Source: Prochlorococcus marinus str. MIT 1214 (GTDB taxonomy: Bacteria; Cyanobacteriota; Cyanobacteriia; PCC-6307; Cyanobiaceae). From it: 64,000 bases of DNA. Shown here in pieces: positions 1 through 64,000 of the stretch. Position numbers and translations under genes: made by a program. The DNA is taken from assembly GCF_027359355.1 (NCBI RefSeq), contig NZ_CP114777.1, positions 1,550,001 through 1,614,000 on the forward strand, read 5' to 3'. A model generated the notes under the pieces. The model did not search any database. It saw only the letters and a list, made by a program, of their open reading frames with translations, and was not told the DNA's origin. The stretch's first letter is position 1. Each line of letters starts with the position of its first letter.

Positions 1-1
1 T

Positions 2-421
2 GAATCTCAAGTAGTTTTATCTGGTTCACCAGAAGCAGTAAGGAAAGTGGCTGATAATTTAAAATGTAAAAGAGCGATTCCTTTAAAGGTTTCAGGTGCT
101 TTTCACTCCACATTTATGACTGAAGCATCTAAAAGTTTTTCTGAAGAAATTGATCAAGTAACTTTTCAAGATGCGCAAGTTCCAGTTCTTAGCAATGTTG
201 ATCCAAGTCCAACTTTAAGTGGTGACATATTGAAGGATCGCTTAAAAAAACAAATGACTACTGGAGTTAGGTGGAGAGAGACTATGGATGTAATGAAAAA
301 AGAAGGGATAACCACAATGGTTGAAATTGGCCCAGGAAATGTTCTTAGCGGTCTTGCTAAACGATCAATGAAAGGGCTCCTGCTTAATCAAATATCAAAT
401 GCAAGTGATTTGGGGTATTGA
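2..421 (+). CDS. fabD: Malonyl-CoA:ACP transacylase, C-terminal part (cut by window edge)
   Basis: The open frame runs in from the left edge, so only about the last 139 codons are present. FabD moves the malonyl group from CoA to acyl carrier protein to feed fatty-acid elongation. Visible family marks are the catalytic-His region VSGAFHST (the His is encoded at 104-106) and the late GPGNVLSGLAKR segment, where FabD has its conserved GPG...L. An apparent GTG start at 47 lies inside the domain and is not a real start. The stop TGA at 419-421 overlaps the TTG start of the next gene, so the two are probably co-transcribed and translationally coupled, which fits lipid synthesis. Confidence 0.93.
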   Translation, partial: ESQVVLSGSPEAVRKVADNLKCKRAIPLKVSGAFHSTFMTEASKSFSEEIDQVTFQDAQVPVLSNVDPSPTLSGDILKDRLKKQMTTGVRWRETMDVMKKEGITTMVEIGPGNVLSGLAKRSMKGLLLNQISNASDLGY

Positions 422-1104
422 TTTTGGAAAAATTGAAAGTTTTTAAAGGAGTTGAAAAAATCGATCGAAATATACCTCGACAAAGTTTTGTTTATCGTTG
501 CGTCAGTTATCTCTTGGTTTTCCCGATTTTTCGTTTTTTGTTTAGAGGTCAAACAATAGGGATTTCGAATTTACCCAAGACAGGAGGAGTTGTCATTGTT
601 TCTAATCATGGCTCCCATTTGGATCCTCCGATTTTGGGCCATGCTTTGGGAAGACCGGTAGCTTTTATGGCAAAGTCTGAGCTTTTCACGGTGCCCGTAT
701 TGTCATTCATAATTTCTGCTTGTGGTGCCTATCCAGTCAAGAGGGGAGCTGGAGATAGAGAGGCAATAAGAAATGCATCTAATCGATTAAGTGAAGGTTG
801 GGCTACGGGTGTGTTTTTAGATGGGACCAGGCAAGCCAATGGGAGAGTTAATGATCCTAAAGCAGGTGCTGCTCTTCTTTCCGCTAGGACAGGTTCCCCT
901 ATTCTTCCAGTGGCAATAGTTAATAGTCACAGAGCTTTTCCTAAAGGATATCTTCTTCCCCGATTTGTCTCTATTCATTTAAGAGTTGGTGAATTAATTC
1001 AACCCCCTAAAACAAAAAAAAGAGAAGATTTAACATCCACAACTAAAGAAATTCAAATATCTATAAATACAATGTTGGATAAAGGTTTAATAAAAAATAT
1101 ATGA
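418..1104 (+). CDS. plsC: 1-acyl-sn-glycerol-3-phosphate acyltransferase
   Basis: A 228-residue PlsC-family acyltransferase, expected to add the second acyl chain to lysophosphatidic acid at the membrane. The catalytic NHxxxxD block is present at residues 63-69 (NHGSHLD, His64 and Asp69). The second block, usually FPEGTR, reads FLDGTR at 133-138, so Pro and Glu are replaced by Leu and Asp. A hydrophobic segment near residues 30-42 would anchor the protein. The start used is TTG at 418, overlapping the fabD stop by 3 bases; in-frame TTG codons at 424 and 433 are alternatives. The family call is firm, while the acyl-acceptor specificity is inferred. Confidence 0.88.
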   Translation: MILEKLKVFKGVEKIDRNIPRQSFVYRCVSYLLVFPIFRFLFRGQTIGISNLPKTGGVVIVSNHGSHLDPPILGHALGRPVAFMAKSELFTVPVLSFIISACGAYPVKRGAGDREAIRNASNRLSEGWATGVFLDGTRQANGRVNDPKAGAALLSARTGSPILPVAIVNSHRAFPKGYLLPRFVSIHLRVGELIQPPKTKKREDLTSTTKEIQISINTMLDKGLIKNI

Positions 1105-1113
1105 AATTAATTC

Positions 1114-1815
1114 CTATCTATTAAGATTAGAAATATTAGGCTTTAAATTTGTTTGTTTTTTATTGTCTACTGGTGAGGTTGGATAGAGGGGTAATGTTTT
1201 CCCCCAATGAGAATTCACTTTTAAATTTTGACGATATTCAGAGAAATTTATAAGTGAAATAATATCTTTTTCTACATTGTTAGAAGCCTTAATTGAAGGG
1301 TTTATTTCTTTTTCATTTGTTATTAATTGTGGAGAAATAATTTCATTAAATTCATGAAAATTTGACTCATTGTGAATTTTAATTAGCTGATATTTACCTG
1401 CAATAATACCTCTACGTGGCATGATATCTTTTATCCAAAATGGATTAAAGATTAGATTTTGATCAAGATATTGATAAAGTCTTGGAGCCATTAAATGATA
1501 GGAGCTCATCGAATCTAATGAACAACCAATTTGCTGTGCAATTGTTCTAGCTACTGATAGGGTTAATCTTGTACTGGTAAAACTTCCAGGACCTTTTGCC
1601 ACTGCAATGCGATTTATCTGCTTCCAAAATTTTATAGGTAGAATTTTATCAATACAACTAAATACTTTATTGGATAATGAGTGACCAATATTAAATACTT
1701 CGCTTTTTATTATTTTGTCTGGATTCTCAATATCTTTAATGGCAATTCCAAAGGATTCCGAGCAACTATGTAATGCTAATAAATATTTTGATTTTGAGTT
1801 ATAGAAATTTTGCAA
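1114..1815 (-). CDS. tsaB: tRNA threonylcarbamoyladenosine synthesis protein TsaB
   Basis: TsaB (YeaZ) is the dimerising, inactive ASKHA-fold paralogue of TsaD and helps make t6A37 on ANN-decoding tRNAs. The N-terminal strand (YLLALHSCSESFG) and the GPGSFT loop at about residues 75-80 are recognisable; the latter normally reads GPGSFTGLR and here continues as STR. An ATG at 1872 exists in frame, but it would add 19 residues before the conserved strand and overlap ycf34 by 40 bases. A TTG at 1815 gives a 233-residue protein starting near the first strand, so I prefer it. It converges on plsC with a 9-base gap and probably follows ycf34 in one transcript. Confidence 0.83.
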   Translation of the reverse strand: MQNFYNSKSKYLLALHSCSESFGIAIKDIENPDKIIKSEVFNIGHSLSNKVFSCIDKILPIKFWKQINRIAVAKGPGSFTSTRLTLSVARTIAQQIGCSLDSMSSYHLMAPRLYQYLDQNLIFNPFWIKDIMPRRGIIAGKYQLIKIHNESNFHEFNEIISPQLITNEKEINPSIKASNNVEKDIISLINFSEYRQNLKVNSHWGKTLPLYPTSPVDNKKQTNLKPNISNLNR

Positions 1816-1832
1816 TGAATTTATTATAGTTG

Positions 1833-2084
1833 TTACTTTGGAATGTCTTCTCCAGGACGCAGCCTGCTCCATTTTCCTTGATCTAGTTGAAAACTATCAC
1901 AGCCTCTTACATCCCATTCTATTCCTGTGCTGTTATTAGACATAGCGAAAATATTGATGTGTATTTTTGGATTGACCCCTTGAAAATCTGGATTTTTGGA
2001 GATGTGGTTGGCACCATGATTTTCTTCAACTTTATAGTAAGTCTTGCATCTATCTACCCAAGCACAATCAACACAGATGCACAT
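1833..2084 (-). CDS. ycf34: Ycf34 family protein
   Basis: An 83-residue protein matching the Ycf34 family of cyanobacteria and red-lineage plastids. The start is distinctive: Cys2, Cys4, Cys7 and Cys13 lie in a CICVDCAWVDRC-type segment followed by a Tyr-rich stretch. Ycf34 has been described as an iron-sulfur protein affecting photosynthetic electron transport, and the four clustered cysteines fit metal or cluster binding. The ATG start at 2084 is close to the divergent start of the nucleotidyltransferase gene at 2114, so the two share a 29-base promoter space. tsaB lies directly downstream. Confidence 0.85.
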   Translation of the reverse strand: MCICVDCAWVDRCKTYYKVEENHGANHISKNPDFQGVNPKIHINIFAMSNNSTGIEWDVRGCDSFQLDQGKWSRLRPGEDIPK

Positions 2085-2113
2085 AACTATTCGAGTAAAA
2101 TTTAGGTGTCATT

Positions 2114-3307
2114 TTGATAAGTAAGGACACATTACTATCAAATGATCTTTTTGGAGATTTAAATCCAAAGGATTGGCCGATATCCCTAGCTGATTTACCT
2201 CCTGGAAGTGCCTTAGTGGGAGGTTCTGTTAGAGATGGATTATTGAATAAATTGGATCAAAAGCCTGATTTGGATTTTGTAATACCAACAAATGCCATTA
2301 AGTTCAGCGAAAACTTATCTAAAAATATCAATGCCACTTTTATAAAACTTGATGAAAAGAGGGATATTGCTCGATTAGTTATTAATGGATGGACGTTAGA
2401 TTTTGCTCGACAGGTTGGACAGAATCTTCAAGATGATTTATTAAGACGTGATTTTAGAATTAATGCAATTGCTTTAAAACTTAAAGATCAGCCAGAAATT
2501 TTTGATCCAATTGGAGGGATTGAAGATTTAAAAACTAAGAAAATTGTTGCAATAAGTGAAAAGAACTTAATCGATGATCCATTGAGAATTCTTAGAGGTT
2601 TTCGATTGATGTGTGAATTAGACTTTGACTTGGAGAAGAAAACTAAAAGATTTCTAAAAAAGAATGTAGATAAATTAAGTAATGTTGCGCCTGAAAGGAT
2701 GAAAATGGAGATTATTAAAATAGCTCATTCAAAATGGAATTCTTCAGTTTGGAAAACTTATTTAGAACTTCAATTATTGAATAGATGGAATGAAGATAAG
2801 CCTTCTTTTGTTGAGCTAAAAAGAAAGGAAATTCTCTCAAAAGAGCTTTTGCTGGGAAGCTTTTTAGCAAAATTAATATTTTTACTTGGTGATGAGGGGT
2901 TGGCAAGTTTGACGTTTAGTAAAAGTGAAATTAAAAGATGCAAGAACCTGAGGTTTTGGGTTGAAAAAATTAATAATTTGGGTTTAGACGCTCTTTCAGA
3001 GGATGAAAGATTTCAACTTCATATTGATTTGGAAAAGGATTTACCATCTTTAATTCTTTTTTTGAAAAACGAAAATATAAGCGCTTGGTTAAAACGTTGG
3101 AAAGACCCCTCTGACCCCCTATTTCATCCTTCTTGCCCTTTAGATGGCTATTTGCTTCAAAAAGCCTTAAAAATCCCTCCTGGCCCTTTATTGGGCGACC
3201 TTATGAGACATCTTTCCAGGGAAAAAGCTTTTGGAAGATTCTTTACAAACCAAGAGGCTTTGGAGGTGGCTCGTAAATGGACTCTAGAGAATGCGCCCTT
3301 TTTGTGA
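2114..3307 (+). CDS. cca: tRNA nucleotidyltransferase / poly(A) polymerase family (class II)
   Basis: A 397-residue class II nucleotidyltransferase expected to build or repair the CCA end of tRNAs. The head domain shows GGSVRD at 36-41 and the catalytic carboxylates in DLDFV (Asp52 and Asp54), then an RRDFRINA block near residue 110 and a helical neck with ILRGFR and PERMKMEI. The start is TTG at 2114 with an AGG-containing Shine-Dalgarno about 8 bases upstream; no in-frame ATG is nearby. Some bacteria split CC- and A-addition between paralogues, and sequence reading alone cannot say whether this copy does both. It is divergent from ycf34. Confidence 0.87.
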   Translation: MISKDTLLSNDLFGDLNPKDWPISLADLPPGSALVGGSVRDGLLNKLDQKPDLDFVIPTNAIKFSENLSKNINATFIKLDEKRDIARLVINGWTLDFARQVGQNLQDDLLRRDFRINAIALKLKDQPEIFDPIGGIEDLKTKKIVAISEKNLIDDPLRILRGFRLMCELDFDLEKKTKRFLKKNVDKLSNVAPERMKMEIIKIAHSKWNSSVWKTYLELQLLNRWNEDKPSFVELKRKEILSKELLLGSFLAKLIFLLGDEGLASLTFSKSEIKRCKNLRFWVEKINNLGLDALSEDERFQLHIDLEKDLPSLILFLKNENISAWLKRWKDPSDPLFHPSCPLDGYLLQKALKIPPGPLLGDLMRHLSREKAFGRFFTNQEALEVARKWTLENAPFL

Positions 3308-3372
3308 TTAACTACACACAAATCAAATTAATCTCGTCCGAATCCCGTCGTCTTCTTATCCCCTTTTTCTAA

Positions 3373-3804
3373 ATGAGTGTTCGCCTTTACATCGGCAATT
3401 TGCCGCAGAATGTCAATGTTAAAGAACTTGAAGCCCTCCTAACTACCGTAGGAGATGGAATCAAATTTAAAGCTGTATTCGATAGAGATACCAAGGCTTG
3501 TAGGGGGTTTGGTTTCGCGAATATTAAAGATGAGAAAGTTGCAAATGAGCTTATTGAGAAATTAAATGGCCATGAATTTAATGGCAATAAATTGAGGGTA
3601 GAACGTTCGGAGCGTAAAGATTCAAATTCCGGAAGCTCTAGACGAGGAGCGAATTCTAATAGTGGAAATAAAGGTTCTAATCGTAAAGATGTTAAGAAAG
3701 TTGTACACAGCGATGCGCCAATCAAACAGGCTCCAGACCCAAGATGGGCTGGAGAACTATCAAAATTAAAGGAGCTTTTAGCTAATCAAAAAACACCTGT
3801 ATGA
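3373..3804 (+). CDS. RNA-binding protein with one RRM domain (cyanobacterial Rbp type)
   Basis: A 143-residue protein with a single RNA recognition motif: RNP2 is LYIGNLP at residues 5-11 and RNP1 is RGFGFANI at 44-51. A low-complexity Ser/Asn/Gly/Arg/Lys linker (about 80-112) follows, as in the glycine-rich Rbp proteins of cyanobacteria, and the tail ends with a conserved-looking RWAGELSKLKELL helix. In other cyanobacteria such proteins are often cold-induced and implicated in mRNA handling or localisation; the role here is inferred. It converges on crtB with only 12 bases between stops and stands alone after cca. Confidence 0.9.
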   Translation: MSVRLYIGNLPQNVNVKELEALLTTVGDGIKFKAVFDRDTKACRGFGFANIKDEKVANELIEKLNGHEFNGNKLRVERSERKDSNSGSSRRGANSNSGNKGSNRKDVKKVVHSDAPIKQAPDPRWAGELSKLKELLANQKTPV

Positions 3805-3816
3805 TTTTTTAGGTAT

Positions 3817-4755
3817 TCAATTAAGTAGTGTTCTAAATTTATATTTTTCATCGTTAAGAGTTATTAGATAAGAGATGGGTAGGTTTATAGCTTTAACCCA
3901 TCCCTTAACATAAGCACGGTTGTTGAAGACGTCATAATCTAACTTTTCAATGGAATTTAGTATTCCGCTATATAGCCTTAATGACGTCCATATAGGCCAT
4001 CTTGCATCTATTGAGAGCCATTTGATGCCTTCTTCAGATTTCAGGAACCAATCTCTTGCTCTGGCTAATTGAAAAGACATTAATGCTTTCCAGTTATCAT
4101 TTATTTTTCCGTTCATTAGATCTTCTTCAGAGTAATTAAATTTTTCCAAATCTTCTAAAGGTAAATAAATTCGTCCCCTTCCTCTGTCTTCCCCAACATC
4201 TCTAAGAATATTTGTGAGTTGATTCGCAATTCCTAGTGCGATAGCAGCTTTTGAAGTATCGGGGGATGGTTTATTGGGATTAGATGTATAGGCAGAGTCA
4301 ATTCCAATAACACCTTGAGTCATCAATCCAACTGTTCCAGCTACTCGATAGCAGTAAAGTTCAAGTTCTTCAAATGTTTTATACCTGGTTGTATCTAGAT
4401 CCATTCTCTGCCCTTCAATCATATCGATATAAGGCTGAATAGACTGAGGAAATTTTTGCAGAGTATCGGCCAAGACTGCATCAAGATCATCTTCAGTCTT
4501 ACCAGCAAAAATATTTTTTGTTTTTTCTTCCCATTTATTCAGTCGATCTGACAACTCATTCTTAGATTTTTTTTGGGCTTCAATGCTGTCCATCAACTCA
4601 TCTGTTCTACGGCACCACACATAAATAGCCCAGATTGCTCTGCGTTTAGGAGGGGGCAATAACATGGTGCCCAGATAGAATGTCTTGGCCCATTGTGCAG
4701 TTTCTTTTCTGCAAGCCTCGTAGGCATCCTCTAGATTCAAAGAAGGCTGCGCCAA
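3817..4755 (-). CDS. crtB: Phytoene synthase
   Basis: CrtB condenses two geranylgeranyl diphosphates to 15-cis-phytoene, the first committed carotenoid step. The 312-residue protein has both Asp-rich diphosphate/Mg motifs: DELMD (about residues 52-56) and NILRDVGED (about 185-193), followed by RGRIYLP as expected for this family. Length is normal. It sits 81 bases downstream of crtP on the same strand, the usual crtP-crtB pairing of cyanobacteria, so the two steps from GGPP to zeta-carotene are likely co-expressed. Confidence 0.97.
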   Translation of the reverse strand: MAQPSLNLEDAYEACRKETAQWAKTFYLGTMLLPPPKRRAIWAIYVWCRRTDELMDSIEAQKKSKNELSDRLNKWEEKTKNIFAGKTEDDLDAVLADTLQKFPQSIQPYIDMIEGQRMDLDTTRYKTFEELELYCYRVAGTVGLMTQGVIGIDSAYTSNPNKPSPDTSKAAIALGIANQLTNILRDVGEDRGRGRIYLPLEDLEKFNYSEEDLMNGKINDNWKALMSFQLARARDWFLKSEEGIKWLSIDARWPIWTSLRLYSGILNSIEKLDYDVFNNRAYVKGWVKAINLPISYLITLNDEKYKFRTLLN

Positions 4756-4836
4756 AATTAGAAGTTTGTAAGTTTTTTAGTGTTCACTTGGCTGTTGAAT
4801 TGCAATTTTAAATAAATTGTTGTTGATACATTACGA

Positions 4837-6243
<1,407 letters not shown>

Positions 6244-6329
6244 TTAACAACTTTAGTGATTAAGATCACCCAACAAGGGGTATGGTCGTTAAATTTGCAG
6301 TATAAATTTCGGTTTGTTGTTTTAAATTC

Positions 6330-6677
6330 ATGAGCGACACAATTCTTAAATGCACAACACGTCACATAAGAATATTTACTGCAGTAGTAGAAAATAATGA
6401 TTTAATTTTGGATAATGAACATTTAACTTTAGATATTGATCCTGATAATGAATTTCTTTGGGGCGATCAATCCATAGAAAAGGTACAAAATTATTTTCGT
6501 GAATTAGTTGACTCTCAAGCCAATAATGAATTGAGTGATTACAGTTTGAGAAAAATAGGTTCCCTTCTTGAGGACTTTATTAGACAGTTGCTTAAGGACG
6601 GAGAACTCAGTTATAACCCAAATAGCAGGGTAATGAATTACTCCATGGGACTACCTCGAACTAAAGAATTATTATGA
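6330..6677 (+). CDS. ndhM: NAD(P)H-quinone oxidoreductase subunit M
   Basis: NdhM is one of the oxygenic-photosynthesis-specific peripheral subunits of cyanobacterial and chloroplast NDH-1, located in the arm that receives electrons from ferredoxin. The 115-residue sequence matches the family from start ([13 protein letters not shown]) to end ([13 protein letters not shown]) and has normal length. The ATG at 6330 is the only sensible start. Its stop overlaps the start of the DUF3172 gene by 4 bases (ATGA), indicating translational coupling. Confidence 0.95.
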
Positions 6678-7330
6678 ATCAAGGTCCTTATGATCGGCGT
6701 CCATCATCTCGTAGAAGATCAAATCTGGCGAGAAGACAAGAAGGAAATAAATTTAATTCTAGAAAAGATACATACTCTAGAGACCAATATGAGCCAAGAG
6801 CAACTCGATTTAACTCCTCAGGCCCATCTGATGGCGGTGGAGGGATAAAAATAAACTCTAACTCAATTGCTATTTTGGCTGGAGTATTGGTAATAGGTGT
6901 TGGTATTGGCAGCCTTATCACAAGCACAACCTCTGGTGGGCAAGGAAATATTGCAAGTCAGCAACAGTTAGATATGGCAGTTCCAGATCCAGATTTTTGT
7001 AGACAATACGGCGCAAGTGCTTTTGTTATTGATATTGAAATGTATACGACGTTAAACCCCTCTACTAGCTTTGTGACACAACCTGCTCTTCAACCTGGTT
7101 GTGTAATACGAAGAGAAAATTGGACTGTTTTGCAAAAGCAAGGAGCAATAAACAATGAAGATGTTAGAGAGTGTAAACAGAGAATGAATACATTTGCTTA
7201 TATTGGCTCTATTAGGGATGAGCCGATTGTTCGTTGCGTTTATCAGGCCGATGTAAACGAAAATAAATTTATAATTAAAGGTGCGGAAGAAGATGCTATT
7301 GGTATCAATAAAGAAGCTATACAGTTTTAA
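6674..7330 (+). CDS. DUF3172 family membrane-anchored protein
   Basis: A 218-residue cyanobacterial protein of the DUF3172 type, function unknown. The first 60 residues are rich in Arg, Asn, Ser and Gly and look disordered; one hydrophobic segment (about 64-83, [18 protein letters not shown]) would cross the membrane; the remaining conserved domain carries four cysteines (in DFCRQ, PGCVI, ECKQ, RCVY) that could form disulfides if it lies in the lumen or periplasm. ATGA overlap with ndhM suggests a job linked to NDH-1 or its assembly, but that is only positional. Its stop overlaps the rbcR stop by 4 bases on the other strand. Confidence 0.8.
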
Positions 7331-8277
7331 ATTTTATCTTTAAATAGTGGTGAAAATGAACTGGCAAATAAAGGTAATATGTCTTGTGTGAATGCTTCTG
7401 CAGCCCTTGATGAATATCTCCCAGGATTAGTGATTACTTTTAGTTCTCTTCTGACTTCTAGATCTGCAACAAATGCTCTATGGATACTTCCTCCAGATAG
7501 TTCTCTTTCAATTGAAACGACTGGGAGAAATGCAGCACCTAAATTAGATTGAACAGCATTTTTAATAGCTTCAAGAGAATTTAATTCCATTTCTATATGT
7601 AACCTCTGCACGTCTAACCCTGAAGAAGATAGTAATTGATCAACGACTTTTCTCGTGGTCGATTGATTATCTAAAGTTATAAACCTAAGACTATATAAAT
7701 CTTCTTTTGTAAGTTCTTTTGACTTTGCTAATTGATGATTAGTAGGCAAAACCAGCGCTAATTCATCAGTCGCAAAAGGAATTACTTGTAATGATTCATT
7801 CAATTCTAAGGGAAGCTGGCCTCCAATGATAGCTATATCAATTTGGCCATTAGCAACACTCCACCCCGTTCGTCTAGTGCTATGAATTTGAAGTTGAACT
7901 GAAACTTCTGGATATTTTTGCCTGAAGAGTCCAATCATTCGTGGCATTAAGTAAGTACCAGTTGTTTGGCTGGCTCCAATAATGAGAGCTCCCCCTTTGA
8001 GATTATTGAGATCTTCAATTGCTTTACAGGTCTCTTGACACTCTCCTAATATTTTTTCACAGTAATTAAGAAGAAGTTTACCGGCTTCAGTTAGTTGAGC
8101 TTTTCTGCCCCCTCTATCAAATATGGCAATTTCTAGTTGTTTCTCAAGATTTTGAACTTGTAAACTTACAGCCGGTTGAGTAACAAAGAGACTGTCAGCA
8201 GCTTTTTTAAAGCTCCCCTCATCAACAATTGCTTTGAGGATTCTGAGTTGATCAAGAGTGAAAGGGATTTCGGCCAT
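7327..8277 (-). CDS. rbcR: LysR-type transcriptional regulator, RbcR/Ycf30 type
   Basis: A 316-residue LysR regulator. The N-terminal winged helix reads [20 protein letters not shown] with the TQPAVSLQV recognition helix near residues 32-42, followed by the periplasmic-binding-like co-inducer domain ([12 protein letters not shown] onward). Sequence style matches RbcR/Ycf30, the activator of RuBisCO and carbon-fixation genes in cyanobacteria and red plastids, rather than NtcB. The gene is divergent from the NnrU-like gene over 110 bases, where LysR proteins commonly bind, so it may regulate that gene or itself. Effector and target set are inferred from the family. Confidence 0.87.
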
Positions 8278-8387
8278 AGTGGCAGGCCTTCCTGGCAGTT
8301 ATTAAAATAAAATGTAGGGAAAAACAACCTCAACTGTTGATCCCGTATGGATCTAATAATTTATTAATAGACTTTTGGATATGACTA

Positions 8388-9134
8388 ATGGCATTTTCAG
8401 TTACTCATGGTTCCAGTTTTGTGATGATATTACTTTTATTTTGTTTTGCCGTTATTCACAGTGGTGGAGCGGCTTTAAGGGAAAAGGCAGAGGGTGTAAT
8501 TGGGGCAAGAGCATGGAGATTGATTTTCGCTTTTGCAAGTATTCCTTCAGCTATTATTTTGGTTGGTTATTTTATTGCTCATCGTTACGATGGGATTAGA
8601 TTTTGGAATTTTCAAGGTGTTAGCGAACTAATTCCGGTTATTTGGATTTTGAGTGCGATTAGTTTTCTTTTTTTGTATCCAGCTACTTATAACCTTTTAG
8701 AAATCCCAGCTGTCCTAAAGCCCAGAGTTCGAATTTATGCCTCAGGGATTATTAGAGTTACTCGCCATCCACAGGCAATAGGTCAAATTATCTGGTGTTT
8801 TGCACATTTACTTTGGATAGGCACAAGTTTTACTCTGGTCACTTGCTTAGGATTGATTGCACATCATCTATTTGCGATTTGGCATGGAGATAAAAGACTC
8901 AGCTACAAATTTGGAAAAGAATTTGAGGATGTGAAGAAAAAAACATCAATTGTTCCATTTTTAGCTGTGTTGGATGGACGACAAAAATTACAAATAAAAG
9001 AATTTCTTAGGCCCTCTCAAATGGGGATTATTGTTGCGGTGATTTTTTTCTGGTGGTCCCATAAATTTATTTCTGTTGGAGCTCAGAGATTTCTCTCTTT
9101 TGATTTCACTGAATTACTAGCAAGAATTGCCTAA
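8388..9134 (+). CDS. NnrU / 15-cis-zeta-carotene isomerase (Z-ISO)-like membrane protein
   Basis: A 248-residue integral membrane protein with about six hydrophobic segments and several conserved histidines (the VIHSGG motif near residue 25, VTRHPQAIGQ near 125-135, AHLLW and AHHLF). These are marks of the NnrU family, which includes plant Z-ISO, the haem enzyme that isomerises the 15-cis bond of zeta-carotene made by phytoene desaturase. The nearby crtP and crtB would supply its substrate, which supports the Z-ISO role, but the direct neighbours downstream are ndhF1 and ndhD1. I start at ATG 8388. The catalytic assignment is inference. Confidence 0.78.
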   Translation: MAFSVTHGSSFVMILLLFCFAVIHSGGAALREKAEGVIGARAWRLIFAFASIPSAIILVGYFIAHRYDGIRFWNFQGVSELIPVIWILSAISFLFLYPATYNLLEIPAVLKPRVRIYASGIIRVTRHPQAIGQIIWCFAHLLWIGTSFTLVTCLGLIAHHLFAIWHGDKRLSYKFGKEFEDVKKKTSIVPFLAVLDGRQKLQIKEFLRPSQMGIIVAVIFFWWSHKFISVGAQRFLSFDFTELLARIA

Positions 9135-9159
9135 ACTTATCTCAATATGATTTAGCTGG

Positions 9160-11166
9160 ATGCAATCGGCTGCAGATTTTGCTTGGTTAATTCCACTGCT
9201 CCCTCTTTGCGGGGCAGTTGTGATTGGTTTGGGATTAATTAGTTTTAACGATCTTTTTAATCGTTCAAGGAAACCCGTTGCAATAACCCTTTTAACTTCC
9301 GTAGGTGCATCGGCATTTATTAGCTATGTAGTGTTGGCTGAGCAACTCTCAGGCAAGCCTCCAGTAGAACACTTGTTTATTTGGGCAAGTGCAGGATCTT
9401 TTGAGCTGCCAATGGGATACGTGATTGATCCTCTAGCAGCAGTCATGCTTGCTCTTGTAACTACAATTGCTTTCTTGGTAATGATTTATTCCCATGGATA
9501 TATGGCACATGATCCTGGGTATGTTCGTTTTTTTACTTATTTGGCTTTATTCAGCAGTTCAATGCTTGGGCTAATTGTTAGTCCGAATTTACTTGAAATA
9601 TACGTTTTTTGGGAATTGGTTGGGATGTGTTCATACTTACTTGTTGGCTTTTGGTATGACAGAGATGGTGCCGCTCATGCAGCTCAAAAAGCTTTTATCG
9701 TAAATAGAGTGGGAGACTTTGGTTTATTGCTTGGTATTTTGGGTCTTTTTTGGGCAACAGGTAGTTTTGATTTTCATGGAATCTCTGAAGGTTTATCAGA
9801 GGCAGTTAGGTCTGGCTCAGTTCCAATATGGGCAGCTTTAACTCTTTGCATTCTTGTTTTTATGGGACCAATGGCAAAGTCTGCACAATTTCCTTTGCAT
9901 GTTTGGCTACCTGATGCAATGGAAGGCCCAACTCCTATATCTGCCCTGATTCATGCAGCAACAATGGTTGCAGCCGGAGTTTTTTTAGTAGCAAGGCTTG
10001 ATCCTCTGTTTAGTCAGTTCCCTTTCGTTGGCTTATTTATTGCAATTATTGGAACTGTAACTTGTTTCCTGGGTGCATCGATAGCTTTGACACAAATGGA
10101 TCTAAAAAAAGGATTGGCTTACAGCACAGTTTCTCAACTGGGATACATGATGCTTGCAATGGGCTGCGGAGCCCCAGTTGCAGGAATGTTCCATCTAGTT
10201 ACTCATGCTTGTTTTAAGGCGATGTTATTCCTTGGCTCAGGTTCAGTTATACATGCAATGGAGGAGGTAGTTGGTCATGAACCAATTCTTGCTCAAGACA
10301 TGCGATTAATGGGCGGCTTACGTAAAAAAATGCCCATAACGGCAATTACTTTTTTCATTGGCTGTATTGCTATCAGTGGCATACCTCCCCTAGCAGGCTT
10401 TTGGAGTAAAGATGAAATTCTTGGTCAAGCCTTTAATAGTTTTCCAATACTCTGGTTTATTGGTTTTTTAACGGCAGGAATGACAGCTTTTTATATGTTT
10501 AGGCTTTATTTTCTAACTTTTGAGGGAGACTTTCGAGGGGAAAATCAAGAGATGCAGCTTTCTTTGCTTTCTTTAGCAGGTAAAGAAAAGGATGAAGATC
10601 ATGAAGGACATGAAATTGGCGTAATCCATGAATCTGCGTGGCCAATGACATTTCCTTTGGCAGTTTTGGCAATTCCTTCTGTCTTAATTGGATTTATAGG
10701 TGTTCCATGGAACAGCATTTTTGCAAATTTGTTAGACCCCGTTGAGGCTATTGAAGCTGCAGAAAAATTTAGTTGGGGAGAATTTCTACCTTTGGCAACT
10801 GCCTCTGTAGCTATTTCCTCTGCTGGAATAATCTTGGCGGTCTTAACCTATTATTTAAAAAGTCTTGATCTTGGTGTTTCTCTATCCAAGAAGTACTCTC
10901 GAATCAATTTATTTCTTCAGAACAAATGGTACCTAGATGATATAAATGAGAAAATTTTTGTTAAAGGTAGTAGAAAGCTTGCAAGAGAAGTACTTGAAGT
11001 AGATGCAAAAGTAGTTGATGGAGTGGTCAATTTGACTGGATTATTGACTCTTGGTAGTGGAGAAGGACTCAAATATTTTGAGACAGGAAGAGCTCAGTTT
11101 TACGCATTGATTGTTTTTGGAGGAGTTATTGCTCTGGTTGCACTTTTTGGCATTGTAGGCGCATGA
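9160..11166 (+). CDS. ndhF: NAD(P)H-quinone oxidoreductase subunit 5 (NdhF1)
   Basis: A 668-residue multi-spanning proton-pumping subunit at the distal end of the NDH-1 membrane arm. It shows the antiporter-type core: the WELVGMCSYLLVGFW segment near residue 150, the lysine helix in GPMAKSAQFPLHVWLPDAMEGPTP, and the HAATMVAAGVFL helix. It belongs to the constitutive (NDH-1L type) F1 group judging by its pairing with ndhD1, rather than the CO2-uptake F3/F4 forms. It starts at ATG 9160, 25 bases after the NnrU-like gene, and ndhD1 follows after 101 bases. Confidence 0.97.
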   Translation: MQSAADFAWLIPLLPLCGAVVIGLGLISFNDLFNRSRKPVAITLLTSVGASAFISYVVLAEQLSGKPPVEHLFIWASAGSFELPMGYVIDPLAAVMLALVTTIAFLVMIYSHGYMAHDPGYVRFFTYLALFSSSMLGLIVSPNLLEIYVFWELVGMCSYLLVGFWYDRDGAAHAAQKAFIVNRVGDFGLLLGILGLFWATGSFDFHGISEGLSEAVRSGSVPIWAALTLCILVFMGPMAKSAQFPLHVWLPDAMEGPTPISALIHAATMVAAGVFLVARLDPLFSQFPFVGLFIAIIGTVTCFLGASIALTQMDLKKGLAYSTVSQLGYMMLAMGCGAPVAGMFHLVTHACFKAMLFLGSGSVIHAMEEVVGHEPILAQDMRLMGGLRKKMPITAITFFIGCIAISGIPPLAGFWSKDEILGQAFNSFPILWFIGFLTAGMTAFYMFRLYFLTFEGDFRGENQEMQLSLLSLAGKEKDEDHEGHEIGVIHESAWPMTFPLAVLAIPSVLIGFIGVPWNSIFANLLDPVEAIEAAEKFSWGEFLPLATASVAISSAGIILAVLTYYLKSLDLGVSLSKKYSRINLFLQNKWYLDDINEKIFVKGSRKLAREVLEVDAKVVDGVVNLTGLLTLGSGEGLKYFETGRAQFYALIVFGGVIALVALFGIVGA

Positions 11167-11267
11167 TTTTTACATAATTTTTTTAGGTGTGTGTTTCATC
11201 CCCTATCTAGAGGGTGCTAATAATCTCATAATTTCTAAACTCAAAAAGTGGTGATTAATTTCAAGTC

Positions 11268-12923
11268 TTGGAATTCGCTCTCAATACAAGTTTGAACCTA
11301 GGAACAATGCTGATTTCTGAGCCAATTCCAGCAGATTTCCCATGGTTAAGTTTATCAATATTGTTTCCCATTTTTGGGGCATTAGTTGTTCCTTTTATTC
11401 CAGATAAAGGCGAAGGGAAAGAAGTTCGATGGTATGCCCTCATAATTGCTTTAATTACTTTTCTAATTACTGTTGCGGCTTACTTCAAAGGTTTTGACCC
11501 AAGTCAAGAAGGGTTGCAATTATATGAAAAAGTGAGTTGGCTCCCAGACCTTGGATTGACTTGGTCTGTTGGTGCAGATGGCTTGTCAATGCCATTGATA
11601 TTGCTTACAAGTTTCATAACTTCTCTTGCCGTTTTGGCTGCATGGCCAGTTAGCTATAAACCAAAATTATTTTTCTTTTTAATCCTTGCTATGGATGGAG
11701 GCCAGATAGCTGTTTTTGCTGTCCAAGATATGTTGCTTTTCTTTCTGGCTTGGGAATTGGAGTTGTTCCCAGTGTATTTATTCCTTGCAATTTGGGGCGG
11801 GAAGAAGAGGCAGTATGCAGCGACCAAATTTATTATCTATACCGCAGGTAGCTCTTTATTTATTCTCCTTGCTGGTCTTGCAATGGGTTTCTTTCAAGGA
11901 GGAGGAATACCAGATTTTGGTTATACTCATTTAGCTCAGCAAGATTTTGGCAGGGGCTTCCAACTGCTTTGTTATTCAGGGTTGTTAATAGCTTTTGGTG
12001 TCAAACTTCCTATTGTTCCTCTTCATACTTGGTTGCCAGATGCGCATGGAGAGGCTACTGCTCCAGTGCATATGCTCTTAGCAGGAATATTGTTAAAGAT
12101 GGGTGGATATGCTCTTCTTAGGTTTAACGCCCAACTACTGCCTGATGCTCATGCCCAATTTGCACCATTGTTAATTGTGCTGGGAGTGGTAAATATTATT
12201 TACGCAGCTTTAACTTCTTTTGCGCAAAGAAACTTAAAAAGGAAAATTGCTTATAGCTCAATTAGTCATATGGGCTTTGTTTTGATAGGTATTGGAAGCT
12301 TTAGTTCTCTAGGAACTAGTGGTGCAATGTTGCAAATGGTCAGCCACGGTCTGATAGGAGCAAGTTTGTTTTTCCTTGTTGGTGCAACTTACGACAGGAC
12401 TCATACGCTTCAATTAGATGAGATGGGGGGTATTGGTCAAAATATGAGGATTATGTTTGCTTTATGGACAGCATGTGCTTTCGCTTCTCTGGCATTACCG
12501 GGAATGAGTGGCTTTATCTCAGAATTAATGGTCTTTGTTGGGTTTGTAACTGATGAAGTTTATACTCTCCCCTTTAGAATTGTTGTTGCTTCATTAGCAG
12601 CTATTGGTGTTATTTTGACACCCATATATTTATTGTCGATGCTAAGAGAAATTTTCTTCGGTAAAGAAAATGCAAAGTTAATATCCAAAGCAAAGTTGGT
12701 AGATGCGGAACCTAGAGAAATCTATATTATTGCTTGTTTATTAGTTCCAATTATTGGAATTGGTTTGTATCCAAAAATCATGACTGATACTTATATTTCA
12801 TCAATTGATGGACTGGTTAAAAGAGATTTGTCGGCTGTTGAAAGAATTAGAAGTAATCAAGCAACAATTATTAGCAACACAAAATTATCAATTGGGACTC
12901 TTAAAGCCCCTCTTTTGGATTAA
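11268..12923 (+). CDS. ndhD: NAD(P)H-quinone oxidoreductase subunit 4 (NdhD1)
   Basis: Second antiporter-like subunit of the NDH-1 membrane arm, 551 residues. Diagnostic segments are the [20 protein letters not shown] stretch, the [20 protein letters not shown] lysine/histidine region and [12 protein letters not shown]. The start codon appears to be TTG at 11268, since the LEFAL segment before the first ATG (11307) resembles the normal NdhD1 N-terminus. It follows ndhF1 on the same strand, the usual F1-D1 pair of the respiratory/cyclic NDH-1L complex. A 101-base gap between them could hold an internal promoter. Confidence 0.96.
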
Positions 12924-12987
12924 AGATTATTTCACCTGGCATCACATCCAATATAGAGATAACTTGCTTTTAGATTCATAGTTCTCA

Positions 12988-13881
12988 TTGCCAGTTGATC
13001 TTATAACTCAAACTGCAGATTCTGGCGCGAGACTTGCTATTCGTTTACTGCAAGATGCTGCTCAAAGAGGAGAAATTGATCCTTGGGATGTCGATGTTAT
13101 TCCTGTTGTGGATGGGTTTTTGGATCAACTTAAACAGCGTATTGAAATCCCAAAACAGATTTCACAACATTTGAATCATAATGGTGGAAGTTATGAGCTT
13201 GATCTCGCTCAGAGTAGTGAGGCCTTTTTAGCGGCTTCTGTCTTGGTTGGTTTAAAAGCTGAGGTTCTTGAGGCTGAAATGTTTTCTGTTGATATTGATG
13301 TAGAAGATGATTCAGACTTTGATTATGGCGAGCAGGGTTGGCTAGATGATACTTTTCAATTACCTCTTAGACCTGAAAGACACCTATTCAGAAGGCCTGT
13401 TGCTCCACCTCCATTTAGAAGGCCAGTTACTCTTGGCGAATTAATAAATCAGCTAGAGACAATTGCAGAATCTTTAAAAAATGATGAGTTGCAAAATCGT
13501 AGGAAGTTACGCCAAAAAAAATTAAGTGATAGAGAAGTTATTTCTCAAGTTGCATCTCTTGCACATCGAGAGAAATTACCTGAAACAACTGCTGCTTTGG
13601 CAATTTTTATCAATGATTGGGAGCAAGCATTATATTGGGTTGATTTCGAATTATTAGTTCAGCGCTGGAGAGACAATTCTGCCTCAGAGGATTTGGATAC
13701 AGATAGAGTTGGAGTCTTTTGGGCTTTATTGTTTTTGTGTTCACAGGGCAAGGTGGAGATTGATCAAAAAGGTTCTTTGTTCTCTCCAATAAGCTTAAAG
13801 AGACTTCTGGAACCAGGAATGGTTGCTCAACTTCCTCTATCGTCTTTAGACGTGACAGATGGCTCGCCGGCCGCTGCTTAG
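12988..13881 (+). CDS. scpA: Segregation and condensation protein A (ScpA kleisin)
   Basis: ScpA bridges the heads of SMC and recruits ScpB in the bacterial condensin. The N-terminal SMC-neck-binding helices are recognisable: GARLAIRLLQDAAQRGEIDP, followed by WDVDVIPVVDGFLDQL, which is the cyanobacterial form of the family's DLLLHLI...DI.DIPI pattern. A middle acidic stretch (about 105-118) and a C-terminal winged-helix region with FWALLFLCSQGKVEI follow. Start is TTG at 12988; there is no nearby ATG in frame. It stands between ndhD1 and a sugar nucleotidyltransferase without obvious functional link. Confidence 0.85.
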   Translation: MPVDLITQTADSGARLAIRLLQDAAQRGEIDPWDVDVIPVVDGFLDQLKQRIEIPKQISQHLNHNGGSYELDLAQSSEAFLAASVLVGLKAEVLEAEMFSVDIDVEDDSDFDYGEQGWLDDTFQLPLRPERHLFRRPVAPPPFRRPVTLGELINQLETIAESLKNDELQNRRKLRQKKLSDREVISQVASLAHREKLPETTAALAIFINDWEQALYWVDFELLVQRWRDNSASEDLDTDRVGVFWALLFLCSQGKVEIDQKGSLFSPISLKRLLEPGMVAQLPLSSLDVTDGSPAAA

Positions 13882-13937
13882 CTCTTTTTGGAGGCAGCAT
13901 TCTATGTTGGCCATGTATAACTTCGGTTAAACCGCCT

Positions 13938-15116
13938 ATGAAGGCGATGATTCTGGCGGCTGGGAAGGGAACCCGAGTTCAGCCAATCACGCATGTGATT
14001 CCAAAGCCAATGATTCCTATCCTTCAGAAACCCGTGATGGAGTTTCTGTTGGAACTTCTTAAGGAGCATGGTTTTACTGAGGTTATGGTCAATGTTTCGC
14101 ATTTGGCAGAAGAAATAGAAAATTATTTTCGAGATGGACAAAGATTTGGAGTTGAAATCGCATATAGCTTTGAAGGCCGCATTGAAGACGGAGAATTAAT
14201 TGGTGACGCTCTTGGCTCAGCGGGTGGGTTAAAAAAAATTCAAGATTTTCAAAAGTTTTTTGATGATACTTTTGTTGTCTTGTGTGGAGACGCTCTAATT
14301 GATTTAGATTTATCTGAAGCTGTAAAACGACATAAAGAAAAAGGTGCTTTAGCTAGTTTGATCACTAAACGTGTTTCAAAAGATCAAGTGAGTAGTTATG
14401 GCGTTGTTGTAACTGATGAAGAAGATCGTGTTAAAGCTTTTCAAGAAAAACCTTCCATAGATAATGCGTTGGGCGATACTATAAATACTGGAATTTATTT
14501 ATTTGAGCCTGAAATTTTTAATTATATTCCGTCTGGAAAACCCTTTGATATTGGCTCAGATTTGTTCCCAAAATTAGTAGAAGAAGGGGCGCCTTTCTAT
14601 GCTTTACCAATGGATTTTGAGTGGGTTGATATTGGTAAAGTCCCAGATTATTGGAGGGCAATAAGAAATGTTCTTAAAGGTGACGTTAGACAGGTTGAAA
14701 TACCTGGAAAGCAGGTGAGGCCTGGGATCTATACTGGTTTAAATGTTGCAGCTAATTGGGATAAAATAAATGTGAAAGGACCTATATATGTTGGTGGAAT
14801 GACAAGGATTGAAGATGGTGTAACTATTGTTGGTCCTTCTATGATTGGTCCGAGTTGTTGTATTTGTGAAGGTGCAACAATTGATAATTCAATAATCTTT
14901 GATTATTCACTAATTGGGCCAGGAGTACAACTGGTAGAGAAGTTAGTTTTTGGTAGATATTGTGTTGGCAAAGAAGGTGATCATTTTGATTTACAGGAAG
15001 CAGCTTTAGATTGGTTAATAACTGATGCTAGAAGACAGGACTTAGGCGAACCCTCACCTCAGCAAAAAGCAATGGCTGAATTATTAGGTACTGATCTGAT
15101 TGGTTCTTCTAATTAA
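13938..15116 (+). CDS. Sugar-phosphate nucleotidyltransferase (mannose-1-P guanylyltransferase-like)
   Basis: A 392-residue NDP-sugar pyrophosphorylase. The N-terminal nucleotide-binding signature is MILAAGKGTRVQPITHVIPK (residues 4-23), with VVLCGDALIDLDL carrying the metal-binding Asp. From about residue 290 the pattern of short I/V-x-G-x-x repeats (GGMTRIEDGVTIVGPSMIG) indicates a left-handed beta-helix. It resembles the cyanobacterial mannose-1-phosphate guanylyltransferase/NDP-sugar group but lacks the C-terminal phosphomannomutase domain found in longer homologues. The sugar and nucleotide are not certain. Its stop overlaps the metF stop by 8 bases on the opposite strand. Confidence 0.82.
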   Translation: MKAMILAAGKGTRVQPITHVIPKPMIPILQKPVMEFLLELLKEHGFTEVMVNVSHLAEEIENYFRDGQRFGVEIAYSFEGRIEDGELIGDALGSAGGLKKIQDFQKFFDDTFVVLCGDALIDLDLSEAVKRHKEKGALASLITKRVSKDQVSSYGVVVTDEEDRVKAFQEKPSIDNALGDTINTGIYLFEPEIFNYIPSGKPFDIGSDLFPKLVEEGAPFYALPMDFEWVDIGKVPDYWRAIRNVLKGDVRQVEIPGKQVRPGIYTGLNVAANWDKINVKGPIYVGGMTRIEDGVTIVGPSMIGPSCCICEGATIDNSIIFDYSLIGPGVQLVEKLVFGRYCVGKEGDHFDLQEAALDWLITDARRQDLGEPSPQQKAMAELLGTDLIGSSN

Positions 15117-15990
15117 TATTTGCTCTATCTAGAATTAGAGGTATTTCTTGTTCTGCTTTAACTGCCATAATGTGAACACCTTGAGCTATGGATAGAAATC
15201 TTTTTACTTGCTCAGCAGCAATTGAGATACCTTCATCAATAGGGTTTGATGAACTTTCAAGTCTTGAAATAATTGATTTGGGTATGCATGCTCCTGGTAC
15301 TACACGATTTATGAATTGAGCATTTTTGGCAGATTTAAGCAGAAAAACCCCAGCTAAAACAGGCATTTTCATAGGATCTGTTATTTCATTGCAAAATCGT
15401 TCAAGTACTTTAGGGTCCATGACCATTTGTGTTTGAAGGAAATTTGCACCCGCTTTTTTTTTGAGTTCAATTCTTCTTCTTAAACCATCAAATCCCTTGC
15501 AATTTGGATCAGCTGCAGCTCCAGCAAACAATTGAGTTGGACCATCTGGTAAGAAATCAGATACTGGATCAATTCCTTTGTTAAGTGATGTGACTTGACT
15601 AATAAGTTCTATTGAGTTGAAGTCTTGAACTGATTTGGCTTGAGATTGGTCTCCGACTCGTACAGGATCACCAGTTAAACAGAGGATATTTTTGATTCCC
15701 AAAGCATGCGCTCCAAGTAGTTCAGCTTGTAATGCGATTCGATTCCTATCCCTACATGATAATTGCAAAACTGGTTCAAGATTTGCCTCTAAAAGCAGCT
15801 TGCATAAGGCTAGGCTGCTCATTCGCATGATTGCTCTGCTGCCATCTGTAACATTAAAACCATGCACAAGGCCTTTTAATTTCTCGGCTTTTGAGAGCGC
15901 TAAAGCTGTATCACCACCCCTAGGAGGCATGATTTCAGCAGTAATAGCTGATAAGCCAGATTCGAGACGATTTTGAAGTTTCGATTTCAC
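15109..15990 (-). CDS. metF: Methylenetetrahydrofolate reductase
   Basis: A 293-residue TIM-barrel MetF enzyme that reduces 5,10-methylene-THF to 5-methyl-THF for methionine synthesis, with FAD bound in the barrel. Family marks are the N-terminal EIMPPRGGD, the VTDGSRAIMRMSS strand region, QLSCRDRNRIAL, and CLTGDPVRVGD near residues 105-115. Start is GTG at 15990. It is divergent from the small LuxR-type regulator at 16075 across 84 bases. No other methionine genes lie beside it. Confidence 0.92.
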   Translation of the reverse strand: MKSKLQNRLESGLSAITAEIMPPRGGDTALALSKAEKLKGLVHGFNVTDGSRAIMRMSSLALCKLLLEANLEPVLQLSCRDRNRIALQAELLGAHALGIKNILCLTGDPVRVGDQSQAKSVQDFNSIELISQVTSLNKGIDPVSDFLPDGPTQLFAGAAADPNCKGFDGLRRRIELKKKAGANFLQTQMVMDPKVLERFCNEITDPMKMPVLAGVFLLKSAKNAQFINRVVPGACIPKSIISRLESSSNPIDEGISIAAEQVKRFLSIAQGVHIMAVKAEQEIPLILDRANIN

Positions 15991-16074
15991 ATGTATTTTT
16001 TACTAGATAATTACTATCGGTGATGAAAGGCCCTAATCTAAGTAGTATTAATTAATGAGTTGTGAGTGAGGTGA

Positions 16075-16347
16075 ATGTTTACAGGAGAGATCGCTAATTC
16101 GTCCCACATGGGACTCTCAGCTAGGGAAATGGAGATTATTGGATTAGTTGCTGATGGCCTCACTAATCAAGAGATTGCTGAAAAACTGACAATCAGCAAA
16201 AGGACTGTAGACAATCATGTTAGCAATATGTTTACAAAAACAGGTTCAAAAAACAGGGTGGCTTTATTGAACTGGGCAATGGATCATGGGAAAATTTGCA
16301 GGGATGGGTTCAATTGTTGTTCATTGCCAGATGAAACACCTTCGTAG
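16075..16347 (+). CDS. pedR: Small LuxR-type HTH regulator, PedR-like
   Basis: A 90-residue stand-alone LuxR/FixJ-type DNA-binding domain without receiver domain: LSAREMEIIGLVADGLTNQE (about 14-33) followed by IAEKLTISKRTVDNHVSNMF and GSKNRVALLNWAM. Size and sequence match PedR, the small cyanobacterial regulator whose activity answers to photosynthetic electron transport through reduced thioredoxin. Cys residues near the end (ICRDGFNCC) could be redox-active, which is inference. A good Shine-Dalgarno (GTGAGGTGA) precedes ATG 16075. It is divergent from metF. Confidence 0.82.
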   Translation: MFTGEIANSSHMGLSAREMEIIGLVADGLTNQEIAEKLTISKRTVDNHVSNMFTKTGSKNRVALLNWAMDHGKICRDGFNCCSLPDETPS

Positions 16348-16352
16348 AAGAT

Positions 16353-16544
16353 CTAATTATTTTTGTCCTCATTTATGACTGATAAGTTCATTAGAGAAAA
16401 TTCAATTGAAGATAGCTCAAATAACTTTGCATATGCAATACAAGCCTCCTTATCACTACAAGTGAAGCGAAGGACACCTTCCGTATCATAAAGACCATAC
16501 AAGTTATACCTCTTGCAAAGGATGCATTGCTCGCTGGAAGTCAG
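16353..16544 (-). CDS. Small Cys-rich conserved-looking protein with non-standard start (candidate)
   Basis: An open frame of 63 codons fills the gap between pedR and the CYTH gene. The translation begins LTSSEQCILCKRYNLYGLYD, then a segment with TCSDKEACIAYAKLFEL and a charged, Asn-rich tail. It has a CxxC pair plus two further cysteines, suggesting metal binding or redox chemistry. The first codon after the upstream stop region is CTG (16544-16542); no ATG, GTG or TTG occurs before the CxxC, and the next TTG lies inside the motif region. The stop is 5 bases from the pedR stop and the start is 46 bases after the CYTH stop, so it would be co-transcribed with CYTH. It could also be a decayed or misassembled 5' end. 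Confidence 0.55.
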   Translation of the reverse strand: MTSSEQCILCKRYNLYGLYDTEGVLRFTCSDKEACIAYAKLFELSSIEFSLMNLSVINEDKNN

Positions 16545-16590
16545 TAGTTATGATTGTAAAGACAATCTAAAGGACGATTGGCCTTTTTGC

Positions 16591-17091
16591 TTAGGACCCT
16601 TTGATTTTGATCCGATCTTTTACAGATAATTGAGAAATAGGTGTCTTTGCAAGAGAAGCATTGCTTAATAATTTGATCCCTGTTATCTCTTGCCCACACC
16701 ATGAGGGAACTTGAATTTCTTCGGATTCAGAATTCAATTCAATTTCAGCAATTTTCAAGGAAAAATTGGACTCATCAAAAAGATCAACTACCCAATTTTT
16801 CTTATTTATTTTTAACTGATAACGAGTTTTAGTAATTTTATATTTTGATAATTTTATTAATTCGATGGCATCTTTTAATGGAATTGAATATTCAAACTCG
16901 TGGTTTATTAACCCATTTAATGAAGATTTTAATGTGATGTATGCTTTTTTATTGTCTATTATTCTTACTCGAGTAGCCCATTCATCTACATTTGAATTTA
17001 AGTAGGCTTGACTAAAAGCTTCACTGAGTATGACCTGAGATTTCCAATCTTCATTTTCAACCAAGAATCTTCTTTCGATTTCTATCCCCAT
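16591..17091 (-). CDS. CYTH domain protein (inorganic triphosphatase family)
   Basis: A 166-residue single-domain CYTH protein. The opening MGIEIERRFLV is the ExExK/R triphosphate-binding signature, with alternating acidic and basic residues further on (RVRIID, YITLKSS, HEFEYSIP, KTRYQL, WVVDLFD, IAEIEL) lining the tunnel. Members hydrolyse inorganic triphosphate or related substrates; adenylate cyclase activity is less likely in a stand-alone copy. It follows nadK with only 3 bases between stop and start, so they form one transcript. Confidence 0.86.
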   Translation of the reverse strand: MGIEIERRFLVENEDWKSQVILSEAFSQAYLNSNVDEWATRVRIIDNKKAYITLKSSLNGLINHEFEYSIPLKDAIELIKLSKYKITKTRYQLKINKKNWVVDLFDESNFSLKIAEIELNSESEEIQVPSWCGQEITGIKLLSNASLAKTPISQLSVKDRIKIKGS

Positions 17092-17094
17092 AAT

Positions 17095-18003
17095 TTAGTT
17101 TTTATTCCTCTCATTAAGGCTGCTAGCCCAATGAAGTTTTTGAGTGATTGTCTTATAATAAGAAAGATTTTCATCTAAAATTATTATTGAGGTTGAATGA
17201 TTAGATTTCTTTATTAAGCATGTATCATTAGCTTCGATTAGACATCCACTCGAACCATCTAACCATAACTTTATTTTTTGCTTCTTTTCTTTTATAGGTT
17301 TTATTAGTAATTGAGATTCAGGAGGAACTACAATCGGTCTACTTGCTAGGCTCATTGGACATATAGCACTTACGATTATCGCATCCAAAGAAGGGTGGAT
17401 TATTGGCCCTCCTGCAGCCATGGAGTAAGCGGTAGAACCTGTTGGTGTCGAGAAGATAAGGCCATCTCCTTTGAATTGGTCAATTGCCTCACCATCAATT
17501 TCAAGTGCAAGGCTGCAAGTTGGTGCAATTTCGTCTGAGCAAGATCGTAAATATAAATCATTTAGAGCAAAAAATGATTTTTTAATTGTGCTTTCATTAT
17601 TGATTTTTTCTTTAAATACAGTTGCTTCAAGCATCATTCTTTTTTGTATATTAAAACTATTATTTGAAACTCTTTCCCAAAAATTAGCTTGCTTTAAGAT
17701 ATGACGATCGTGTGTCAAAAAGCCTAGATTTCCTCCCACATTGAAACTTAAAATAGGTATGTTTTTGGGGGATAAAAATCTGGCAGCTCTTAAAACTGTT
17801 CCATCACCTCCTAAAACAAGAGCGATTTCCGGCAAGATATCAGATAATGAAAATAGTTGATTAACATTATTGGTTTCATTGCTTATTTCTGAAAATAAGA
17901 CTTTTTTCCCATAACCTTCAATTATTTTCTTACAATTTAGGGTTTCTTGATATGCAGTATCGCTATCTGATCTATATAAGATCCAGATCAGATTTGTTGT
18001 CAT
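17095..18003 (-). CDS. nadK: NAD kinase
   Basis: A 302-residue ATP-NAD kinase that makes NADP, the terminal acceptor of photosynthetic electron flow. The GGDGT motif is present as ALVLGGDGTVLRAARF (about residues 61-76) and the second conserved block as GDGLIFSTPTGSTAYSMAAG (about 180-199). The gene lies 9 bases after ndhE on the same strand, so NADP supply is placed behind the ndhAIGE operon, with the CYTH gene following. Confidence 0.95.
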   Translation of the reverse strand: MTTNLIWILYRSDSDTAYQETLNCKKIIEGYGKKVLFSEISNETNNVNQLFSLSDILPEIALVLGGDGTVLRAARFLSPKNIPILSFNVGGNLGFLTHDRHILKQANFWERVSNNSFNIQKRMMLEATVFKEKINNESTIKKSFFALNDLYLRSCSDEIAPTCSLALEIDGEAIDQFKGDGLIFSTPTGSTAYSMAAGGPIIHPSLDAIIVSAICPMSLASRPIVVPPESQLLIKPIKEKKQKIKLWLDGSSGCLIEANDTCLIKKSNHSTSIIILDENLSYYKTITQKLHWASSLNERNKN

Positions 18004-18012
18004 TGATAATAC

Positions 18013-18342
18013 CTACCATTTGAGTAGATTGAAACTTTCCATATCAATAGTAACTCTATTTCTATACAAAGAAAGTAGTATTGCTAGCCCAACAGCAGCC
18101 TCGGCGGCGGCTACTGTGATAACAAAAATTGAAAATACTTGTCCTCTAATTATTGATCCGTCTATATATGATGAAAAACTCATAAGATTTATATTTACTG
18201 CGTTTAACATTAATTCAATACTCATTAAAACTCGCACAGCATTTCGACTATTAATTAATCCCCAGACACCTGTACAGAAAAGAAATGCAGCGACTATAAG
18301 ATAAGCTTGAAGAGGTACTGGACCAATAGAATTTTCTAACAT
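18013..18342 (-). CDS. ndhE: NAD(P)H-quinone oxidoreductase subunit 4L
   Basis: NdhE (NuoK homologue), 109 residues with three transmembrane helices, in the proton channel next to the quinone site. Characteristic residues are the buried Glu in [13 protein letters not shown] and in [11 protein letters not shown]. It is the last ndh gene of ndhA-ndhI-ndhG-ndhE, 34 bases after ndhG, and leads directly into nadK. Confidence 0.97.
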
Positions 18343-18376
18343 CTTTATAAAGTAAATTTTATATAGATAATTGAAT

Positions 18377-18979
18377 TCATTTTATACTATTTTCGGAAAG
18401 CAGAGGAAGTTTCTTATCAATTAAGGACTTTTGATTCTTTGAATCATTTATATCATCTTTTGGAATTGTGACATCTCTTCTTGCTAATACAATTGCTCCA
18501 ATCATAGCCATTAATAAGAGAATCGAAGCAAGTTCAAAAGGTAACAAATAATCTGTGAATAGATGTTCACCAATTCTCTCAGTTGCCTCTTCACCAATTG
18601 AGGTTGGTCCAGGTAAGTTCCATTTAGTGGTAATGCTAACTCGCAATAATAAAATTAATAATCCACCGCAAACTCCACCAGATAACAATTTTCTAGTTTT
18701 AAGACCTTCCATTGGTTTTAACTTTTCTTTCTTATTAACCAACATAATTGCAAATAATATCAAAACATTTACAGCTCCTACATATACAAGAATTTGAGCT
18801 GCAGCGACAAAACTAGCATTTAGTAAAAGATATAAACCTGCTACAGCCATAAAGACTCCGCCTAATAAAAATGCTGAGTAAACAATATTCTTTAATAAAA
18901 CAACTGCTAAGCTTCCAGAAACTATGACAGCACTAAGAATTAAAAAGCAAATTAATTCTGTTGAATAAGCGATATTCAT
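18377..18979 (-). CDS. ndhG: NAD(P)H-quinone oxidoreductase subunit 6
   Basis: NdhG (NuoJ homologue), 200 residues with five predicted membrane helices. The signature helix is [20 protein letters not shown] (about 58-77), containing the bulge that takes part in coupling. Its ATG shares a base with the last base of the ndhI stop (18979), so the two are translationally coupled. The tail after residue 170 is hydrophilic and variable. Confidence 0.97.
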
Positions 18980-19632
18980 TAATTAGTAGAATTTAATTTA
19001 TTTGGAACCATATCGGATGAATTATTATTAACTTCTTCTTTTGATCTCTCTGCTTGTAGCTCTTTTATAATTTGAGTTGGAAGTTTACCTGCTCTTTTTT
19101 GGTTCGCAGGCAATTCATGAGGGTCCATTATGCCCTCGGGTAAATAAGCTAATTCTCTTAAAGGTATAACTGATGGATCTGAAGTTACACTCGTTGGTAG
19201 TCTTCCAAGAGCAACATTATCGTAGTTAAGACTATGTCTATCGAATGCAGCCAGTTCATATTCTTCTGTCATTGATAAGCAATTTGTAGGGCAATATTCA
19301 ACGCAATTTCCACAAAAAATACATGCACCAAAGTCAATAGAATAATTTCTCAACTCTTTTTTCTTGGTTTCTTTATTCATTACCCAATCAACAACTGGTA
19401 GATTAATTGGGCAGACCCTTACGCAAACTTCGCAAGCGATACACTTATCAAATTCATAATGAATCCTTCCTCTGTAACGCTCAGAGGGAATTAGTTTTTC
19501 GTAAGGATATTGAACAGTTATAGGCCTTCGGCGCATGTGGTCGAAAGTGACGCCTAGCCCATCAATTAAATATTTCGCTGCACTAACAGCTTCTTTAGTG
19601 TAGTCGGCAACTTTTTCAAGGAAACCAAGCAT
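18979..19632 (-). CDS. ndhI: NAD(P)H-quinone oxidoreductase subunit I (2x 4Fe-4S)
   Basis: NdhI (NuoI homologue), 217 residues, carrying two 4Fe-4S clusters that pass electrons toward the quinone. Two complete CxxCxxCxxxCP motifs are visible: [12 protein letters not shown] (about 64-75) and [12 protein letters not shown] (about 103-114). The C-terminal 60 residues are an acidic/basic cyanobacterial extension. It is separated from ndhA by 107 bases and overlaps ndhG by one base. Confidence 0.97.
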
Positions 19633-19739
19633 ATTAAATTTACTGCCGGCGGCCTCTATTTACATTAGTCATTATACAGTTTTTTTCAAGTAATTGTAGG
19701 TACTTTTACTTAAAAACTAGCAATTGTGTTGCTTTTCTT

Positions 19740-20858
19740 TTATCCGCCAAATGTCATTGGAAATGCCAATTTAAGAGAAGCAGTGACAAGTAAATTTACC
19801 AACGAAATAGGTAAAAGAAACTTCCATCCTAAATCAAGTAGTTGATCAATGCGAACTCTTGGAGTGGTCCATCTCAATAAGATTGCTAAAAAAACCAGTA
19901 AATAAGCCTTGAGGATTGTCATGACAATTCCAAGAGACGCAGCAATAATTTGAACTAATGGATTATCAATTGAAAGTCCTATCAAAGATGAAAACCAATC
20001 AATTGAGATTGGAAAACCCCATCCCCCTAAATACAGAACGGAAACAAGTAAAGCAGATAAAACAAGATTTATGTATCCAGCTAAGTAAAATAGAGCAAAT
20101 TTCATACCTGCATACTCAGTTTGATAACCAGCGACAAGTTCTTCTTCTGCCTCCGGTAAATCAAAAGGTAGTCTCTCGCATTCAGCTAATGCACAGATCC
20201 AAAAAATAATAAAACCTACAGGTTGTCGCCATATATTCCAGCTAAGAAAACCAGCAGTATTTTGTTGATCAACTATATCAATAGTACTTAATGAATTGCT
20301 CATCATAACTATTGCCAAAACCGCTAGCGCTAGTGGAATTTCATAACTAATTGATTGAGCGGCAGCTCTAAGTCCTCCTAGCAAAGAATATTTATTGTTA
20401 GAAGAGTAGCCACTCATCAGAAGACCAATAGGTTGAATACTACTTAGGGCAATCCACAAAAAGATTCCTATGCCTACATTGCTAATTAAAAGATTTTGAC
20501 CAAAAGGAACAATTAACCAAGATAAAATTACCGGAACTAAAACTAGTATTGGACCAACTGTAAAAAGAACACTGTCTGCCCTTGCCGGGATAATGTCTTC
20601 TTTTACTAAAAGTTTCAAACCGTCTGCCATTGGCTGAAGAATACCAAGTGCACCTGCGTATTCAGGACCAATTCTCTGTTGAGCTGCTGCAGAAATTTTT
20701 CTTTCAAGCCAAACTGTTACTAATACACCAACGACAGCTGACACCAATACCAAAAGCATTGGAAGTGGTATCCATAAAAGATGTGCTAATTCATGAGATA
20801 AACCAAGTTTCTGAATACCTTGGGTAAAACTCATTTCAAGGTCTATACCTGAATTCAC
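19740..20858 (-). CDS. ndhA: NAD(P)H-quinone oxidoreductase subunit 1
   Basis: NdhA (NuoH homologue), 372 residues with eight membrane helices, forming the quinone-binding end of the membrane arm. Typical blocks are [20 protein letters not shown] (about 80-99), the acidic loop [20 protein letters not shown] and [11 protein letters not shown]. It is the first gene of the ndhAIGE operon, 75 bases downstream of gltA on the same strand. A conserved-looking short GC-rich patch lies between it and ndhI but I cannot assign it. Confidence 0.97.
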
Positions 20859-20933
20859 TTCTGAGATTTAATCTATTAACAAGATTAGTGTAATTTTGAA
20901 TTAATTTTATAGTCGAAAAAAATAAATTCCAAA

Positions 20934-22061
20934 TTATCTGCTCTCAAGAGGCTGCCAATTTCTGATTTTTGCTCCTTCATAAATTTGTGATGGTCTGAAA
21001 ATTCTATTTGCTCCAAGTTGTTCTCTCCAGTGAGCCAACCAACCAGCAACTCTGGAAATCGCAAAAACGGGTGTAAACAAGTCTCGAGGAATACCAAGCT
21101 TTCGATAAACAAGTCCAGAATAAAAGTCAACATTTGGGAATATACCTTTTGGCCCTAATTTAGAAATAGCCTCTTCTTCAAGTGCTTTAGCTACTTCATA
21201 CATTTCATCTTTACCAAATTCTGAGAAAAGTTCTTCTGCGAAGGCTTGTAATATTGTTGCTCTAGGGTCTTTGACGCGATACTCCCTGTGCCCAAAGCCC
21301 ATGATTTTTCTTTTTTTTGCAATTGCATCATTGAGGAATGAAGAGGCTTTATCAGGTCTTCCAATTTCTTCTAGCATTGCTATAACATCTTCATTGGCCC
21401 CTCCATGAAGAGGACCTGCCAATGTCCCAACGGCAGAAGCTACGACAGCATAAGGATCAGTTAGTGTGCTAGCAGTTACTCTTGCGCTAAACGTACTTGC
21501 ATTGAGACTGTGTTCGGCGTGGAGAATTAAGCATCTGTCAAACACTCTTGCTGCAAGAGGATTTGGCTCCCTCTCAGTTAGCATATAAAGGAAATTGGAA
21601 GAATAAGGTAAATCATCCTGAGGTTGAATTGGATCATCTCCTTTTCTTATTTGCTCGAAAGCGGCAACCATAGTTGGAATTTTTGCAATTAACCTAACTA
21701 CTGCGTCGTAGATATATTTTGGATTATCAATTGCTCTACGTGAATAGAAGAGGCCTAGAGATGCAGCACTTGCTTGCAGAGCATCCATAGGATGTCCTGA
21801 TTCTGGAAAACACTTGAGCATATCTCTAATTCGAAAGCTCACTCTTCTATGCATTTGAACATCTTTTTCAAATTTCTGAAGCTCATTTTCAGTGGGAAGT
21901 TCTCCCCATATCAAGAGAAATGCAGTTTCTAAAAAACTACTTTTTTGGGCTAGCTCAGATATTGGATAACCTCTGTAGTTCAGCCTTCCCTCTGTCCCAT
22001 TGATCTCGCATATCCCTGAATTGGTTACTGGAACCCCTTCCAGGCCTGGCTTTAGAACCAC
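20934..22061 (-). CDS. gltA: Citrate synthase
   Basis: A 375-residue citrate synthase, condensing oxaloacetate with acetyl-CoA to start the carbon supply for 2-oxoglutarate and nitrogen assimilation. Catalytic regions are visible: LILHAEHSLNASTFSARV, LAGPLHGGANEDV, and IMGFGHREYRVKDPR. The start is GTG at 22061; upstream in-frame codons give no better start. It lies ahead of ndhA on the same strand, which could put it in the same transcript, although the 75-base spacer leaves room for a separate promoter. Confidence 0.95.
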   Translation of the reverse strand: MVLKPGLEGVPVTNSGICEINGTEGRLNYRGYPISELAQKSSFLETAFLLIWGELPTENELQKFEKDVQMHRRVSFRIRDMLKCFPESGHPMDALQASAASLGLFYSRRAIDNPKYIYDAVVRLIAKIPTMVAAFEQIRKGDDPIQPQDDLPYSSNFLYMLTEREPNPLAARVFDRCLILHAEHSLNASTFSARVTASTLTDPYAVVASAVGTLAGPLHGGANEDVIAMLEEIGRPDKASSFLNDAIAKKRKIMGFGHREYRVKDPRATILQAFAEELFSEFGKDEMYEVAKALEEEAISKLGPKGIFPNVDFYSGLVYRKLGIPRDLFTPVFAISRVAGWLAHWREQLGANRIFRPSQIYEGAKIRNWQPLESR

Positions 22062-22201
22062 ATTAGTTGTCTTTTGTTCGTTATCTATGGCTTTAGCTCC
22101 TGCAAAATAATTTTCTGTTCAATTCGAAAAAATAATTTTCAACTTGAACTTTATTGTATAGAATTAAACTATATGTAGAATATAGCACTTAAAACTTATT
22201 A

Positions 22202-23788
22202 TTAACTTGTTTTCAAGTTGATTTCAACTTTAATGAAGTCTGAATAATTAATTGTAGGGACTGCAATTGAGATATCAATATTTTTAGGGGACGTTAGCTG
22301 ATTTCCTAGCATAGTTTTGAATAAGATATATGGATAAAAATTGTTTAAAACTGTATTAGTTTTTTCTTCTCCTAAATGTATTCTCAGGACATCATTAAAA
22401 TCATTAGCTTCATCTATCTTCTGTTCATTAGCTGAATAATATTGTAAGTAATTAATATTTTCAAAATTTGAAATAGAAGATAAGTTTTGACTCCAAATGT
22501 AAGTCTCTTCATCTTCTTCAACAATTGCCTCAATGTTTTCTTTTAGCGCATATCTTTCATTTTCATCTGTACTGATTTTTGACCAGATCTCTAGCTTCCT
22601 GTTTTTGAAATCTAGATTTGAACTGGAAAATTTATCTTTTTTAAGAACATCACTTATCTCTGTTTTGCTCGTATCAGATTTCCTAGTTAAAACCAACCAG
22701 TCTTTATCATTTATCCAAATTAAATTTCCTTTAGAGTTTTCAAGAATTATTTTAAAAAGGTTAGAATAATCAAATGTTGTTGATTCCTTGATAAGAGATG
22801 CTATAAGATTTTGATATGGATGGCCAGCATCTTTGCTGAAATACTGCTTGGGATTATCAATTAATATTAAATCTTCAGACAATTCAGATTCATTTTTTAT
22901 GTCAACTAAATTATAGTTAATATCTTTAACAGGCATTTTAGTTTTAACATCATAAGATAGTATTCCTTCAATATTTAGTATATTTTTCTCTAGATTGATA
23001 GAAGATATTAAATGATCTATCTGATTGATCTCAAATAAATTTTCTTCTTGACCTATTAGATTTAATATCTTCTTTGGAGACATTTCTAATAATAATATCC
23101 CATCTTTCAGATTCTCTTTTAATTGAATATTCTTATACCTTTCTTTTGTATTTAATATATTACTATCTGATTTCTCTATTGAAGATTGTATAATTTCTGG
23201 GTTGGATGCTATTAAAAGATTATCTTTGTCATTTAGAATGAAGACTGAGTTATTGGAATTAACTTTTTTTGAAATTATTTCTGTTTTTGATTCGCTTGAT
23301 TTATTACTTGGCTCATTACTCTCATCAATAATGTTTGATCCTAAAATAGATTCTAATTCTTTTTCAATATTTATATCTTCTTTTATTGCTAAAATCATAA
23401 TCCAATTATTTAGAGTTTGGTTATTTGAATTAAATACAGCAAAGCTCCCATAATCTCCTACCCATTTTGAAATATCTTCTGCAAAATCAAGACTAATTAA
23501 TTTAAAAGAAGAATCTCTAATAAAACTTATTTTTTTATTTATAATATTTTTACTAAATTGAGATTGATAATTTTCGATGTATTTTGGAAGTAAAGATGGA
23601 TTCAGTTTCCAGTGAAAAACGAGATCAGGATTGTTTGGTATATATTTCGAGGAAACCGGAGCATTGAATGATTTTTCATTGAACTTTGGGATTTGCTTGA
23701 GTGGCTTATTCCGCCAGATGAATATCCCGGTGAAAATTGATAAAATTATTATTCCTGATATTAAAAAATAAGATATTCGTGATTTCAT
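22202..23788 (-). CDS. DUF3352 family protein
   Basis: A 528-residue protein of the cyanobacterial DUF3352 type, function unknown. A single N-terminal hydrophobic segment (about residues 6-25, ISYFLISGIIILSIFTGIFIW) acts as signal anchor; the rest is hydrophilic, rich in Asn, Lys, Ser and Asp, with a domain opening with YIPNNPDLVFHWKLNPSLLP that resembles the family's early conserved region. It would be exported or lumen-facing. It is divergent from the rhodanese gene across 86 bases and is followed by gltA downstream of a 140-base spacer on the upstream side. Confidence 0.75.
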   Translation of the reverse strand: MKSRISYFLISGIIILSIFTGIFIWRNKPLKQIPKFNEKSFNAPVSSKYIPNNPDLVFHWKLNPSLLPKYIENYQSQFSKNIINKKISFIRDSSFKLISLDFAEDISKWVGDYGSFAVFNSNNQTLNNWIMILAIKEDINIEKELESILGSNIIDESNEPSNKSSESKTEIISKKVNSNNSVFILNDKDNLLIASNPEIIQSSIEKSDSNILNTKERYKNIQLKENLKDGILLLEMSPKKILNLIGQEENLFEINQIDHLISSINLEKNILNIEGILSYDVKTKMPVKDINYNLVDIKNESELSEDLILIDNPKQYFSKDAGHPYQNLIASLIKESTTFDYSNLFKIILENSKGNLIWINDKDWLVLTRKSDTSKTEISDVLKKDKFSSSNLDFKNRKLEIWSKISTDENERYALKENIEAIVEEDEETYIWSQNLSSISNFENINYLQYYSANEQKIDEANDFNDVLRIHLGEEKTNTVLNNFYPYILFKTMLGNQLTSPKNIDISIAVPTINYSDFIKVEINLKTS

Positions 23789-23874
23789 TTTTTATTATTT
23801 GTGCATTTGTATACTTTTTGAGCTTTGATAATAGAAAGGTTAATCTTTACTTACATTTACTTACAATCTTGAAT

Positions 23875-24231
23875 ATGAACCAGAATATTCCTTTAAATAT
23901 ATCTCCAAAAGAGTTAAATAAAATCTTAGAAGATGATTCTTCTGAAAAACCATTCATTGTAGATGTGAGGGAGGATAATGAAATTGCTATTGCTTCATTT
24001 TCATTTTCAGTATTACATCTTCCTTTGAGTCAGGCTGCAAATTGGTCAGCAAAAATAGGTGAACTGTTACCGAAGGATCAGCCTATTGTTGTCGTCTGCC
24101 ATGCGGGTGTGAGAAGTCTGAATTTTGGTGTTTGGCTTTTAGAACAAGGAATAACTAAAAGTGTTTGGAATCTTGTAGGGGGAATAGATGCTTGGAGCAC
24201 TGATGTTGATCAATCTGTTCCAAGGTACTAA
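23875..24231 (+). CDS. Rhodanese-like domain protein
   Basis: A 118-residue single rhodanese domain, possibly a sulfurtransferase. The active-site loop VVVCHAGVRS (about residues 76-85) carries the catalytic Cys, and the VDVREDNEI block near residue 30 is the typical second motif. An open frame continues upstream to 23737, but that extension overlaps the DUF3352 start and encodes a hydrophobic segment unlike the family, so I start at ATG 23875. The substrate is unknown. It converges on trpB with a 13-base gap. Confidence 0.87.
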   Translation: MNQNIPLNISPKELNKILEDDSSEKPFIVDVREDNEIAIASFSFSVLHLPLSQAANWSAKIGELLPKDQPIVVVCHAGVRSLNFGVWLLEQGITKSVWNLVGGIDAWSTDVDQSVPRY

Positions 24232-24244
24232 TAGGCTTTTTACT

Positions 24245-25498
24245 TTATATTTTTGAACCTAGTTTTTCAGCAACTGTATTCACATCTTTATCTCCTCTAC
24301 CAGAGCAGTTGAGGACAATTTCTGAATTTTGATTGAGAGTTGGACAAAGTTTTTCGAGATAAGCAAATGCATGAGCAGTCTCTAGCGCAGGAATAATACC
24401 TTCTAATTTACTAACTAATTGCAGCGCTTCAATGGCTTCCGTGTCAGTAACAGCTGCATATTCAGCACGACCAATTTCTTTGAAGTAACTATGTTCCGGA
24501 CCAACTCCTGGATAATCAAGACCTGCGCTAATGGAATGAGCCTCCTTGACTTGTCCATCTTTGTCTTGTAGCAAGAGACTCATGGCTCCATGAAGAACTC
24601 CTATCCTTCCTTCAGTAATTGTCGCGGCATGGCGACCTGTTTCGACTCCATCTCCCGCAGCTTCAACTCCAATCATTCTCACACTTTTGTCTTCAACAAA
24701 AGAATGGAAAAGACCCATCGCATTCGATCCCCCACCAACACAAGCCAGAAGAACATCGGGAGACCGCCCAAAAGCTTGTTTACATTGTTGCTTTGTTTCT
24801 TCTCCAATAACTGCGTGAAAATCTCTGACCAACATTGGATATGGATGAGGGCCTGCAACTGAACCGAGAATATAATGAGTCGTTTCAACATTAGTAACCC
24901 AATCCCGAATAGCTTCGCTTGTTGCATCTTTGAGTGTTGCTGTTCCACTTGTTACTGGCCTCACTGAGGCTCCAAGCAATTGCATTCGGAATACGTTTAA
25001 GGCTTGTCTTCTCATATCTTCTTTGCCCATATAGATAATGCACTCCAATCCAAAACGAGCGCAGACTGTCGCAGTTGCAACTCCATGCTGACCAGCTCCA
25101 GTTTCAGCAATAATTCTTTTTTTGCCCATCCGAATCGCAAGAAGAGCTTGCCCAAGTGCATTATTTATTTTGTGTGCACCTGTGTGATTTAAATCTTCTC
25201 TTTTAAGCCAAATCCTTGGACCTTTTAATGTATTTTTTCTGTAATGTTCAGTTAGTCTTGTGGCTTCATAAAGAGGAGTGGATCTTCCTACGTATGTTTT
25301 TAGTAAATGATTTAGTTCTGAATTGAATGAAGAATCTTTCCATGCTTCTTTAGCAGCTTGCTCTAATTCAATAAGAGCAGGTATTAAAGTTTCAGGAACA
25401 TATTGCCCCCCATACTTACCAAATCGACCAAGAGCATTCGGCCTTGTTAAAGGAGATAAATCCGAATCTTTAAATTGTGTTGGGAGTGTACCTGTCAC
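24245..25498 (-). CDS. trpB: Tryptophan synthase beta chain
   Basis: A 417-residue PLP enzyme joining indole and serine to give tryptophan. Conserved blocks include [11 protein letters not shown] near the start, [20 protein letters not shown] (the PLP lysine is in HKIN), [25 protein letters not shown]-type glycine loop (here [15 protein letters not shown]) and NCSGRGDKD at the end. No trpA is adjacent, as is usual for cyanobacteria with dispersed trp genes. It is divergent from the SUI1 gene over 39 bases. Confidence 0.97.
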
Positions 25499-25537
25499 CT
25501 TAGATTAAGAAAATAATTACCAGCCAAAAAGCAAAAA

Positions 25538-25861
25538 ATGTCCAAAGGTGGCTGGAGTGAGTTTAATGACCCTCTTAAGACAATAGGGAGTAACACTCAA
25601 AATAGTGTTACTCCTAAAGGAAAGCGACAAGTTCGTTTAGAAAGAACTCGATCTGGAAAAAAAGGAAAACTTGTTACTGTTATCAAAGGACTTGAATTAG
25701 AGCAAGTAGAGGCAAAAAAAATTCTTAAGAATTTAAAAATAGCTTGCGGAACAGGTGGGGCTGTTAAAGGTGATTTTTTAGAGTTACAAGGAGATCAAAT
25801 ATCAAAAGCTCACAATTTTCTTTTAAAGGAGGGTTTTAGGCCAAAACAAAGTGGAGGTTAA
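25538..25861 (+). CDS. SUI1/eIF1-like translation factor (YciH family)
   Basis: A 107-residue protein with the SUI1 domain: KGKLVTVIKGLELEQVEAKK, then LKIACGTGGAVKGDFLELQG (about 68-87), the hallmark CGTGG loop. The bacterial YciH group is thought to influence start-codon selection. The first 30 residues are variable, and their coding DNA contains a perfect 11-bp inverted repeat (25587-25614). cysC follows 52 bases later on the same strand. Confidence 0.9.
   Translation: MSKGGWSEFNDPLKTIGSNTQNSVTPKGKRQVRLERTRSGKKGKLVTVIKGLELEQVEAKKILKNLKIACGTGGAVKGDFLELQGDQISKAHNFLLKEGFRPKQSGG
25587..25614 (+). repeat. Inverted repeat inside the SUI1-like gene
   Basis: GGAGTAACACT at 25587-25597 is followed after six bases (CAAAAT) by its perfect reverse complement AGTGTTACTCC at 25604-25614. 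The mRNA would fold into an 11-bp hairpin about 50 bases into the coding region, in the variable N-terminal part of the protein. No T-tract follows, so it is not a classical terminator. It might pause ribosomes or be a repeat element. Confidence 0.6.
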
Positions 25862-25913
25862 CAATAAACTGTGTCGATCAACATGGAGAATAGTAAACAA
25901 TTAGTCTGCATTC

Positions 25914-26552
25914 ATGGAACAAAACTCTAAAAGTCCTCTATCAAAAGCCACTAATATAGTTTGGCACCAATCTTCAGTTGATAGAGAAGCTAGATTTCAG
26001 CAAAGAGGACATCGCAGCGCAATACTTTGGTTTACAGGTCTATCTGGTTCTGGAAAAAGTACACTAGCCAATGCAGTAAATGTAGCTCTACACAAAGATG
26101 GTTATTCAACTTATGTTTTAGATGGTGATAACATCAGACATGGTTTATGCAAAGACTTAGGATTTTCTGATCTTGATAGGGAAGAAAATATCAGAAGAAT
26201 TGGCGAAGTCTCTAAACTATTTCTTGACGCTGGAATCATTGTTTTAACTGCATTCGTATCTCCATTTAGAGTCGATCGCGATAATGCAAGATCTTTAGTT
26301 GGAGAGAATGATTTTATAGAAATATATTGTTCAGCTGATCTAGGGGTTTGTGAAACAAGAGATACAAAAGGGCTTTATGCCAAGGCAAGAAATGGAGACA
26401 TCAAAGATTTTACTGGAATCTCAAGTCCTTATGAAGAACCTCAGTCTCCAGAATTGAAAATTGATACTGGAAATCTAGAGATTGATCAATGTGTAGATAT
26501 AGTTATTAATTTGCTTGTTGAAAGAAAGATTATTTCAAAAATTTCTAAGTAA
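25914..26552 (+). CDS. cysC: Adenylylsulfate kinase (APS kinase)
   Basis: CysC phosphorylates adenosine 5'-phosphosulfate to PAPS in sulfate assimilation. The 212-residue protein has the P-loop [17 protein letters not shown] (about residues 38-54), the [14 protein letters not shown]-binding block and [20 protein letters not shown]. Length and motifs are normal. It lies 52 bases after the SUI1 gene and converges on purE with a 24-base gap. Confidence 0.95.
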
Positions 26553-26576
26553 ATTAGTAAGTTAATGGAAAATTAA

Positions 26577-27113
26577 TTACATTTGTTCTAGATAAGTTAT
26601 AGCTCCAATCTCTTTAAGTGTGTGATCTTTTTTAACGACAAGGTCGTGCAGCTCACATCTGTAGGCGTTTAATTTATTTTTTAATTCAGTATTGTTGATG
26701 GCTAAAATTTGAGTAGCCAAAAGGCCAGCATTTAGGCCCCCTTCTATGGCAACTGTTGCTACGGGGATGCCTGAGGGCATTTGCAAGATTGAATACATAG
26801 AATCTATCCCTGAAAGTGCCTTGCTTTTGACGGGAACGCCTATGACAGGAAGGGTTGTAAGAGATGCGATCATTCCTGGTAGATGAGCAGCCCCGCCAGC
26901 CCCAGCAATTATCACTCCAAAACCATTTGATTCTGCCATTTGAGCAAAATCCATCATTTCTTTTGGAGTCCTATGAGCAGACAGAATCCTTACTTCATTA
27001 GATATGCCAAATTGATCTAGAATTGCCACCGCAGGCTTAAGAGTTTTAAGATCTGAATCACTACCCATTACTACAGCTACTTGCTTAAATGTATTAGCTT
27101 CAGTTAAAGACAA
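26577..27113 (-). CDS. purE: N5-carboxyaminoimidazole ribonucleotide mutase
   Basis: PurE rearranges N5-CAIR to CAIR in purine synthesis. The 178-residue protein begins VAVVMGSDSDLKTLKPAV and has the SAHRTPKEM loop (His in the active site) and AGAGGAAHLPGMIAS, then PVIGVPV. It is divergent from nagA over 78 bases. No other pur genes are adjacent. Confidence 0.97.
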   Translation of the reverse strand: MSLTEANTFKQVAVVMGSDSDLKTLKPAVAILDQFGISNEVRILSAHRTPKEMMDFAQMAESNGFGVIIAGAGGAAHLPGMIASLTTLPVIGVPVKSKALSGIDSMYSILQMPSGIPVATVAIEGGLNAGLLATQILAINNTELKNKLNAYRCELHDLVVKKDHTLKEIGAITYLEQM

Positions 27114-27191
27114 TTGTCAATTCTATAAATCTCATTTTTATAATGCCAATTATTTAAGAATTCTGCATTAATTATTTTTAGTTTTTAAGAA

Positions 27192-28352
27192 ATGAGAAAG
27201 ATTACAAACATTAAAGTACCTCAACCAGATAAAAGCGAAGATGAAAATAATTTATTTTCACTAGTTTTAGATGAACATGGAATTATTCTTTCTATTGATA
27301 AAACTTGCAAGAGGGAATCAAGTTATGACGAAGATTGGCATGGAGATTGGCTAAGTCCTAGAGCGATTGATCTTCAAATGAATGGAGGTTTAGGGATCTC
27401 ATTTACAGATTTAAATTTTAATAAAATACCTAAATTATTAACATTGCTTGATCAACTTTGGCTAGATGGAGTTGAAGGAATTTGTCCAACTTTTGTTAGT
27501 TGTTCTCTAGATCAATTTCAATTAGGAATGGAGGTCTTAAAGGAAACGAAAAAATATACTTCAACAAATCGATGTCGACTACTTGGCGCCCATATGGAAG
27601 GACCTTTTTTATGTGAGACATATTCTGGAGCACATGACACAGGAAGTATTTGTAGACCTAGTATTTCTGCTTTAAATGAGAGAATAAAGGGATTTGAAGA
27701 AGACATAGCACTAATGACATTGGCTCCAGAATTAAAAGGTTCTTTGGATGTAATTTCTCGTCTAAGAGAATTAAATATCGTTGTTTCACTGGGACATTCT
27801 TCAGCTGATTTTGATTCAGCGATAAAAGCTTTTAATAATGGTGTGAGCATGATTACGCATACTTTTAATGCAATGAAAGGTTTACATCATCGAGCTATTG
27901 GACCTATAGGAGCGGCTGCAAGAAGAGACGATATTTTCCTAGGATTGATAGGTGATGGTGTTCATGTTCATTCAGATATGATTAGGCTTTTAAAGATACT
28001 TGCACCAAAGCAAATTGTATTAGTTAGCGATGCAATATCAGCTTATGGTTTAGGAGATGGATCGTTTAATTGGGATAAACGCTTGATAACAGTAGAAAAT
28101 GGTTTATGCAGACTTCCAAATGAAACAATTGCAGGATCCACTTTGCCTTTACTAGACGCATGCAAAAAAATAGCAAATTGGATTAATGATCCCTCTGCTG
28201 CTATTTGGATGGCAACACTTGCTCCACGTATGGTATTAAGTCAGAACAAAATGACTGCAAAATCTTTTTTTATTGGAAAAAATATTAAGTCTTTACTTAG
28301 ATGGAAAATGAATTCTTGTAATCATCAGTTGTCTTGGCAGTTGGCTGCGTAA
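27192..28352 (+). CDS. nagA: N-acetylglucosamine-6-phosphate deacetylase
   Basis: A 386-residue amidohydrolase expected to remove acetate from GlcNAc-6-phosphate, in cell-wall amino-sugar recycling. Family marks are IDLQMNGGLGISF (in place of the HxH of other amidohydrolases), GAHMEGPFL with the metal-binding Glu, VSLGHSSADF and MITHTFNAMKGLHHR histidines, and the catalytic Asp in IVLVSDAISAYG. The N-terminal beta domain is short. chlM follows 28 bases downstream without an evident pathway link. Confidence 0.9.
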   Translation: MRKITNIKVPQPDKSEDENNLFSLVLDEHGIILSIDKTCKRESSYDEDWHGDWLSPRAIDLQMNGGLGISFTDLNFNKIPKLLTLLDQLWLDGVEGICPTFVSCSLDQFQLGMEVLKETKKYTSTNRCRLLGAHMEGPFLCETYSGAHDTGSICRPSISALNERIKGFEEDIALMTLAPELKGSLDVISRLRELNIVVSLGHSSADFDSAIKAFNNGVSMITHTFNAMKGLHHRAIGPIGAAARRDDIFLGLIGDGVHVHSDMIRLLKILAPKQIVLVSDAISAYGLGDGSFNWDKRLITVENGLCRLPNETIAGSTLPLLDACKKIANWINDPSAAIWMATLAPRMVLSQNKMTAKSFFIGKNIKSLLRWKMNSCNHQLSWQLAA

Positions 28353-28380
28353 GATTGGTAAGAGGTAATTATCTGATTAA

Positions 28381-29082
28381 ATGACAACGCAAATTGAGAA
28401 AAATGAAAAGGCGGAAGTCACTGAATATTTTAATGGGACTGGGTTTGATAGATGGAATCGAATATATAGCGAAAGTGATGATGTAAATAAAGTGCAAAAA
28501 AATATAAGGATAGGTCACCAAAAGACAGTTGATGATGTCATTAGTTGGTTGAAAGAGTATGACAATATCAAGGATAAAAGTTTTTGTGATGCTGGCTGTG
28601 GTGTTGGTAGTTTAAGTATTCCATTGGCAAAATTGGGTGCTAAATCAATTCATTTAAGTGATATTTCTGAAGCTATGATAAATGAGACAAAAAGTAGGGC
28701 AAAGGAAGAAGGTTTGGACTTCAATAAGCTGAATTTTCGCACATCTGATTTAGAAAATTTAAAAGGTTCATTTAATACAGTTATTTGCTTAGATGTTTTC
28801 ATTCACTACCCTCAACAGGAGGCTGAGGCAATGGTGAAACATCTATGTGAATTATCTGATGAGAGATTAATTGTTAGCTTTGCACCATATACTCCTTTAC
28901 TAGCCCTTTTGAAAGGTATTGGTCAGCTATTCCCTGGACCAAGTAAAACTACTAGGGCCTATACATTAAGGGAGTCCGGAATTATCGAAGCTGCAAAGCA
29001 ATCTGGCTTTAAAGTTGTCAAAAGCAAGTTGAATCAAGCTCCTTTTTATTTTTCGAAATTAATAGAATTTGTGAAATCCTAG
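28381..29082 (+). CDS. chlM: Mg-protoporphyrin IX methyltransferase
   Basis: ChlM transfers methyl from SAM to the 13-propionate of Mg-protoporphyrin IX in chlorophyll synthesis. The 233-residue protein has the SAM-binding loop FCDAGCGVGSLSIPLAKLGA (about residues 67-86), the LSDISEAMI strand and CLDVFIHYPQ, matching the cyanobacterial ChlM family, with a C-terminal membrane-associating region PLLALLKGIGQLFPGPSKTT. It converges on the response-regulator gene with a 31-base gap. Confidence 0.94.
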   Translation: MTTQIEKNEKAEVTEYFNGTGFDRWNRIYSESDDVNKVQKNIRIGHQKTVDDVISWLKEYDNIKDKSFCDAGCGVGSLSIPLAKLGAKSIHLSDISEAMINETKSRAKEEGLDFNKLNFRTSDLENLKGSFNTVICLDVFIHYPQQEAEAMVKHLCELSDERLIVSFAPYTPLLALLKGIGQLFPGPSKTTRAYTLRESGIIEAAKQSGFKVVKSKLNQAPFYFSKLIEFVKS

Positions 29083-29113
29083 AGATCTAAAATTTTAATT
29101 TTTCAAAACATAT

Positions 29114-29842
29114 TTAGGTAACTAAATGATTTTCAAGTGCATATCTAACTAGTTCTGTTCTACTGGAAGTACCGGTTTTAATAAATAATCGACTCACATA
29201 TTTCTCTACATTGCGGATAGAAGTCTCAAGTTGTCTTGCAATTTCTTTGTTCATTAAACCTTCCGCTACTAGTTGCAAAACGCTTGCCTCTCTTGGGGTG
29301 AAATTAGGAATCGAATCATCTTTGCGTGAGTTGTTTTTATCCCCATGGCTAAGCATTGATTTTATTTCTGTAATCTGTTTTGCCATTTGGCCAACATCAG
29401 CATTAGCAAATCTGGCTGCTTCAGTTAATAGTCGCTCTTGCCGCTGAACTACATTCTTAACTCTTGCAACTAGCTCATCTGGATCAAATGGTTTTGGCAT
29501 GTAATCGTCTACACCTGCTTGATACCCCTGAGTCCTATCAGCAGTCATACCTTTAGCAGTAAGGAAAATGACAGGTGTACCTCCAAGTCTTTCATCTTCT
29601 CTAATTTTTTTTAAAAGCCCATAACCATCACATCTAGGCATCATGACGTCACTGATAATTACATCAGGGATCATTTTTTGAGCTTTTTCCCATCCCTCTT
29701 CTCCATCGACAGCGGTTGTAACTTGAAATCCTTCATCTTCAAGATAGGCCTGAACAGCAGTTCTTAAACCGGGCTCGTCATCGACAAGTAATATCCTTGG
29801 AGTTTGAGAAACTTCTTGTGTTGATGGATTGGGGTCACTCAT
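29114..29842 (-). CDS. NarL/LuxR-family response regulator, Rre1/Ycf29-like
   Basis: A 242-residue two-domain regulator. The receiver has the acidic pair in LLVDDEPGLR (about 18-27), the phospho-acceptor Asp in VIISDVMMPRCDGYG (about 61-66), Thr in VIFLTAKG and Lys in MPKPFDPDEL. A linker with KNNSRKDD precedes the LuxR helix-turn-helix FTPREASVLQLVAEGLMNKE. The closing SIRNVEKYVSRLFIKTGTSS matches Rre1/Ycf29 of cyanobacteria and red plastids, a Hik2 partner reporting redox or stress state. No kinase gene is adjacent. The identity as Rre1 is family-based. Confidence 0.82.
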   Translation of the reverse strand: MSDPNPSTQEVSQTPRILLVDDEPGLRTAVQAYLEDEGFQVTTAVDGEEGWEKAQKMIPDVIISDVMMPRCDGYGLLKKIREDERLGGTPVIFLTAKGMTADRTQGYQAGVDDYMPKPFDPDELVARVKNVVQRQERLLTEAARFANADVGQMAKQITEIKSMLSHGDKNNSRKDDSIPNFTPREASVLQLVAEGLMNKEIARQLETSIRNVEKYVSRLFIKTGTSSRTELVRYALENHLVT

Positions 29843-29920
29843 AAAATTGGACTTCTAGAGCTTTTTAGGAGGATATTAACCTTTATTCCTCTCTTATTAT
29901 TTAGATTAACGAATGAATCA

Positions 29921-31069
29921 ATGGATAATAATCACCTAATTTTTGATTTTCAGTCTTCAACACCATGTTGTACGAAGGTTGTTGAGGAGATGGCTCCTTA
30001 TTGGAATGAGTTGTGGGGTAATCCCTCTAATACTAATAATCGATCCGGTGTTTTTGCTTCAGCTGCAGTTGAAGTATCTCGTGAAAAAATAGCTTCATAT
30101 TTGAACATCAATCCGAAAAGATTAATTTTCACGAGTGGGGCAACAGAAGCGAATAACTTGGGTTTAGTTGGACATGCAAGAGCTAAAGCACAACTGATTG
30201 GAAAACCTGGACACATAATTACCGTTTCAACTGAACATCATGCAGTCCTTGATCCGCTTAGGCAGCTTCAAAAAGAAGGGTTTCGCTTGACAGAATTACA
30301 ACCGAATAAAGAGGGTTTAATCAATATTGAACAACTTTCTGAAGCTTTTGAAAAAGATACTTTTCTGGTTAGCGTCATGGCTGCAAATAATGAGATAGGG
30401 GTTTTGCAACCTATTGGTGAAATTGGGTCTTTTTGTAAGAGAAAGGGAATCGCTTTTCATACTGATGCCGCTCAAGCCTTTGGATACTTAGATTTAGACC
30501 CCGATAAATTTCGCATTGATTTGATGAGTTTGAGTGCTCACAAAATCTATGGACCTAAAGGTATTGGGGCTTTGGTGATTAGGGAAGGATTCCCTCTTGA
30601 ACCATGTCAATATGGAGGAGGCCAGGAGCTTGGATTAAGATCCGGCACGCTCCCTGTCCCGTTAATTGTTGGCTTTGCAAAGGCAGTCGAAATAACAAAA
30701 AATGATCAGGATGAGAGGAACAAGAGACTTTTGTTTTTTAGAAACTTATTGTTGAGTGGATTAAAAAAGAATATTTCTGGATTGATAGTTAATGGATCTA
30801 TTGATCAAAGATTGCCTCATAATCTCAATATCACTTTCCCTGGCGTGAAGGGAAGTCAATTGCATGGTCAATTAAGAAGGTTTATTTTTTGTACTAGTGG
30901 TTCAGCTTGTAGTAATGGTGACGCTTCTCATGTTCTGCAGGAGATAGGGCTCAGCAAAAAACATGCTGAAGCGTCAATAAGGATGAGTATTGGGAGAAAT
31001 ACTACGGAGAAAGATATCAATAAGGCTATTAATATTATTACGAATATAGTGATTAATCTTAGACAATAA
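29921..31069 (+). CDS. Cysteine desulfurase (NifS/IscS family)
   Basis: A 382-residue aminotransferase class V enzyme that releases sulfur from cysteine for iron-sulfur clusters or thio-cofactors. The PLP lysine is in SLSAHKIYGPKGIGALV (about 200-216), the PLP histidine in TVSTEHHAVLDPL, and the sulfur-carrying Cys in TSGSACSNGDASH (about 328-340). A mobile-loop Cys in a class I (NifS/IscS) context fits better than SufS. It stands between the response regulator and rsmH, convergent with the latter across 7 bases. Confidence 0.93.
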   Translation: MDNNHLIFDFQSSTPCCTKVVEEMAPYWNELWGNPSNTNNRSGVFASAAVEVSREKIASYLNINPKRLIFTSGATEANNLGLVGHARAKAQLIGKPGHIITVSTEHHAVLDPLRQLQKEGFRLTELQPNKEGLINIEQLSEAFEKDTFLVSVMAANNEIGVLQPIGEIGSFCKRKGIAFHTDAAQAFGYLDLDPDKFRIDLMSLSAHKIYGPKGIGALVIREGFPLEPCQYGGGQELGLRSGTLPVPLIVGFAKAVEITKNDQDERNKRLLFFRNLLLSGLKKNISGLIVNGSIDQRLPHNLNITFPGVKGSQLHGQLRRFIFCTSGSACSNGDASHVLQEIGLSKKHAEASIRMSIGRNTTEKDINKAINIITNIVINLRQ

Positions 31070-31076
31070 TTTAAGC

Positions 31077-31991
31077 CTAAGTTAAGAATTGCTTTGCAGA
31101 AATTCTTAACTTTGCACTTTTACTTCTTGGATTTAATTCTATTTCTTCTGGGCTTGCTCTGATAGGCTTTTTAGATAGTACTTTCAATCTATTGTCTGTC
31201 TTAAAGCTCGATTTTACTCTTCTATCTTCTAGTGAATGAAAACTCATTACCATAAATAATCCATTCTCTAACAACCAGTTTGGAGCTTTTAAAAGTAAAC
31301 TTTCGAGAGAGCCTAATTCATTATTGACAGCTATTCTTAAAGCCTGAAAAGTTCTTGTTGAGGGATGAATTCGACCATGTCTTTGCTTGGGGGGGAAGCA
31401 TCCTGCAATTGCATAAGAAAGGTCTTGAGTTCCAGAGTATGGTCCATTTTCAGCTAGATCATTTTTTATTTTTCTTGCAATACGCCTAGATCGTTTTTCT
31501 TCGCCTAATTCATATATTAAATCAGCTAGATTTTGCTCAGAGAGAGTTTCAATAAGTTCGGCTGCACTTGAACCCTCTTTGGGATTCATACGCATATCTA
31601 TTGGACCATTTAAACGAAAGCTAAAACCTCGTGAAGGCTCATCAAGTTGATGACTACTAACTCCAAGATCCGCTAGGACACAAATGGCTTGTTCGTGATG
31701 TGAAAAGTCTGCGAAGTTTGTAGAGATTATTTCTATTCTTGTTCCGAATTTAATTAATTTTTTTGATGCTGCTTTTATAGCCATTGGGTCTTGATCCAGC
31801 CCAATAATTTTGATTCCAGGGAAATTTTCGAGTATTTGAGCGGAATGTCCCCCGCCTCCAATGGTTGCATCAATAATTAATCCTTTTTTTGTTAATTCAC
31901 TTGGTAATTCCTTTAATGAGCGAATTATTTCTTTCCCCATTACAGGGATATGATTAAAGTTAGAACTTGAACTAATTGGCCCTTCTTTCAT
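31077..31991 (-). CDS. rsmH: 16S rRNA (cytosine1402-N4)-methyltransferase
   Basis: RsmH (MraW), 304 residues, N4-methylates C1402 of 16S rRNA in the decoding centre. Motifs visible are [13 protein letters not shown] at the start, [16 protein letters not shown] (SAM loop, about 41-56), the Asp in [20 protein letters not shown], and [15 protein letters not shown] near the C-terminus. It is not beside mra/ftsI genes as in many bacteria. It is divergent from ndhH across 41 bases. Confidence 0.97.
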
Positions 31992-32032
31992 AAGTTTTTA
32001 CTAGTATCTAGACATTGCTTTGGTTGGGCCCA

Positions 32033-33217
32033 ATGACGCAGCTTGAAACGCGTACTGAGCCAATGGTGGTCAACTTTGGGCCACATCATCCATCAATGCA
32101 TGGGGTATTGCGATTAGTAGTAACCCTTGATGGAGAGGATGTTGTTGATTGTGAACCAGTTATTGGTTACTTGCATCGAGGGATGGAGAAAATTGCTGAG
32201 AATAGAACAAACGTTATGTTTGTTCCTTACGTGAGTCGCATGGATTATGCGGCTGGTATGTTTTATGAAGCCATTGTTGTTAATGCCCCTGAGCGTTTAG
32301 CAAATATAAAGGTACCCAAGAGAGCAAGTTATATCAGAGCGATAATGCTTGAGTTAAATAGGATCGCTAACCATTTGCTATGGTTAGGTCCATTTTTGGC
32401 TGATGTCGGAGCTCAAACTCCTTTCTTTTATATTTTTAGAGAAAGAGAGATGATTTACGATTTATGGGAGGCTGCAACTGGTCAGAGATTGATTAATAAT
32501 AATTATTTCCGTATTGGCGGCGTTGCATGTGATTTGCCTTGGGGTTGGTTAGAAAAATGCAAAGATTTTTGTGACTGGTTTGGTCCAAAAATTGATGAGT
32601 ATGAAAAATTGATTACTAATAATCCTATTTTTCGTAGACGTATAGAAGGTTTAGGAGTTATAGGAAAAGAGCAAGCGATTAACTGGAGTCTTTCTGGCCC
32701 AATGCTTAGGGCGGCAGGTGTCCCGTGGGATTTGAGAAAGGTAGATCATTATGAATGCTATGACGATTTTGAATGGGATATTGCATGGGAGAAAGAGGGT
32801 GATTGTTATGCAAGATATAGAGTTCGTATTGAAGAAATGAGACAGTCATTAAAAATATTACGACAAGCTTGTGAGATGATTCCTGGGGGGCCAACAGAGA
32901 ATCTTGAGGCACAAAGAACAGTTGAGGGGAAAAAAGGTGATTTATCGGGCTTTGATTATCAATATGTAGCCAAGAAAGTTGCACCGACTTTTAAGATTCC
33001 TAATGGTGAATTATATACACGCCTTGAGTCTGGAAAAGGAGAGATAGGAGTATTTATTCAAGGTAATAATGATGTAACCCCTTGGCGGTTTAAAATTAGA
33101 GCAGCTGACTCAAATAATTTGCAGATACTTCCTCACATACTTAAGGGAGCCAAGGTCGCTGATATAATGGCAATCTTAGGTTCGATTGATGTGATTATGG
33201 GTTCTGTTGATAGATAG
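32033..33217 (+). CDS. ndhH: NAD(P)H-quinone oxidoreductase subunit H
   Basis: NdhH (NuoD homologue), 394 residues from ATG 32033; the frame stays open to a TTG at 32015, but the [20 protein letters not shown] start fits the family. It forms the quinone-binding pocket with NdhK and NdhA. Landmarks are [24 protein letters not shown], and the end block [14 protein letters not shown]. It is separate from the other ndh groups here and overlaps the start of the thioesterase gene by 11 bases, joining NDH-1 to the phylloquinone cluster. Confidence 0.97.
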
Positions 33218-33674
33218 GTTTTTGGACAAGCGTAATCCTAGAGAATGGTTATGTTTGAAACGAACAGTTCGTTTTGGTGAAACAGATGCTGCAGGTGTGG
33301 TTCACTTTCTTGAATTATTTAGATGGTGTCATGAAACTTGGGAAGAAAGTTTAGAAAAATATGGAATAGCTTTGAAAGATATTTTTCCTACAAACGAAAT
33401 CAATACAAGCCAACTAGATGTAGCTTTACCAGTTGTTCATTGTGAAGCAAATTATTTTCAACCACTTTATGTTGGAGATACTATAAATATTGAACTTGAA
33501 ACAGAGAAGATAAATGATTCTTCATTTGTACTTCGATTTGAATTTAAAAAGAATGAAGAGCAAATCGGTACGATAAATATAAAACATGTATCGATAAATC
33601 CAATTACTAGAAAAAAATGTGCATTATCTAAACAAATAAATTTGTGGCTTCATGAATCTAGTTCGAATTTTTAG
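33207..33674 (+). CDS. 1,4-dihydroxy-2-naphthoyl-CoA thioesterase (hot-dog fold)
   Basis: A 155-residue 4HBT-like hot-dog thioesterase. The active-site region [20 protein letters not shown] (about 20-39) has the Asp of the 4-hydroxybenzoyl-CoA thioesterase family. Next to menE, menC, menA and menF, the best assignment is hydrolysis of DHNA-CoA before prenylation in phylloquinone synthesis. The start used is TTG 33207, overlapping ndhH; TTG 33222 is an alternative. Its stop overlaps the menE stop (33671-33674) on the other strand. Confidence 0.87.
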
Positions 33675-34906
33675 TTAATAGGTCTATTAAAGGCTATCCA
33701 ATCTTGCCATTTTTTTATTTCCCATTTTTTATTGATATTTCTTGAAAGTTTTGGACAATCGTACCAGTTCAGTGGTTTTTTGGATGGTTGCCAGTCTTCA
33801 ATGAGATCATTCAGAAGTGAAATGATTGGATATCTATTGAGTTCTTTCTCTTTGAATTTTGTTAAGGCAACTAAACGTTGTCCCCATTTCTTGTCACTAA
33901 CTCCTAGTACAAAAATATCTTGAATTGGGATTTGATTTTTTGAGATTATTTTCATTAATTCCATTTCGATATCTTCTGGAAAAATCGTTTCACCGCCCGA
34001 ATTTATAGCTGAATCTCTTCTACCTAGGATTTGTATTGCTTTTCTATTGTCGAGAGTGATGTATTGTGCTAGATCGCCTGCTTCCCACCATCCATTTGAG
34101 TCTTTAATTGATTCGAATTTATTATTCTTCCATTTTGAAGTTGCAATCCTACTGGTTTTAATCTTAAGTGAATTTCTTTTGTTGATCTCTATCTCAACAT
34201 CTTCGAGAGGGAACCCAACACTATTACTTCCATTTAAAAAGTCTTTAGGACTAAGACAAGTCACCATTGCTACTGTTTCGGTGGCCCCATAACAAGGAGC
34301 TAAATTAATAGACTTTCTGCGTGCTTTTTCAGCAAGGTCTATAGGGATGGAAGCTCCTCCAACCCATATCACAGCAAGGGATTGAAGCCATTTTAAACCA
34401 TCAGTATTATCTATCAAAGATAATAATTGAGTTGGAACTAGGGATGTAATTAATGGACGTCTATGTTTATTAGTTAATGCTTCACTAAATTGCTTAAGTT
34501 GAAAAGGTTTATGCATTATAGAATTTGAAATCCAGTAATACCCAGATTCCCAAGTCTGATGTCTCCACCATGGCATGAAACCACTTATATGATGTAAAGG
34601 TAGTGAATTGAGAATGATGCATTCATTTGGCTTAAGGCCATGATTCTTTAACCACTTTCCGGTTGATAAAGCCGAATTCGTGAGATTTTTAAGTGATTGT
34701 AAACAAAGATTTGGCCCTCCAAGGCTGCCCCCGCTTGAAATGATTATTCCTTCTCCTTCAGGTAAGGTTGACGATGTGGGGATTTTCGTTTGATCTTTTG
34801 GAGGCGCTAGATATACCCAGTTATGCTTTTCAAAATTCTTTAAAATTTCTTTTGAACAGTCCAGGTTTTTTTCAGGAATACATTCTACAACTGCAATTTT
34901 GGTCAT
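33671..34906 (-). CDS. menE: o-succinylbenzoate-CoA ligase
   Basis: MenE, an acyl-CoA synthetase of the ANL superfamily, activates o-succinylbenzoate in phylloquinone synthesis. The P-loop-like IIISSGGSLGGPNLC (usually TSGTTGKPK) and PCYGATETVAMVT are visible, as is the hinge/AMP-binding WWEAGDLAQY and the late LGRRDSAINSGGETIFPED. The frame is open up to 34987, but ATG 34906 overlaps the menC stop by 4 bases (ATGA) and is the better start, giving 411 residues. The altered P-loop-like motif is noted as unusual. Confidence 0.88.
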   Translation of the reverse strand: MTKIAVVECIPEKNLDCSKEILKNFEKHNWVYLAPPKDQTKIPTSSTLPEGEGIIISSGGSLGGPNLCLQSLKNLTNSALSTGKWLKNHGLKPNECIILNSLPLHHISGFMPWWRHQTWESGYYWISNSIMHKPFQLKQFSEALTNKHRRPLITSLVPTQLLSLIDNTDGLKWLQSLAVIWVGGASIPIDLAEKARRKSINLAPCYGATETVAMVTCLSPKDFLNGSNSVGFPLEDVEIEINKRNSLKIKTSRIATSKWKNNKFESIKDSNGWWEAGDLAQYITLDNRKAIQILGRRDSAINSGGETIFPEDIEMELMKIISKNQIPIQDIFVLGVSDKKWGQRLVALTKFKEKELNRYPIISLLNDLIEDWQPSKKPLNWYDCPKLSRNINKKWEIKKWQDWIAFNRPIN

Positions 34907-35874
34907 ACGGCTTCCCAGACTAATTTCGGATTGTTGTTGAAGAGTGGGCCTTTTGGGCACCATCCAGGTGCAAGTCCAGGTGCACAAGGATTTCCCCCTT
35001 TGACTTGTCTGGCAGCGAGGTGATTAACCCACCTTCTCCCAATACCAGTTTCAAAAGCTGTGCTTATGACTGTTTGACTATCTTCTTGTTCTATTTCTTT
35101 TAACAGTAATCTCGGATCACCATCTAATGCAGGGCGACGTATTTTCCAACTTTTCCATGTTTTTCGTAAATATGGAAATTCAACCAAAGATTCATCTAGT
35201 GCGATTGGAATTTGAGTGGCCAATGAAAATAAACCTTCAATATCTTTTGATGGGAGTGGCTGTTCAATCCATTCCAAACGAGGTTCGTTTTTGAGTTCGT
35301 TAATCCATTCTTGTGCTTTTTGGCGACTCCAACCTCCATTTGGATCAATTCTAAGTTTAAAATTATTTGGTAAAATGTCTAAGATTTTTTGTAATGTTTT
35401 TTCTTCCTTAAAGTTATTTTCTAGGTGAGATACTTTCCATTTTATTGTACAAGAACTTTTCTTCTCATTTGATTCATCTATATATTTACGTATTGACTCT
35501 AATGGATCAATATCTGTAGGTAAAAGATAAGCTGATTTTGCGACGTCAAAACCTTCAAGATTTAACTTCCTTTGAGTGAGATTTTCTAAATCGGCTAAGC
35601 AGGATCCTAATCCGAAAGCAAGTGCTCCTGGCAATTCAAATAAATAATTTTCTATTGAATCTTTTGTAGTTTGTTTCCCAATAAAATTAAGACTTTCGAT
35701 ACTCTTTTGTAATTCCTTTTTCTCAATAGGTGAAACTTCCCCCCATCCGTAATTTCCATTTGAGTCTTTTATTTGCAACAATAAACCTACCTTGTTATGA
35801 ATAATTCCTTGCGAGGTTATTAACTTTCTTGTTAGTTGAAATGAAAATGGCTTGATATTAATTATTAATTTCAT
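34903..35874 (-). CDS. menC: o-succinylbenzoate synthase
   Basis: MenC is an enolase-superfamily dehydratase giving o-succinylbenzoate from SHCHC. The 323-residue protein has the N-terminal capping domain, then a barrel with Lys in TIKWKVSH, the metal-binding Asp in LRIDPNGGWS, Glu in EWIEQPLP and Asp in IALDESLVE, and the late STAFETGIGRRWVNHLAA. It follows menA with 19 bases between them and overlaps menE by 4 bases, so menA-menC-menE form an operon. Confidence 0.93.
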   Translation of the reverse strand: MKLIINIKPFSFQLTRKLITSQGIIHNKVGLLLQIKDSNGNYGWGEVSPIEKKELQKSIESLNFIGKQTTKDSIENYLFELPGALAFGLGSCLADLENLTQRKLNLEGFDVAKSAYLLPTDIDPLESIRKYIDESNEKKSSCTIKWKVSHLENNFKEEKTLQKILDILPNNFKLRIDPNGGWSRQKAQEWINELKNEPRLEWIEQPLPSKDIEGLFSLATQIPIALDESLVEFPYLRKTWKSWKIRRPALDGDPRLLLKEIEQEDSQTVISTAFETGIGRRWVNHLAARQVKGGNPCAPGLAPGWCPKGPLFNNNPKLVWEAV

Positions 35875-35893
35875 GATTCAATAAAATCAAAAA

Positions 35894-36907
35894 TTAATTA
35901 TAAAAAAATGAGGATATAGCAAAACCTATACTCAAGCATAAACCATTAATTGTCTGAAAGCGTAAAGCTAAAAACTTACTGTTTTTAATACGCTCAGGTT
36001 GGTTGTGATGTCTTTTAATTAATTTAATAAGATCTATGCCTGAAGGAAGGCTAATTAAACATAAAAGAGTCGTTATTGGCCATATTCCAAGTAGTACAGG
36101 TAGTAATTCTAATAAAAATATTAGACCAACGAACCACGGTAAAAATTCTGCCGCTCGATGAGTGCCTAAAATAACTAAGGGTGATTTTTTACCGACAGCA
36201 GCATCTTGATTGATTTGATGAAAATGCGAACAGAATAGAACTAAAGTGGTCGCCATTGCTGGACCTGCTCCAACCATCAGTGCTGTTCCCCAGGGGATGG
36301 TATGAAAATTGGATTTTGGAGAAACAACAATTAGTGCCGCAGCTGTAGCAAGCGGGCCAAAGGCAATCCAGCAGAGGGGTTCTCCCAACCCCTTATATCC
36401 CAGCCTAAATGGTGGCCCTTGATATAAATATCCAAGGAAACAACAAAGTAAGACCAAAAAAAGTACTGTTATTTTACTTTTTAGAGCAAGGATAAATATG
36501 ATAAATAAACCCAATAAAAGAGAAAAATATGCAACTCGACTTACAGTGGTTTTATTACCTGTTAAAGCTACTACAGAGTGGAATTTGTATTTGTCAACTC
36601 CAGTTTCATCGTCAAAAAGATCATTGGTAAGATTCTCCCAAAGCAAAATCAAGATAGAGGCAATTAGAAAACAGATGAATTGCCCCAGACGAATATTGCC
36701 GCTATTCCCTAGTATCCATGCTGCAGATAAAATTACAGGCATTATTGCGACTGAATATAATGGCCACTTTATTGCGGCTTGCCAAAGCTGTTTCTTTTCA
36801 GTTCTAGAAGACTTCACTGGTAAAATAACCTGTTCTGTTTTTTTCTTGTTTCCTTCCTTAAGCCTAGGCAGCAGTTCTTGTATTGGTTTATTTGTGTCTA
36901 AAGGCAC
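35894..36907 (-). CDS. menA: 1,4-dihydroxy-2-naphthoate phytyltransferase
   Basis: MenA attaches the phytyl tail to DHNA in the membrane, giving demethylphylloquinone. The 337-residue UbiA-family protein has about eight membrane helices, with the prenyl-diphosphate-binding ENLTNDLFDDETGVDK motif (about residues 90-105) and the second site QINQDAAVGKKSP. A hydrophilic extension of about 40 residues precedes the first helix. Start is GTG at 36907; there is no better in-frame ATG. It is the first gene of menA-C-E and diverges from menF with almost no spacer. Confidence 0.93.
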   Translation of the reverse strand: MPLDTNKPIQELLPRLKEGNKKKTEQVILPVKSSRTEKKQLWQAAIKWPLYSVAIMPVILSAAWILGNSGNIRLGQFICFLIASILILLWENLTNDLFDDETGVDKYKFHSVVALTGNKTTVSRVAYFSLLLGLFIIFILALKSKITVLFLVLLCCFLGYLYQGPPFRLGYKGLGEPLCWIAFGPLATAAALIVVSPKSNFHTIPWGTALMVGAGPAMATTLVLFCSHFHQINQDAAVGKKSPLVILGTHRAAEFLPWFVGLIFLLELLPVLLGIWPITTLLCLISLPSGIDLIKLIKRHHNQPERIKNSKFLALRFQTINGLCLSIGFAISSFFYN

Positions 36908-36916
36908 TAATTGGTT

Positions 36917-38317
36917 ATGAATTTAGAACCCGTCTTTAGTGAGCTTTTAGTTAGTTCTCTTCGGAACTGGAGTCAACGAAAAGTTGATGAATGTATTTTG
37001 AGCATTTCTGTTCCTGTAAGTCAAGCAGACCCTTTAACGACATTACCTTTAATTGCTGAAAAACATCAGTTTAGATTTCTTTGGGATCTATCTCCCGGAT
37101 TGTGCATTTCTGCTGGAGGACATTGTCAATCTTTGGATTTATCTGGACCAAAGAGGTTTGAAAATGCACAAAGGTTTAGTGATGAGATTTTTACTCGATT
37201 GATAGATACTTCTCCAAGTCCAGAATTTTCAGCATCAAAGATTCTATTTTCATTCTCTTTTTTTGATCAAATTAAGAGTAATGAAAAATCAATTGATGAT
37301 AAATTTTCCCTGCAGGCTGTTTTGCCTAAGTGGCAATTAACTGCAAAAGATGGATTGACATGGTTACGTTTGAATTCAGTTGCCCTAAATCCTTCAGATG
37401 TTCGTGAATCAGTAGAAAGATTATGGTCAATTCGAGAAAAGATAAATAGATCACCAGTCCGAATTTTCCATGATTTAAAAGAAAATTTCTTAGTCGATAA
37501 TTGTTCTAATGATTGGAAATCTCAATATCGAGACGCCTTGGCTAAAGGGATCGAATTAATCAATGCAGGTGATTTGGATAAGCTTGTATTGGCTACAAGA
37601 CAACGCCTTTCCCTCAGAAAACCATTAGATCCGCTGAACTTACTTGCTCGCCTAAGAGTTCAGCAAACTAATAGTTGTCGATTCCTATGGCAAAAAAATC
37701 ATGATGAGTCATTTTTTGGGGCATCACCTGAGAGATTGATAAGTCTTAATCATAATCAATTACTAATCGATGCTTTGGCAGGTACTGCAAAAAAGGGTGA
37801 TGATGGAAAAGAATTACTTGCATCTTCTAAAGATTTAAGAGAACACCATTTTGTAGTTAACTCTATTGTCGAACAACTTTTAAGAAAAGGTATTAACGCA
37901 AGTCATTCCCCTCAACCAAAATTAATTACTCAAGGCCATTTAATTCATTTGCATACTCTTATTCAAGCGTGTGTCAAAGAAAAGTCTCCTCTTGACTTAG
38001 TTGAAGCTCTTCATCCAACTCCTGCAGTTGCCGGATTACCTTTGAGTAAATCTTTGAGTTGGTTGCGAGCTTTGGAACCATTTGACCGTCAAACATATGC
38101 TTCTCCAATAGGATGGATAGATAAAAATCAAAATTCAGAATTTAGGGTGGCCATTCGTTACGGACATGTGAAAGGCTATGAACTTAAATTATTTGCTGGT
38201 GCTGGCCTAGTAAAAGGCTCAACTGTTGAGGGGGAACTGCAAGAGGTGGCTTTGAAATTTGAAGTTTTAAGAAATCAATTAAACTTAGATAGGGTTAATT
38301 GTTCAAATGATCTATAA
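36917..38317 (+). CDS. menF: Isochorismate synthase
   Basis: MenF converts chorismate to isochorismate, the first step of phylloquinone ring synthesis. The 466-residue protein shares the chorismate-binding fold, with [13 protein letters not shown] (about 225-237), [38 protein letters not shown] and the late [27 protein letters not shown]-type segment. I use ATG 36917; a TTG at 36911 is also in frame. It is divergent from menA with 9 bases between starts, so both promoters must lie inside the opposite gene. It converges on gshB, overlapping by 23 bases. Confidence 0.93.
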
Positions 38318-39224
38318 GATAATTAATCACTTGATCTGCTAAGGGAATATTCATTAGATTTTCTACTTCTCTAATGCCAGTTGGACTCGTAACATTAATC
38401 TCACTTAGCATCCCCCCAATAACATCTATACCAACAAAAAAGAGCCCTTCATCTTTTAAAGCAGGCTTTATATGATCGCATATCTCTATTTCTTTAGGAG
38501 TTAATTTAGTTATCTCAGCTGTTCCACCTAAAGCGAGGTTGCTTCTAAAGTCTCCTTTTTTGGGACGTCTATTAATTGCACCTAATGGCTCTCCATTAAC
38601 CAAAAGTATTCTTTTATCACCATTTATTACTTCTGGTAAAAATTGTTGCATCATCACTGGCAAATGTTCTTGTGAAGTAACCAGTTCGAGTAATGCCTCT
38701 AAGCCTGGAGCATCTTTTGCAATTCGTATAACTCCTTGTCCACCTTTCCCTCCGAGTGGTTTCAAAACAACCTCTCCGTACTCTTTTGCAAATGTAATTA
38801 GTTGTTCCACCCTACTCGCCACAAGAGTGGGAGCCATTAAATCACTAAACCTTAAAGCTCCTAACTTTTCATTCCAAGCTCTCAGTGATGCAGGTTTATT
38901 AATTACATTGACACCATCTCTTTCTGCAACTTCTAATAAATGAGTTGCATATAAAAAAGCCTCATCAACAGGAGGATCTTTGCGCATCCAAATGCATGAG
39001 AAATCTCTTAAAGGAAGGCTTTGAGATGAATGGACATTGATCCATGGTTCACAATTGACTTTATTAGAAACTACCCATGCATCGTCCCCTCGTGCTTGCA
39101 GGTCCGAGGGAGTACAAATCCAAACATCTATGTTGGCTCTAGATGCGGCTTGCATAAGTGCTGCTGATGAATCCTTGTTGGGATTAATATTTTCAATTGG
39201 ATCTAGAACAAATAGTTGCTTCAT
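38295..39224 (-). CDS. gshB: Glutathione synthetase
   Basis: GshB joins gamma-glutamylcysteine and glycine with ATP. The 309-residue ATP-grasp protein begins [17 protein letters not shown], with the ATP-binding [17 protein letters not shown] (about 152-168) and the metal-binding end [20 protein letters not shown]. Length matches the prokaryotic family. It follows grxC with a 3-base gap, so the glutathione maker and a glutathione-dependent redoxin are co-transcribed. It overlaps the 3' end of menF. Confidence 0.97.
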
Positions 39225-39227
39225 GAA

Positions 39228-39518
39228 TCAATTTCCAATTCCAATCAGTTCATTTAATTTGTTATTGCTCTCAAGTTCATAGAGCTCGTCGCAACCTCCA
39301 ATACTTTCTCCATTAATAAATATTTGTGGAACAGTTCTGCGACCTCCTGCTCTTTCAGACATTTTTGTTCTTGCATCATTGTCTCCATCAATAGAATATT
39401 CTTTGAACTGGACTCCTTTTTCATTTAGCAGTGCTTTTGCACGTAGGCAAAATGGGCAAAATCTCCAAGTGTATATTTCCACTGTAGGAATGCCTGAATC
39501 GTGAATTGATCTGTTCAT
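39228..39518 (-). CDS. grxC: Glutaredoxin (dithiol, Grx3 type)
   Basis: A 96-residue glutaredoxin. The active site is CPFC within EIYTWRFCPFCLRAKALL (about residues 11-28), and the GSH-binding TVPQIFINGESIGGCDELYE is intact with the cis-Pro. It lies 3 bases upstream of gshB. It is divergent from prfB, whose reading frame begins 58 bases away. Confidence 0.96.
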   Translation of the reverse strand: MNRSIHDSGIPTVEIYTWRFCPFCLRAKALLNEKGVQFKEYSIDGDNDARTKMSERAGGRRTVPQIFINGESIGGCDELYELESNNKLNELIGIGN

Positions 39519-39576
39519 TTATAGTTTTTGGGTTGATATGCTGATAGCTTTTAATGTATTGATTCTATTACCTCGT

Positions 39577-40687
39577 TTGCAAGACCTGACAGATTTCAAA
39601 AGAGACCTTTCTGTATTGACTGCTCGCCTGGGTACAGCCCAGGATTGTCTTTGACGAACCTGCATTGCTAGCCAGAAAAAAGGACTTAGAGCAAGTTGCA
39701 TCGCAACCTGAATTTTGGAACGATCCCCAAAATGCACAAAAACAGATGCGTCAACTTGATGATGTTAAAGCAGAGTTAGAAAAACTCATTACATGGAGAG
39801 GTGCTATTGAGGACGCAAATCTTTCGTTAGAGCTGTATGAGTTAGACCCTGATGATGAAATGCTTGCGGAGGCTCACCATGGACTTGAGAAATTAAAGCA
39901 AGAACTTGAACGTTGGGAGATGGAGCGTCTCTTGAGTGGCACCTATGATAAGGAGGGTGCAGTTCTCTCAATTAATGCTGGTGCTGGCGGAACTGATGCC
40001 CAAGATTGGGCCCAAATGCTTCTACGGATGTATACCCGTTGGGCTGAAAACAATGGTATGAAAGTAATTATTAATGAACTTTCTGAGGGAGAGGAAGCGG
40101 GAATCAAAAGTGTCACCATCGAGATAGAGGGTGTATACGCATATGGTTTTTTACAAAATGAAAAAGGGACCCATCGTTTAGTCAGAATTTCCCCTTTTAA
40201 TGCAAATGGAAAGCGACAAACCAGTTTTGCTGGAGTTGAAGTCATGCCTAAACTTGATGAAGAGGTTGAGCTTGAAATCCCTGAAAAAGATTTAGAAATC
40301 ACGACAAGTCGCTCAGGTGGTGCAGGAGGACAAAATGTAAATAAAGTTGAGACTGCAGTTCGGATTCTTCATGTGCCTACAGGTATTGCTGTTCGATGTA
40401 CACAAGAAAGATCTCAGCTTCAAAATAAAGACAAAGCAATGGCTCTACTAAAATCAAAATTGATGGTAATAGCAGTAGAGCAAAGGGCTGCAGAGATTGC
40501 AGATATTCGAGGGGATATTGTTGAGGCTGCGTGGGGCAATCAAATTAGAAATTATGTTTTTCACCCGTACCAAATGGTCAAAGACTTACGTACTGAACAA
40601 GAGACAACAGATGTAGATTCAGTAATGAATGGGGAAATAGATATTTTTATTCAGTCTCTTTTAAGGCAAAATATTGAAGAATCATAA
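39577..40687 (+). CDS. prfB: Peptide chain release factor 2 with programmed +1 frameshift
   Basis: RF2 ends translation at UGA and UAA. The first 25 codons (start TTG 39577, [10 protein letters not shown]...) end with CTT TGA C at 39649-39655; ribosomes must shift +1 at CTT so that reading continues GAC GAA CCT into the long frame. This is the classical RF2 autoregulatory site: low RF2 lets the shift happen. An SD-like AGGA lies 6-9 bases before the slip codon. The downstream part has the GGQ catalytic motif in [18 protein letters not shown] and an SPF-like tripeptide in [10 protein letters not shown]. An in-frame ATG at 39538 is an alternative start. It is divergent from grxC. Confidence 0.96.
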
Positions 40688-40698
40688 ATCAACTGGAT

Positions 40699-40890
40699 AT
40701 GAATAATAAAATTATTTCTGATGACGGCACCAAGAAAGCAACCCGACCTCCAAGTTTTGTCAAACTTGCGATGAAAAATATGGTTCGAAAAGGTAGTCAA
40801 AGCCTTTCTCACTTTGGTTTAACAGCTTTGGGTTTCCTTGGATTTATTCTTTTAGTTGCTGTTCTTGGAAAACCTCATATCCCTCAATAA
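40699..40890 (+). CDS. DUF3285 family small membrane protein
   Basis: A 63-residue protein of the cyanobacterial DUF3285 type: a basic N-terminal half (PSFVKLAMKNMVRKGSQSL, about 18-36) followed by one hydrophobic helix (LTALGFLGFILLVAVLG) near the end. It would be a single-pass membrane protein with a positively charged cytoplasmic end. It starts 11 bases after prfB and precedes ybeY by 4 bases, so the row prfB-DUF3285-ybeY-dgkA-trpG looks like one transcript. Function unknown. Confidence 0.82.
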   Translation: MNNKIISDDGTKKATRPPSFVKLAMKNMVRKGSQSLSHFGLTALGFLGFILLVAVLGKPHIPQ

Positions 40891-40894
40891 CTTT

Positions 40895-41449
40895 ATGGAG
40901 AATTTTTCGACTAGCTCTTCTAAATTAGATGTTGACCTTTCTTTTACACCCTTCCCGGTTCAAGATTTAGATGTCTGTGTGAACAGTGAGTCTTTGGAGT
41001 TGATGAAAAATCCAAGTCAATGGATTGAGGAAATAGGAAGCTGGATTAGATTCATACAAGTAAATTCAGTATATAAGTGTCCGGAAATAGTCCTAAATGC
41101 GTCTCAATTTAGCTTGGGGTTGGAATTAACTAATGATAAGAAAATTTTTGATTTGAATCATGTCTGGCTTGGGCAATCAAAAAGTACTGATGTGCTGTCA
41201 TTCCCCATAATTGATGAGACATTTTTTGGTGTCAGTAATGAATGTATCGAATTGGGTGACATAGTTATCTCAGTCCCGACAGCAATCAGGCAAGCCAAAG
41301 ATAATAATGCTGATTTATTTAGAGAACTAAGATGGCTTGCTACTCATGGTCTCTTACACCTTTTGGGTTGGGACCATAGCGATGAAGAGAGCCTTAATAA
41401 AATGCTTTTGATTCAAGAGCAACTTCTTGATATTAGAGGTATTCTTTAA
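40895..41449 (+). CDS. ybeY: Endoribonuclease YbeY (rRNA maturation factor)
   Basis: YbeY is a zinc endoribonuclease for 16S rRNA 3'-end maturation and ribosome quality control. The metal site HGLLHLLGWDH (about residues 147-157) is present, as is the TDVLSFPI block before it. The open frame reaches back to 40856, which would overlap the DUF3285 gene; ATG 40895 is preferred and gives 184 residues. The N-terminal 40 residues are a lineage-specific extension. It is followed by dgkA after 25 bases, the usual ybeY-dgkA order. Confidence 0.95.
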   Translation: MENFSTSSSKLDVDLSFTPFPVQDLDVCVNSESLELMKNPSQWIEEIGSWIRFIQVNSVYKCPEIVLNASQFSLGLELTNDKKIFDLNHVWLGQSKSTDVLSFPIIDETFFGVSNECIELGDIVISVPTAIRQAKDNNADLFRELRWLATHGLLHLLGWDHSDEESLNKMLLIQEQLLDIRGIL

Positions 41450-41474
41450 AATAAAGAGTTGAAGATTCAAAAAT

Positions 41475-41933
41475 ATGGTTCCTGAGATATCCAATGACTC
41501 TGAGAGAGAAATTAGGGACATGTCTAAAACTCTTCAAAGACCCAATAAAAGATCATCGTGGAAGATAGCTAAAGATTTACCAACTAGCTTTTTATATGCA
41601 GCTAAAGGCTTGAAATATGCTTTCTCCACCCAGAGAAATTTTCGGATTCATGTTGGTTTTGCATTGGGTGCGTTTGGGTTAAGCTTGTTTTTAGGCCTTA
41701 ATAAAAGTGATTTAGCAATAATGGCCCTTACAGCCACTAGTGTGTTAGTTGTTGAATTGCTTAATACAGCGATTGAATCTGTTGTTGATTTGGCCATTGG
41801 GAAACGATTTCATCCTCTCGCTCAAATTGCTAAAGATTGTTCGGCTGGGGCAGTTTTATTAGCTTCAATCAGTTCGGTGCTGATTGCTGTTTTATTATTA
41901 TTTCCTCCATTACTTAAACAGTTAGTAATTTAA
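41475..41933 (+). CDS. dgkA: Diacylglycerol/undecaprenol kinase
   Basis: A 152-residue DgkA-family integral membrane kinase. After a basic N-terminal stretch, three helices follow, with conserved Glu and Asn in VVELLNTAIESVVDLA (about 93-108) and the AKDCSAGAVLL motif (about 122-132). In Gram-positive bacteria this group phosphorylates undecaprenol, which is the likelier role next to cell-wall functions, but diacylglycerol remains possible. The ATG at 41475 is used; ATG 41520 would drop the charged N-terminus. Confidence 0.92.
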   Translation: MVPEISNDSEREIRDMSKTLQRPNKRSSWKIAKDLPTSFLYAAKGLKYAFSTQRNFRIHVGFALGAFGLSLFLGLNKSDLAIMALTATSVLVVELLNTAIESVVDLAIGKRFHPLAQIAKDCSAGAVLLASISSVLIAVLLLFPPLLKQLVI

Positions 41934-41946
41934 TGGCTTAAAAATT

Positions 41947-42543
41947 ATGTTTTTGGTGATCGACAATTATGACAGTTTCACTTATAACCTCGTTCAATAT
42001 TTGGGCGAATTAGCTTCTCAGCATCCTATTGCATCAGAAGTAAGAGTCGAACGTAATGATGCTCTGACGATCAGTGAGATTAAAGATTTAAATCCTGATG
42101 CGATTTTGTTATCTCCTGGTCCAGGAGACCCGAATCAATCTGGAGTTTGTCTGGATATTTTATCTGAGCTATCAATTGAAATACCAACTCTTGGTGTTTG
42201 TCTTGGTCATCAAGCTATTACTCAAGCGTTTGGTGGGAAAATAATCAGAGCTAATGAATTAATGCATGGTAAAACATCTAATGTTTTGCATAGAGGTACT
42301 GGAATATTTAAAGATTTGCCGAATCCCTTAGTGGCAACTAGATACCATAGCTTAATTGCGGAGAGAGAGGGATTCCCAGAATGCTTAGAGGTTATAGCCT
42401 GGCTAGAGGATGAAACAATTATGGGAATAACTCATAAAGATTATCCGCATATATACGGGGTACAATTTCATCCTGAGAGTGTATTGACCGAATCTGGTCA
42501 TAAATTACTCTCCAATTTCTTGGATATAGCAGACGCTACCTAG
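41947..42543 (+). CDS. trpG: Anthranilate/4-amino-4-deoxychorismate synthase glutaminase subunit
   Basis: A 198-residue type 1 glutamine amidotransferase that hands ammonia to the chorismate-binding subunit. The oxyanion strand LLSPGPGDPNQSG (about 56-68), the catalytic Cys in LGVCLGHQAI (about 78-87) and the His-Glu pair in YGVQFHPESVLTE are intact. Whether it serves tryptophan, folate or both (amphibolic, as in several cyanobacteria) cannot be told from sequence. It is the last gene of the prfB-to-trpG row and is followed by hisC on the other strand. Confidence 0.93.
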   Translation: MFLVIDNYDSFTYNLVQYLGELASQHPIASEVRVERNDALTISEIKDLNPDAILLSPGPGDPNQSGVCLDILSELSIEIPTLGVCLGHQAITQAFGGKIIRANELMHGKTSNVLHRGTGIFKDLPNPLVATRYHSLIAEREGFPECLEVIAWLEDETIMGITHKDYPHIYGVQFHPESVLTESGHKLLSNFLDIADAT

Positions 42544-42582
42544 TTAATCTCAAGTTATATCGACGTTATAAATTAGTCTAAA

Positions 42583-43698
42583 CTACATTTCATCGACAAT
42601 CTTGAAAGCTGACCAGAATCTTTTCATCTGCTCAATTGTTCCAATACTCACTCTAATAGAGCCTTTTAGATTTTCTTTCTTATCCATATTTCTAATGAGA
42701 ATTCCAGATGTCTTTAACTTTTGCTCAACTTGTTTTGGGTTTGATTTTGGCCAAAGTAGAAAATAGTTTCCTCCATCAATATGATGCTTAACATGGTACT
42801 TCTGGAATTGATCTTTGATCCAAGTACGAGCCTCAAGTACTGCGTTTACATACGAATCAATATAGGAGTGATCTTTAAGTGCTGCAAAAGCAGCAATGAC
42901 AGCAAAGCTGTTGACGTCATAAGGACCAGTCACTCTATTCACTATATTAATTACTTTAGAATGACCAATAGCAAATCCAATTCTTAAACTTGCCAAACCG
43001 GCAGTTTTAGAAAGCGATCTTAATATAACAAGATTAGGTGTATTTTGGAAATTCACAAATGGCAGAACACTATCACCTGTAAATGCCTCATAAAGTTCAT
43101 CGACAACAACTAGTGTTTTAGATGAAAGTTTGCTGATCTCTATAATTCTTTCTGGGCTTAATCTTGTTCCAGTGGGGTTATTCGGGTTGCAGATGAGTAA
43201 AATTTTTGGATTATTTTGTGTAATGAATTCGCAAATACTATCAAATGGATATTGAAAATCTTTCCCCTCATAAGGTATTGCGTTGATTTGCATTCCTCGC
43301 ATTTGTGCGCAAGGAGTATAATATCCAAAAGTAGGCGATGTTGTTAGCATTAGATCATCAGAATCGCCATAGGCATGAAAAATAGCATTTATTGCTGCAT
43401 CTACTCCATTAAAAATACCAACTTCAGATGAGTTTATATTCACGCTTGAATTTTGTTTAATTAGAGTTTCTACTACTTTTTCTTTTAAACCAGAGTATTC
43501 AGGATAAATAGAGATTTCATCTCTGCTTATTTCTCTGAGAGATTTAATTACTAGTGGGCTTGGTCCAATGGTGTTTTCATTAAAGTCTAGTCTTAGTAAA
43601 TTTCGTCTTCCTTCCAGTGGTGCAGAATATGGCTGTAAATCTTCGATATCTTTCCTGGGATTGGGTAGATCAACAAATGAATTTTCTGTTTTTTCCAT
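42583..43698 (-). CDS. hisC: Histidinol-phosphate aminotransferase
   Basis: A 371-residue class I/II PLP aminotransferase of the HisC group. It shows LDFNENTIGPSPLVIKSLRE at the start, the FGYYTPC loop, ILLICNPNNPTGTRLSPE (Asn-binding PLP), VVVDELYEAF (Asp) and SKTAGLASLRIGFAIG with the PLP lysine. The gene begins on the last base of argS (43698), implying coupling. It is a plausible histidine-pathway enzyme, but HisC-like paralogues with other substrates exist. Confidence 0.88.
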   Translation of the reverse strand: MEKTENSFVDLPNPRKDIEDLQPYSAPLEGRRNLLRLDFNENTIGPSPLVIKSLREISRDEISIYPEYSGLKEKVVETLIKQNSSVNINSSEVGIFNGVDAAINAIFHAYGDSDDLMLTTSPTFGYYTPCAQMRGMQINAIPYEGKDFQYPFDSICEFITQNNPKILLICNPNNPTGTRLSPERIIEISKLSSKTLVVVDELYEAFTGDSVLPFVNFQNTPNLVILRSLSKTAGLASLRIGFAIGHSKVINIVNRVTGPYDVNSFAVIAAFAALKDHSYIDSYVNAVLEARTWIKDQFQKYHVKHHIDGGNYFLLWPKSNPKQVEQKLKTSGILIRNMDKKENLKGSIRVSIGTIEQMKRFWSAFKIVDEM

Positions 43699-45521
43699 TA
43701 CATTCTTTCCAGAGTAGGGATGCCTAACAAACTCATTCCCAGTTTAAGTGTATCTGCAGTAATAGAGCATAAAGCAAGTCTACTGGTCCTTGCAGGCTCA
43801 CTTGCTTTTAAAATAGGAACTTGATCATAGAATCTGTTAAAAATCTGACTTAATTCAAATAAATACGCGCAGAGACGATTAGGAAGCAGTTCTTTTTCGA
43901 CTTCAGCGATAATACAATCAAGTTGCAATAGCTTGCGAATCAAGGCCCATTCTTGTGGTTCATTGAACTGAATATTCTGACTTGATACATTTAAATCTCC
44001 ACCATTGCGCGATATTCCAGCTATTCGTACCAATGCATAAAGTAAATATGGTGCTGTATTCCCCTGCAAAGAGAGCATCTTATCAAAACTAAATTGGTAA
44101 TTCGAAACTCTATTTTGACTTAGATCCGCATACTTGATGGCTGCAATCCCTACAGTCGTAGAAACTTTATCTATAAAACTTTTATTTTCGGATCTGCTTT
44201 CAGTGTTGAGACGATCTTCAAGATCTGCTCTTGCTCGTTGAATTGCTTCATCCAGAAGGTCTACTAATCTAATTGTTTCTCCTGAACGAGTTTTTAACTT
44301 CTTACCATCTTCTCCTTGCACAAGACCAAAGGGAACATGCTCAATTTGACAATCTGCAGGAATCCAATTTGCAAGCTTTGCAATTTGAAAAACCCCAGAG
44401 AAATGTGAAGCTTGACCAGCATCTGTGACATAAATCAACCGGAAAGCTCCATCTCCATGCGGAGGAGTCGTTAATCTATATTTTATCGCTGCCAAGTCAG
44501 TGGTTGCATAATTAAAACCTCCGTCACTTTTTTGAATAATTATTGGTTGAGGTTTCCCGTCTTTCCCAACTACGCCATTAAGAAAAATACATTGAGCTCC
44601 TTGATCATTTATTAGTAAATTTTTATTTTTTAAATCATTAATAACCTCTACTAAAAATTTGTTATAAAATGATTCACCTCTTTCAGTCAGTTTGATATCA
44701 AGTCGATCGTAGATCTTTTGAAACTCTTTTCTAGATTGTTTGCAGAGTAATTCCCACGCAATTAGACTTTCTTGGTCACCTGCTTGTAAATTAACAACCT
44801 CATTTCTGGATTTACTTTGAAAGATTTGATCTTCATCAAATCTCTTTTTTGCTTGACGATAGAAATTCACGAGATCGCTTATTTCCACTGCATCTTTTGT
44901 ATGGAGTGCCTCTGGTAAAACCTCTTTCAGATGAGTGATGAGCATGCCAAATTGTGTACCCCAATCCCCCACATGATTGAGTCGTAAGACTTCATAACCA
45001 CGGAATTCAAGTACACGTGCTAATGAGTCTCCAATAATTGTTGATCGTAAGTGCCCAACATGCATTTCTTTCGCAATGTTTGGACTGGAAAAATCAATAA
45101 TCACGCGGTTATTGTTTTTCCCCTCTTCTATTTTTTCACTTCTGAATTTTTTTAGAGGCACTCCCAATCTTTTATCATTTAGACGAAAATGGATTTCCGA
45201 TATAAGTGTTTTTGAATTTATAGATAGGTTTATAAAACCTGGACCTGCAATAAGTGGTGGATTGCATATTTGAACAAAATCATTATCTTTTTGTAGTTGA
45301 TCAGCTATTTGTTGTGCAATTTCTCGAGGAGCTTGTTTTAGTTCTTTTGCCAGTGATAAAGCACAATTTATCTGAAAATCTCCAAATTCCGGCTTGGATG
45401 CGGGGACTAAATTAGAACCTGTAAGTATTGAAGAAGTTTTTGAACTGCGATCCTCTTTTGGGAATACTTTGATGAAAGCTCTATTAAGGGCTTCTTCTAA
45501 TCTGGCGGATATTTCAATCAT
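43698..45521 (-). CDS. argS: Arginyl-tRNA synthetase
   Basis: A 607-residue class I synthetase. The HIGH-type motif is HVGH in [18 protein letters not shown], and a second-half [12 protein letters not shown] takes the KMSKS position, as is usual in arginine enzymes. The N-terminal additional domain (about 1-110) with [18 protein letters not shown] and the C-terminal anticodon-binding helices ending in [10 protein letters not shown] are intact. It shares its terminal base with the hisC start. nadC lies upstream after 76 bases. Confidence 0.97.
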
Positions 45522-45597
45522 GATGTTTATGGTTAGGTAGATACTTTTAAGATTTTTTTGTTTTTAGGATGTTGCCAGAAAACTGTTTTTTCATCGT

Positions 45598-46461
45598 TTA
45601 GTCAAAGCGCATACTGAAATCTATCCATTTGCTTTTAGTCATTGGAGCACTAGTTGAGATTAGATCAATACCTGTGAAAACATAATCTGACAAATTATTT
45701 GGGTTGATTCCAGAAACTTCAATAACAATATTTTGTGAGACGTATTTGGAATTACTAATTTTTGAAAGTTGACGTAACTCTGGAACTAATTTCTCTATGG
45801 TTTGAACAGACATTTCATCAAGTAAAATCCCATCAGCGCCTGCCTCTACAGCTTCTTTAGCTTGTGAGGGAGTTTCTGCTTCGACTATTATTTTTTTTGT
45901 CCATGGAAGAGTATTTTTTAAGATTTTGATACTCTCGCTAATCCCCTGAGACCATTCAATATGATTCTCTTTCAACATGGCAGCATCATCCAACCCAAGT
46001 CTATGATTAATTCCGCCACCACAATGAAAAGCATATTTTTCGAATATTCGTAGACCTGGAGTCGTTTTACGTGTGTCTGCTAACTTAACATTGGATCCTG
46101 ATAGTTTAGTTACCAGTAAAGCTGTCGATGTAGCAATGCCAGAAAGATGCATGGCTACATTAAGAGTTACTCTCTCTCCTGCTACTAAGGAAGAGGATGA
46201 TCCTTTTAATTCTAGGAGTTTTTGGTTCTTTTCAAACTTTTGACCATCCTCTAATAGAAGTTGAATATCAACTTGGGGATCAATTTTTTTAAATATTAGT
46301 TTGACAAGATCTCCACCACAAAAAGTGCCATCCTCTTTTGCAATCCAATGAGCTGATGCACTGCTGTCGTTGAGGACAGATCTTGTGAGGTCTCCATCAC
46401 CAAGATCTTCCTCAATCCAGGTATCTAATATTTTATGTAGCTTTGGTGAGCGAAGATCCAC
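45598..46461 (-). CDS. nadC: Nicotinate-nucleotide pyrophosphorylase (carboxylating)
   Basis: NadC makes nicotinate mononucleotide from quinolinate and PRPP in de novo NAD synthesis. The 287-residue protein has EEDLGDGDLTR near the start, KLADTRKTTPGLRIFEKYAF (about 130-149) with the GGGINHR loop, and the glycine-rich EVSGINPNNLSDY. It follows mnmE on the same strand but the spacer is about 308 bases, so it probably has its own promoter there. Confidence 0.96.
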   Translation of the reverse strand: MDLRSPKLHKILDTWIEEDLGDGDLTRSVLNDSSASAHWIAKEDGTFCGGDLVKLIFKKIDPQVDIQLLLEDGQKFEKNQKLLELKGSSSSLVAGERVTLNVAMHLSGIATSTALLVTKLSGSNVKLADTRKTTPGLRIFEKYAFHCGGGINHRLGLDDAAMLKENHIEWSQGISESIKILKNTLPWTKKIIVEAETPSQAKEAVEAGADGILLDEMSVQTIEKLVPELRQLSKISNSKYVSQNIVIEVSGINPNNLSDYVFTGIDLISTSAPMTKSKWIDFSMRFD

Positions 46462-46550
46462 AATACAACAAATACATTCATCACTATAACAATCCTGAAA
46501 GCAGTTATAAAAAATATTTTTTTCTATTTTTTAAATTTCATCTAATATCT

Positions 46551-46574
46551 TTTTCTTAAATATATTTAAGAAAA
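46551..46574. repeat. Perfect 24-bp AT-rich palindrome upstream of nadC
   Basis: TTTTCTTAAATA at 46551-46562 is followed directly by its reverse complement TATTTAAGAAAA at 46563-46574. Position is 90 bases upstream of the nadC start and 196 bases after the mnmE stop. It could be an operator for a dimeric regulator or a weak bidirectional terminator; sequence alone does not decide. Confidence 0.65.
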
Positions 46575-46644
46575 TAGAAATTTTTTAATATTTTTTCTTT
46601 CTGATATGTTACGCATATGCTTTAATTAGCTTACTCTCGACTGT

Positions 46645-46749
46645 TTGGATCAAGTGGACGTAGTTCATAGTGTGAATATTATGGTTGCTCTATTGATTGG
46701 AGGAGTTTGCTATTACTTATATTATATTTTTACAATCGACAATAACTAG
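46645..46749 (+). CDS. Possible small single-pass membrane protein
   Basis: A short frame from TTG 46645 (GTG 46654 and ATG 46681 are also in frame) to TAG 46747-46749 encodes at most 34 residues, with a hydrophobic core VNIMVALLIGGVCYYLYYIF and a polar end TIDNN. The composition suits a one-helix thylakoid or plasma-membrane miniprotein. I do not recognise it as PetM, PetN, Psb30 or another known small photosystem subunit, and it lacks an obvious ribosome-binding site. Treat it as a candidate only. Confidence 0.35.
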   Translation: MDQVDVVHSVNIMVALLIGGVCYYLYYIFTIDNN

Positions 46750-46769
46750 ACGAAAAAAAAATTGCTTGA

Positions 46770-48164
46770 TTATTTGCCAATACAGAATTTTGAAAATATA
46801 TTATCAAGTAAGCTTTCAGTTAAATCCTCTCCTGTTAGTTCTCCTAAATAATTAATAGCTTGTCTTAAATCGATCGTCCAGAAATCCCATGGTAGCTTTT
46901 CATCAAAAACTTTATTAATATTTTCCAGGGATTCCAAAGTTGACTTAGCTAGATCAAGTTGTCTTTCATTTAGAGCAATATCGAATCCATGCATTTGATC
47001 AGAACCACATATTTTTAGTAGGTAATTAATTAGATCGTCTTCTCCATTTCCGGTTTTTGCACTTATAATAACAAGATTTTCTTTTTCTAATATATATTTT
47101 GGAACTTTTTCAAAAGATTGATTATTCTTTAAATCAGATTTATTGCCTACAATCAAAAGTGGAATATTTAAGGGTAATTGTTTTAGTATTGATTCATCCT
47201 GGCTATTCCAACCGTTTGAATAATCAAAGATTAATATGATGAGATCAGCTTGAAATAAAGTTTTTTTAGTTCTTGAAATACCAATTTTTTCGATGATATT
47301 TGTAGTCTCTCTTAGACCTGCTGTATCAATAAAAGTTATTGGTATTCCCTCTAAAACAATCTCACTTTCCAAAAGGTCTCTAGTAGTTCCAGGTAGGTCA
47401 GTCACAATGGCTTTTTCTTGCTTGGAAAGCCTATTAAGTAAGGAGCTTTTCCCTACATTAGGTTTCCCGGTCAGTGCAACTTTTAAGCCAGAACGAACCC
47501 AAGATCCTCTTTTAGCATTATCAATTAGTTCGTTAAGATCTTTTTGGATTGCGATAATTTTATTCTTTACCTGTGTTTCATCTAAAATTGGAAGGTCTTC
47601 TTCAAAATCTAGTCTTGCTTCGATTTCCGTGAGTTCTTCTATCAATCGATTCCGGATTAAAAGCATCGTAGTTTGAATATTTCCTTCAATTCCTTTAATA
47701 GCGAGCTCTGCTGCTTTTCTACTTCTTGCTGCGACTAATTCGCTAATTGATTCTGCTTGAGTCAGGCTTATACGACCATTCAGTACTGCTCGTTGACTAA
47801 ATTCACCTGGTTCTGCTCTTCGAACGCTTGGCATATCCAGTATTCTTTCCAGGATCCTCTGGACTGCAATAATTCCACCATGGCAATGAATTTCCACCAC
47901 ATCTTCACCTGTAAAGCTTCGTGGACCTTTCATTATCAGTATTAATACTTCATCGATATATATTTTTTGATTTGTTTCGGTTACATGTCCGTATAGCACT
48001 TTGTGAGTGGCCCAATCGTGCATTCCAGGGATATGAACAATATTTTGAGTTATCTCAATTGCTGAGGAGCCCGAGATCCTAATGACAGCGATGCTTCCTT
48101 GGCCGGGAGAAACGGCAGTTGCAATTGCAGCAATAGTATCTTCAGTAGGGGAAAACGAATTCAT
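46770..48164 (-). CDS. mnmE: tRNA modification GTPase MnmE
   Basis: MnmE (TrmE), with MnmG, installs the cmnm5 group on wobble uridine of tRNAs. The 464-residue protein has the N-terminal folate-binding domain (DTIAAIATAVSPGQGSIAVI), the G1 loop GKPNVGKSSLLNRL (about 225-238), DLPGTTRDLLE, DTAGLRE and NKSD of the G domain, and the family's C-terminal CIGK with its required Cys. Length is typical. It is divergent from the DUF2062 gene over 71 bases. Confidence 0.97.
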   Translation of the reverse strand: MNSFSPTEDTIAAIATAVSPGQGSIAVIRISGSSAIEITQNIVHIPGMHDWATHKVLYGHVTETNQKIYIDEVLILIMKGPRSFTGEDVVEIHCHGGIIAVQRILERILDMPSVRRAEPGEFSQRAVLNGRISLTQAESISELVAARSRKAAELAIKGIEGNIQTTMLLIRNRLIEELTEIEARLDFEEDLPILDETQVKNKIIAIQKDLNELIDNAKRGSWVRSGLKVALTGKPNVGKSSLLNRLSKQEKAIVTDLPGTTRDLLESEIVLEGIPITFIDTAGLRETTNIIEKIGISRTKKTLFQADLIILIFDYSNGWNSQDESILKQLPLNIPLLIVGNKSDLKNNQSFEKVPKYILEKENLVIISAKTGNGEDDLINYLLKICGSDQMHGFDIALNERQLDLAKSTLESLENINKVFDEKLPWDFWTIDLRQAINYLGELTGEDLTESLLDNIFSKFCIGK

Positions 48165-48235
48165 TAATCAATAATCACGCAATCTTCACTAAGATCAAAT
48201 CTAGTTTTCTTTTTTATGACCAAGATTTTTAAAAT

Positions 48236-48691
48236 ATGAAAAAAATCTTTCTAAATCTAATACAAAGAATTCGTAAATTTATCTCTTGGCTGTGGAAACA
48301 AGAAGGTTCTCCGTCTCAAAGAGCATTAGGGTTGGGCGTGGGGATATTTAGTGGTTGTTTCCCATTCTTTGGCTTGCAAACCTTGATGGGTGTTTTTTTA
48401 GCAAAAATTTTTAGGGGAAATAGTATTTTGGCGGCTGTTGGTACCTGGATTAGTAACCCATTTACTTATGTTCCTCTTTATTATTTTAATTATAGAGTAG
48501 GCTCTTTAATACTTAACAAAGAAAAAAATATAGTTGATTTTAGTCATATAACTACTAACCAATTGTGGTCTCAAGGTTGGTACTTAAGTTCTCGACTGAT
48601 AATTGGCTCGATATGTATGGGTCTTTTGGCTGGAATCGTTGGTGGACTTGGTTTGTATTTTTTACTCAAAAAACTTTCTAATAAAATTTAA
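48236..48691 (+). CDS. DUF2062 family membrane protein
   Basis: A 151-residue protein with two or three hydrophobic segments and the DUF2062 hallmark ALGLGVGIFSGCFPFFGLQT (about 31-50), then GTWISNPFTYVPLYYFNYRVG. A basic N-terminus (MKKIFLNLIQRIRK) would face the cytoplasm. Function is unknown. It is followed by a 12-bp hairpin and then spoT on the opposite strand. Confidence 0.85.
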   Translation: MKKIFLNLIQRIRKFISWLWKQEGSPSQRALGLGVGIFSGCFPFFGLQTLMGVFLAKIFRGNSILAAVGTWISNPFTYVPLYYFNYRVGSLILNKEKNIVDFSHITTNQLWSQGWYLSSRLIIGSICMGLLAGIVGGLGLYFLLKKLSNKI

Positions 48692-48718
48692 ATTTATATA
48701 TTAGATATCATTCAGTTG

Positions 48719-48747
48719 TTATAAATAATCTTTCGGATTATTTATAA
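48719..48747. terminator. Putative bidirectional terminator hairpin between DUF2062 gene and spoT
   Basis: TTATAAATAATC at 48719-48730, a five-base loop TTTCG, then GATTATTTATAA at 48736-48747: a perfect 12-bp stem lying exactly between two convergent genes. The stem is AT-rich and lacks a long T-tract, so it could work weakly in either direction. The UUCG-containing loop would stabilise it in RNA. Confidence 0.55.
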
Positions 48748-48749
48748 GG

Positions 48750-51086
48750 TTAATTAATTCCTGTCCGTGCAATATCTAAGACATCAGCCATTGAACGTAT
48801 TTGATTGATAGTGATTTCTAATTGATTAGCGCTTTCCAGTTCAACTCTAAGGTCTATGCATGCAGGTTTGCCATGAGATGTCTTTACTCTTGCATCGATT
48901 ACATTAATTCCTCTATCAGAAAGTCTCATTAATATGTCTTTAAGTACTCCCACTCTATCAATAACTTCAATTCTTAATTGAATAGGAAATTTCTCTTCTT
49001 TGATAGGTGTGTTGCTATTCCACTTGACTGATAGTCTTCTATTGTTAGGGACTGATTGTATATTGACACAATTAGTCCGATGTATCGTGATTCCATGATT
49101 ACCAAGTGCAACTGTTCCGAGTATTGATTCTCCTGGCAAAGGGCTACAACATCCCCCGAGTCTATAGTCAAGTCCTTCAAGGCCAACTATTGGCGAATAC
49201 TTTGTTTGAGATGTTTTTGATTTGTTTGAAGCTAGATTTGCTTGTGATCCAATTTGATTCGCCAGCTCGATATCACTTAATTCAGCCTCAGGTAGCTGGT
49301 TTTGTATTTTGATCTCTTCTCTAAATCTATTAATCACTTGATGTAGGGTTAATGCTCCAAATCCAAGTGCAGCTAATAAATCTTCCGTAGACTTTAGATT
49401 ACATCTCTCAGCAACTTTTGTTATCGCATCACCTTTGAGTAAATTATCAATTCCTTTACGACCAAATTCTTGTTCTAGGAGTTCCTTTCCTCTTAATATT
49501 GTTTCTTGACGATGACTTTTTTTGTACCATTGTCTAATGCGATTCCTAGCTGTGGGTGTGGCTACATAGTTTAGCCAATCTAAACTTGGATGAGAGCTCT
49601 TGTGAGTGAGGATCTCAACGAAATCTCCATTTTCAAGAGGTGTTGATAGAACGCAAAGACGATCATTAATTCTAGCACCATTGCAATGATTTCCTACTTC
49701 AGAGTGAATACGATAAGCAAAATCGATTGCTGTTGAACCATTTCTTAATCCTAAGACATCTCCTTTTGGAGTGAAAACAAAAACTTCTTCATCAAATAAA
49801 TCCTCTTTAATTGATGCAAGGTAGTCATTGTGATCATTAACCCCATCTTCTTGTTGCCATTCAACTAGTTGGCGTAACCAATTAAATTTTTCTGAATCTG
49901 GATTAGCAGGAGATCCTCCTTCTTTATACTTCCAGTGAGCTGCAATTCCAAACTCTGAAACCCTATGCATTTCTGGAGTCCTGATTTGCACTTCAATAGG
50001 TCTGTGCCGGCCAATTACAGCTGTATGTAGCGACTGGTATCCATTTGCTTTTGGGAGGCCTATATAGTCTTTAAATCGACCAGGAATTGGTCTGAATGTG
50101 TCATGGACAACGGCAAGAGCTCGATAACATGTCTCGACATCTGAGACAAGAATTCTTAGAGCAGCAACATCAAAAATTTCATGAAATTCTTTTTGTTGTC
50201 TTTGCATTTTGCTCCATATTCCATATAAATGCTTTGGCCTTCCACTAACCTCACATTGGCTAAGTCCTGCTGAGCTCAGGCGGTCTTTTAGTAATTGAAC
50301 AGTTGTATTTAATCTCTCTTCCCTTTCACTACGCTTACTAGCTATTTGTTGTTGAATTTCTCTGAAGGGATCTGGCTCTATAAGTTTAAATGCTAGGTCT
50401 TCTAGTTCCCATTTGAAGCGTCCTATTCCTAAACGGTTTGCGAGTGGAGCATAAATTTCTCTCGTTTCTTTAGCTATTCGTGTTTGCTTCTCTTTGTCTA
50501 AGTAACTAATAGTTCTCATATTGTGTAGCCTATCTGCAAGCTTCACCAATACAACTCGAATATCGCTAGCCATAGCTAGAAACATTTTACGTAAGTTTTC
50601 TGCTTGCGCTTCTGTCCGATTATTAAAATGGATTCCGCCCAATTTAGTTACACCTTCAACTAGATATCTAACTTCACTACCAAAATACCCCTCGAGTTGT
50701 TCTGGTGTGATGTCTGTATCTTCGACGACGTCATGTAAAAAAACTGCTGCAATCACACTAGCGCTTGCACCTATCTCTCTTAGCAAGTCCGCTACCGCAA
50801 CTGGATGGGTTATGTAAGGTTCGCCACTTTTTCTGTATTGCCCTTTATGTAATTGAAATGCAAGGTCAAATGCGGCAACTAAAAGTGCTTCTGAATCTCT
50901 TGGGCAGCTTGCTCCTATCCCCGGTGGAATATTTTCAATGCAATTTTTTAACCACTCTGGCAGAATAATTTCATAATCATCAATATGTTTGATTTGATGA
51001 GTTCTAAGTTGCGGCTGGCCATCAAAAAATTCATCACAGACGATATGAGTCTGGTTTGAGTTGTGCGCAGAGGTGACTTTAGGCAT
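48750..51086 (-). CDS. spoT: (p)ppGpp synthetase/hydrolase (RelA/SpoT homologue)
   Basis: A 778-residue long Rel/Spo protein that makes and degrades (p)ppGpp in starvation and darkness. Order of domains: HD hydrolase with AVFLHDVVEDTDIT (about 112-125), synthetase with RFKDYIGLPKANGYQSLHT (about 335-353), TGS with EVFVFTPKGDVLGLRNGSTA (about 445-464), a zinc-finger-like RLGGCCSPLPGESI region and a C-terminal ACT domain (IEVIDRVGVLKDIL). Both catalytic sites look intact, so it is bifunctional. Start is ATG 51086; an upstream in-frame GTG is at 51092. It is divergent from the ABC ATPase gene. Confidence 0.95.
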   Translation of the reverse strand: MPKVTSAHNSNQTHIVCDEFFDGQPQLRTHQIKHIDDYEIILPEWLKNCIENIPPGIGASCPRDSEALLVAAFDLAFQLHKGQYRKSGEPYITHPVAVADLLREIGASASVIAAVFLHDVVEDTDITPEQLEGYFGSEVRYLVEGVTKLGGIHFNNRTEAQAENLRKMFLAMASDIRVVLVKLADRLHNMRTISYLDKEKQTRIAKETREIYAPLANRLGIGRFKWELEDLAFKLIEPDPFREIQQQIASKRSEREERLNTTVQLLKDRLSSAGLSQCEVSGRPKHLYGIWSKMQRQQKEFHEIFDVAALRILVSDVETCYRALAVVHDTFRPIPGRFKDYIGLPKANGYQSLHTAVIGRHRPIEVQIRTPEMHRVSEFGIAAHWKYKEGGSPANPDSEKFNWLRQLVEWQQEDGVNDHNDYLASIKEDLFDEEVFVFTPKGDVLGLRNGSTAIDFAYRIHSEVGNHCNGARINDRLCVLSTPLENGDFVEILTHKSSHPSLDWLNYVATPTARNRIRQWYKKSHRQETILRGKELLEQEFGRKGIDNLLKGDAITKVAERCNLKSTEDLLAALGFGALTLHQVINRFREEIKIQNQLPEAELSDIELANQIGSQANLASNKSKTSQTKYSPIVGLEGLDYRLGGCCSPLPGESILGTVALGNHGITIHRTNCVNIQSVPNNRRLSVKWNSNTPIKEEKFPIQLRIEVIDRVGVLKDILMRLSDRGINVIDARVKTSHGKPACIDLRVELESANQLEITINQIRSMADVLDIARTGIN

Positions 51087-51141
51087 CAGCACTGAAGCTT
51101 AATTTATTTTATTCAGACTCAACATTTCTTGCTACCTTTTT

Positions 51142-52746
51142 ATGAATAATTCATCAAAAGAAGTTTTAAAGATAAATAAATTAAATGCTATTTATCCAAA
51201 CACTTCATCTTATGTGTTAAGAGGACTAAATCTGCATATAAATCGTGGCGATAGGCTTGCATTAGTTGGTAGTTCAGGATGTGGTAAAAGTACTGTTGCT
51301 AAGGCTGTAATGCAGCTTCTTCCCAATGGATGTGATTGTGATGGCGAGATTGTTTTAAATGGAAAAAATGTATTGGATCTAGACAAGGCTTCTTTGCAAA
51401 CTATTCGAGGGAAAGAGGTGGGATTGATTTTTCAGGATCCAATGTCACGTTTGAATCCTTTAATGACTGTTGGTGATCATTTGGTTGATACTTTTAAAGC
51501 TCATGATGATTCTGAACCAATGGATAACTTAGTGAAAAAAGCTAAAAGCATATTAGAAAAAGTTGGAATAGACCCTTTAAGATTTAATTCTTTTCCGCAT
51601 GAATTCAGTGGAGGGATGAGACAACGTGTAGCAATTGCTTTGGCAATTTGTTTAAGACCTCCTTTGATAATTGCTGATGAACCTACAACTAGTTTGGATA
51701 CAATCGTAGCTGATCAAATCATGAGTGAACTGAGTTTACTTTGTGATGAAATTGGAACGGCCTTACTATTAATTAGTCATGATTTATGTATGGCATATAA
51801 ATGGTGTAATAAGATTGCAATACTTGATTACGGTCAAATAGTAGAATCTGGAAATATAAAAGAGATCGTTGGTAATCCAAAAACTGAGATTGCTCAAAGA
51901 TTAGTGAATTCAGCAAGAATTTTAGAAGGTTCTCAGAGAGAAATAATGAATAAAAGCGATGCATTATTGAGAGTAAATAGATTACGTTGCTGGCATGATT
52001 TAGGCTTTTGGCCTTTCAATTCTTTTTGGTTGAAAGCTGTTAATGAAGTTACCTTCTCTTTGTATGAAGGTGAAACCCTTGGTATCGTAGGTCCATCAGG
52101 ATGTGGCAAGAGTACTCTTTGTAGAGCGTTGACTGGCTTATTGCCTACTAGAGGTGGAAGTGTTTTTTTTCTTGGAAAGAATATTTCAAATATGAATAGA
52201 AAATCTTTAAAACAATTACGTAAATATATTCAAATTATTTTTCAAGATCCTTCTGCCTCTTTGAATCCTAAGATGTCAGTAATGGATGCAATTATAGATC
52301 CAATTCTTATCTATAAATTGCTAAGTCGATCTCAAGCTAGAGAAAAAGCTCGTAATCTTTTAGAACTAGTTGGTTTAACGCCTACAGCAATGTATGAACA
52401 ACGCTTACCTTCTCAGCTTTCAGGAGGACAACAGCAAAGAGTAGTTATTGCAAGAGCACTTGCACTTAGTCCCAAAATACTTATCTGTGATGAAAGTGTC
52501 AGTATGTTAGATACTGAAATTCAAGCAGAAGTTTTGGAGTTACTACGCTCTTTGCAAGAAAAATTCAAATTGTCTATGTTGTTCATAACCCATGATTTAT
52601 CTGTTGCTGCAGGATTTTGTCACAGAGTATTAGTGTTCGATAAAGGGGAAATTATCGAAGAGAATTCTGGTAAGAATTTGTTCATGAATCCTAAAAAATA
52701 TCTCACAAAAAAAATGGTAAATGCATGCCCTAGACTTCCGAAATAA
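51142..52746 (+). CDS. Fused two-domain ABC transporter ATPase (oligopeptide/nickel type)
   Basis: A 534-residue protein holding two complete ABC domains, as DppD and DppF fused. Domain 1: Walker A GSSGCGKSTVAKAV (about 38-51), signature FSGGMRQRVAIA, Walker B PLIIADEPTTSLD. Domain 2: Walker A GPSGCGKSTLCRAL (about 317-330), signature LSGGQQQRVVIA, Walker B ILICDESVSMLDT. In the second Walker B the residue after DE is Ser, as often in this group. No permease or binding-protein gene is in the window, so the partners must be elsewhere. Substrate is unknown; dipeptides or metals are family guesses. It overlaps the rluD-type gene 3' end by 17 bases. Confidence 0.88.
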   Translation: MNNSSKEVLKINKLNAIYPNTSSYVLRGLNLHINRGDRLALVGSSGCGKSTVAKAVMQLLPNGCDCDGEIVLNGKNVLDLDKASLQTIRGKEVGLIFQDPMSRLNPLMTVGDHLVDTFKAHDDSEPMDNLVKKAKSILEKVGIDPLRFNSFPHEFSGGMRQRVAIALAICLRPPLIIADEPTTSLDTIVADQIMSELSLLCDEIGTALLLISHDLCMAYKWCNKIAILDYGQIVESGNIKEIVGNPKTEIAQRLVNSARILEGSQREIMNKSDALLRVNRLRCWHDLGFWPFNSFWLKAVNEVTFSLYEGETLGIVGPSGCGKSTLCRALTGLLPTRGGSVFFLGKNISNMNRKSLKQLRKYIQIIFQDPSASLNPKMSVMDAIIDPILIYKLLSRSQAREKARNLLELVGLTPTAMYEQRLPSQLSGGQQQRVVIARALALSPKILICDESVSMLDTEIQAEVLELLRSLQEKFKLSMLFITHDLSVAAGFCHRVLVFDKGEIIEENSGKNLFMNPKKYLTKKMVNACPRLPK

Positions 52747-53710
52747 CATTATTTTTATATTGTAAAATTTTTAAAAGTCGTTCAAAATCTGCAGGTAATG
52801 GAGCTGTAAATTTCATTTTTTTTAATGTTATTGGGTGTATTAAACCCAATTCAACTGCATGTAAAGCTTGGCCACCAAGCTTAATAGGTAATTTTTTACA
52901 CCTACTGTAAGTTTGGTCTCCAATAATAGGATGACCTATGTGTGCACTATGAACACGAATTTGATGCGTTCTACCCGTATCAAGTTTGAATTTAAGAAGA
53001 GAAAAATTTCCCAGATTTTCAATTAATTTCCAATGTGTACATGCATATCTACCAGATTCCTCATCAACTACAGCATATTTTTTTCGATCTTTTGGATGTC
53101 GACCAATACATCCAACAATCATCCCTTCATTGTCTTTAATAGATCCATGGACAACAGCAATATAATTTCTTGAGGCTACTCTTTTTTGAATTTGTATTTG
53201 TAGTTTAACTAAGGCTTCTTGGGTTTTCGCTACGACAATGCATCCAGTTGTGTCTTTATCTAAGCGATGAACTATTCCAGGCCTTAATTTACCTCCGATG
53301 CCTGGTAAGTCTGGGCAATGATTGATTAAACCATTAACTAAAGTTCCTGATTTATTCCCTGGTGCAGGATGAACTGCTATCCCAGCTGTTTTATTGATGA
53401 CTATTAAATGATTATCTTCATATAAAATATCTAAATCAATTTTTTCTGGTTTTAAGTAAGGAAGAGGCTCAGGTGGCGGAACCCAAAGTTGAATAATGTC
53501 ACCTGGCCTAATGGGAGTTTTTGCTTTTCCAGTTTTACCGTTCACTCTTGCAAAACCCGCTTCAATGAATTTCTGAATATGAGCCCTACTTTGTTCGGCT
53601 CGTTGACTTACCAGCCATCTATCAAGACGCATAGGCAAAGGTTTGTTATATTCACTCTCAAATAATTCACCTGGTCCCTGCCCAAATTCATGTTTGATTT
53701 CTTTATTCAT
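52730..53710 (-). CDS. rluD: Pseudouridine synthase, RluA/RluD family
   Basis: A 326-residue protein with an N-terminal S4 RNA-binding domain (LDRWLVSQRAEQSRAHIQKF, about 29-48) and the catalytic block GIVHRLDKDTTGCIVVAKT (about 145-163), where the Asp in HRLDKDTTG is catalytic; the GRTHQIRVHSAHIGHPIIGD block follows. The S4 plus RluD-like arrangement points to 23S rRNA modification (positions 1911, 1915, 1917), inferred. Its start shares base 53710 with the rbgA stop, so the two are coupled. Confidence 0.92.
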   Translation of the reverse strand: MNKEIKHEFGQGPGELFESEYNKPLPMRLDRWLVSQRAEQSRAHIQKFIEAGFARVNGKTGKAKTPIRPGDIIQLWVPPPEPLPYLKPEKIDLDILYEDNHLIVINKTAGIAVHPAPGNKSGTLVNGLINHCPDLPGIGGKLRPGIVHRLDKDTTGCIVVAKTQEALVKLQIQIQKRVASRNYIAVVHGSIKDNEGMIVGCIGRHPKDRKKYAVVDEESGRYACTHWKLIENLGNFSLLKFKLDTGRTHQIRVHSAHIGHPIIGDQTYSRCKKLPIKLGGQALHAVELGLIHPITLKKMKFTAPLPADFERLLKILQYKNNVISEV

Positions 53711-54573
53711 TAGGGGAGTTCAAGAGAAATATTACCCAACAAATTTTTGCGAAAATCATCAAGTAATCTTTGAGACATTCTTCGAGTATCTCCAGAAGTG
53801 TGACGTTCTGCGGCTGAAAGTAGCCATAAAGATTTGTCTTTAATAGTTTCATTGACAAATATTCCATATCTATTTTGAAGACACATTGACTTGATTCCCG
53901 CTTCTTGGGTGGTTTCTAATGTCTCAAGAAGTTTCATAAAGTTAATGGCTACTTGTTCAGTATCGTATGCGGCTTGACCAATATCATCACAAATGGCCAA
54001 TTTTAACGCGGCATTTTGATCTTCAATTCTAGGCGGCAGAACACCAGGAGCATCCAATAGATCAAGATCTTGTCCCAATCTTACCCATCTCAAACTTCTT
54101 GTGACCCCAGGTTTTCTTGAGCTAGATACAACCTTCTTTTTAACGAGTCTGTTAATGAGAGCAGATTTCCCAACATTTGGGAAACCAAGAGTTAGAACTC
54201 TAATTGCACGATTTTTCATTCCTCGGTCGAGACGTCTTTGATTTAATTCTTGCCCAGCTCGAATAGCGGCTTGTTTTATTTGGAGAACGCCTGTTCCAGT
54301 TTTTGCATCACACCACCATGGGACTTTCCCTTCTGACCTTAATTTTTTATCCCAAGCTTTATGGGCATCAACATTAATCATGTCTTTTCTATTAATAACT
54401 AATATTTGCTTCTTTCCTTTTAACCATTTTTGAAGATATGGATGAGAAGTGGCGAGAGGTATCCTTGCGTCTCGCACGTCGAAAACTAGATCAACTTTAT
54501 TCAGATGCTCCTTTAACTGTTTTTCTGCTTTAGCAATATGCCCTGGATACCATTGTATAAGCTGCTTGTTCAC
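53710..54573 (-). CDS. rbgA: Ribosome biogenesis GTPase RbgA (YlqF)
   Basis: A 287-residue circularly permuted GTPase that helps late 50S assembly. The permuted order is visible: G4-like LVINRKDMI near residue 58, then the G1 loop LTLGFPNVGKSALINRL (about 127-143), SRKPGVTRSLRW (G2) and LDAPGVLPPR (G3). The N-terminal QWYPGHIAKAEKQL is the family's signature start. It is coupled to the rluD-type gene by a 1-base overlap, joining two large-subunit maturation factors. Confidence 0.95.
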   Translation of the reverse strand: MNKQLIQWYPGHIAKAEKQLKEHLNKVDLVFDVRDARIPLATSHPYLQKWLKGKKQILVINRKDMINVDAHKAWDKKLRSEGKVPWWCDAKTGTGVLQIKQAAIRAGQELNQRRLDRGMKNRAIRVLTLGFPNVGKSALINRLVKKKVVSSSRKPGVTRSLRWVRLGQDLDLLDAPGVLPPRIEDQNAALKLAICDDIGQAAYDTEQVAINFMKLLETLETTQEAGIKSMCLQNRYGIFVNETIKDKSLWLLSAAERHTSGDTRRMSQRLLDDFRKNLLGNISLELP

Positions 54574-55052
54574 TGAATTTTAAAAGGAAGTTGGATTAAA
54601 TTGACTAATTTAAAAAATTGTCAAAGTTGATTTTTGATTTCTTTTGGGAGTGTAGTTTTACAAATTCTAAGTTCAACTTATCATCTGAAAAGATTAAATA
54701 AATTGATAATAATAATTGAATTATTCAGAATATCCCGATAGGAGTTAAATTTTTTGATGAATCTAGATTAACAGAATTACAATATTTAATAACTTGCCGG
54801 TGAAAAAATTTCTCATGCATTAAGGTTCAAAAAAAATTGATTTGTTATCCTTGAATTAGAAGTTTACTTTGTCTAGTAATTACAGTAATTCTAGTGGTAA
54901 TTAATTATAGTAACCATAGATTTTAAATATCTAAAAAGCCGTTTTTAGTTTCTTTGGCGTTTAGGCAGATTTTTTCTGTGTCTTAGTAATTACCCAATTA
55001 GTGCCTTTCAAGAGCTATGGTCACTCAGTTTCCTTTCTGAATCCCATACATT
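54574..55052 (+). promoter_or_regulatory. 479-base upstream region of pgk
   Basis: A long AT-rich stretch with no ORF, tRNA or recognised RNA family. It must contain the pgk promoter and, on the other strand, the rbgA promoter. The palindromic octamer GTAATTAC occurs at 54876-54883 and again at 54986-54993, each inside a longer shared string (TGTC followed by T/TT and AGTAATTAC), 110 bases apart. This spacing and repetition could be binding sites of a regulator of glycolysis/Calvin-cycle genes. No -10/-35 pair is clear enough to report. Confidence 0.45.
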
Positions 55053-56258
55053 ATGTCTAAGCGTTCCCTGTCAAGTCTCGGCGCTGATGACTTATGCGGC
55101 AAACGTGTTTTAGTAAGAGTTGATTTTAATGTCCCATTAGGAGATGAGGGGCAAATAACTGATGACACAAGAATTCGTGCTGCTTTACCAACTATTAATG
55201 ACCTGCTTGAGAAGAGTGCAAGAGTTATTCTTTCTGCTCATTTTGGTAGGCCAAAGGGAGCGGTTAATGAAACAATGCGTTTGACTTCTGTTGCTCAAAG
55301 ACTAAGTGAATTGCTTGGTAAAACAGTTGTGAAAACTGAAAGTTGTGTAGGAGCTGAAGCCAAGTCAAAAGTAGATGCTATGTCCAATGGCGATGTTGTT
55401 CTTTTGGAAAATGTTCGATTTATTGCTGGGGAAGAAAAAAACGATACAGAATTTGCAAAGGAATTAGCTTCTTTGGCAGAAGTTTATGTTAATGATGCTT
55501 TTGGAGCTGCCCACCGCGCTCATGCTTCAACCGAGGGAGTTACAAAGTTCTTAAGTCCTTGTGTTGCTGGTTATTTAATGGAAAAAGAACTTAAGTACCT
55601 TCAGGGAGCTGTAGATCAACCTAAAAGACCATTGGCAGCTATAGTTGGCGGTTCAAAAGTAAGTAGTAAGATCGGAGTGTTGGAGTCTTTGATTGATAAA
55701 TGTGACAAGATAATTGTTGGTGGAGGGATGATATTTACTTTTTATAAAGCTAGAGGATTATCGGTTGGTAATAGTCTTGTAGAAGAAGATAAGCTTGAAT
55801 TGGCAAGTGCTTTGGAGAAGAAAGCGAAAGATAAAGGAGTTGAGTTTCTTTTGCCTAGTGATGTTGTGTTGGCCGATAATTTTTCTCCTGATGCAAATAG
55901 CAAATCTTCAAAAGTTGATGCTATTAGCGAAGGTTGGATGGGATTGGATATTGGTTCAGAATCAGTTTCACTTTTTCAGGATGCGCTGAAAGATTGCAAA
56001 ACAGTTATTTGGAATGGACCAATGGGTGTGTTTGAATTCGAGAAATTTGCAAATGGAACCAATGCGATAGCAAATACTTTGGCTGAATTAAGTGCTCAAG
56101 GATGCTGCACAATTATTGGAGGTGGAGATTCAGTGGCAGCAGTTGAGAAAGCAGGTTTAGCGAAAAAAATGTCTCATATCTCGACTGGGGGTGGTGCTAG
56201 CCTTGAACTCTTGGAAGGGAAAGTTCTTCCTGGTGTTTCTGCTTTAGATGATGCTTAA
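55053..56258 (+). CDS. pgk: Phosphoglycerate kinase
   Basis: A 401-residue Pgk, used in the Calvin cycle (forming 1,3-bisphosphoglycerate) and in glycolysis. Conserved features: [12 protein letters not shown] (about 18-29), the substrate-binding [31 protein letters not shown] and the C-terminal [15 protein letters not shown] and [13 protein letters not shown]. Length is normal. It is monocistronic: a long leader precedes it and a terminator hairpin follows 25 bases after the stop. Confidence 0.98.
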
Positions 56259-56282
56259 TAATTTCAATTTAATTTTATGATT

Positions 56283-56315
56283 AATAAAAGTAGGTTTTAT
56301 AAACCTACTTTTATT
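56283..56315. terminator. Bidirectional hairpin terminator after pgk
   Basis: Stem AATAAAAGTAGGTTT at 56283-56297 pairs with AAACCTACTTTTATT at 56301-56315 across the three-base loop TAT; on the plus strand a run of seven T follows, the classic Rho-independent pattern for pgk. The left arm begins in the spacer and the right arm extends into the last codons of the minus-strand gene at 56297, so it can serve both convergent transcripts. Confidence 0.9.
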
Positions 56316-57016
56316 TTTTTTGTAATTAAATAAATCCCTTCTGGATGCGTTATGATTGCTGATATAGTTTGAGAACCAGGGTTTAAGGGCGCTTGAATAT
56401 ATTTAAATAGACCACCTGATTGATTCGGCTTAATACCAAAGATATCATTTGATACTTTTTTATTATCCTCGTCTTTAAGTACGATCATTCCACTAGCAGT
56501 TAAAGAATTGTCTAATGGGCTTTCAATAATTAAATTCATTTCATATTTTTCACCAGTACGAACTTTGTCTGGAGAAACAATTTTTATAATAAGAGGTGAA
56601 TTTTGGCTATTCAGAATTGATTCTTCATCAATAACTTCATATCCTTTGATTTTATTTTTGTAGGTCTCTAACTTGACAGTCTGTTTAGTATGTAGATGAT
56701 AAATTATATCATTAATTTTTCTTTTAGATATGATTTTGATATCTAGAAATGATTTATCTTGATCATTGCTTAATGGTTGAATTGACCATTTTGCATTTTT
56801 ATATTTTTTTCTGAAGTCTAAATACTGTTTATTAAATTGATTGAATGATTTGTGCAGAAATAGATCTTTTAGCAAATTATCCTCTCTTTTATTAAGATGT
56901 TTCTCCAATTGGTTAATTAATAACTGATTATCTATATTTTTACTAAAAGCAGAATTGATCATTAGGGGATATAGCAATAAAAAAACTATTGATTTCGCTA
57001 TGAGTGAATTTCGCAC
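56297..57016 (-). CDS. Conserved-looking exported protein of unknown function
   Basis: A 239-residue protein I do not recognise. It begins with a typical signal peptide (positive RNSLIAK, hydrophobic SIVFLLLYPLMINSAFS, cleavage likely after Ala or Ser near residue 25). The mature part is Lys/Asn-rich. From about residue 145 the run SPDKVRTGEKYEMNLIIESP and later LNPGSQTISAIITHPEGIYLITKKIKV reads like an immunoglobulin-like beta-sandwich. Start is GTG 57016 with AAAGGTAGG just upstream. It shares its 56-base upstream region, containing a large palindrome, with murG. Confidence 0.7.
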   Translation of the reverse strand: MRNSLIAKSIVFLLLYPLMINSAFSKNIDNQLLINQLEKHLNKREDNLLKDLFLHKSFNQFNKQYLDFRKKYKNAKWSIQPLSNDQDKSFLDIKIISKRKINDIIYHLHTKQTVKLETYKNKIKGYEVIDEESILNSQNSPLIIKIVSPDKVRTGEKYEMNLIIESPLDNSLTASGMIVLKDEDNKKVSNDIFGIKPNQSGGLFKYIQAPLNPGSQTISAIITHPEGIYLITKKIKVGL

Positions 57017-57029
57017 GCCTACCTTTTTT

Positions 57030-57070
57030 ACTCAATATAACTTAGCCTTCAAGGATAAGTTATATTGAGT
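57030..57070. repeat. 41-bp near-perfect palindrome between the exported-protein gene and murG
   Basis: ACTCAATATAACTTA at 57030-57044 and its exact reverse complement TAAGTTATATTGAGT at 57056-57070 flank an 11-base centre GCCTTCAAGGA, whose CCTT/AAGG is itself palindromic. Only one base pair (G/A at 57045/57055) and the central base break the symmetry. It ends 2 bases before the murG ATG and occupies the place of a ribosome-binding site. It is not followed by a T-tract on either strand, so it is not a simple terminator. Confidence 0.85.
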
Positions 57071-57072
57071 TT

Positions 57073-58131
57073 ATGCCTCGCCTTTTAATTGCTGCAAGCG
57101 GAACGGGTGGGCATATTTATCCTGCATTGTCTTTTGCGAATTCACTTCCAAATTCTTGGAAAATTGAATGGTTAGGTGTTCCAAATAGGCTAGAGATTGA
57201 ACTGGTTCCCAAGAAATACAATTTAATAAAGCTTAGAGTCGGAGGATTACAAGGAAATATTTTTAGAAAAATGTTTGATTTATATAAATTACTCTTTGCT
57301 TCTATCCGGGTCTCTTTTCTATTACGTCAAAAAAAAATTAATGTTGTTTTTACTACTGGGGGGTATATCTCTGCTCCTAGCATTCTCGGTGCAAAACTGA
57401 CTGGCATCCCTGTAGTGTTGCATGAATCTAATGCTATTCCAGGGAAAGTAACTAGGTTATTAGGTAGATTTTGTGACCATGTTGCGTTAGGAATTTCATC
57501 AGCATCTGATTATTTGCCAGGGTGTAGAACAAGTTTTACTGGAACACCTGTAAGGTCAGAATTTATTTTGGATCAGTCTCTTCCACCTTGGGCTCCCCTT
57601 GGAGAGGGGATATTGATTGTAGTTATGGGAGGCAGTCAAGGCGCAATAAAAATGAATGAAATGGTGAGGAATATCTTACCTTGGTTGCTTGCTAAGGGTT
57701 GTAGAGTTATTCATCTGACCGGTAAAAATGATTATTTCTATAAAAAATTAGATAAAGTTGATACTAACGCTAATTTGGTTGTAAGAGAATTTAGTAATGA
57801 AATCTCGGCCTTGCTTCAAAATGCTGATCTTGCAATAAGTAGATCAGGATCTGGTGCTATTTGTGAATTAATGGTATCTAAGACCCCTTCAATCTTAATA
57901 CCTTTCCCAGCTTCTGCTGATCAACATCAAGAACTAAATGCTGCTTATATGGCTAGATATGGAGGGGCTGTAATAGTGAATCAACATGATCCAGAAAAAG
58001 ATATTTTGAAAAAAACTATATCTCATTTGATTGATTCTAATTCTCTCATTGAAATGAAAGCAAATATGAATAATTATGATTATATTAATCCTGAAAAAAA
58101 GATATTTGAGATTATCAATTCGATTAGTTAA
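57073..58131 (+). CDS. murG: UDP-GlcNAc:undecaprenyl-PP-MurNAc-pentapeptide N-acetylglucosaminyltransferase
   Basis: MurG makes lipid II at the inner membrane face. The 352-residue GT28 protein begins LLIAASGTGGHIYPALSFAN with the GTGGH loop (about 10-14), and has the ESNAIPGKVTRLL region, the second glycine loop VVMGGSQGAIKMNEMV, and the UDP-binding LAISRSGSGAICELM and PFPASADQHQELNA. The start ATG 57073 directly follows a 41-bp palindrome and has no visible Shine-Dalgarno. It overlaps the end of the cobC/cobD-like gene by 8 bases. Confidence 0.96.
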   Translation: MPRLLIAASGTGGHIYPALSFANSLPNSWKIEWLGVPNRLEIELVPKKYNLIKLRVGGLQGNIFRKMFDLYKLLFASIRVSFLLRQKKINVVFTTGGYISAPSILGAKLTGIPVVLHESNAIPGKVTRLLGRFCDHVALGISSASDYLPGCRTSFTGTPVRSEFILDQSLPPWAPLGEGILIVVMGGSQGAIKMNEMVRNILPWLLAKGCRVIHLTGKNDYFYKKLDKVDTNANLVVREFSNEISALLQNADLAISRSGSGAICELMVSKTPSILIPFPASADQHQELNAAYMARYGGAVIVNQHDPEKDILKKTISHLIDSNSLIEMKANMNNYDYINPEKKIFEIINSIS

Positions 58132-59206
58132 TATAATCTTTTAAAGTATTAATAATTTTAATATTTTGCTTTCGTTTTTGGAGACTTATTCTAATCCAGT
58201 TTTCATCTAGAGTTTTAAATGATCTACAGTCTCTTAATAAAATTCCTCGCTTTTTTAAATTTTCAATAAGATTTAATATAGAACTATCACTTTGAATTAA
58301 TTGAAAATTCGTAGTTGTGGGTAGAGGCTTAATAGTCGAAAAATCTGACAAACTTTTATGTAACCAGTTACCTTCTTCTTCTACCCATCTATGGATTTTA
58401 ATTAATCTTTTTTTATGCATTTTAGAATCTTTCATGATCATATTAGTTACATTTATTGCTAGCGTATTTACTGGCCATGGATCTCTTATCTCTTTCCATT
58501 TTAATAATCTATCTGAGTTCGTTACGGCGTATCCAATTCTTAATCCTGCAATACCTAGAAACTTAGTTAAACTTCTTATCACTATTAGGTTATTATGGCT
58601 TTTCGTTAAATTAATGACTGATTGATTTTCCCCACCGGGTGTAAGAGGAATAAATGCTTCATCGCAAATTATAAGCTTATAGTTATTTAATAATTTTTCT
58701 ATCGATGAACGACTCCATAATTGCCCCGTTGGATTGTGTGGGTTTGTAATCCATAATACATCTGTTTTTGGTCTAATTGGAAATGATTGTGGATTGCTAT
58801 TAGTCCAAGATAAAGGAATAGGACTACGTATATAAGAAGCATTCCAGCATTTTAAAGCTCTTTGATAGTCTCCAAAGCAAGGCGAGGGTAAGGAACTTAT
58901 TCCATTTAAACTTGCATCTCTTGCGGCCCATGTAAATAATTCAGAGGCTCCATTACCAGGTATGACCATTGAAGGGTGAATATTATGCCATTTTGCAATA
59001 GAATTTTTGACTTCAAAATAACTTCTATCAGGATAATATTTTATAGATCCTTTCTTAAGACTATTAATGAGATAATTATTTAACTTTTTAGGTAATTTAA
59101 AAGGGGCTATTGATGCACTTGCATCGATTATTTTATCTTTAGATAGTCCTAACTTCCTTGCTTCTTTCTCAATATTACCCCCATGAATATCAAAGTCTAT
59201 TTTCAT
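58124..59206 (-). CDS. cobC: Threonine-phosphate decarboxylase / CobC-like aminotransferase
   Basis: A 360-residue PLP enzyme with the N-terminal DIHGGNIEKEARKLGL that distinguishes the cobalamin L-threonine-O-3-phosphate decarboxylase group (CobD/CobC) from HisC. PLP contacts: VLWITNPHNPTGQLWSRSS, IICDEAFIPLTPG and RSLTKFLGIAGLRIGYAV (PLP lysine). It would supply aminopropanol phosphate for the lower loop of the corrinoid; in picocyanobacteria this is pseudocobalamin synthesis. Other cob genes are not in the window, and HisC-like activity is not fully excluded. Confidence 0.83.
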   Translation of the reverse strand: MKIDFDIHGGNIEKEARKLGLSKDKIIDASASIAPFKLPKKLNNYLINSLKKGSIKYYPDRSYFEVKNSIAKWHNIHPSMVIPGNGASELFTWAARDASLNGISSLPSPCFGDYQRALKCWNASYIRSPIPLSWTNSNPQSFPIRPKTDVLWITNPHNPTGQLWSRSSIEKLLNNYKLIICDEAFIPLTPGGENQSVINLTKSHNNLIVIRSLTKFLGIAGLRIGYAVTNSDRLLKWKEIRDPWPVNTLAINVTNMIMKDSKMHKKRLIKIHRWVEEEGNWLHKSLSDFSTIKPLPTTTNFQLIQSDSSILNLIENLKKRGILLRDCRSFKTLDENWIRISLQKRKQNIKIINTLKDYIN

Positions 59207-59274
59207 TATATTTGTTATAGTATTGTGTTCAGTTTAAACATAACCATCATTAATTATTGAAATCATTTGTGTTT

Positions 59275-60435
59275 TTATTTCCATGGTTCTTCCGAGCCGA
59301 TTACCTCTTTAATATTTCGGAATCCGTGTTTTTCCATTTGCAGGATTAATCCATCTAAGATTTCTGGAACTAAATTTGGCCCTTCAAATATCCAACCTGT
59401 ATACACCTGAACCAGTGATGCCCCAGCGGCAATTCTTTCCCAAGCTGTTTGTGCTGAACTGATTCCACCTACACCAATAAGCGGTAAAGCCTTATTAGTA
59501 CTACTCCTTAGCCTTCTAATAACTTCCAGTCCTCTTTTTTCTAAAGGGAGTCCACTTAAGCCTCCATTTTCTTGTTCTAAAGTATTTCCTGTTTTGATTC
59601 TTAAGTTTTTTAAGTTAAATCTATTTAAGCTTGTATTGATTGCAATTATTCCATCAATACCATTCTCAATTGACACTCTCGCAATTTCGTCAATTTCTTC
59701 ATTTGAGAGATCTGGAGCAATTTTCACAAGCAAAGGAGGACAATTTGAAAAATCTTTTAGCGTGCATATTAACTTTTTAATTTCTTTTGTTCCTTGTAAT
59801 GAGCGAAGGCCTGGGGTATTCGGCGAACTAACATTGATAACGGCATAGTCTGATATAGGAGCCAAAAGTCTTAAAGATAAAAAATAGTCTTTATGGGCTT
59901 CATCTAGAGATGTGATTTTTGACTTTCCTAAATTGATTCCCAGGACACACGGTCTATTTCCAGGCGCTGGGATTTGTTGTTTTTCTATGGTTTTAAGAAA
60001 TTTTTCAGCGCCTTCATTATTGAACCCCATTCGATTCAATGCAGCTTTCTCTTTGGCAATTCTGAAAAGTCTGGGTTTTGGATTACCTTTTTGTGCATGC
60101 CAAGTAATGGTTCCTAATTCTGCGAAACCAAATCCAAAATAATTCCAAAGACCTGCTCCTACCCCATTTTTATCAAATCCAGCAGCAAGCCCTATAGGGT
60201 TTTTAAAGTGCGAGCCAAAGATGATTTGATTTAAGCTTGAATTGCTTCTTTGCAAATCACTTGATGCTTTTAGAAGGATATTAGAAATTATTGGAAGATT
60301 TCTATTTAATGAAGCAAATTTAATGGCGTTAAGAGCTGAATTGGTAAGTATTTCTGCATCAATACCCTCGTCTTGAGATAGAAGCTGACCAAGCAGAATA
60401 TTGTAAAAATCGTTTTTTTTATTATTATTTGACAA
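59275..60435 (-). CDS. pyrD: Dihydroorotate dehydrogenase, class 2 (quinone)
   Basis: PyrD oxidises dihydroorotate to orotate, passing electrons to the membrane quinone. The 386-residue protein has [20 protein letters not shown] (about 69-88), the NMGFNN-like [11 protein letters not shown] block, [19 protein letters not shown] with the class 2 catalytic Ser, [11 protein letters not shown] and the phosphate loop [20 protein letters not shown]. The short N-terminal helical domain is the class 2 membrane-binding part. It overlaps rnhA's end by 11 bases on the same strand. Confidence 0.95.
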
Positions 60436-60907
60436 AATCTTTTAGCTGTATTTTTCGACCTTTAGAAAAAGCTACAGCAATTGCATCAACTCTATCATTA
60501 TCCTTCTCTCCGCTATGTCCCTTGACATATTGAAGTTTGATTTTTGGCAGTTCAGGGTGGTCAAGAGCTTTCCACAAATCTTGATTGAGAACTTGTTTAC
60601 CAGATGCAGTTTTCCATCCTTTTTTTTTCCAATTCGACATCCATCTTTCCATTCCATCAATTAAATATTTGCTATCAGTTTTGATGGTTATAGAAGGGTG
60701 ACATTTTATTTTTTTTAATTTCTCAAGAACAAATAATGCCGCCTGCAATTCCATGCGATTATTTGTTGTTTCTGGGCTGAAACCACCAAATTCAACTTCG
60801 CTTCCATCCTGGAATCTAATTAATGCTCCCCATCCACCTGGACCAGGATTTCCGCTACAAGCACCATCAGTTGCTGCAGCAATAGCCAATTTTTCTTCTT
60901 TAGACAT
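60425..60907 (-). CDS. rnhA: Ribonuclease HI
   Basis: RNase HI cuts the RNA strand of RNA-DNA hybrids. The 160-residue protein has the first catalytic Asp in [19 protein letters not shown] (about 12-30), the Glu in [11 protein letters not shown], the Asp in [12 protein letters not shown] and the His/Asp end [17 protein letters not shown]. All four acidic residues are intact. It precedes pyrD with an 11-base overlap. A terminator hairpin for rplL lies just upstream of its start. Confidence 0.97.
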
Positions 60908-60936
60908 AAAAAAACCGGTCTGAATAGACCGGTTTT
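60908..60936 (-). terminator. Rho-independent terminator of the ribosomal operon
   Basis: AAAACCGGTCT at 60911-60921, loop GAAT, AGACCGGTTTT at 60926-60936: an 11-bp stem with GC-rich core. On the minus strand it is followed by a run of T, so it ends the rplJ-rplL transcript 38 bases after the rplL stop. It also lies against the rnhA start, so rnhA needs its own promoter or read-through. Confidence 0.92.
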
Positions 60937-60973
60937 ATATAAGCAGAAATCAGGTGTTTTTCCAGTAACAATT

Positions 60974-61369
60974 TTATTTTAAAGTTACTTTTCCACCAAC
61001 AGCTTCAATTGCTTTCTTTAAAGCTTCAGCATCTTCTTTTGTTGCTCCTTCTTTTATTGTTTTTGGAGCAGCTTCCACTAAGGCTTTTGCTTCGCCAAGG
61101 CCTAGACCTGTAGCATTTCGAACTTCTTTAAGGACTTTGATTTTAGATGAAGCGTCAAAGCTTTCTAAAACCACCTCAAATTCAGTTTTTTCTTCGGCAG
61201 CATCAGCACCATCGCCACCAGCAGCAGCTCCTGGAGCTGCCATGACAACGCCAGCAGATGCGGCGGCAGATACACCAAAAGCTTCTTCTATTTGCTTGAC
61301 AAGCTCTGAAGCTTCAAGCAAAGAGAGGCTTTTTAATGAATCTAAGATTTCATCGGTTTTTGCAGACAT
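60974..61369 (-). CDS. rplL: Ribosomal protein L7/L12
   Basis: The 131-residue stalk protein that recruits GTPase factors to the ribosome. N-terminal dimerisation helices (about 1-35), an Ala/Gly-rich hinge (about 36-60, [19 protein letters not shown]) and the C-terminal domain with [20 protein letters not shown] and [16 protein letters not shown] are all present. It follows rplJ by 52 bases and ends at a strong terminator. Confidence 0.98.
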
Positions 61370-61421
61370 GGTTTAAATCAGCAACTAAGTAAGTAGAAAA
61401 CAAATTGTGAAACAAGGAGTA

Positions 61422-61949
61422 TCAGCTCTCGCCGCTCTCGGAATGTTGTTTAAGAGATCTCGCAAGTCCAGATGGAACCTCATTTATACCAATAGCAATT
61501 TTGCTTGTTATGGAATTCATTGCACCAGCAATTTGTGCCATAAGTGCTTCCTTGCTAGGAAGTTTTGCAATCGCTTTGATCTCATCTTGAGATAAAAGTT
61601 TGCCTTCGAAAAGACCTCCTTTAGTCTCAGACTTTTGAGTTTCCTTTTGAAATGCTTGAACAGCTTTAACAGCGCTCCCAACATCTCCTTTGATTAAAAC
61701 AAAGGCGTTAGTTCCAGTAAGCAATGAATCCAAACCAGTCCAGGAATCTTTTCCTTTTATGGCTTGACGCATCAAGGTGTTTTTCGTGACCTTGCATACG
61801 CCATCGCTTTTTTGCAATCGTGAGCGCAAGTCGGACATCTCTTTTGTGGATAAGCCCTTGTAATCAAGAACTAAAGCCATTTCGGAGTTGTCTAGTAGAC
61901 CCTCTATTGTTTTGACGATCTGTTTTTTGCTTTCCAGCGTGCGGCCCAT
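61422..61949 (-). CDS. rplJ: Ribosomal protein L10
   Basis: L10 anchors the L7/L12 dimers and represses its own operon. The 175-residue protein has the usual rRNA-binding N-terminus ([20 protein letters not shown]), the [14 protein letters not shown] strand and a helical C-terminus that binds L7/L12. The 222 bases upstream hold the structured leader described separately. It starts at ATG 61949. Confidence 0.97.
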
Positions 61950-62030
61950 AATAATTGGATCGAATCGGGGGAAGAACTGGACATACGGCCATATTCCCTA
62001 GGGGAATCGAGGCCGCTAACGATTCAATCC
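61950..62030 (-). ncRNA. L10 leader (autoregulatory 5' element of rplJ-rplL)
   Basis: Directly before rplJ, three nested stems fold on the minus strand: an outer stem TTGAATCG (62027-62020) with CGATTCGA (61967-61960), a middle stem GCGGCC (62016-62011) with GGCCGT (61990-61985), and an inner hairpin GGGAAT-type pair at 62007-62002 and 61998-61993 with a 3-base loop. This is the place where the L10(L12)4 complex binds its mRNA in many bacteria. The match is structural; family-model membership was not tested. Confidence 0.7.
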
Positions 62031-62106
62031 AGAAAGATAAAACCTGCGTATACCTCGGCGGGATTTATAGTGTCCATTAAACGATAAAGTTTAATAGATT
62101 CAGACC

Positions 62107-62160
62107 TGCTGTCTTTGGTTGGGCGCATGCCCTTGTGGCTATACCACTGAGCTAATTTAC
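62107..62160 (-). other. tRNA 5'-half-like segment in the rplA-rplJ spacer
   Basis: On the minus strand this stretch reads TTAGCTCAGTGGTATAGC (from about 62155), the typical U8 to D-arm sequence of bacterial tRNAs, followed by GGGCATGCGCCC. A complete tRNA cannot be folded: the D-stem has a mismatch, no 5-7-5 anticodon arm is found, and no matching acceptor strand or T-arm follows. It may be a decayed tRNA remnant or a tRNA-mimicking part of the leader. Confidence 0.4.
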
Positions 62161-62171
62161 AACAACAAGGG

Positions 62172-62879
62172 TCACTTTTCTTTTTGCAAGTCTTGTAATT
62201 CGCTGATATCTACTTCTACTGATGGTCCCATGGTGGATGTAATAAAGAAGCTTCTCCAGAATTTTCCTTTTGCTCCACTTGGTTTATTTTTTTCTATGGT
62301 TAATTGCAATGTCTTCAAATTTTCAAGGAGAGCATCTTCCGAAAAACTTGCTTTACCAAATCGAACATGCACTATTCCTGCTTTGTCTGCTCTAAATTCA
62401 AGTTTTCCTGCTTTAAATTCTTTAATAGCTCCTGCTAAATCGGTTGTAACTGTTCCCGCTTTTGGATTAGGCATAAGTCCTCTAGGACCAAGGACTCTTC
62501 CAAGTTTTGCGACCTTTGGCATCATATCTGGAGTCGAAATTAGGAGGTCGAAGTTCATCTCTCCTTTGTTTATTGAATCGACTAAATCTTCCTCTCCAGC
62601 CAGATCAGCACCTGCTTTAGTTGCTTCAGAAACTTTTTCACCGCGTGTAACTACTGCTATGCGTACTTTCTGGCCTGTACCACTTGGTAAGGCAACTGTC
62701 GTTCTTAGTTGCTGATCAGTATATTTGGGGTCAATGCCTAATCTTATGTGAGCTTCAATAGTCTCATCGAATTTTGCATTTGCATTCTCCTTGACTAGCT
62801 TTATGGCTTCAATTGGAGAATATGAACGCTCTTCCACTTTGGAAAGTAACGTTGTCATTCTTTTAGAAAAATTTTTCAT
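62172..62879 (-). CDS. rplA: Ribosomal protein L1
   Basis: A 235-residue L1, the mobile side protuberance of the large subunit near the E site. Recognisable blocks: [52 protein letters not shown] (about 121-140) and the [14 protein letters not shown] strand. It follows rplK by 68 bases; the 222-base spacer to rplJ holds the L10 leader. Confidence 0.98.
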
Positions 62880-62947
62880 AATAATTGGGGTCCATTCGAC
62901 TTTTAGTCTCCCCCTTTAAGAGAACGTTTGATAATTTTACGATTTAA

Positions 62948-63373
62948 TTAGTCCTTTATGGAAACTCCCATATTTTTAGCGGTTCCCTCAATAACTTTCA
63001 TCGCTGACTCGATGCTACTGCAATTGAGATCTGGAAGTTTTGTTTTAGCAATTTCTTCAAGTTGACTTTTACTAATCGAACCAGCAGTTCCTTTCGCTGA
63101 CTCTCCTGAACCTTTCGAAATACCTGCTGCTTTAGTTATCAAAACCGAAGCAGGAGGAGTTTTTGTTATGAAAGTAAAACTTCTATCTTCGAAAACTGAT
63201 ATTTCTACAGGGATAACAAAGCCAGCTTTGTCTTGGGTTCGCGAATTGTATTCCTTACAAAATGCCATTATGTTTACCCCATGTTGACCAAGCGCAGGGC
63301 CAACGGGAGGGGCTGGGTTTGCTTTGCCAGCCTGTAAGGCCAACTTGATCAGGGCTACTACTTTCTTTGCCAT
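62948..63373 (-). CDS. rplK: Ribosomal protein L11
   Basis: A 141-residue L11 of the GTPase-associated centre, the site where stringent-response factors sense idle ribosomes. The N-terminal [20 protein letters not shown] (about 12-31), [16 protein letters not shown] and the C-terminal RNA-binding part with MGVSIKD are intact. It sits between nusG and rplA in the standard order. Confidence 0.98.
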
Positions 63374-63476
63374 CGGCTAAAAATTGAACTAAAGCGGAAC
63401 ACCTGAAACTAATCAGGTTAAATTATCTAATAAACTTAACTCCTAGACTGACCAGACAGCAAAAGGAAATTAAAAA

Positions 63477-64000
63477 TCAATTTTGTTTAGTTATTTGAGA
63501 AAATTCAAGCTCAACAGGAGTTTCTCTACCAAAAATAGATAAAAGAGCTTTTAGTTTGTTTCTTTCTCCTGAAACTTCAATTACTTCACCTTGGAAATCT
63601 TTAAAAGGACCAGAGGTCACAACAATCTGATCACCTTCTTCTACATCCAACTTAACGACAGTTTTCTTTTCAGCTGCACGTTTAAAAATCCTATTAACTT
63701 CTTGCCTGCTGAGAGGACGAGGTTTTATATGTCCGCGTGATTTACCCGTAGCTCTTCGGTCTTCTGCACCAACAAAATTAATTACATTTGGAGTACTTCT
63801 TACAGCCATCATTGTGTCTTCATCTAGCACCATACGAACTAATACATAGCCAGGGAAAACTTTTTCTTCTGTCGTCTGCCTGCTACCATCTTTTTTTAGC
63901 TTAACTGCAGGTGTTTGAGGAATCTCTATTTCTATGATTCTGTCACTAACACCAAGAGTTATAGATCTTTGTTCAAGTGTTGCTTTTACCTTCTTTTCGC
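63477..64000 (-). CDS. nusG: Transcription antitermination factor NusG (partial, cut by window edge)
   Basis: The frame is open to the right edge, giving about the last 174 codons. NusG links RNA polymerase to ribosome or Rho. The NGN domain end with EEKVFPGYVLVRM and the C-terminal KOW domain with EGDQIVVTSGPFKDFQGEVI (about 45 to 65 residues from the end region) are clear. An internal ATG at 63833 is not the start. It heads the nusG-rplK-rplA-rplJ-rplL operon, 103 bases before rplK. Confidence 0.95.
   Translation of the reverse strand, partial: EKKVKATLEQRSITLGVSDRIIEIEIPQTPAVKLKKDGSRQTTEEKVFPGYVLVRMVLDEDTMMAVRSTPNVINFVGAEDRRATGKSRGHIKPRPLSRQEVNRIFKRAAEKKTVVKLDVEEGDQIVVTSGPFKDFQGEVIEVSGERNKLKALLSIFGRETPVELEFSQITKQN

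Follow-up and report, generated by a model that had tools for sequence, protein, structure and literature searches.

A palindrome upstream of murG in Prochlorococcus marinus MIT 1214: a probable template-switch scar beside an old, putatively shared promoter

The spacer between murG and a divergently oriented gene of Prochlorococcus marinus str. MIT 1214 carries a near-perfect palindrome, which raises the question of whether this symmetry serves a function, e.g., as an operator or as a hairpin in the leader of the murG transcript, or whether it arose in another way. Coordinates refer to the window, i.e., the whole stretch of 64,000 nt that was analysed. The spacer comprises 56 nt (57017-57072) and separates a minus-strand open reading frame (ORF) with its GTG start at 57016 from a plus-strand ORF with its ATG start at 57073. 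Three features define the locus:

56297 to 57016, minus strand: divergent gene, an ORF for a protein of unknown function
57073 to 58131, plus strand: murG, assigned with Pfam and NCBIfam
57030 to 57070, no strand: near-perfect palindrome of 41 bp, with 19 of 20 pairs and one central base

A single-site palindrome between murG and a divergent gene

The two arms of the palindrome (57030-57049 and 57051-57070) are 20 nt long each, 95% complementary and 1 nt apart. Their outer parts (57030-57044 and 57056-57070) are exact complements over 15 nt, the sole mispair is 57045 G versus 57055 A, and the 3' edge stops 2 nt short of the murG ATG. The description given in the first-pass annotation, a near-perfect 41-bp palindrome with exact 15-base arms 2 bases from the start codon, is thereby confirmed. 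Chance does not explain it: none of 12 dinucleotide shuffles of the 64-kb window contained an exact inverted repeat of at least 12 nt (loop of at most 12 nt). The window itself holds five such repeats, two of which reach at least 15 nt, namely the palindrome and a hairpin at 56283-56315; the three others are exact over at least 12 nt. A search for the 41-mer across the genome, as had been proposed earlier, returned a single place in all 1,934,849 bases at up to 3 mismatches, while the 15-mer arm, at up to 1 mismatch, matched both arms and one other site. A dispersed palindromic repeat is therefore rejected. The same applies to a phage origin, since the region 56800-57400 is without a match in a phage collection of 50,697 records; the inner 29-mer of the palindrome likewise had zero exact matches in viral_contigs. 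An intrinsic terminator at 57030-57070 was also rejected: the terminator scanner listed 56283-56315 and 56213-56230, and not the palindrome, and the T run on the plus strand precedes the stem instead of following it on the 3' side. The terminator-like hairpin at 56283-56315 has 15 pairs followed by a T run, and is located between the divergent gene, whose 3' end it overlaps, and a plus-strand ORF (55053-56258), which we take, by reading, to be phosphoglycerate kinase.

Of the flanking products, the one encoded by murG has both glycosyltransferase-28 domains above the Pfam cut-off, and NCBIfam TIGR01133 covers its residues 3-348 with 244.4 bits, slightly below the curated cut-off of 250.25. For the divergent protein (56297-57016), there is no Pfam match above cut-off (the best being BatD-like, E 0.039) and no match in NCBIfam; by reading of the N-terminus alone, it would be exported. 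Of the 66 family loci read outside the genus, 65 have a homologue upstream of murG and in the opposite orientation (46/46 and 19/20 in the two sets described below). Given this lasting neighbourhood, the divergent protein is a candidate cell-envelope protein.

Unequal conservation of the two arms and a heptamer shared by much of the family

Within the genus, 41 genomes (own included) were searched, 35 of which gave a match and 6 did not. Two matches were left out, one being weak and located elsewhere (G008), the other covering query positions 1-387 only and not reaching the spacer (G020). The comparison thus consists of 33 spacers, that of MIT 1214 and those of 32 relatives; 23 further loci, most of which duplicate spacers of this set, were not added as rows. 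In the coding tree, G009 is sister to MIT 1214 (support 93/80), followed by G004 (100/100). Outside the genus, murG was located in 106 genomes. A first set consisted of the 26 best-scoring loci and 20 chosen ones, with murG on the plus strand in all of them. A second set of 20 spacers was read against selection bias and combines 10 spacers of genus g18 (3 from the 106-genome set and 7 from a wider search) with 10 in which murG lies on the minus strand. Altogether, the 66 spacers outside the genus represent 59 of the 106 genomes and 7 others. The murG start assumed in the second set was off by one base (minus-strand loci) or by several (g18), and distances from this set were not used. An order-level search (60 genomes requested, completeness of at least 90) returned genomes of the same family in 61 of 61 cases, own included.

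A dyad that is kept for protein binding or RNA pairing should show conservation or co-variation of both arms. Among the genomes compared, the palindrome is restricted to MIT 1214. None of the 32 relatives has the dyad. Within the 50 nt before murG, their longest exact stems measure 4-8 bp (8 in G034) versus 15 bp here, and no more than 13 of the 20 arm positions are paired (maximum in G023 and G012) versus 19 of 20 here. In 46 family spacers of other genera, the longest exact stem within the last 60 nt is 3-8 bp. Moreover, the two arms are conserved to very different degrees:

57030 to 57049, no strand: left arm, the old, conserved copy and presumed donor; 581 of 640 alignment cells identical in 32 relatives
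57051 to 57070, no strand: right arm, the variable and presumably recently rewritten copy; 442 of 640 cells identical in 32 relatives

For the outer right arm (57059-57070), identity amounts to 234 of 384 cells, with the inserted base at 57062 scored as different in all 32 relatives. The first-pass annotation had made its functional readings depend on symmetry in close relatives, and no such symmetry was found. Because it is not kept in the 32 relatives, a conserved palindromic operator or regulatory RNA hairpin is unlikely, and was rejected on these comparative grounds.

The conservation of the left arm centres on a short element that is placed as follows:

57038 to 57044, read as TAACTT on the plus strand for murG and as TAAGTT on the minus strand for the divergent gene: heptamer TAACTTA, the proposed shared -10; 222 of 224 cells identical in 32 relatives
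57032, minus strand: predicted start of the divergent gene, also the -18T in the murG direction; T in 30 of 32 relatives
57050, plus strand: predicted start of murG, 12 bases past the first T of the heptamer, placed by the spacing rule of PMC10268837 as given in the part of that paper used here

TAACTTA is self-complementary except for its centre and presents T, A and T at the -10 positions (-12T, -11A, -7T) on both strands. The exact form TAA(C/G)TTA is found upstream of murG in 43 of the 66 spacers outside the genus (35/46 and 8/20). In the first set, these 35 matches lie within the last 60 nt before murG, compared with a single match among the 38,964 other positions of these upstream regions. 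Nine of the remaining 11 spacers have the element at one mismatch, although places at one mismatch also occur in 7.6% of control windows. In the second set, the exact heptamer is present in 8 of 10 spacers of other genera and in none of the 10 of genus g18 (L133-L142, last 60 nt before murG), though the gene pair is retained there. The g18 spacers are A- and T-rich, and the promoter may have been replaced in this genus. Fourteen G+C-rich spacers (L103, L105-L107, L109-L111, L143-L147, L150, L151) carry the element within a longer common context, which by eye reads CTTTTAAGTTAGGC in 10 of the 14.

In a common class of bidirectional promoters, described in the sections of PMC10268837 drawn on here, the two directions have reciprocal -7T and -11A, their starts are separated by 18 bp, and position -18 carries a T; 18 bp is also the commonest start spacing of bidirectional promoters in the relevant part of PMC12825309. 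By analogy, the left arm probably holds a symmetric -10 element that is read both ways, with murG transcribed from about 57050 and the divergent gene from about 57032. The T at -18 in the murG direction is present in 35 of 46 family spacers, whereas the mirrored -18T for the divergent gene (an A on the plus strand) is present in 9 of 46 only. At the offset of the predicted murG start, no base is preferred in either the 32 relatives or the 46 family spacers, and a consensus promoter scan of the spacer found no -35/-10 pair. We found no literature on a bidirectional promoter at a cyanobacterial murG. The main text of PMC5607370, on start sites of Prochlorococcus MED4, does not mention murG; starts for that distant murG may be listed in its supplementary tables or in the earlier MED4 map. 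The earlier proposal of one element common to both divergent genes is strengthened by the conserved left arm, through which shared control of both genes is plausible, but not by the dyad.

Alternatively, the conserved left arm could be the binding site of a transcription factor and not the -10 of two promoters. Indeed, some preference extends beyond the heptamer: of the 46 family spacers, 29 have a C four bases ahead of it, 31 a G two bases past it and 29 a C three bases past it. However, conservation is strongest at the T, A and T of the two-strand -10 together with the -18T, 26-49 nt before the murG ATG, and a transcription-factor site seems unlikely.

Origin of the right arm

While the left arm is old, the right arm of MIT 1214 departs from the majority of its relatives in four rare or private states, as judged by column tallies over 32 relatives and with a count that depends on where the aligner places the gap. 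Position 57060 is T here and G in 28 of 32 relatives; 57062 is an inserted A, with the base absent in 32 of 32 in the alignment used; 57067 is G here and T in 30 of 32; and 57069 is G here and A in 31 of 32. All four states equal the reverse complement of the left arm, and every one of them raises the complementarity of the arms. The direction of change suggested by this pattern is read from the states of living relatives. Of these states, the sister genome G009 shares two (57060 T and 57069 G); G001 and G034 also carry 57060 T, and G040 and G039 carry 57067 G. Two further features overlap the right arm:

57041 to 57059, no strand: inner imperfect stem (57041-57048 with 57052-57059), the presumed priming site; contains the only mispair, 57045/57055
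57056 to 57062, no strand: second heptamer copy, TAAGTTA; present at this right-arm site in only 1 of 33 genus genomes (own)

Nineteen of 32 living relatives, G009 and G004 among them, have the inner stem with 6 or more of its 8 pairs, compared with 2.3% when its right part is shuffled. No paired changes were found in it: none of the 32 relatives reaches 8/8 pairs, and the 8 relatives with 7/8 always have the same position mispaired, the left base there being A, C or G and the right one A or G. In MIT 1214, the mispaired position carries the majority base on either side. That it lies inside the inner stem is expected if copying started beyond this stem.

Taken together, these observations favour a reading that we consider likely, in which a template switch (quasipalindrome correction) beside an old shared promoter left the palindrome as a recent, lineage-restricted scar. 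The ancestral spacer would have contained the short imperfect inner stem. During replication, the growing end would have folded back onto this stem, which would have primed synthesis; the outer left arm, from about 57040 back to 57030, would then have been copied into 57060-57070 before the return to the template. The outcome would be an inverted second copy of the conserved TAACTTA heptamer. The two states shared with G009 may mean that the switch preceded the split from G009 and was followed by decay there, or that the palindrome was built in more than one step.

The palindrome could also have been made by stepwise point mutation, whether under selection or not, and finding two of the four states in the sister G009 and two of the four in other relatives would fit such a history. 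To obtain a null for this process, 3-6 random edits (80% substitutions) were introduced into the last 27 nt before the ATG of the real spacers of G009, G004, G023, G021 and G037, with 20,000 trials per edit number, and only those arm placements were counted that had a loop of 0-3 and pairing at either of the two innermost positions; the null includes no selection and no measured mutation spectrum. Under these settings, 19 of 20 pairs were reached in 0 of 400,000 trials from the five relatives, 18 pairs in 1 and at least 17 pairs in 20, of which 15 began from G009. Moreover, a single copying event accounts for all four states. Stepwise mutation therefore appears distinctly improbable as the source of the palindrome.

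The functional readings of the dyad fare worse. If transcription began upstream of the left arm, the palindrome would be part of the murG leader, and the hairpin could block ribosome binding, as had been suggested in the first-pass annotation. RNA beginning at 57024 does fold stably (-21.5 kcal/mol, z -4.49). As a variant, the murG mRNA might be leaderless, and from the right-arm copy of the heptamer, a start at about 57068, 5 nt before the ATG, would be expected. However, RNA from the predicted start at about 57050 carries one arm and folds at -3.8 kcal/mol, with 199 of 200 shuffles folding at least as well, so that no hairpin would lock the ribosome-binding region. In addition, 88-nt stretches of G009 and G004 that span the equivalent of the palindrome fold weakly (-9.4 and -9.2 kcal/mol), and the stem is not conserved among the 32 relatives. 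A locked ribosome-binding site is thus unsupported, and a role of the palindrome as leader hairpin, or a leaderless murG mRNA, is very unlikely. Finally, the shared operator of that annotation, on which a regulator bound to the 41-bp dyad would jointly control murG and the gene of the putatively exported protein, has in its favour the near-perfect symmetry between divergent genes and the strongly conserved left half, but the right half is unconserved, the dyad occurs at a single site in the genome and in no relative, and the proposal deserves hardly any credence.

Consequences and comparison with known systems

As a template-switch scar, the palindrome would probably be close to neutral for murG translation, because the murG mRNA would start at its centre and carry one arm only. 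More generally, a dyad between promoters can look perfect and still be a scar of replication, not an operator; here, a conserved donor arm stands beside an unconserved copy. The conserved heptamer, in turn, suggests that, in much of this cyanobacterial family, murG and an uncharacterised gene on the opposite strand may share a single short symmetric promoter element, which would tie the divergent protein to cell-wall synthesis. A further, doubtful possibility is that the inverted duplicate of the -10 created by the template switch gives this strain two overlapping two-way promoters. In that case, a new murG start at about 57068 would yield a nearly leaderless mRNA, the divergent gene would also be transcribed from about 57050 with a longer leader, and the balance of both genes would be altered.

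Template-switch scars and bidirectional -10 promoters are both already known kinds, and the palindrome would be a further case. With the bidirectional promoters of PMC10268837 and PMC12825309, as far as the sections used here describe them, the element shares the reciprocal -11A/-7T, an 18-bp distance between the (here predicted) starts and the -18T in one direction. It differs in that the mirrored -18T is missing, and in that the starts are predictions and the evidence consists of conservation of one gene pair across many genera.

Quasipalindrome-associated template-switch mutation (the Ripley model) is documented, in the part of PMC7202029 considered here, for a hotspot in E. coli thyA and for lacZ reporters. 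As in these systems, an imperfect inverted repeat would have been perfected by copying from arm to arm, and the clustered changes all raise pairing. In contrast to them, the event at murG is known only as a footprint between species, part of which is found in the sister genome too; it lies beside a promoter element, and a short inner stem would have been lengthened outward by 11 nt (57060-57070). Template switching has also been reported to create hairpin stems in genomes (Monttinen and Loytynoja 2022, PMC8794818). In the cases covered by the portion of that study used here, as at murG, a reverse-complement copy yields a long stem in one lineage. Those cases concern microRNA and rRNA genes and rely on inferred ancestors, whereas the present one concerns a bacterial intergenic spacer and is based on the comparison of living relatives.
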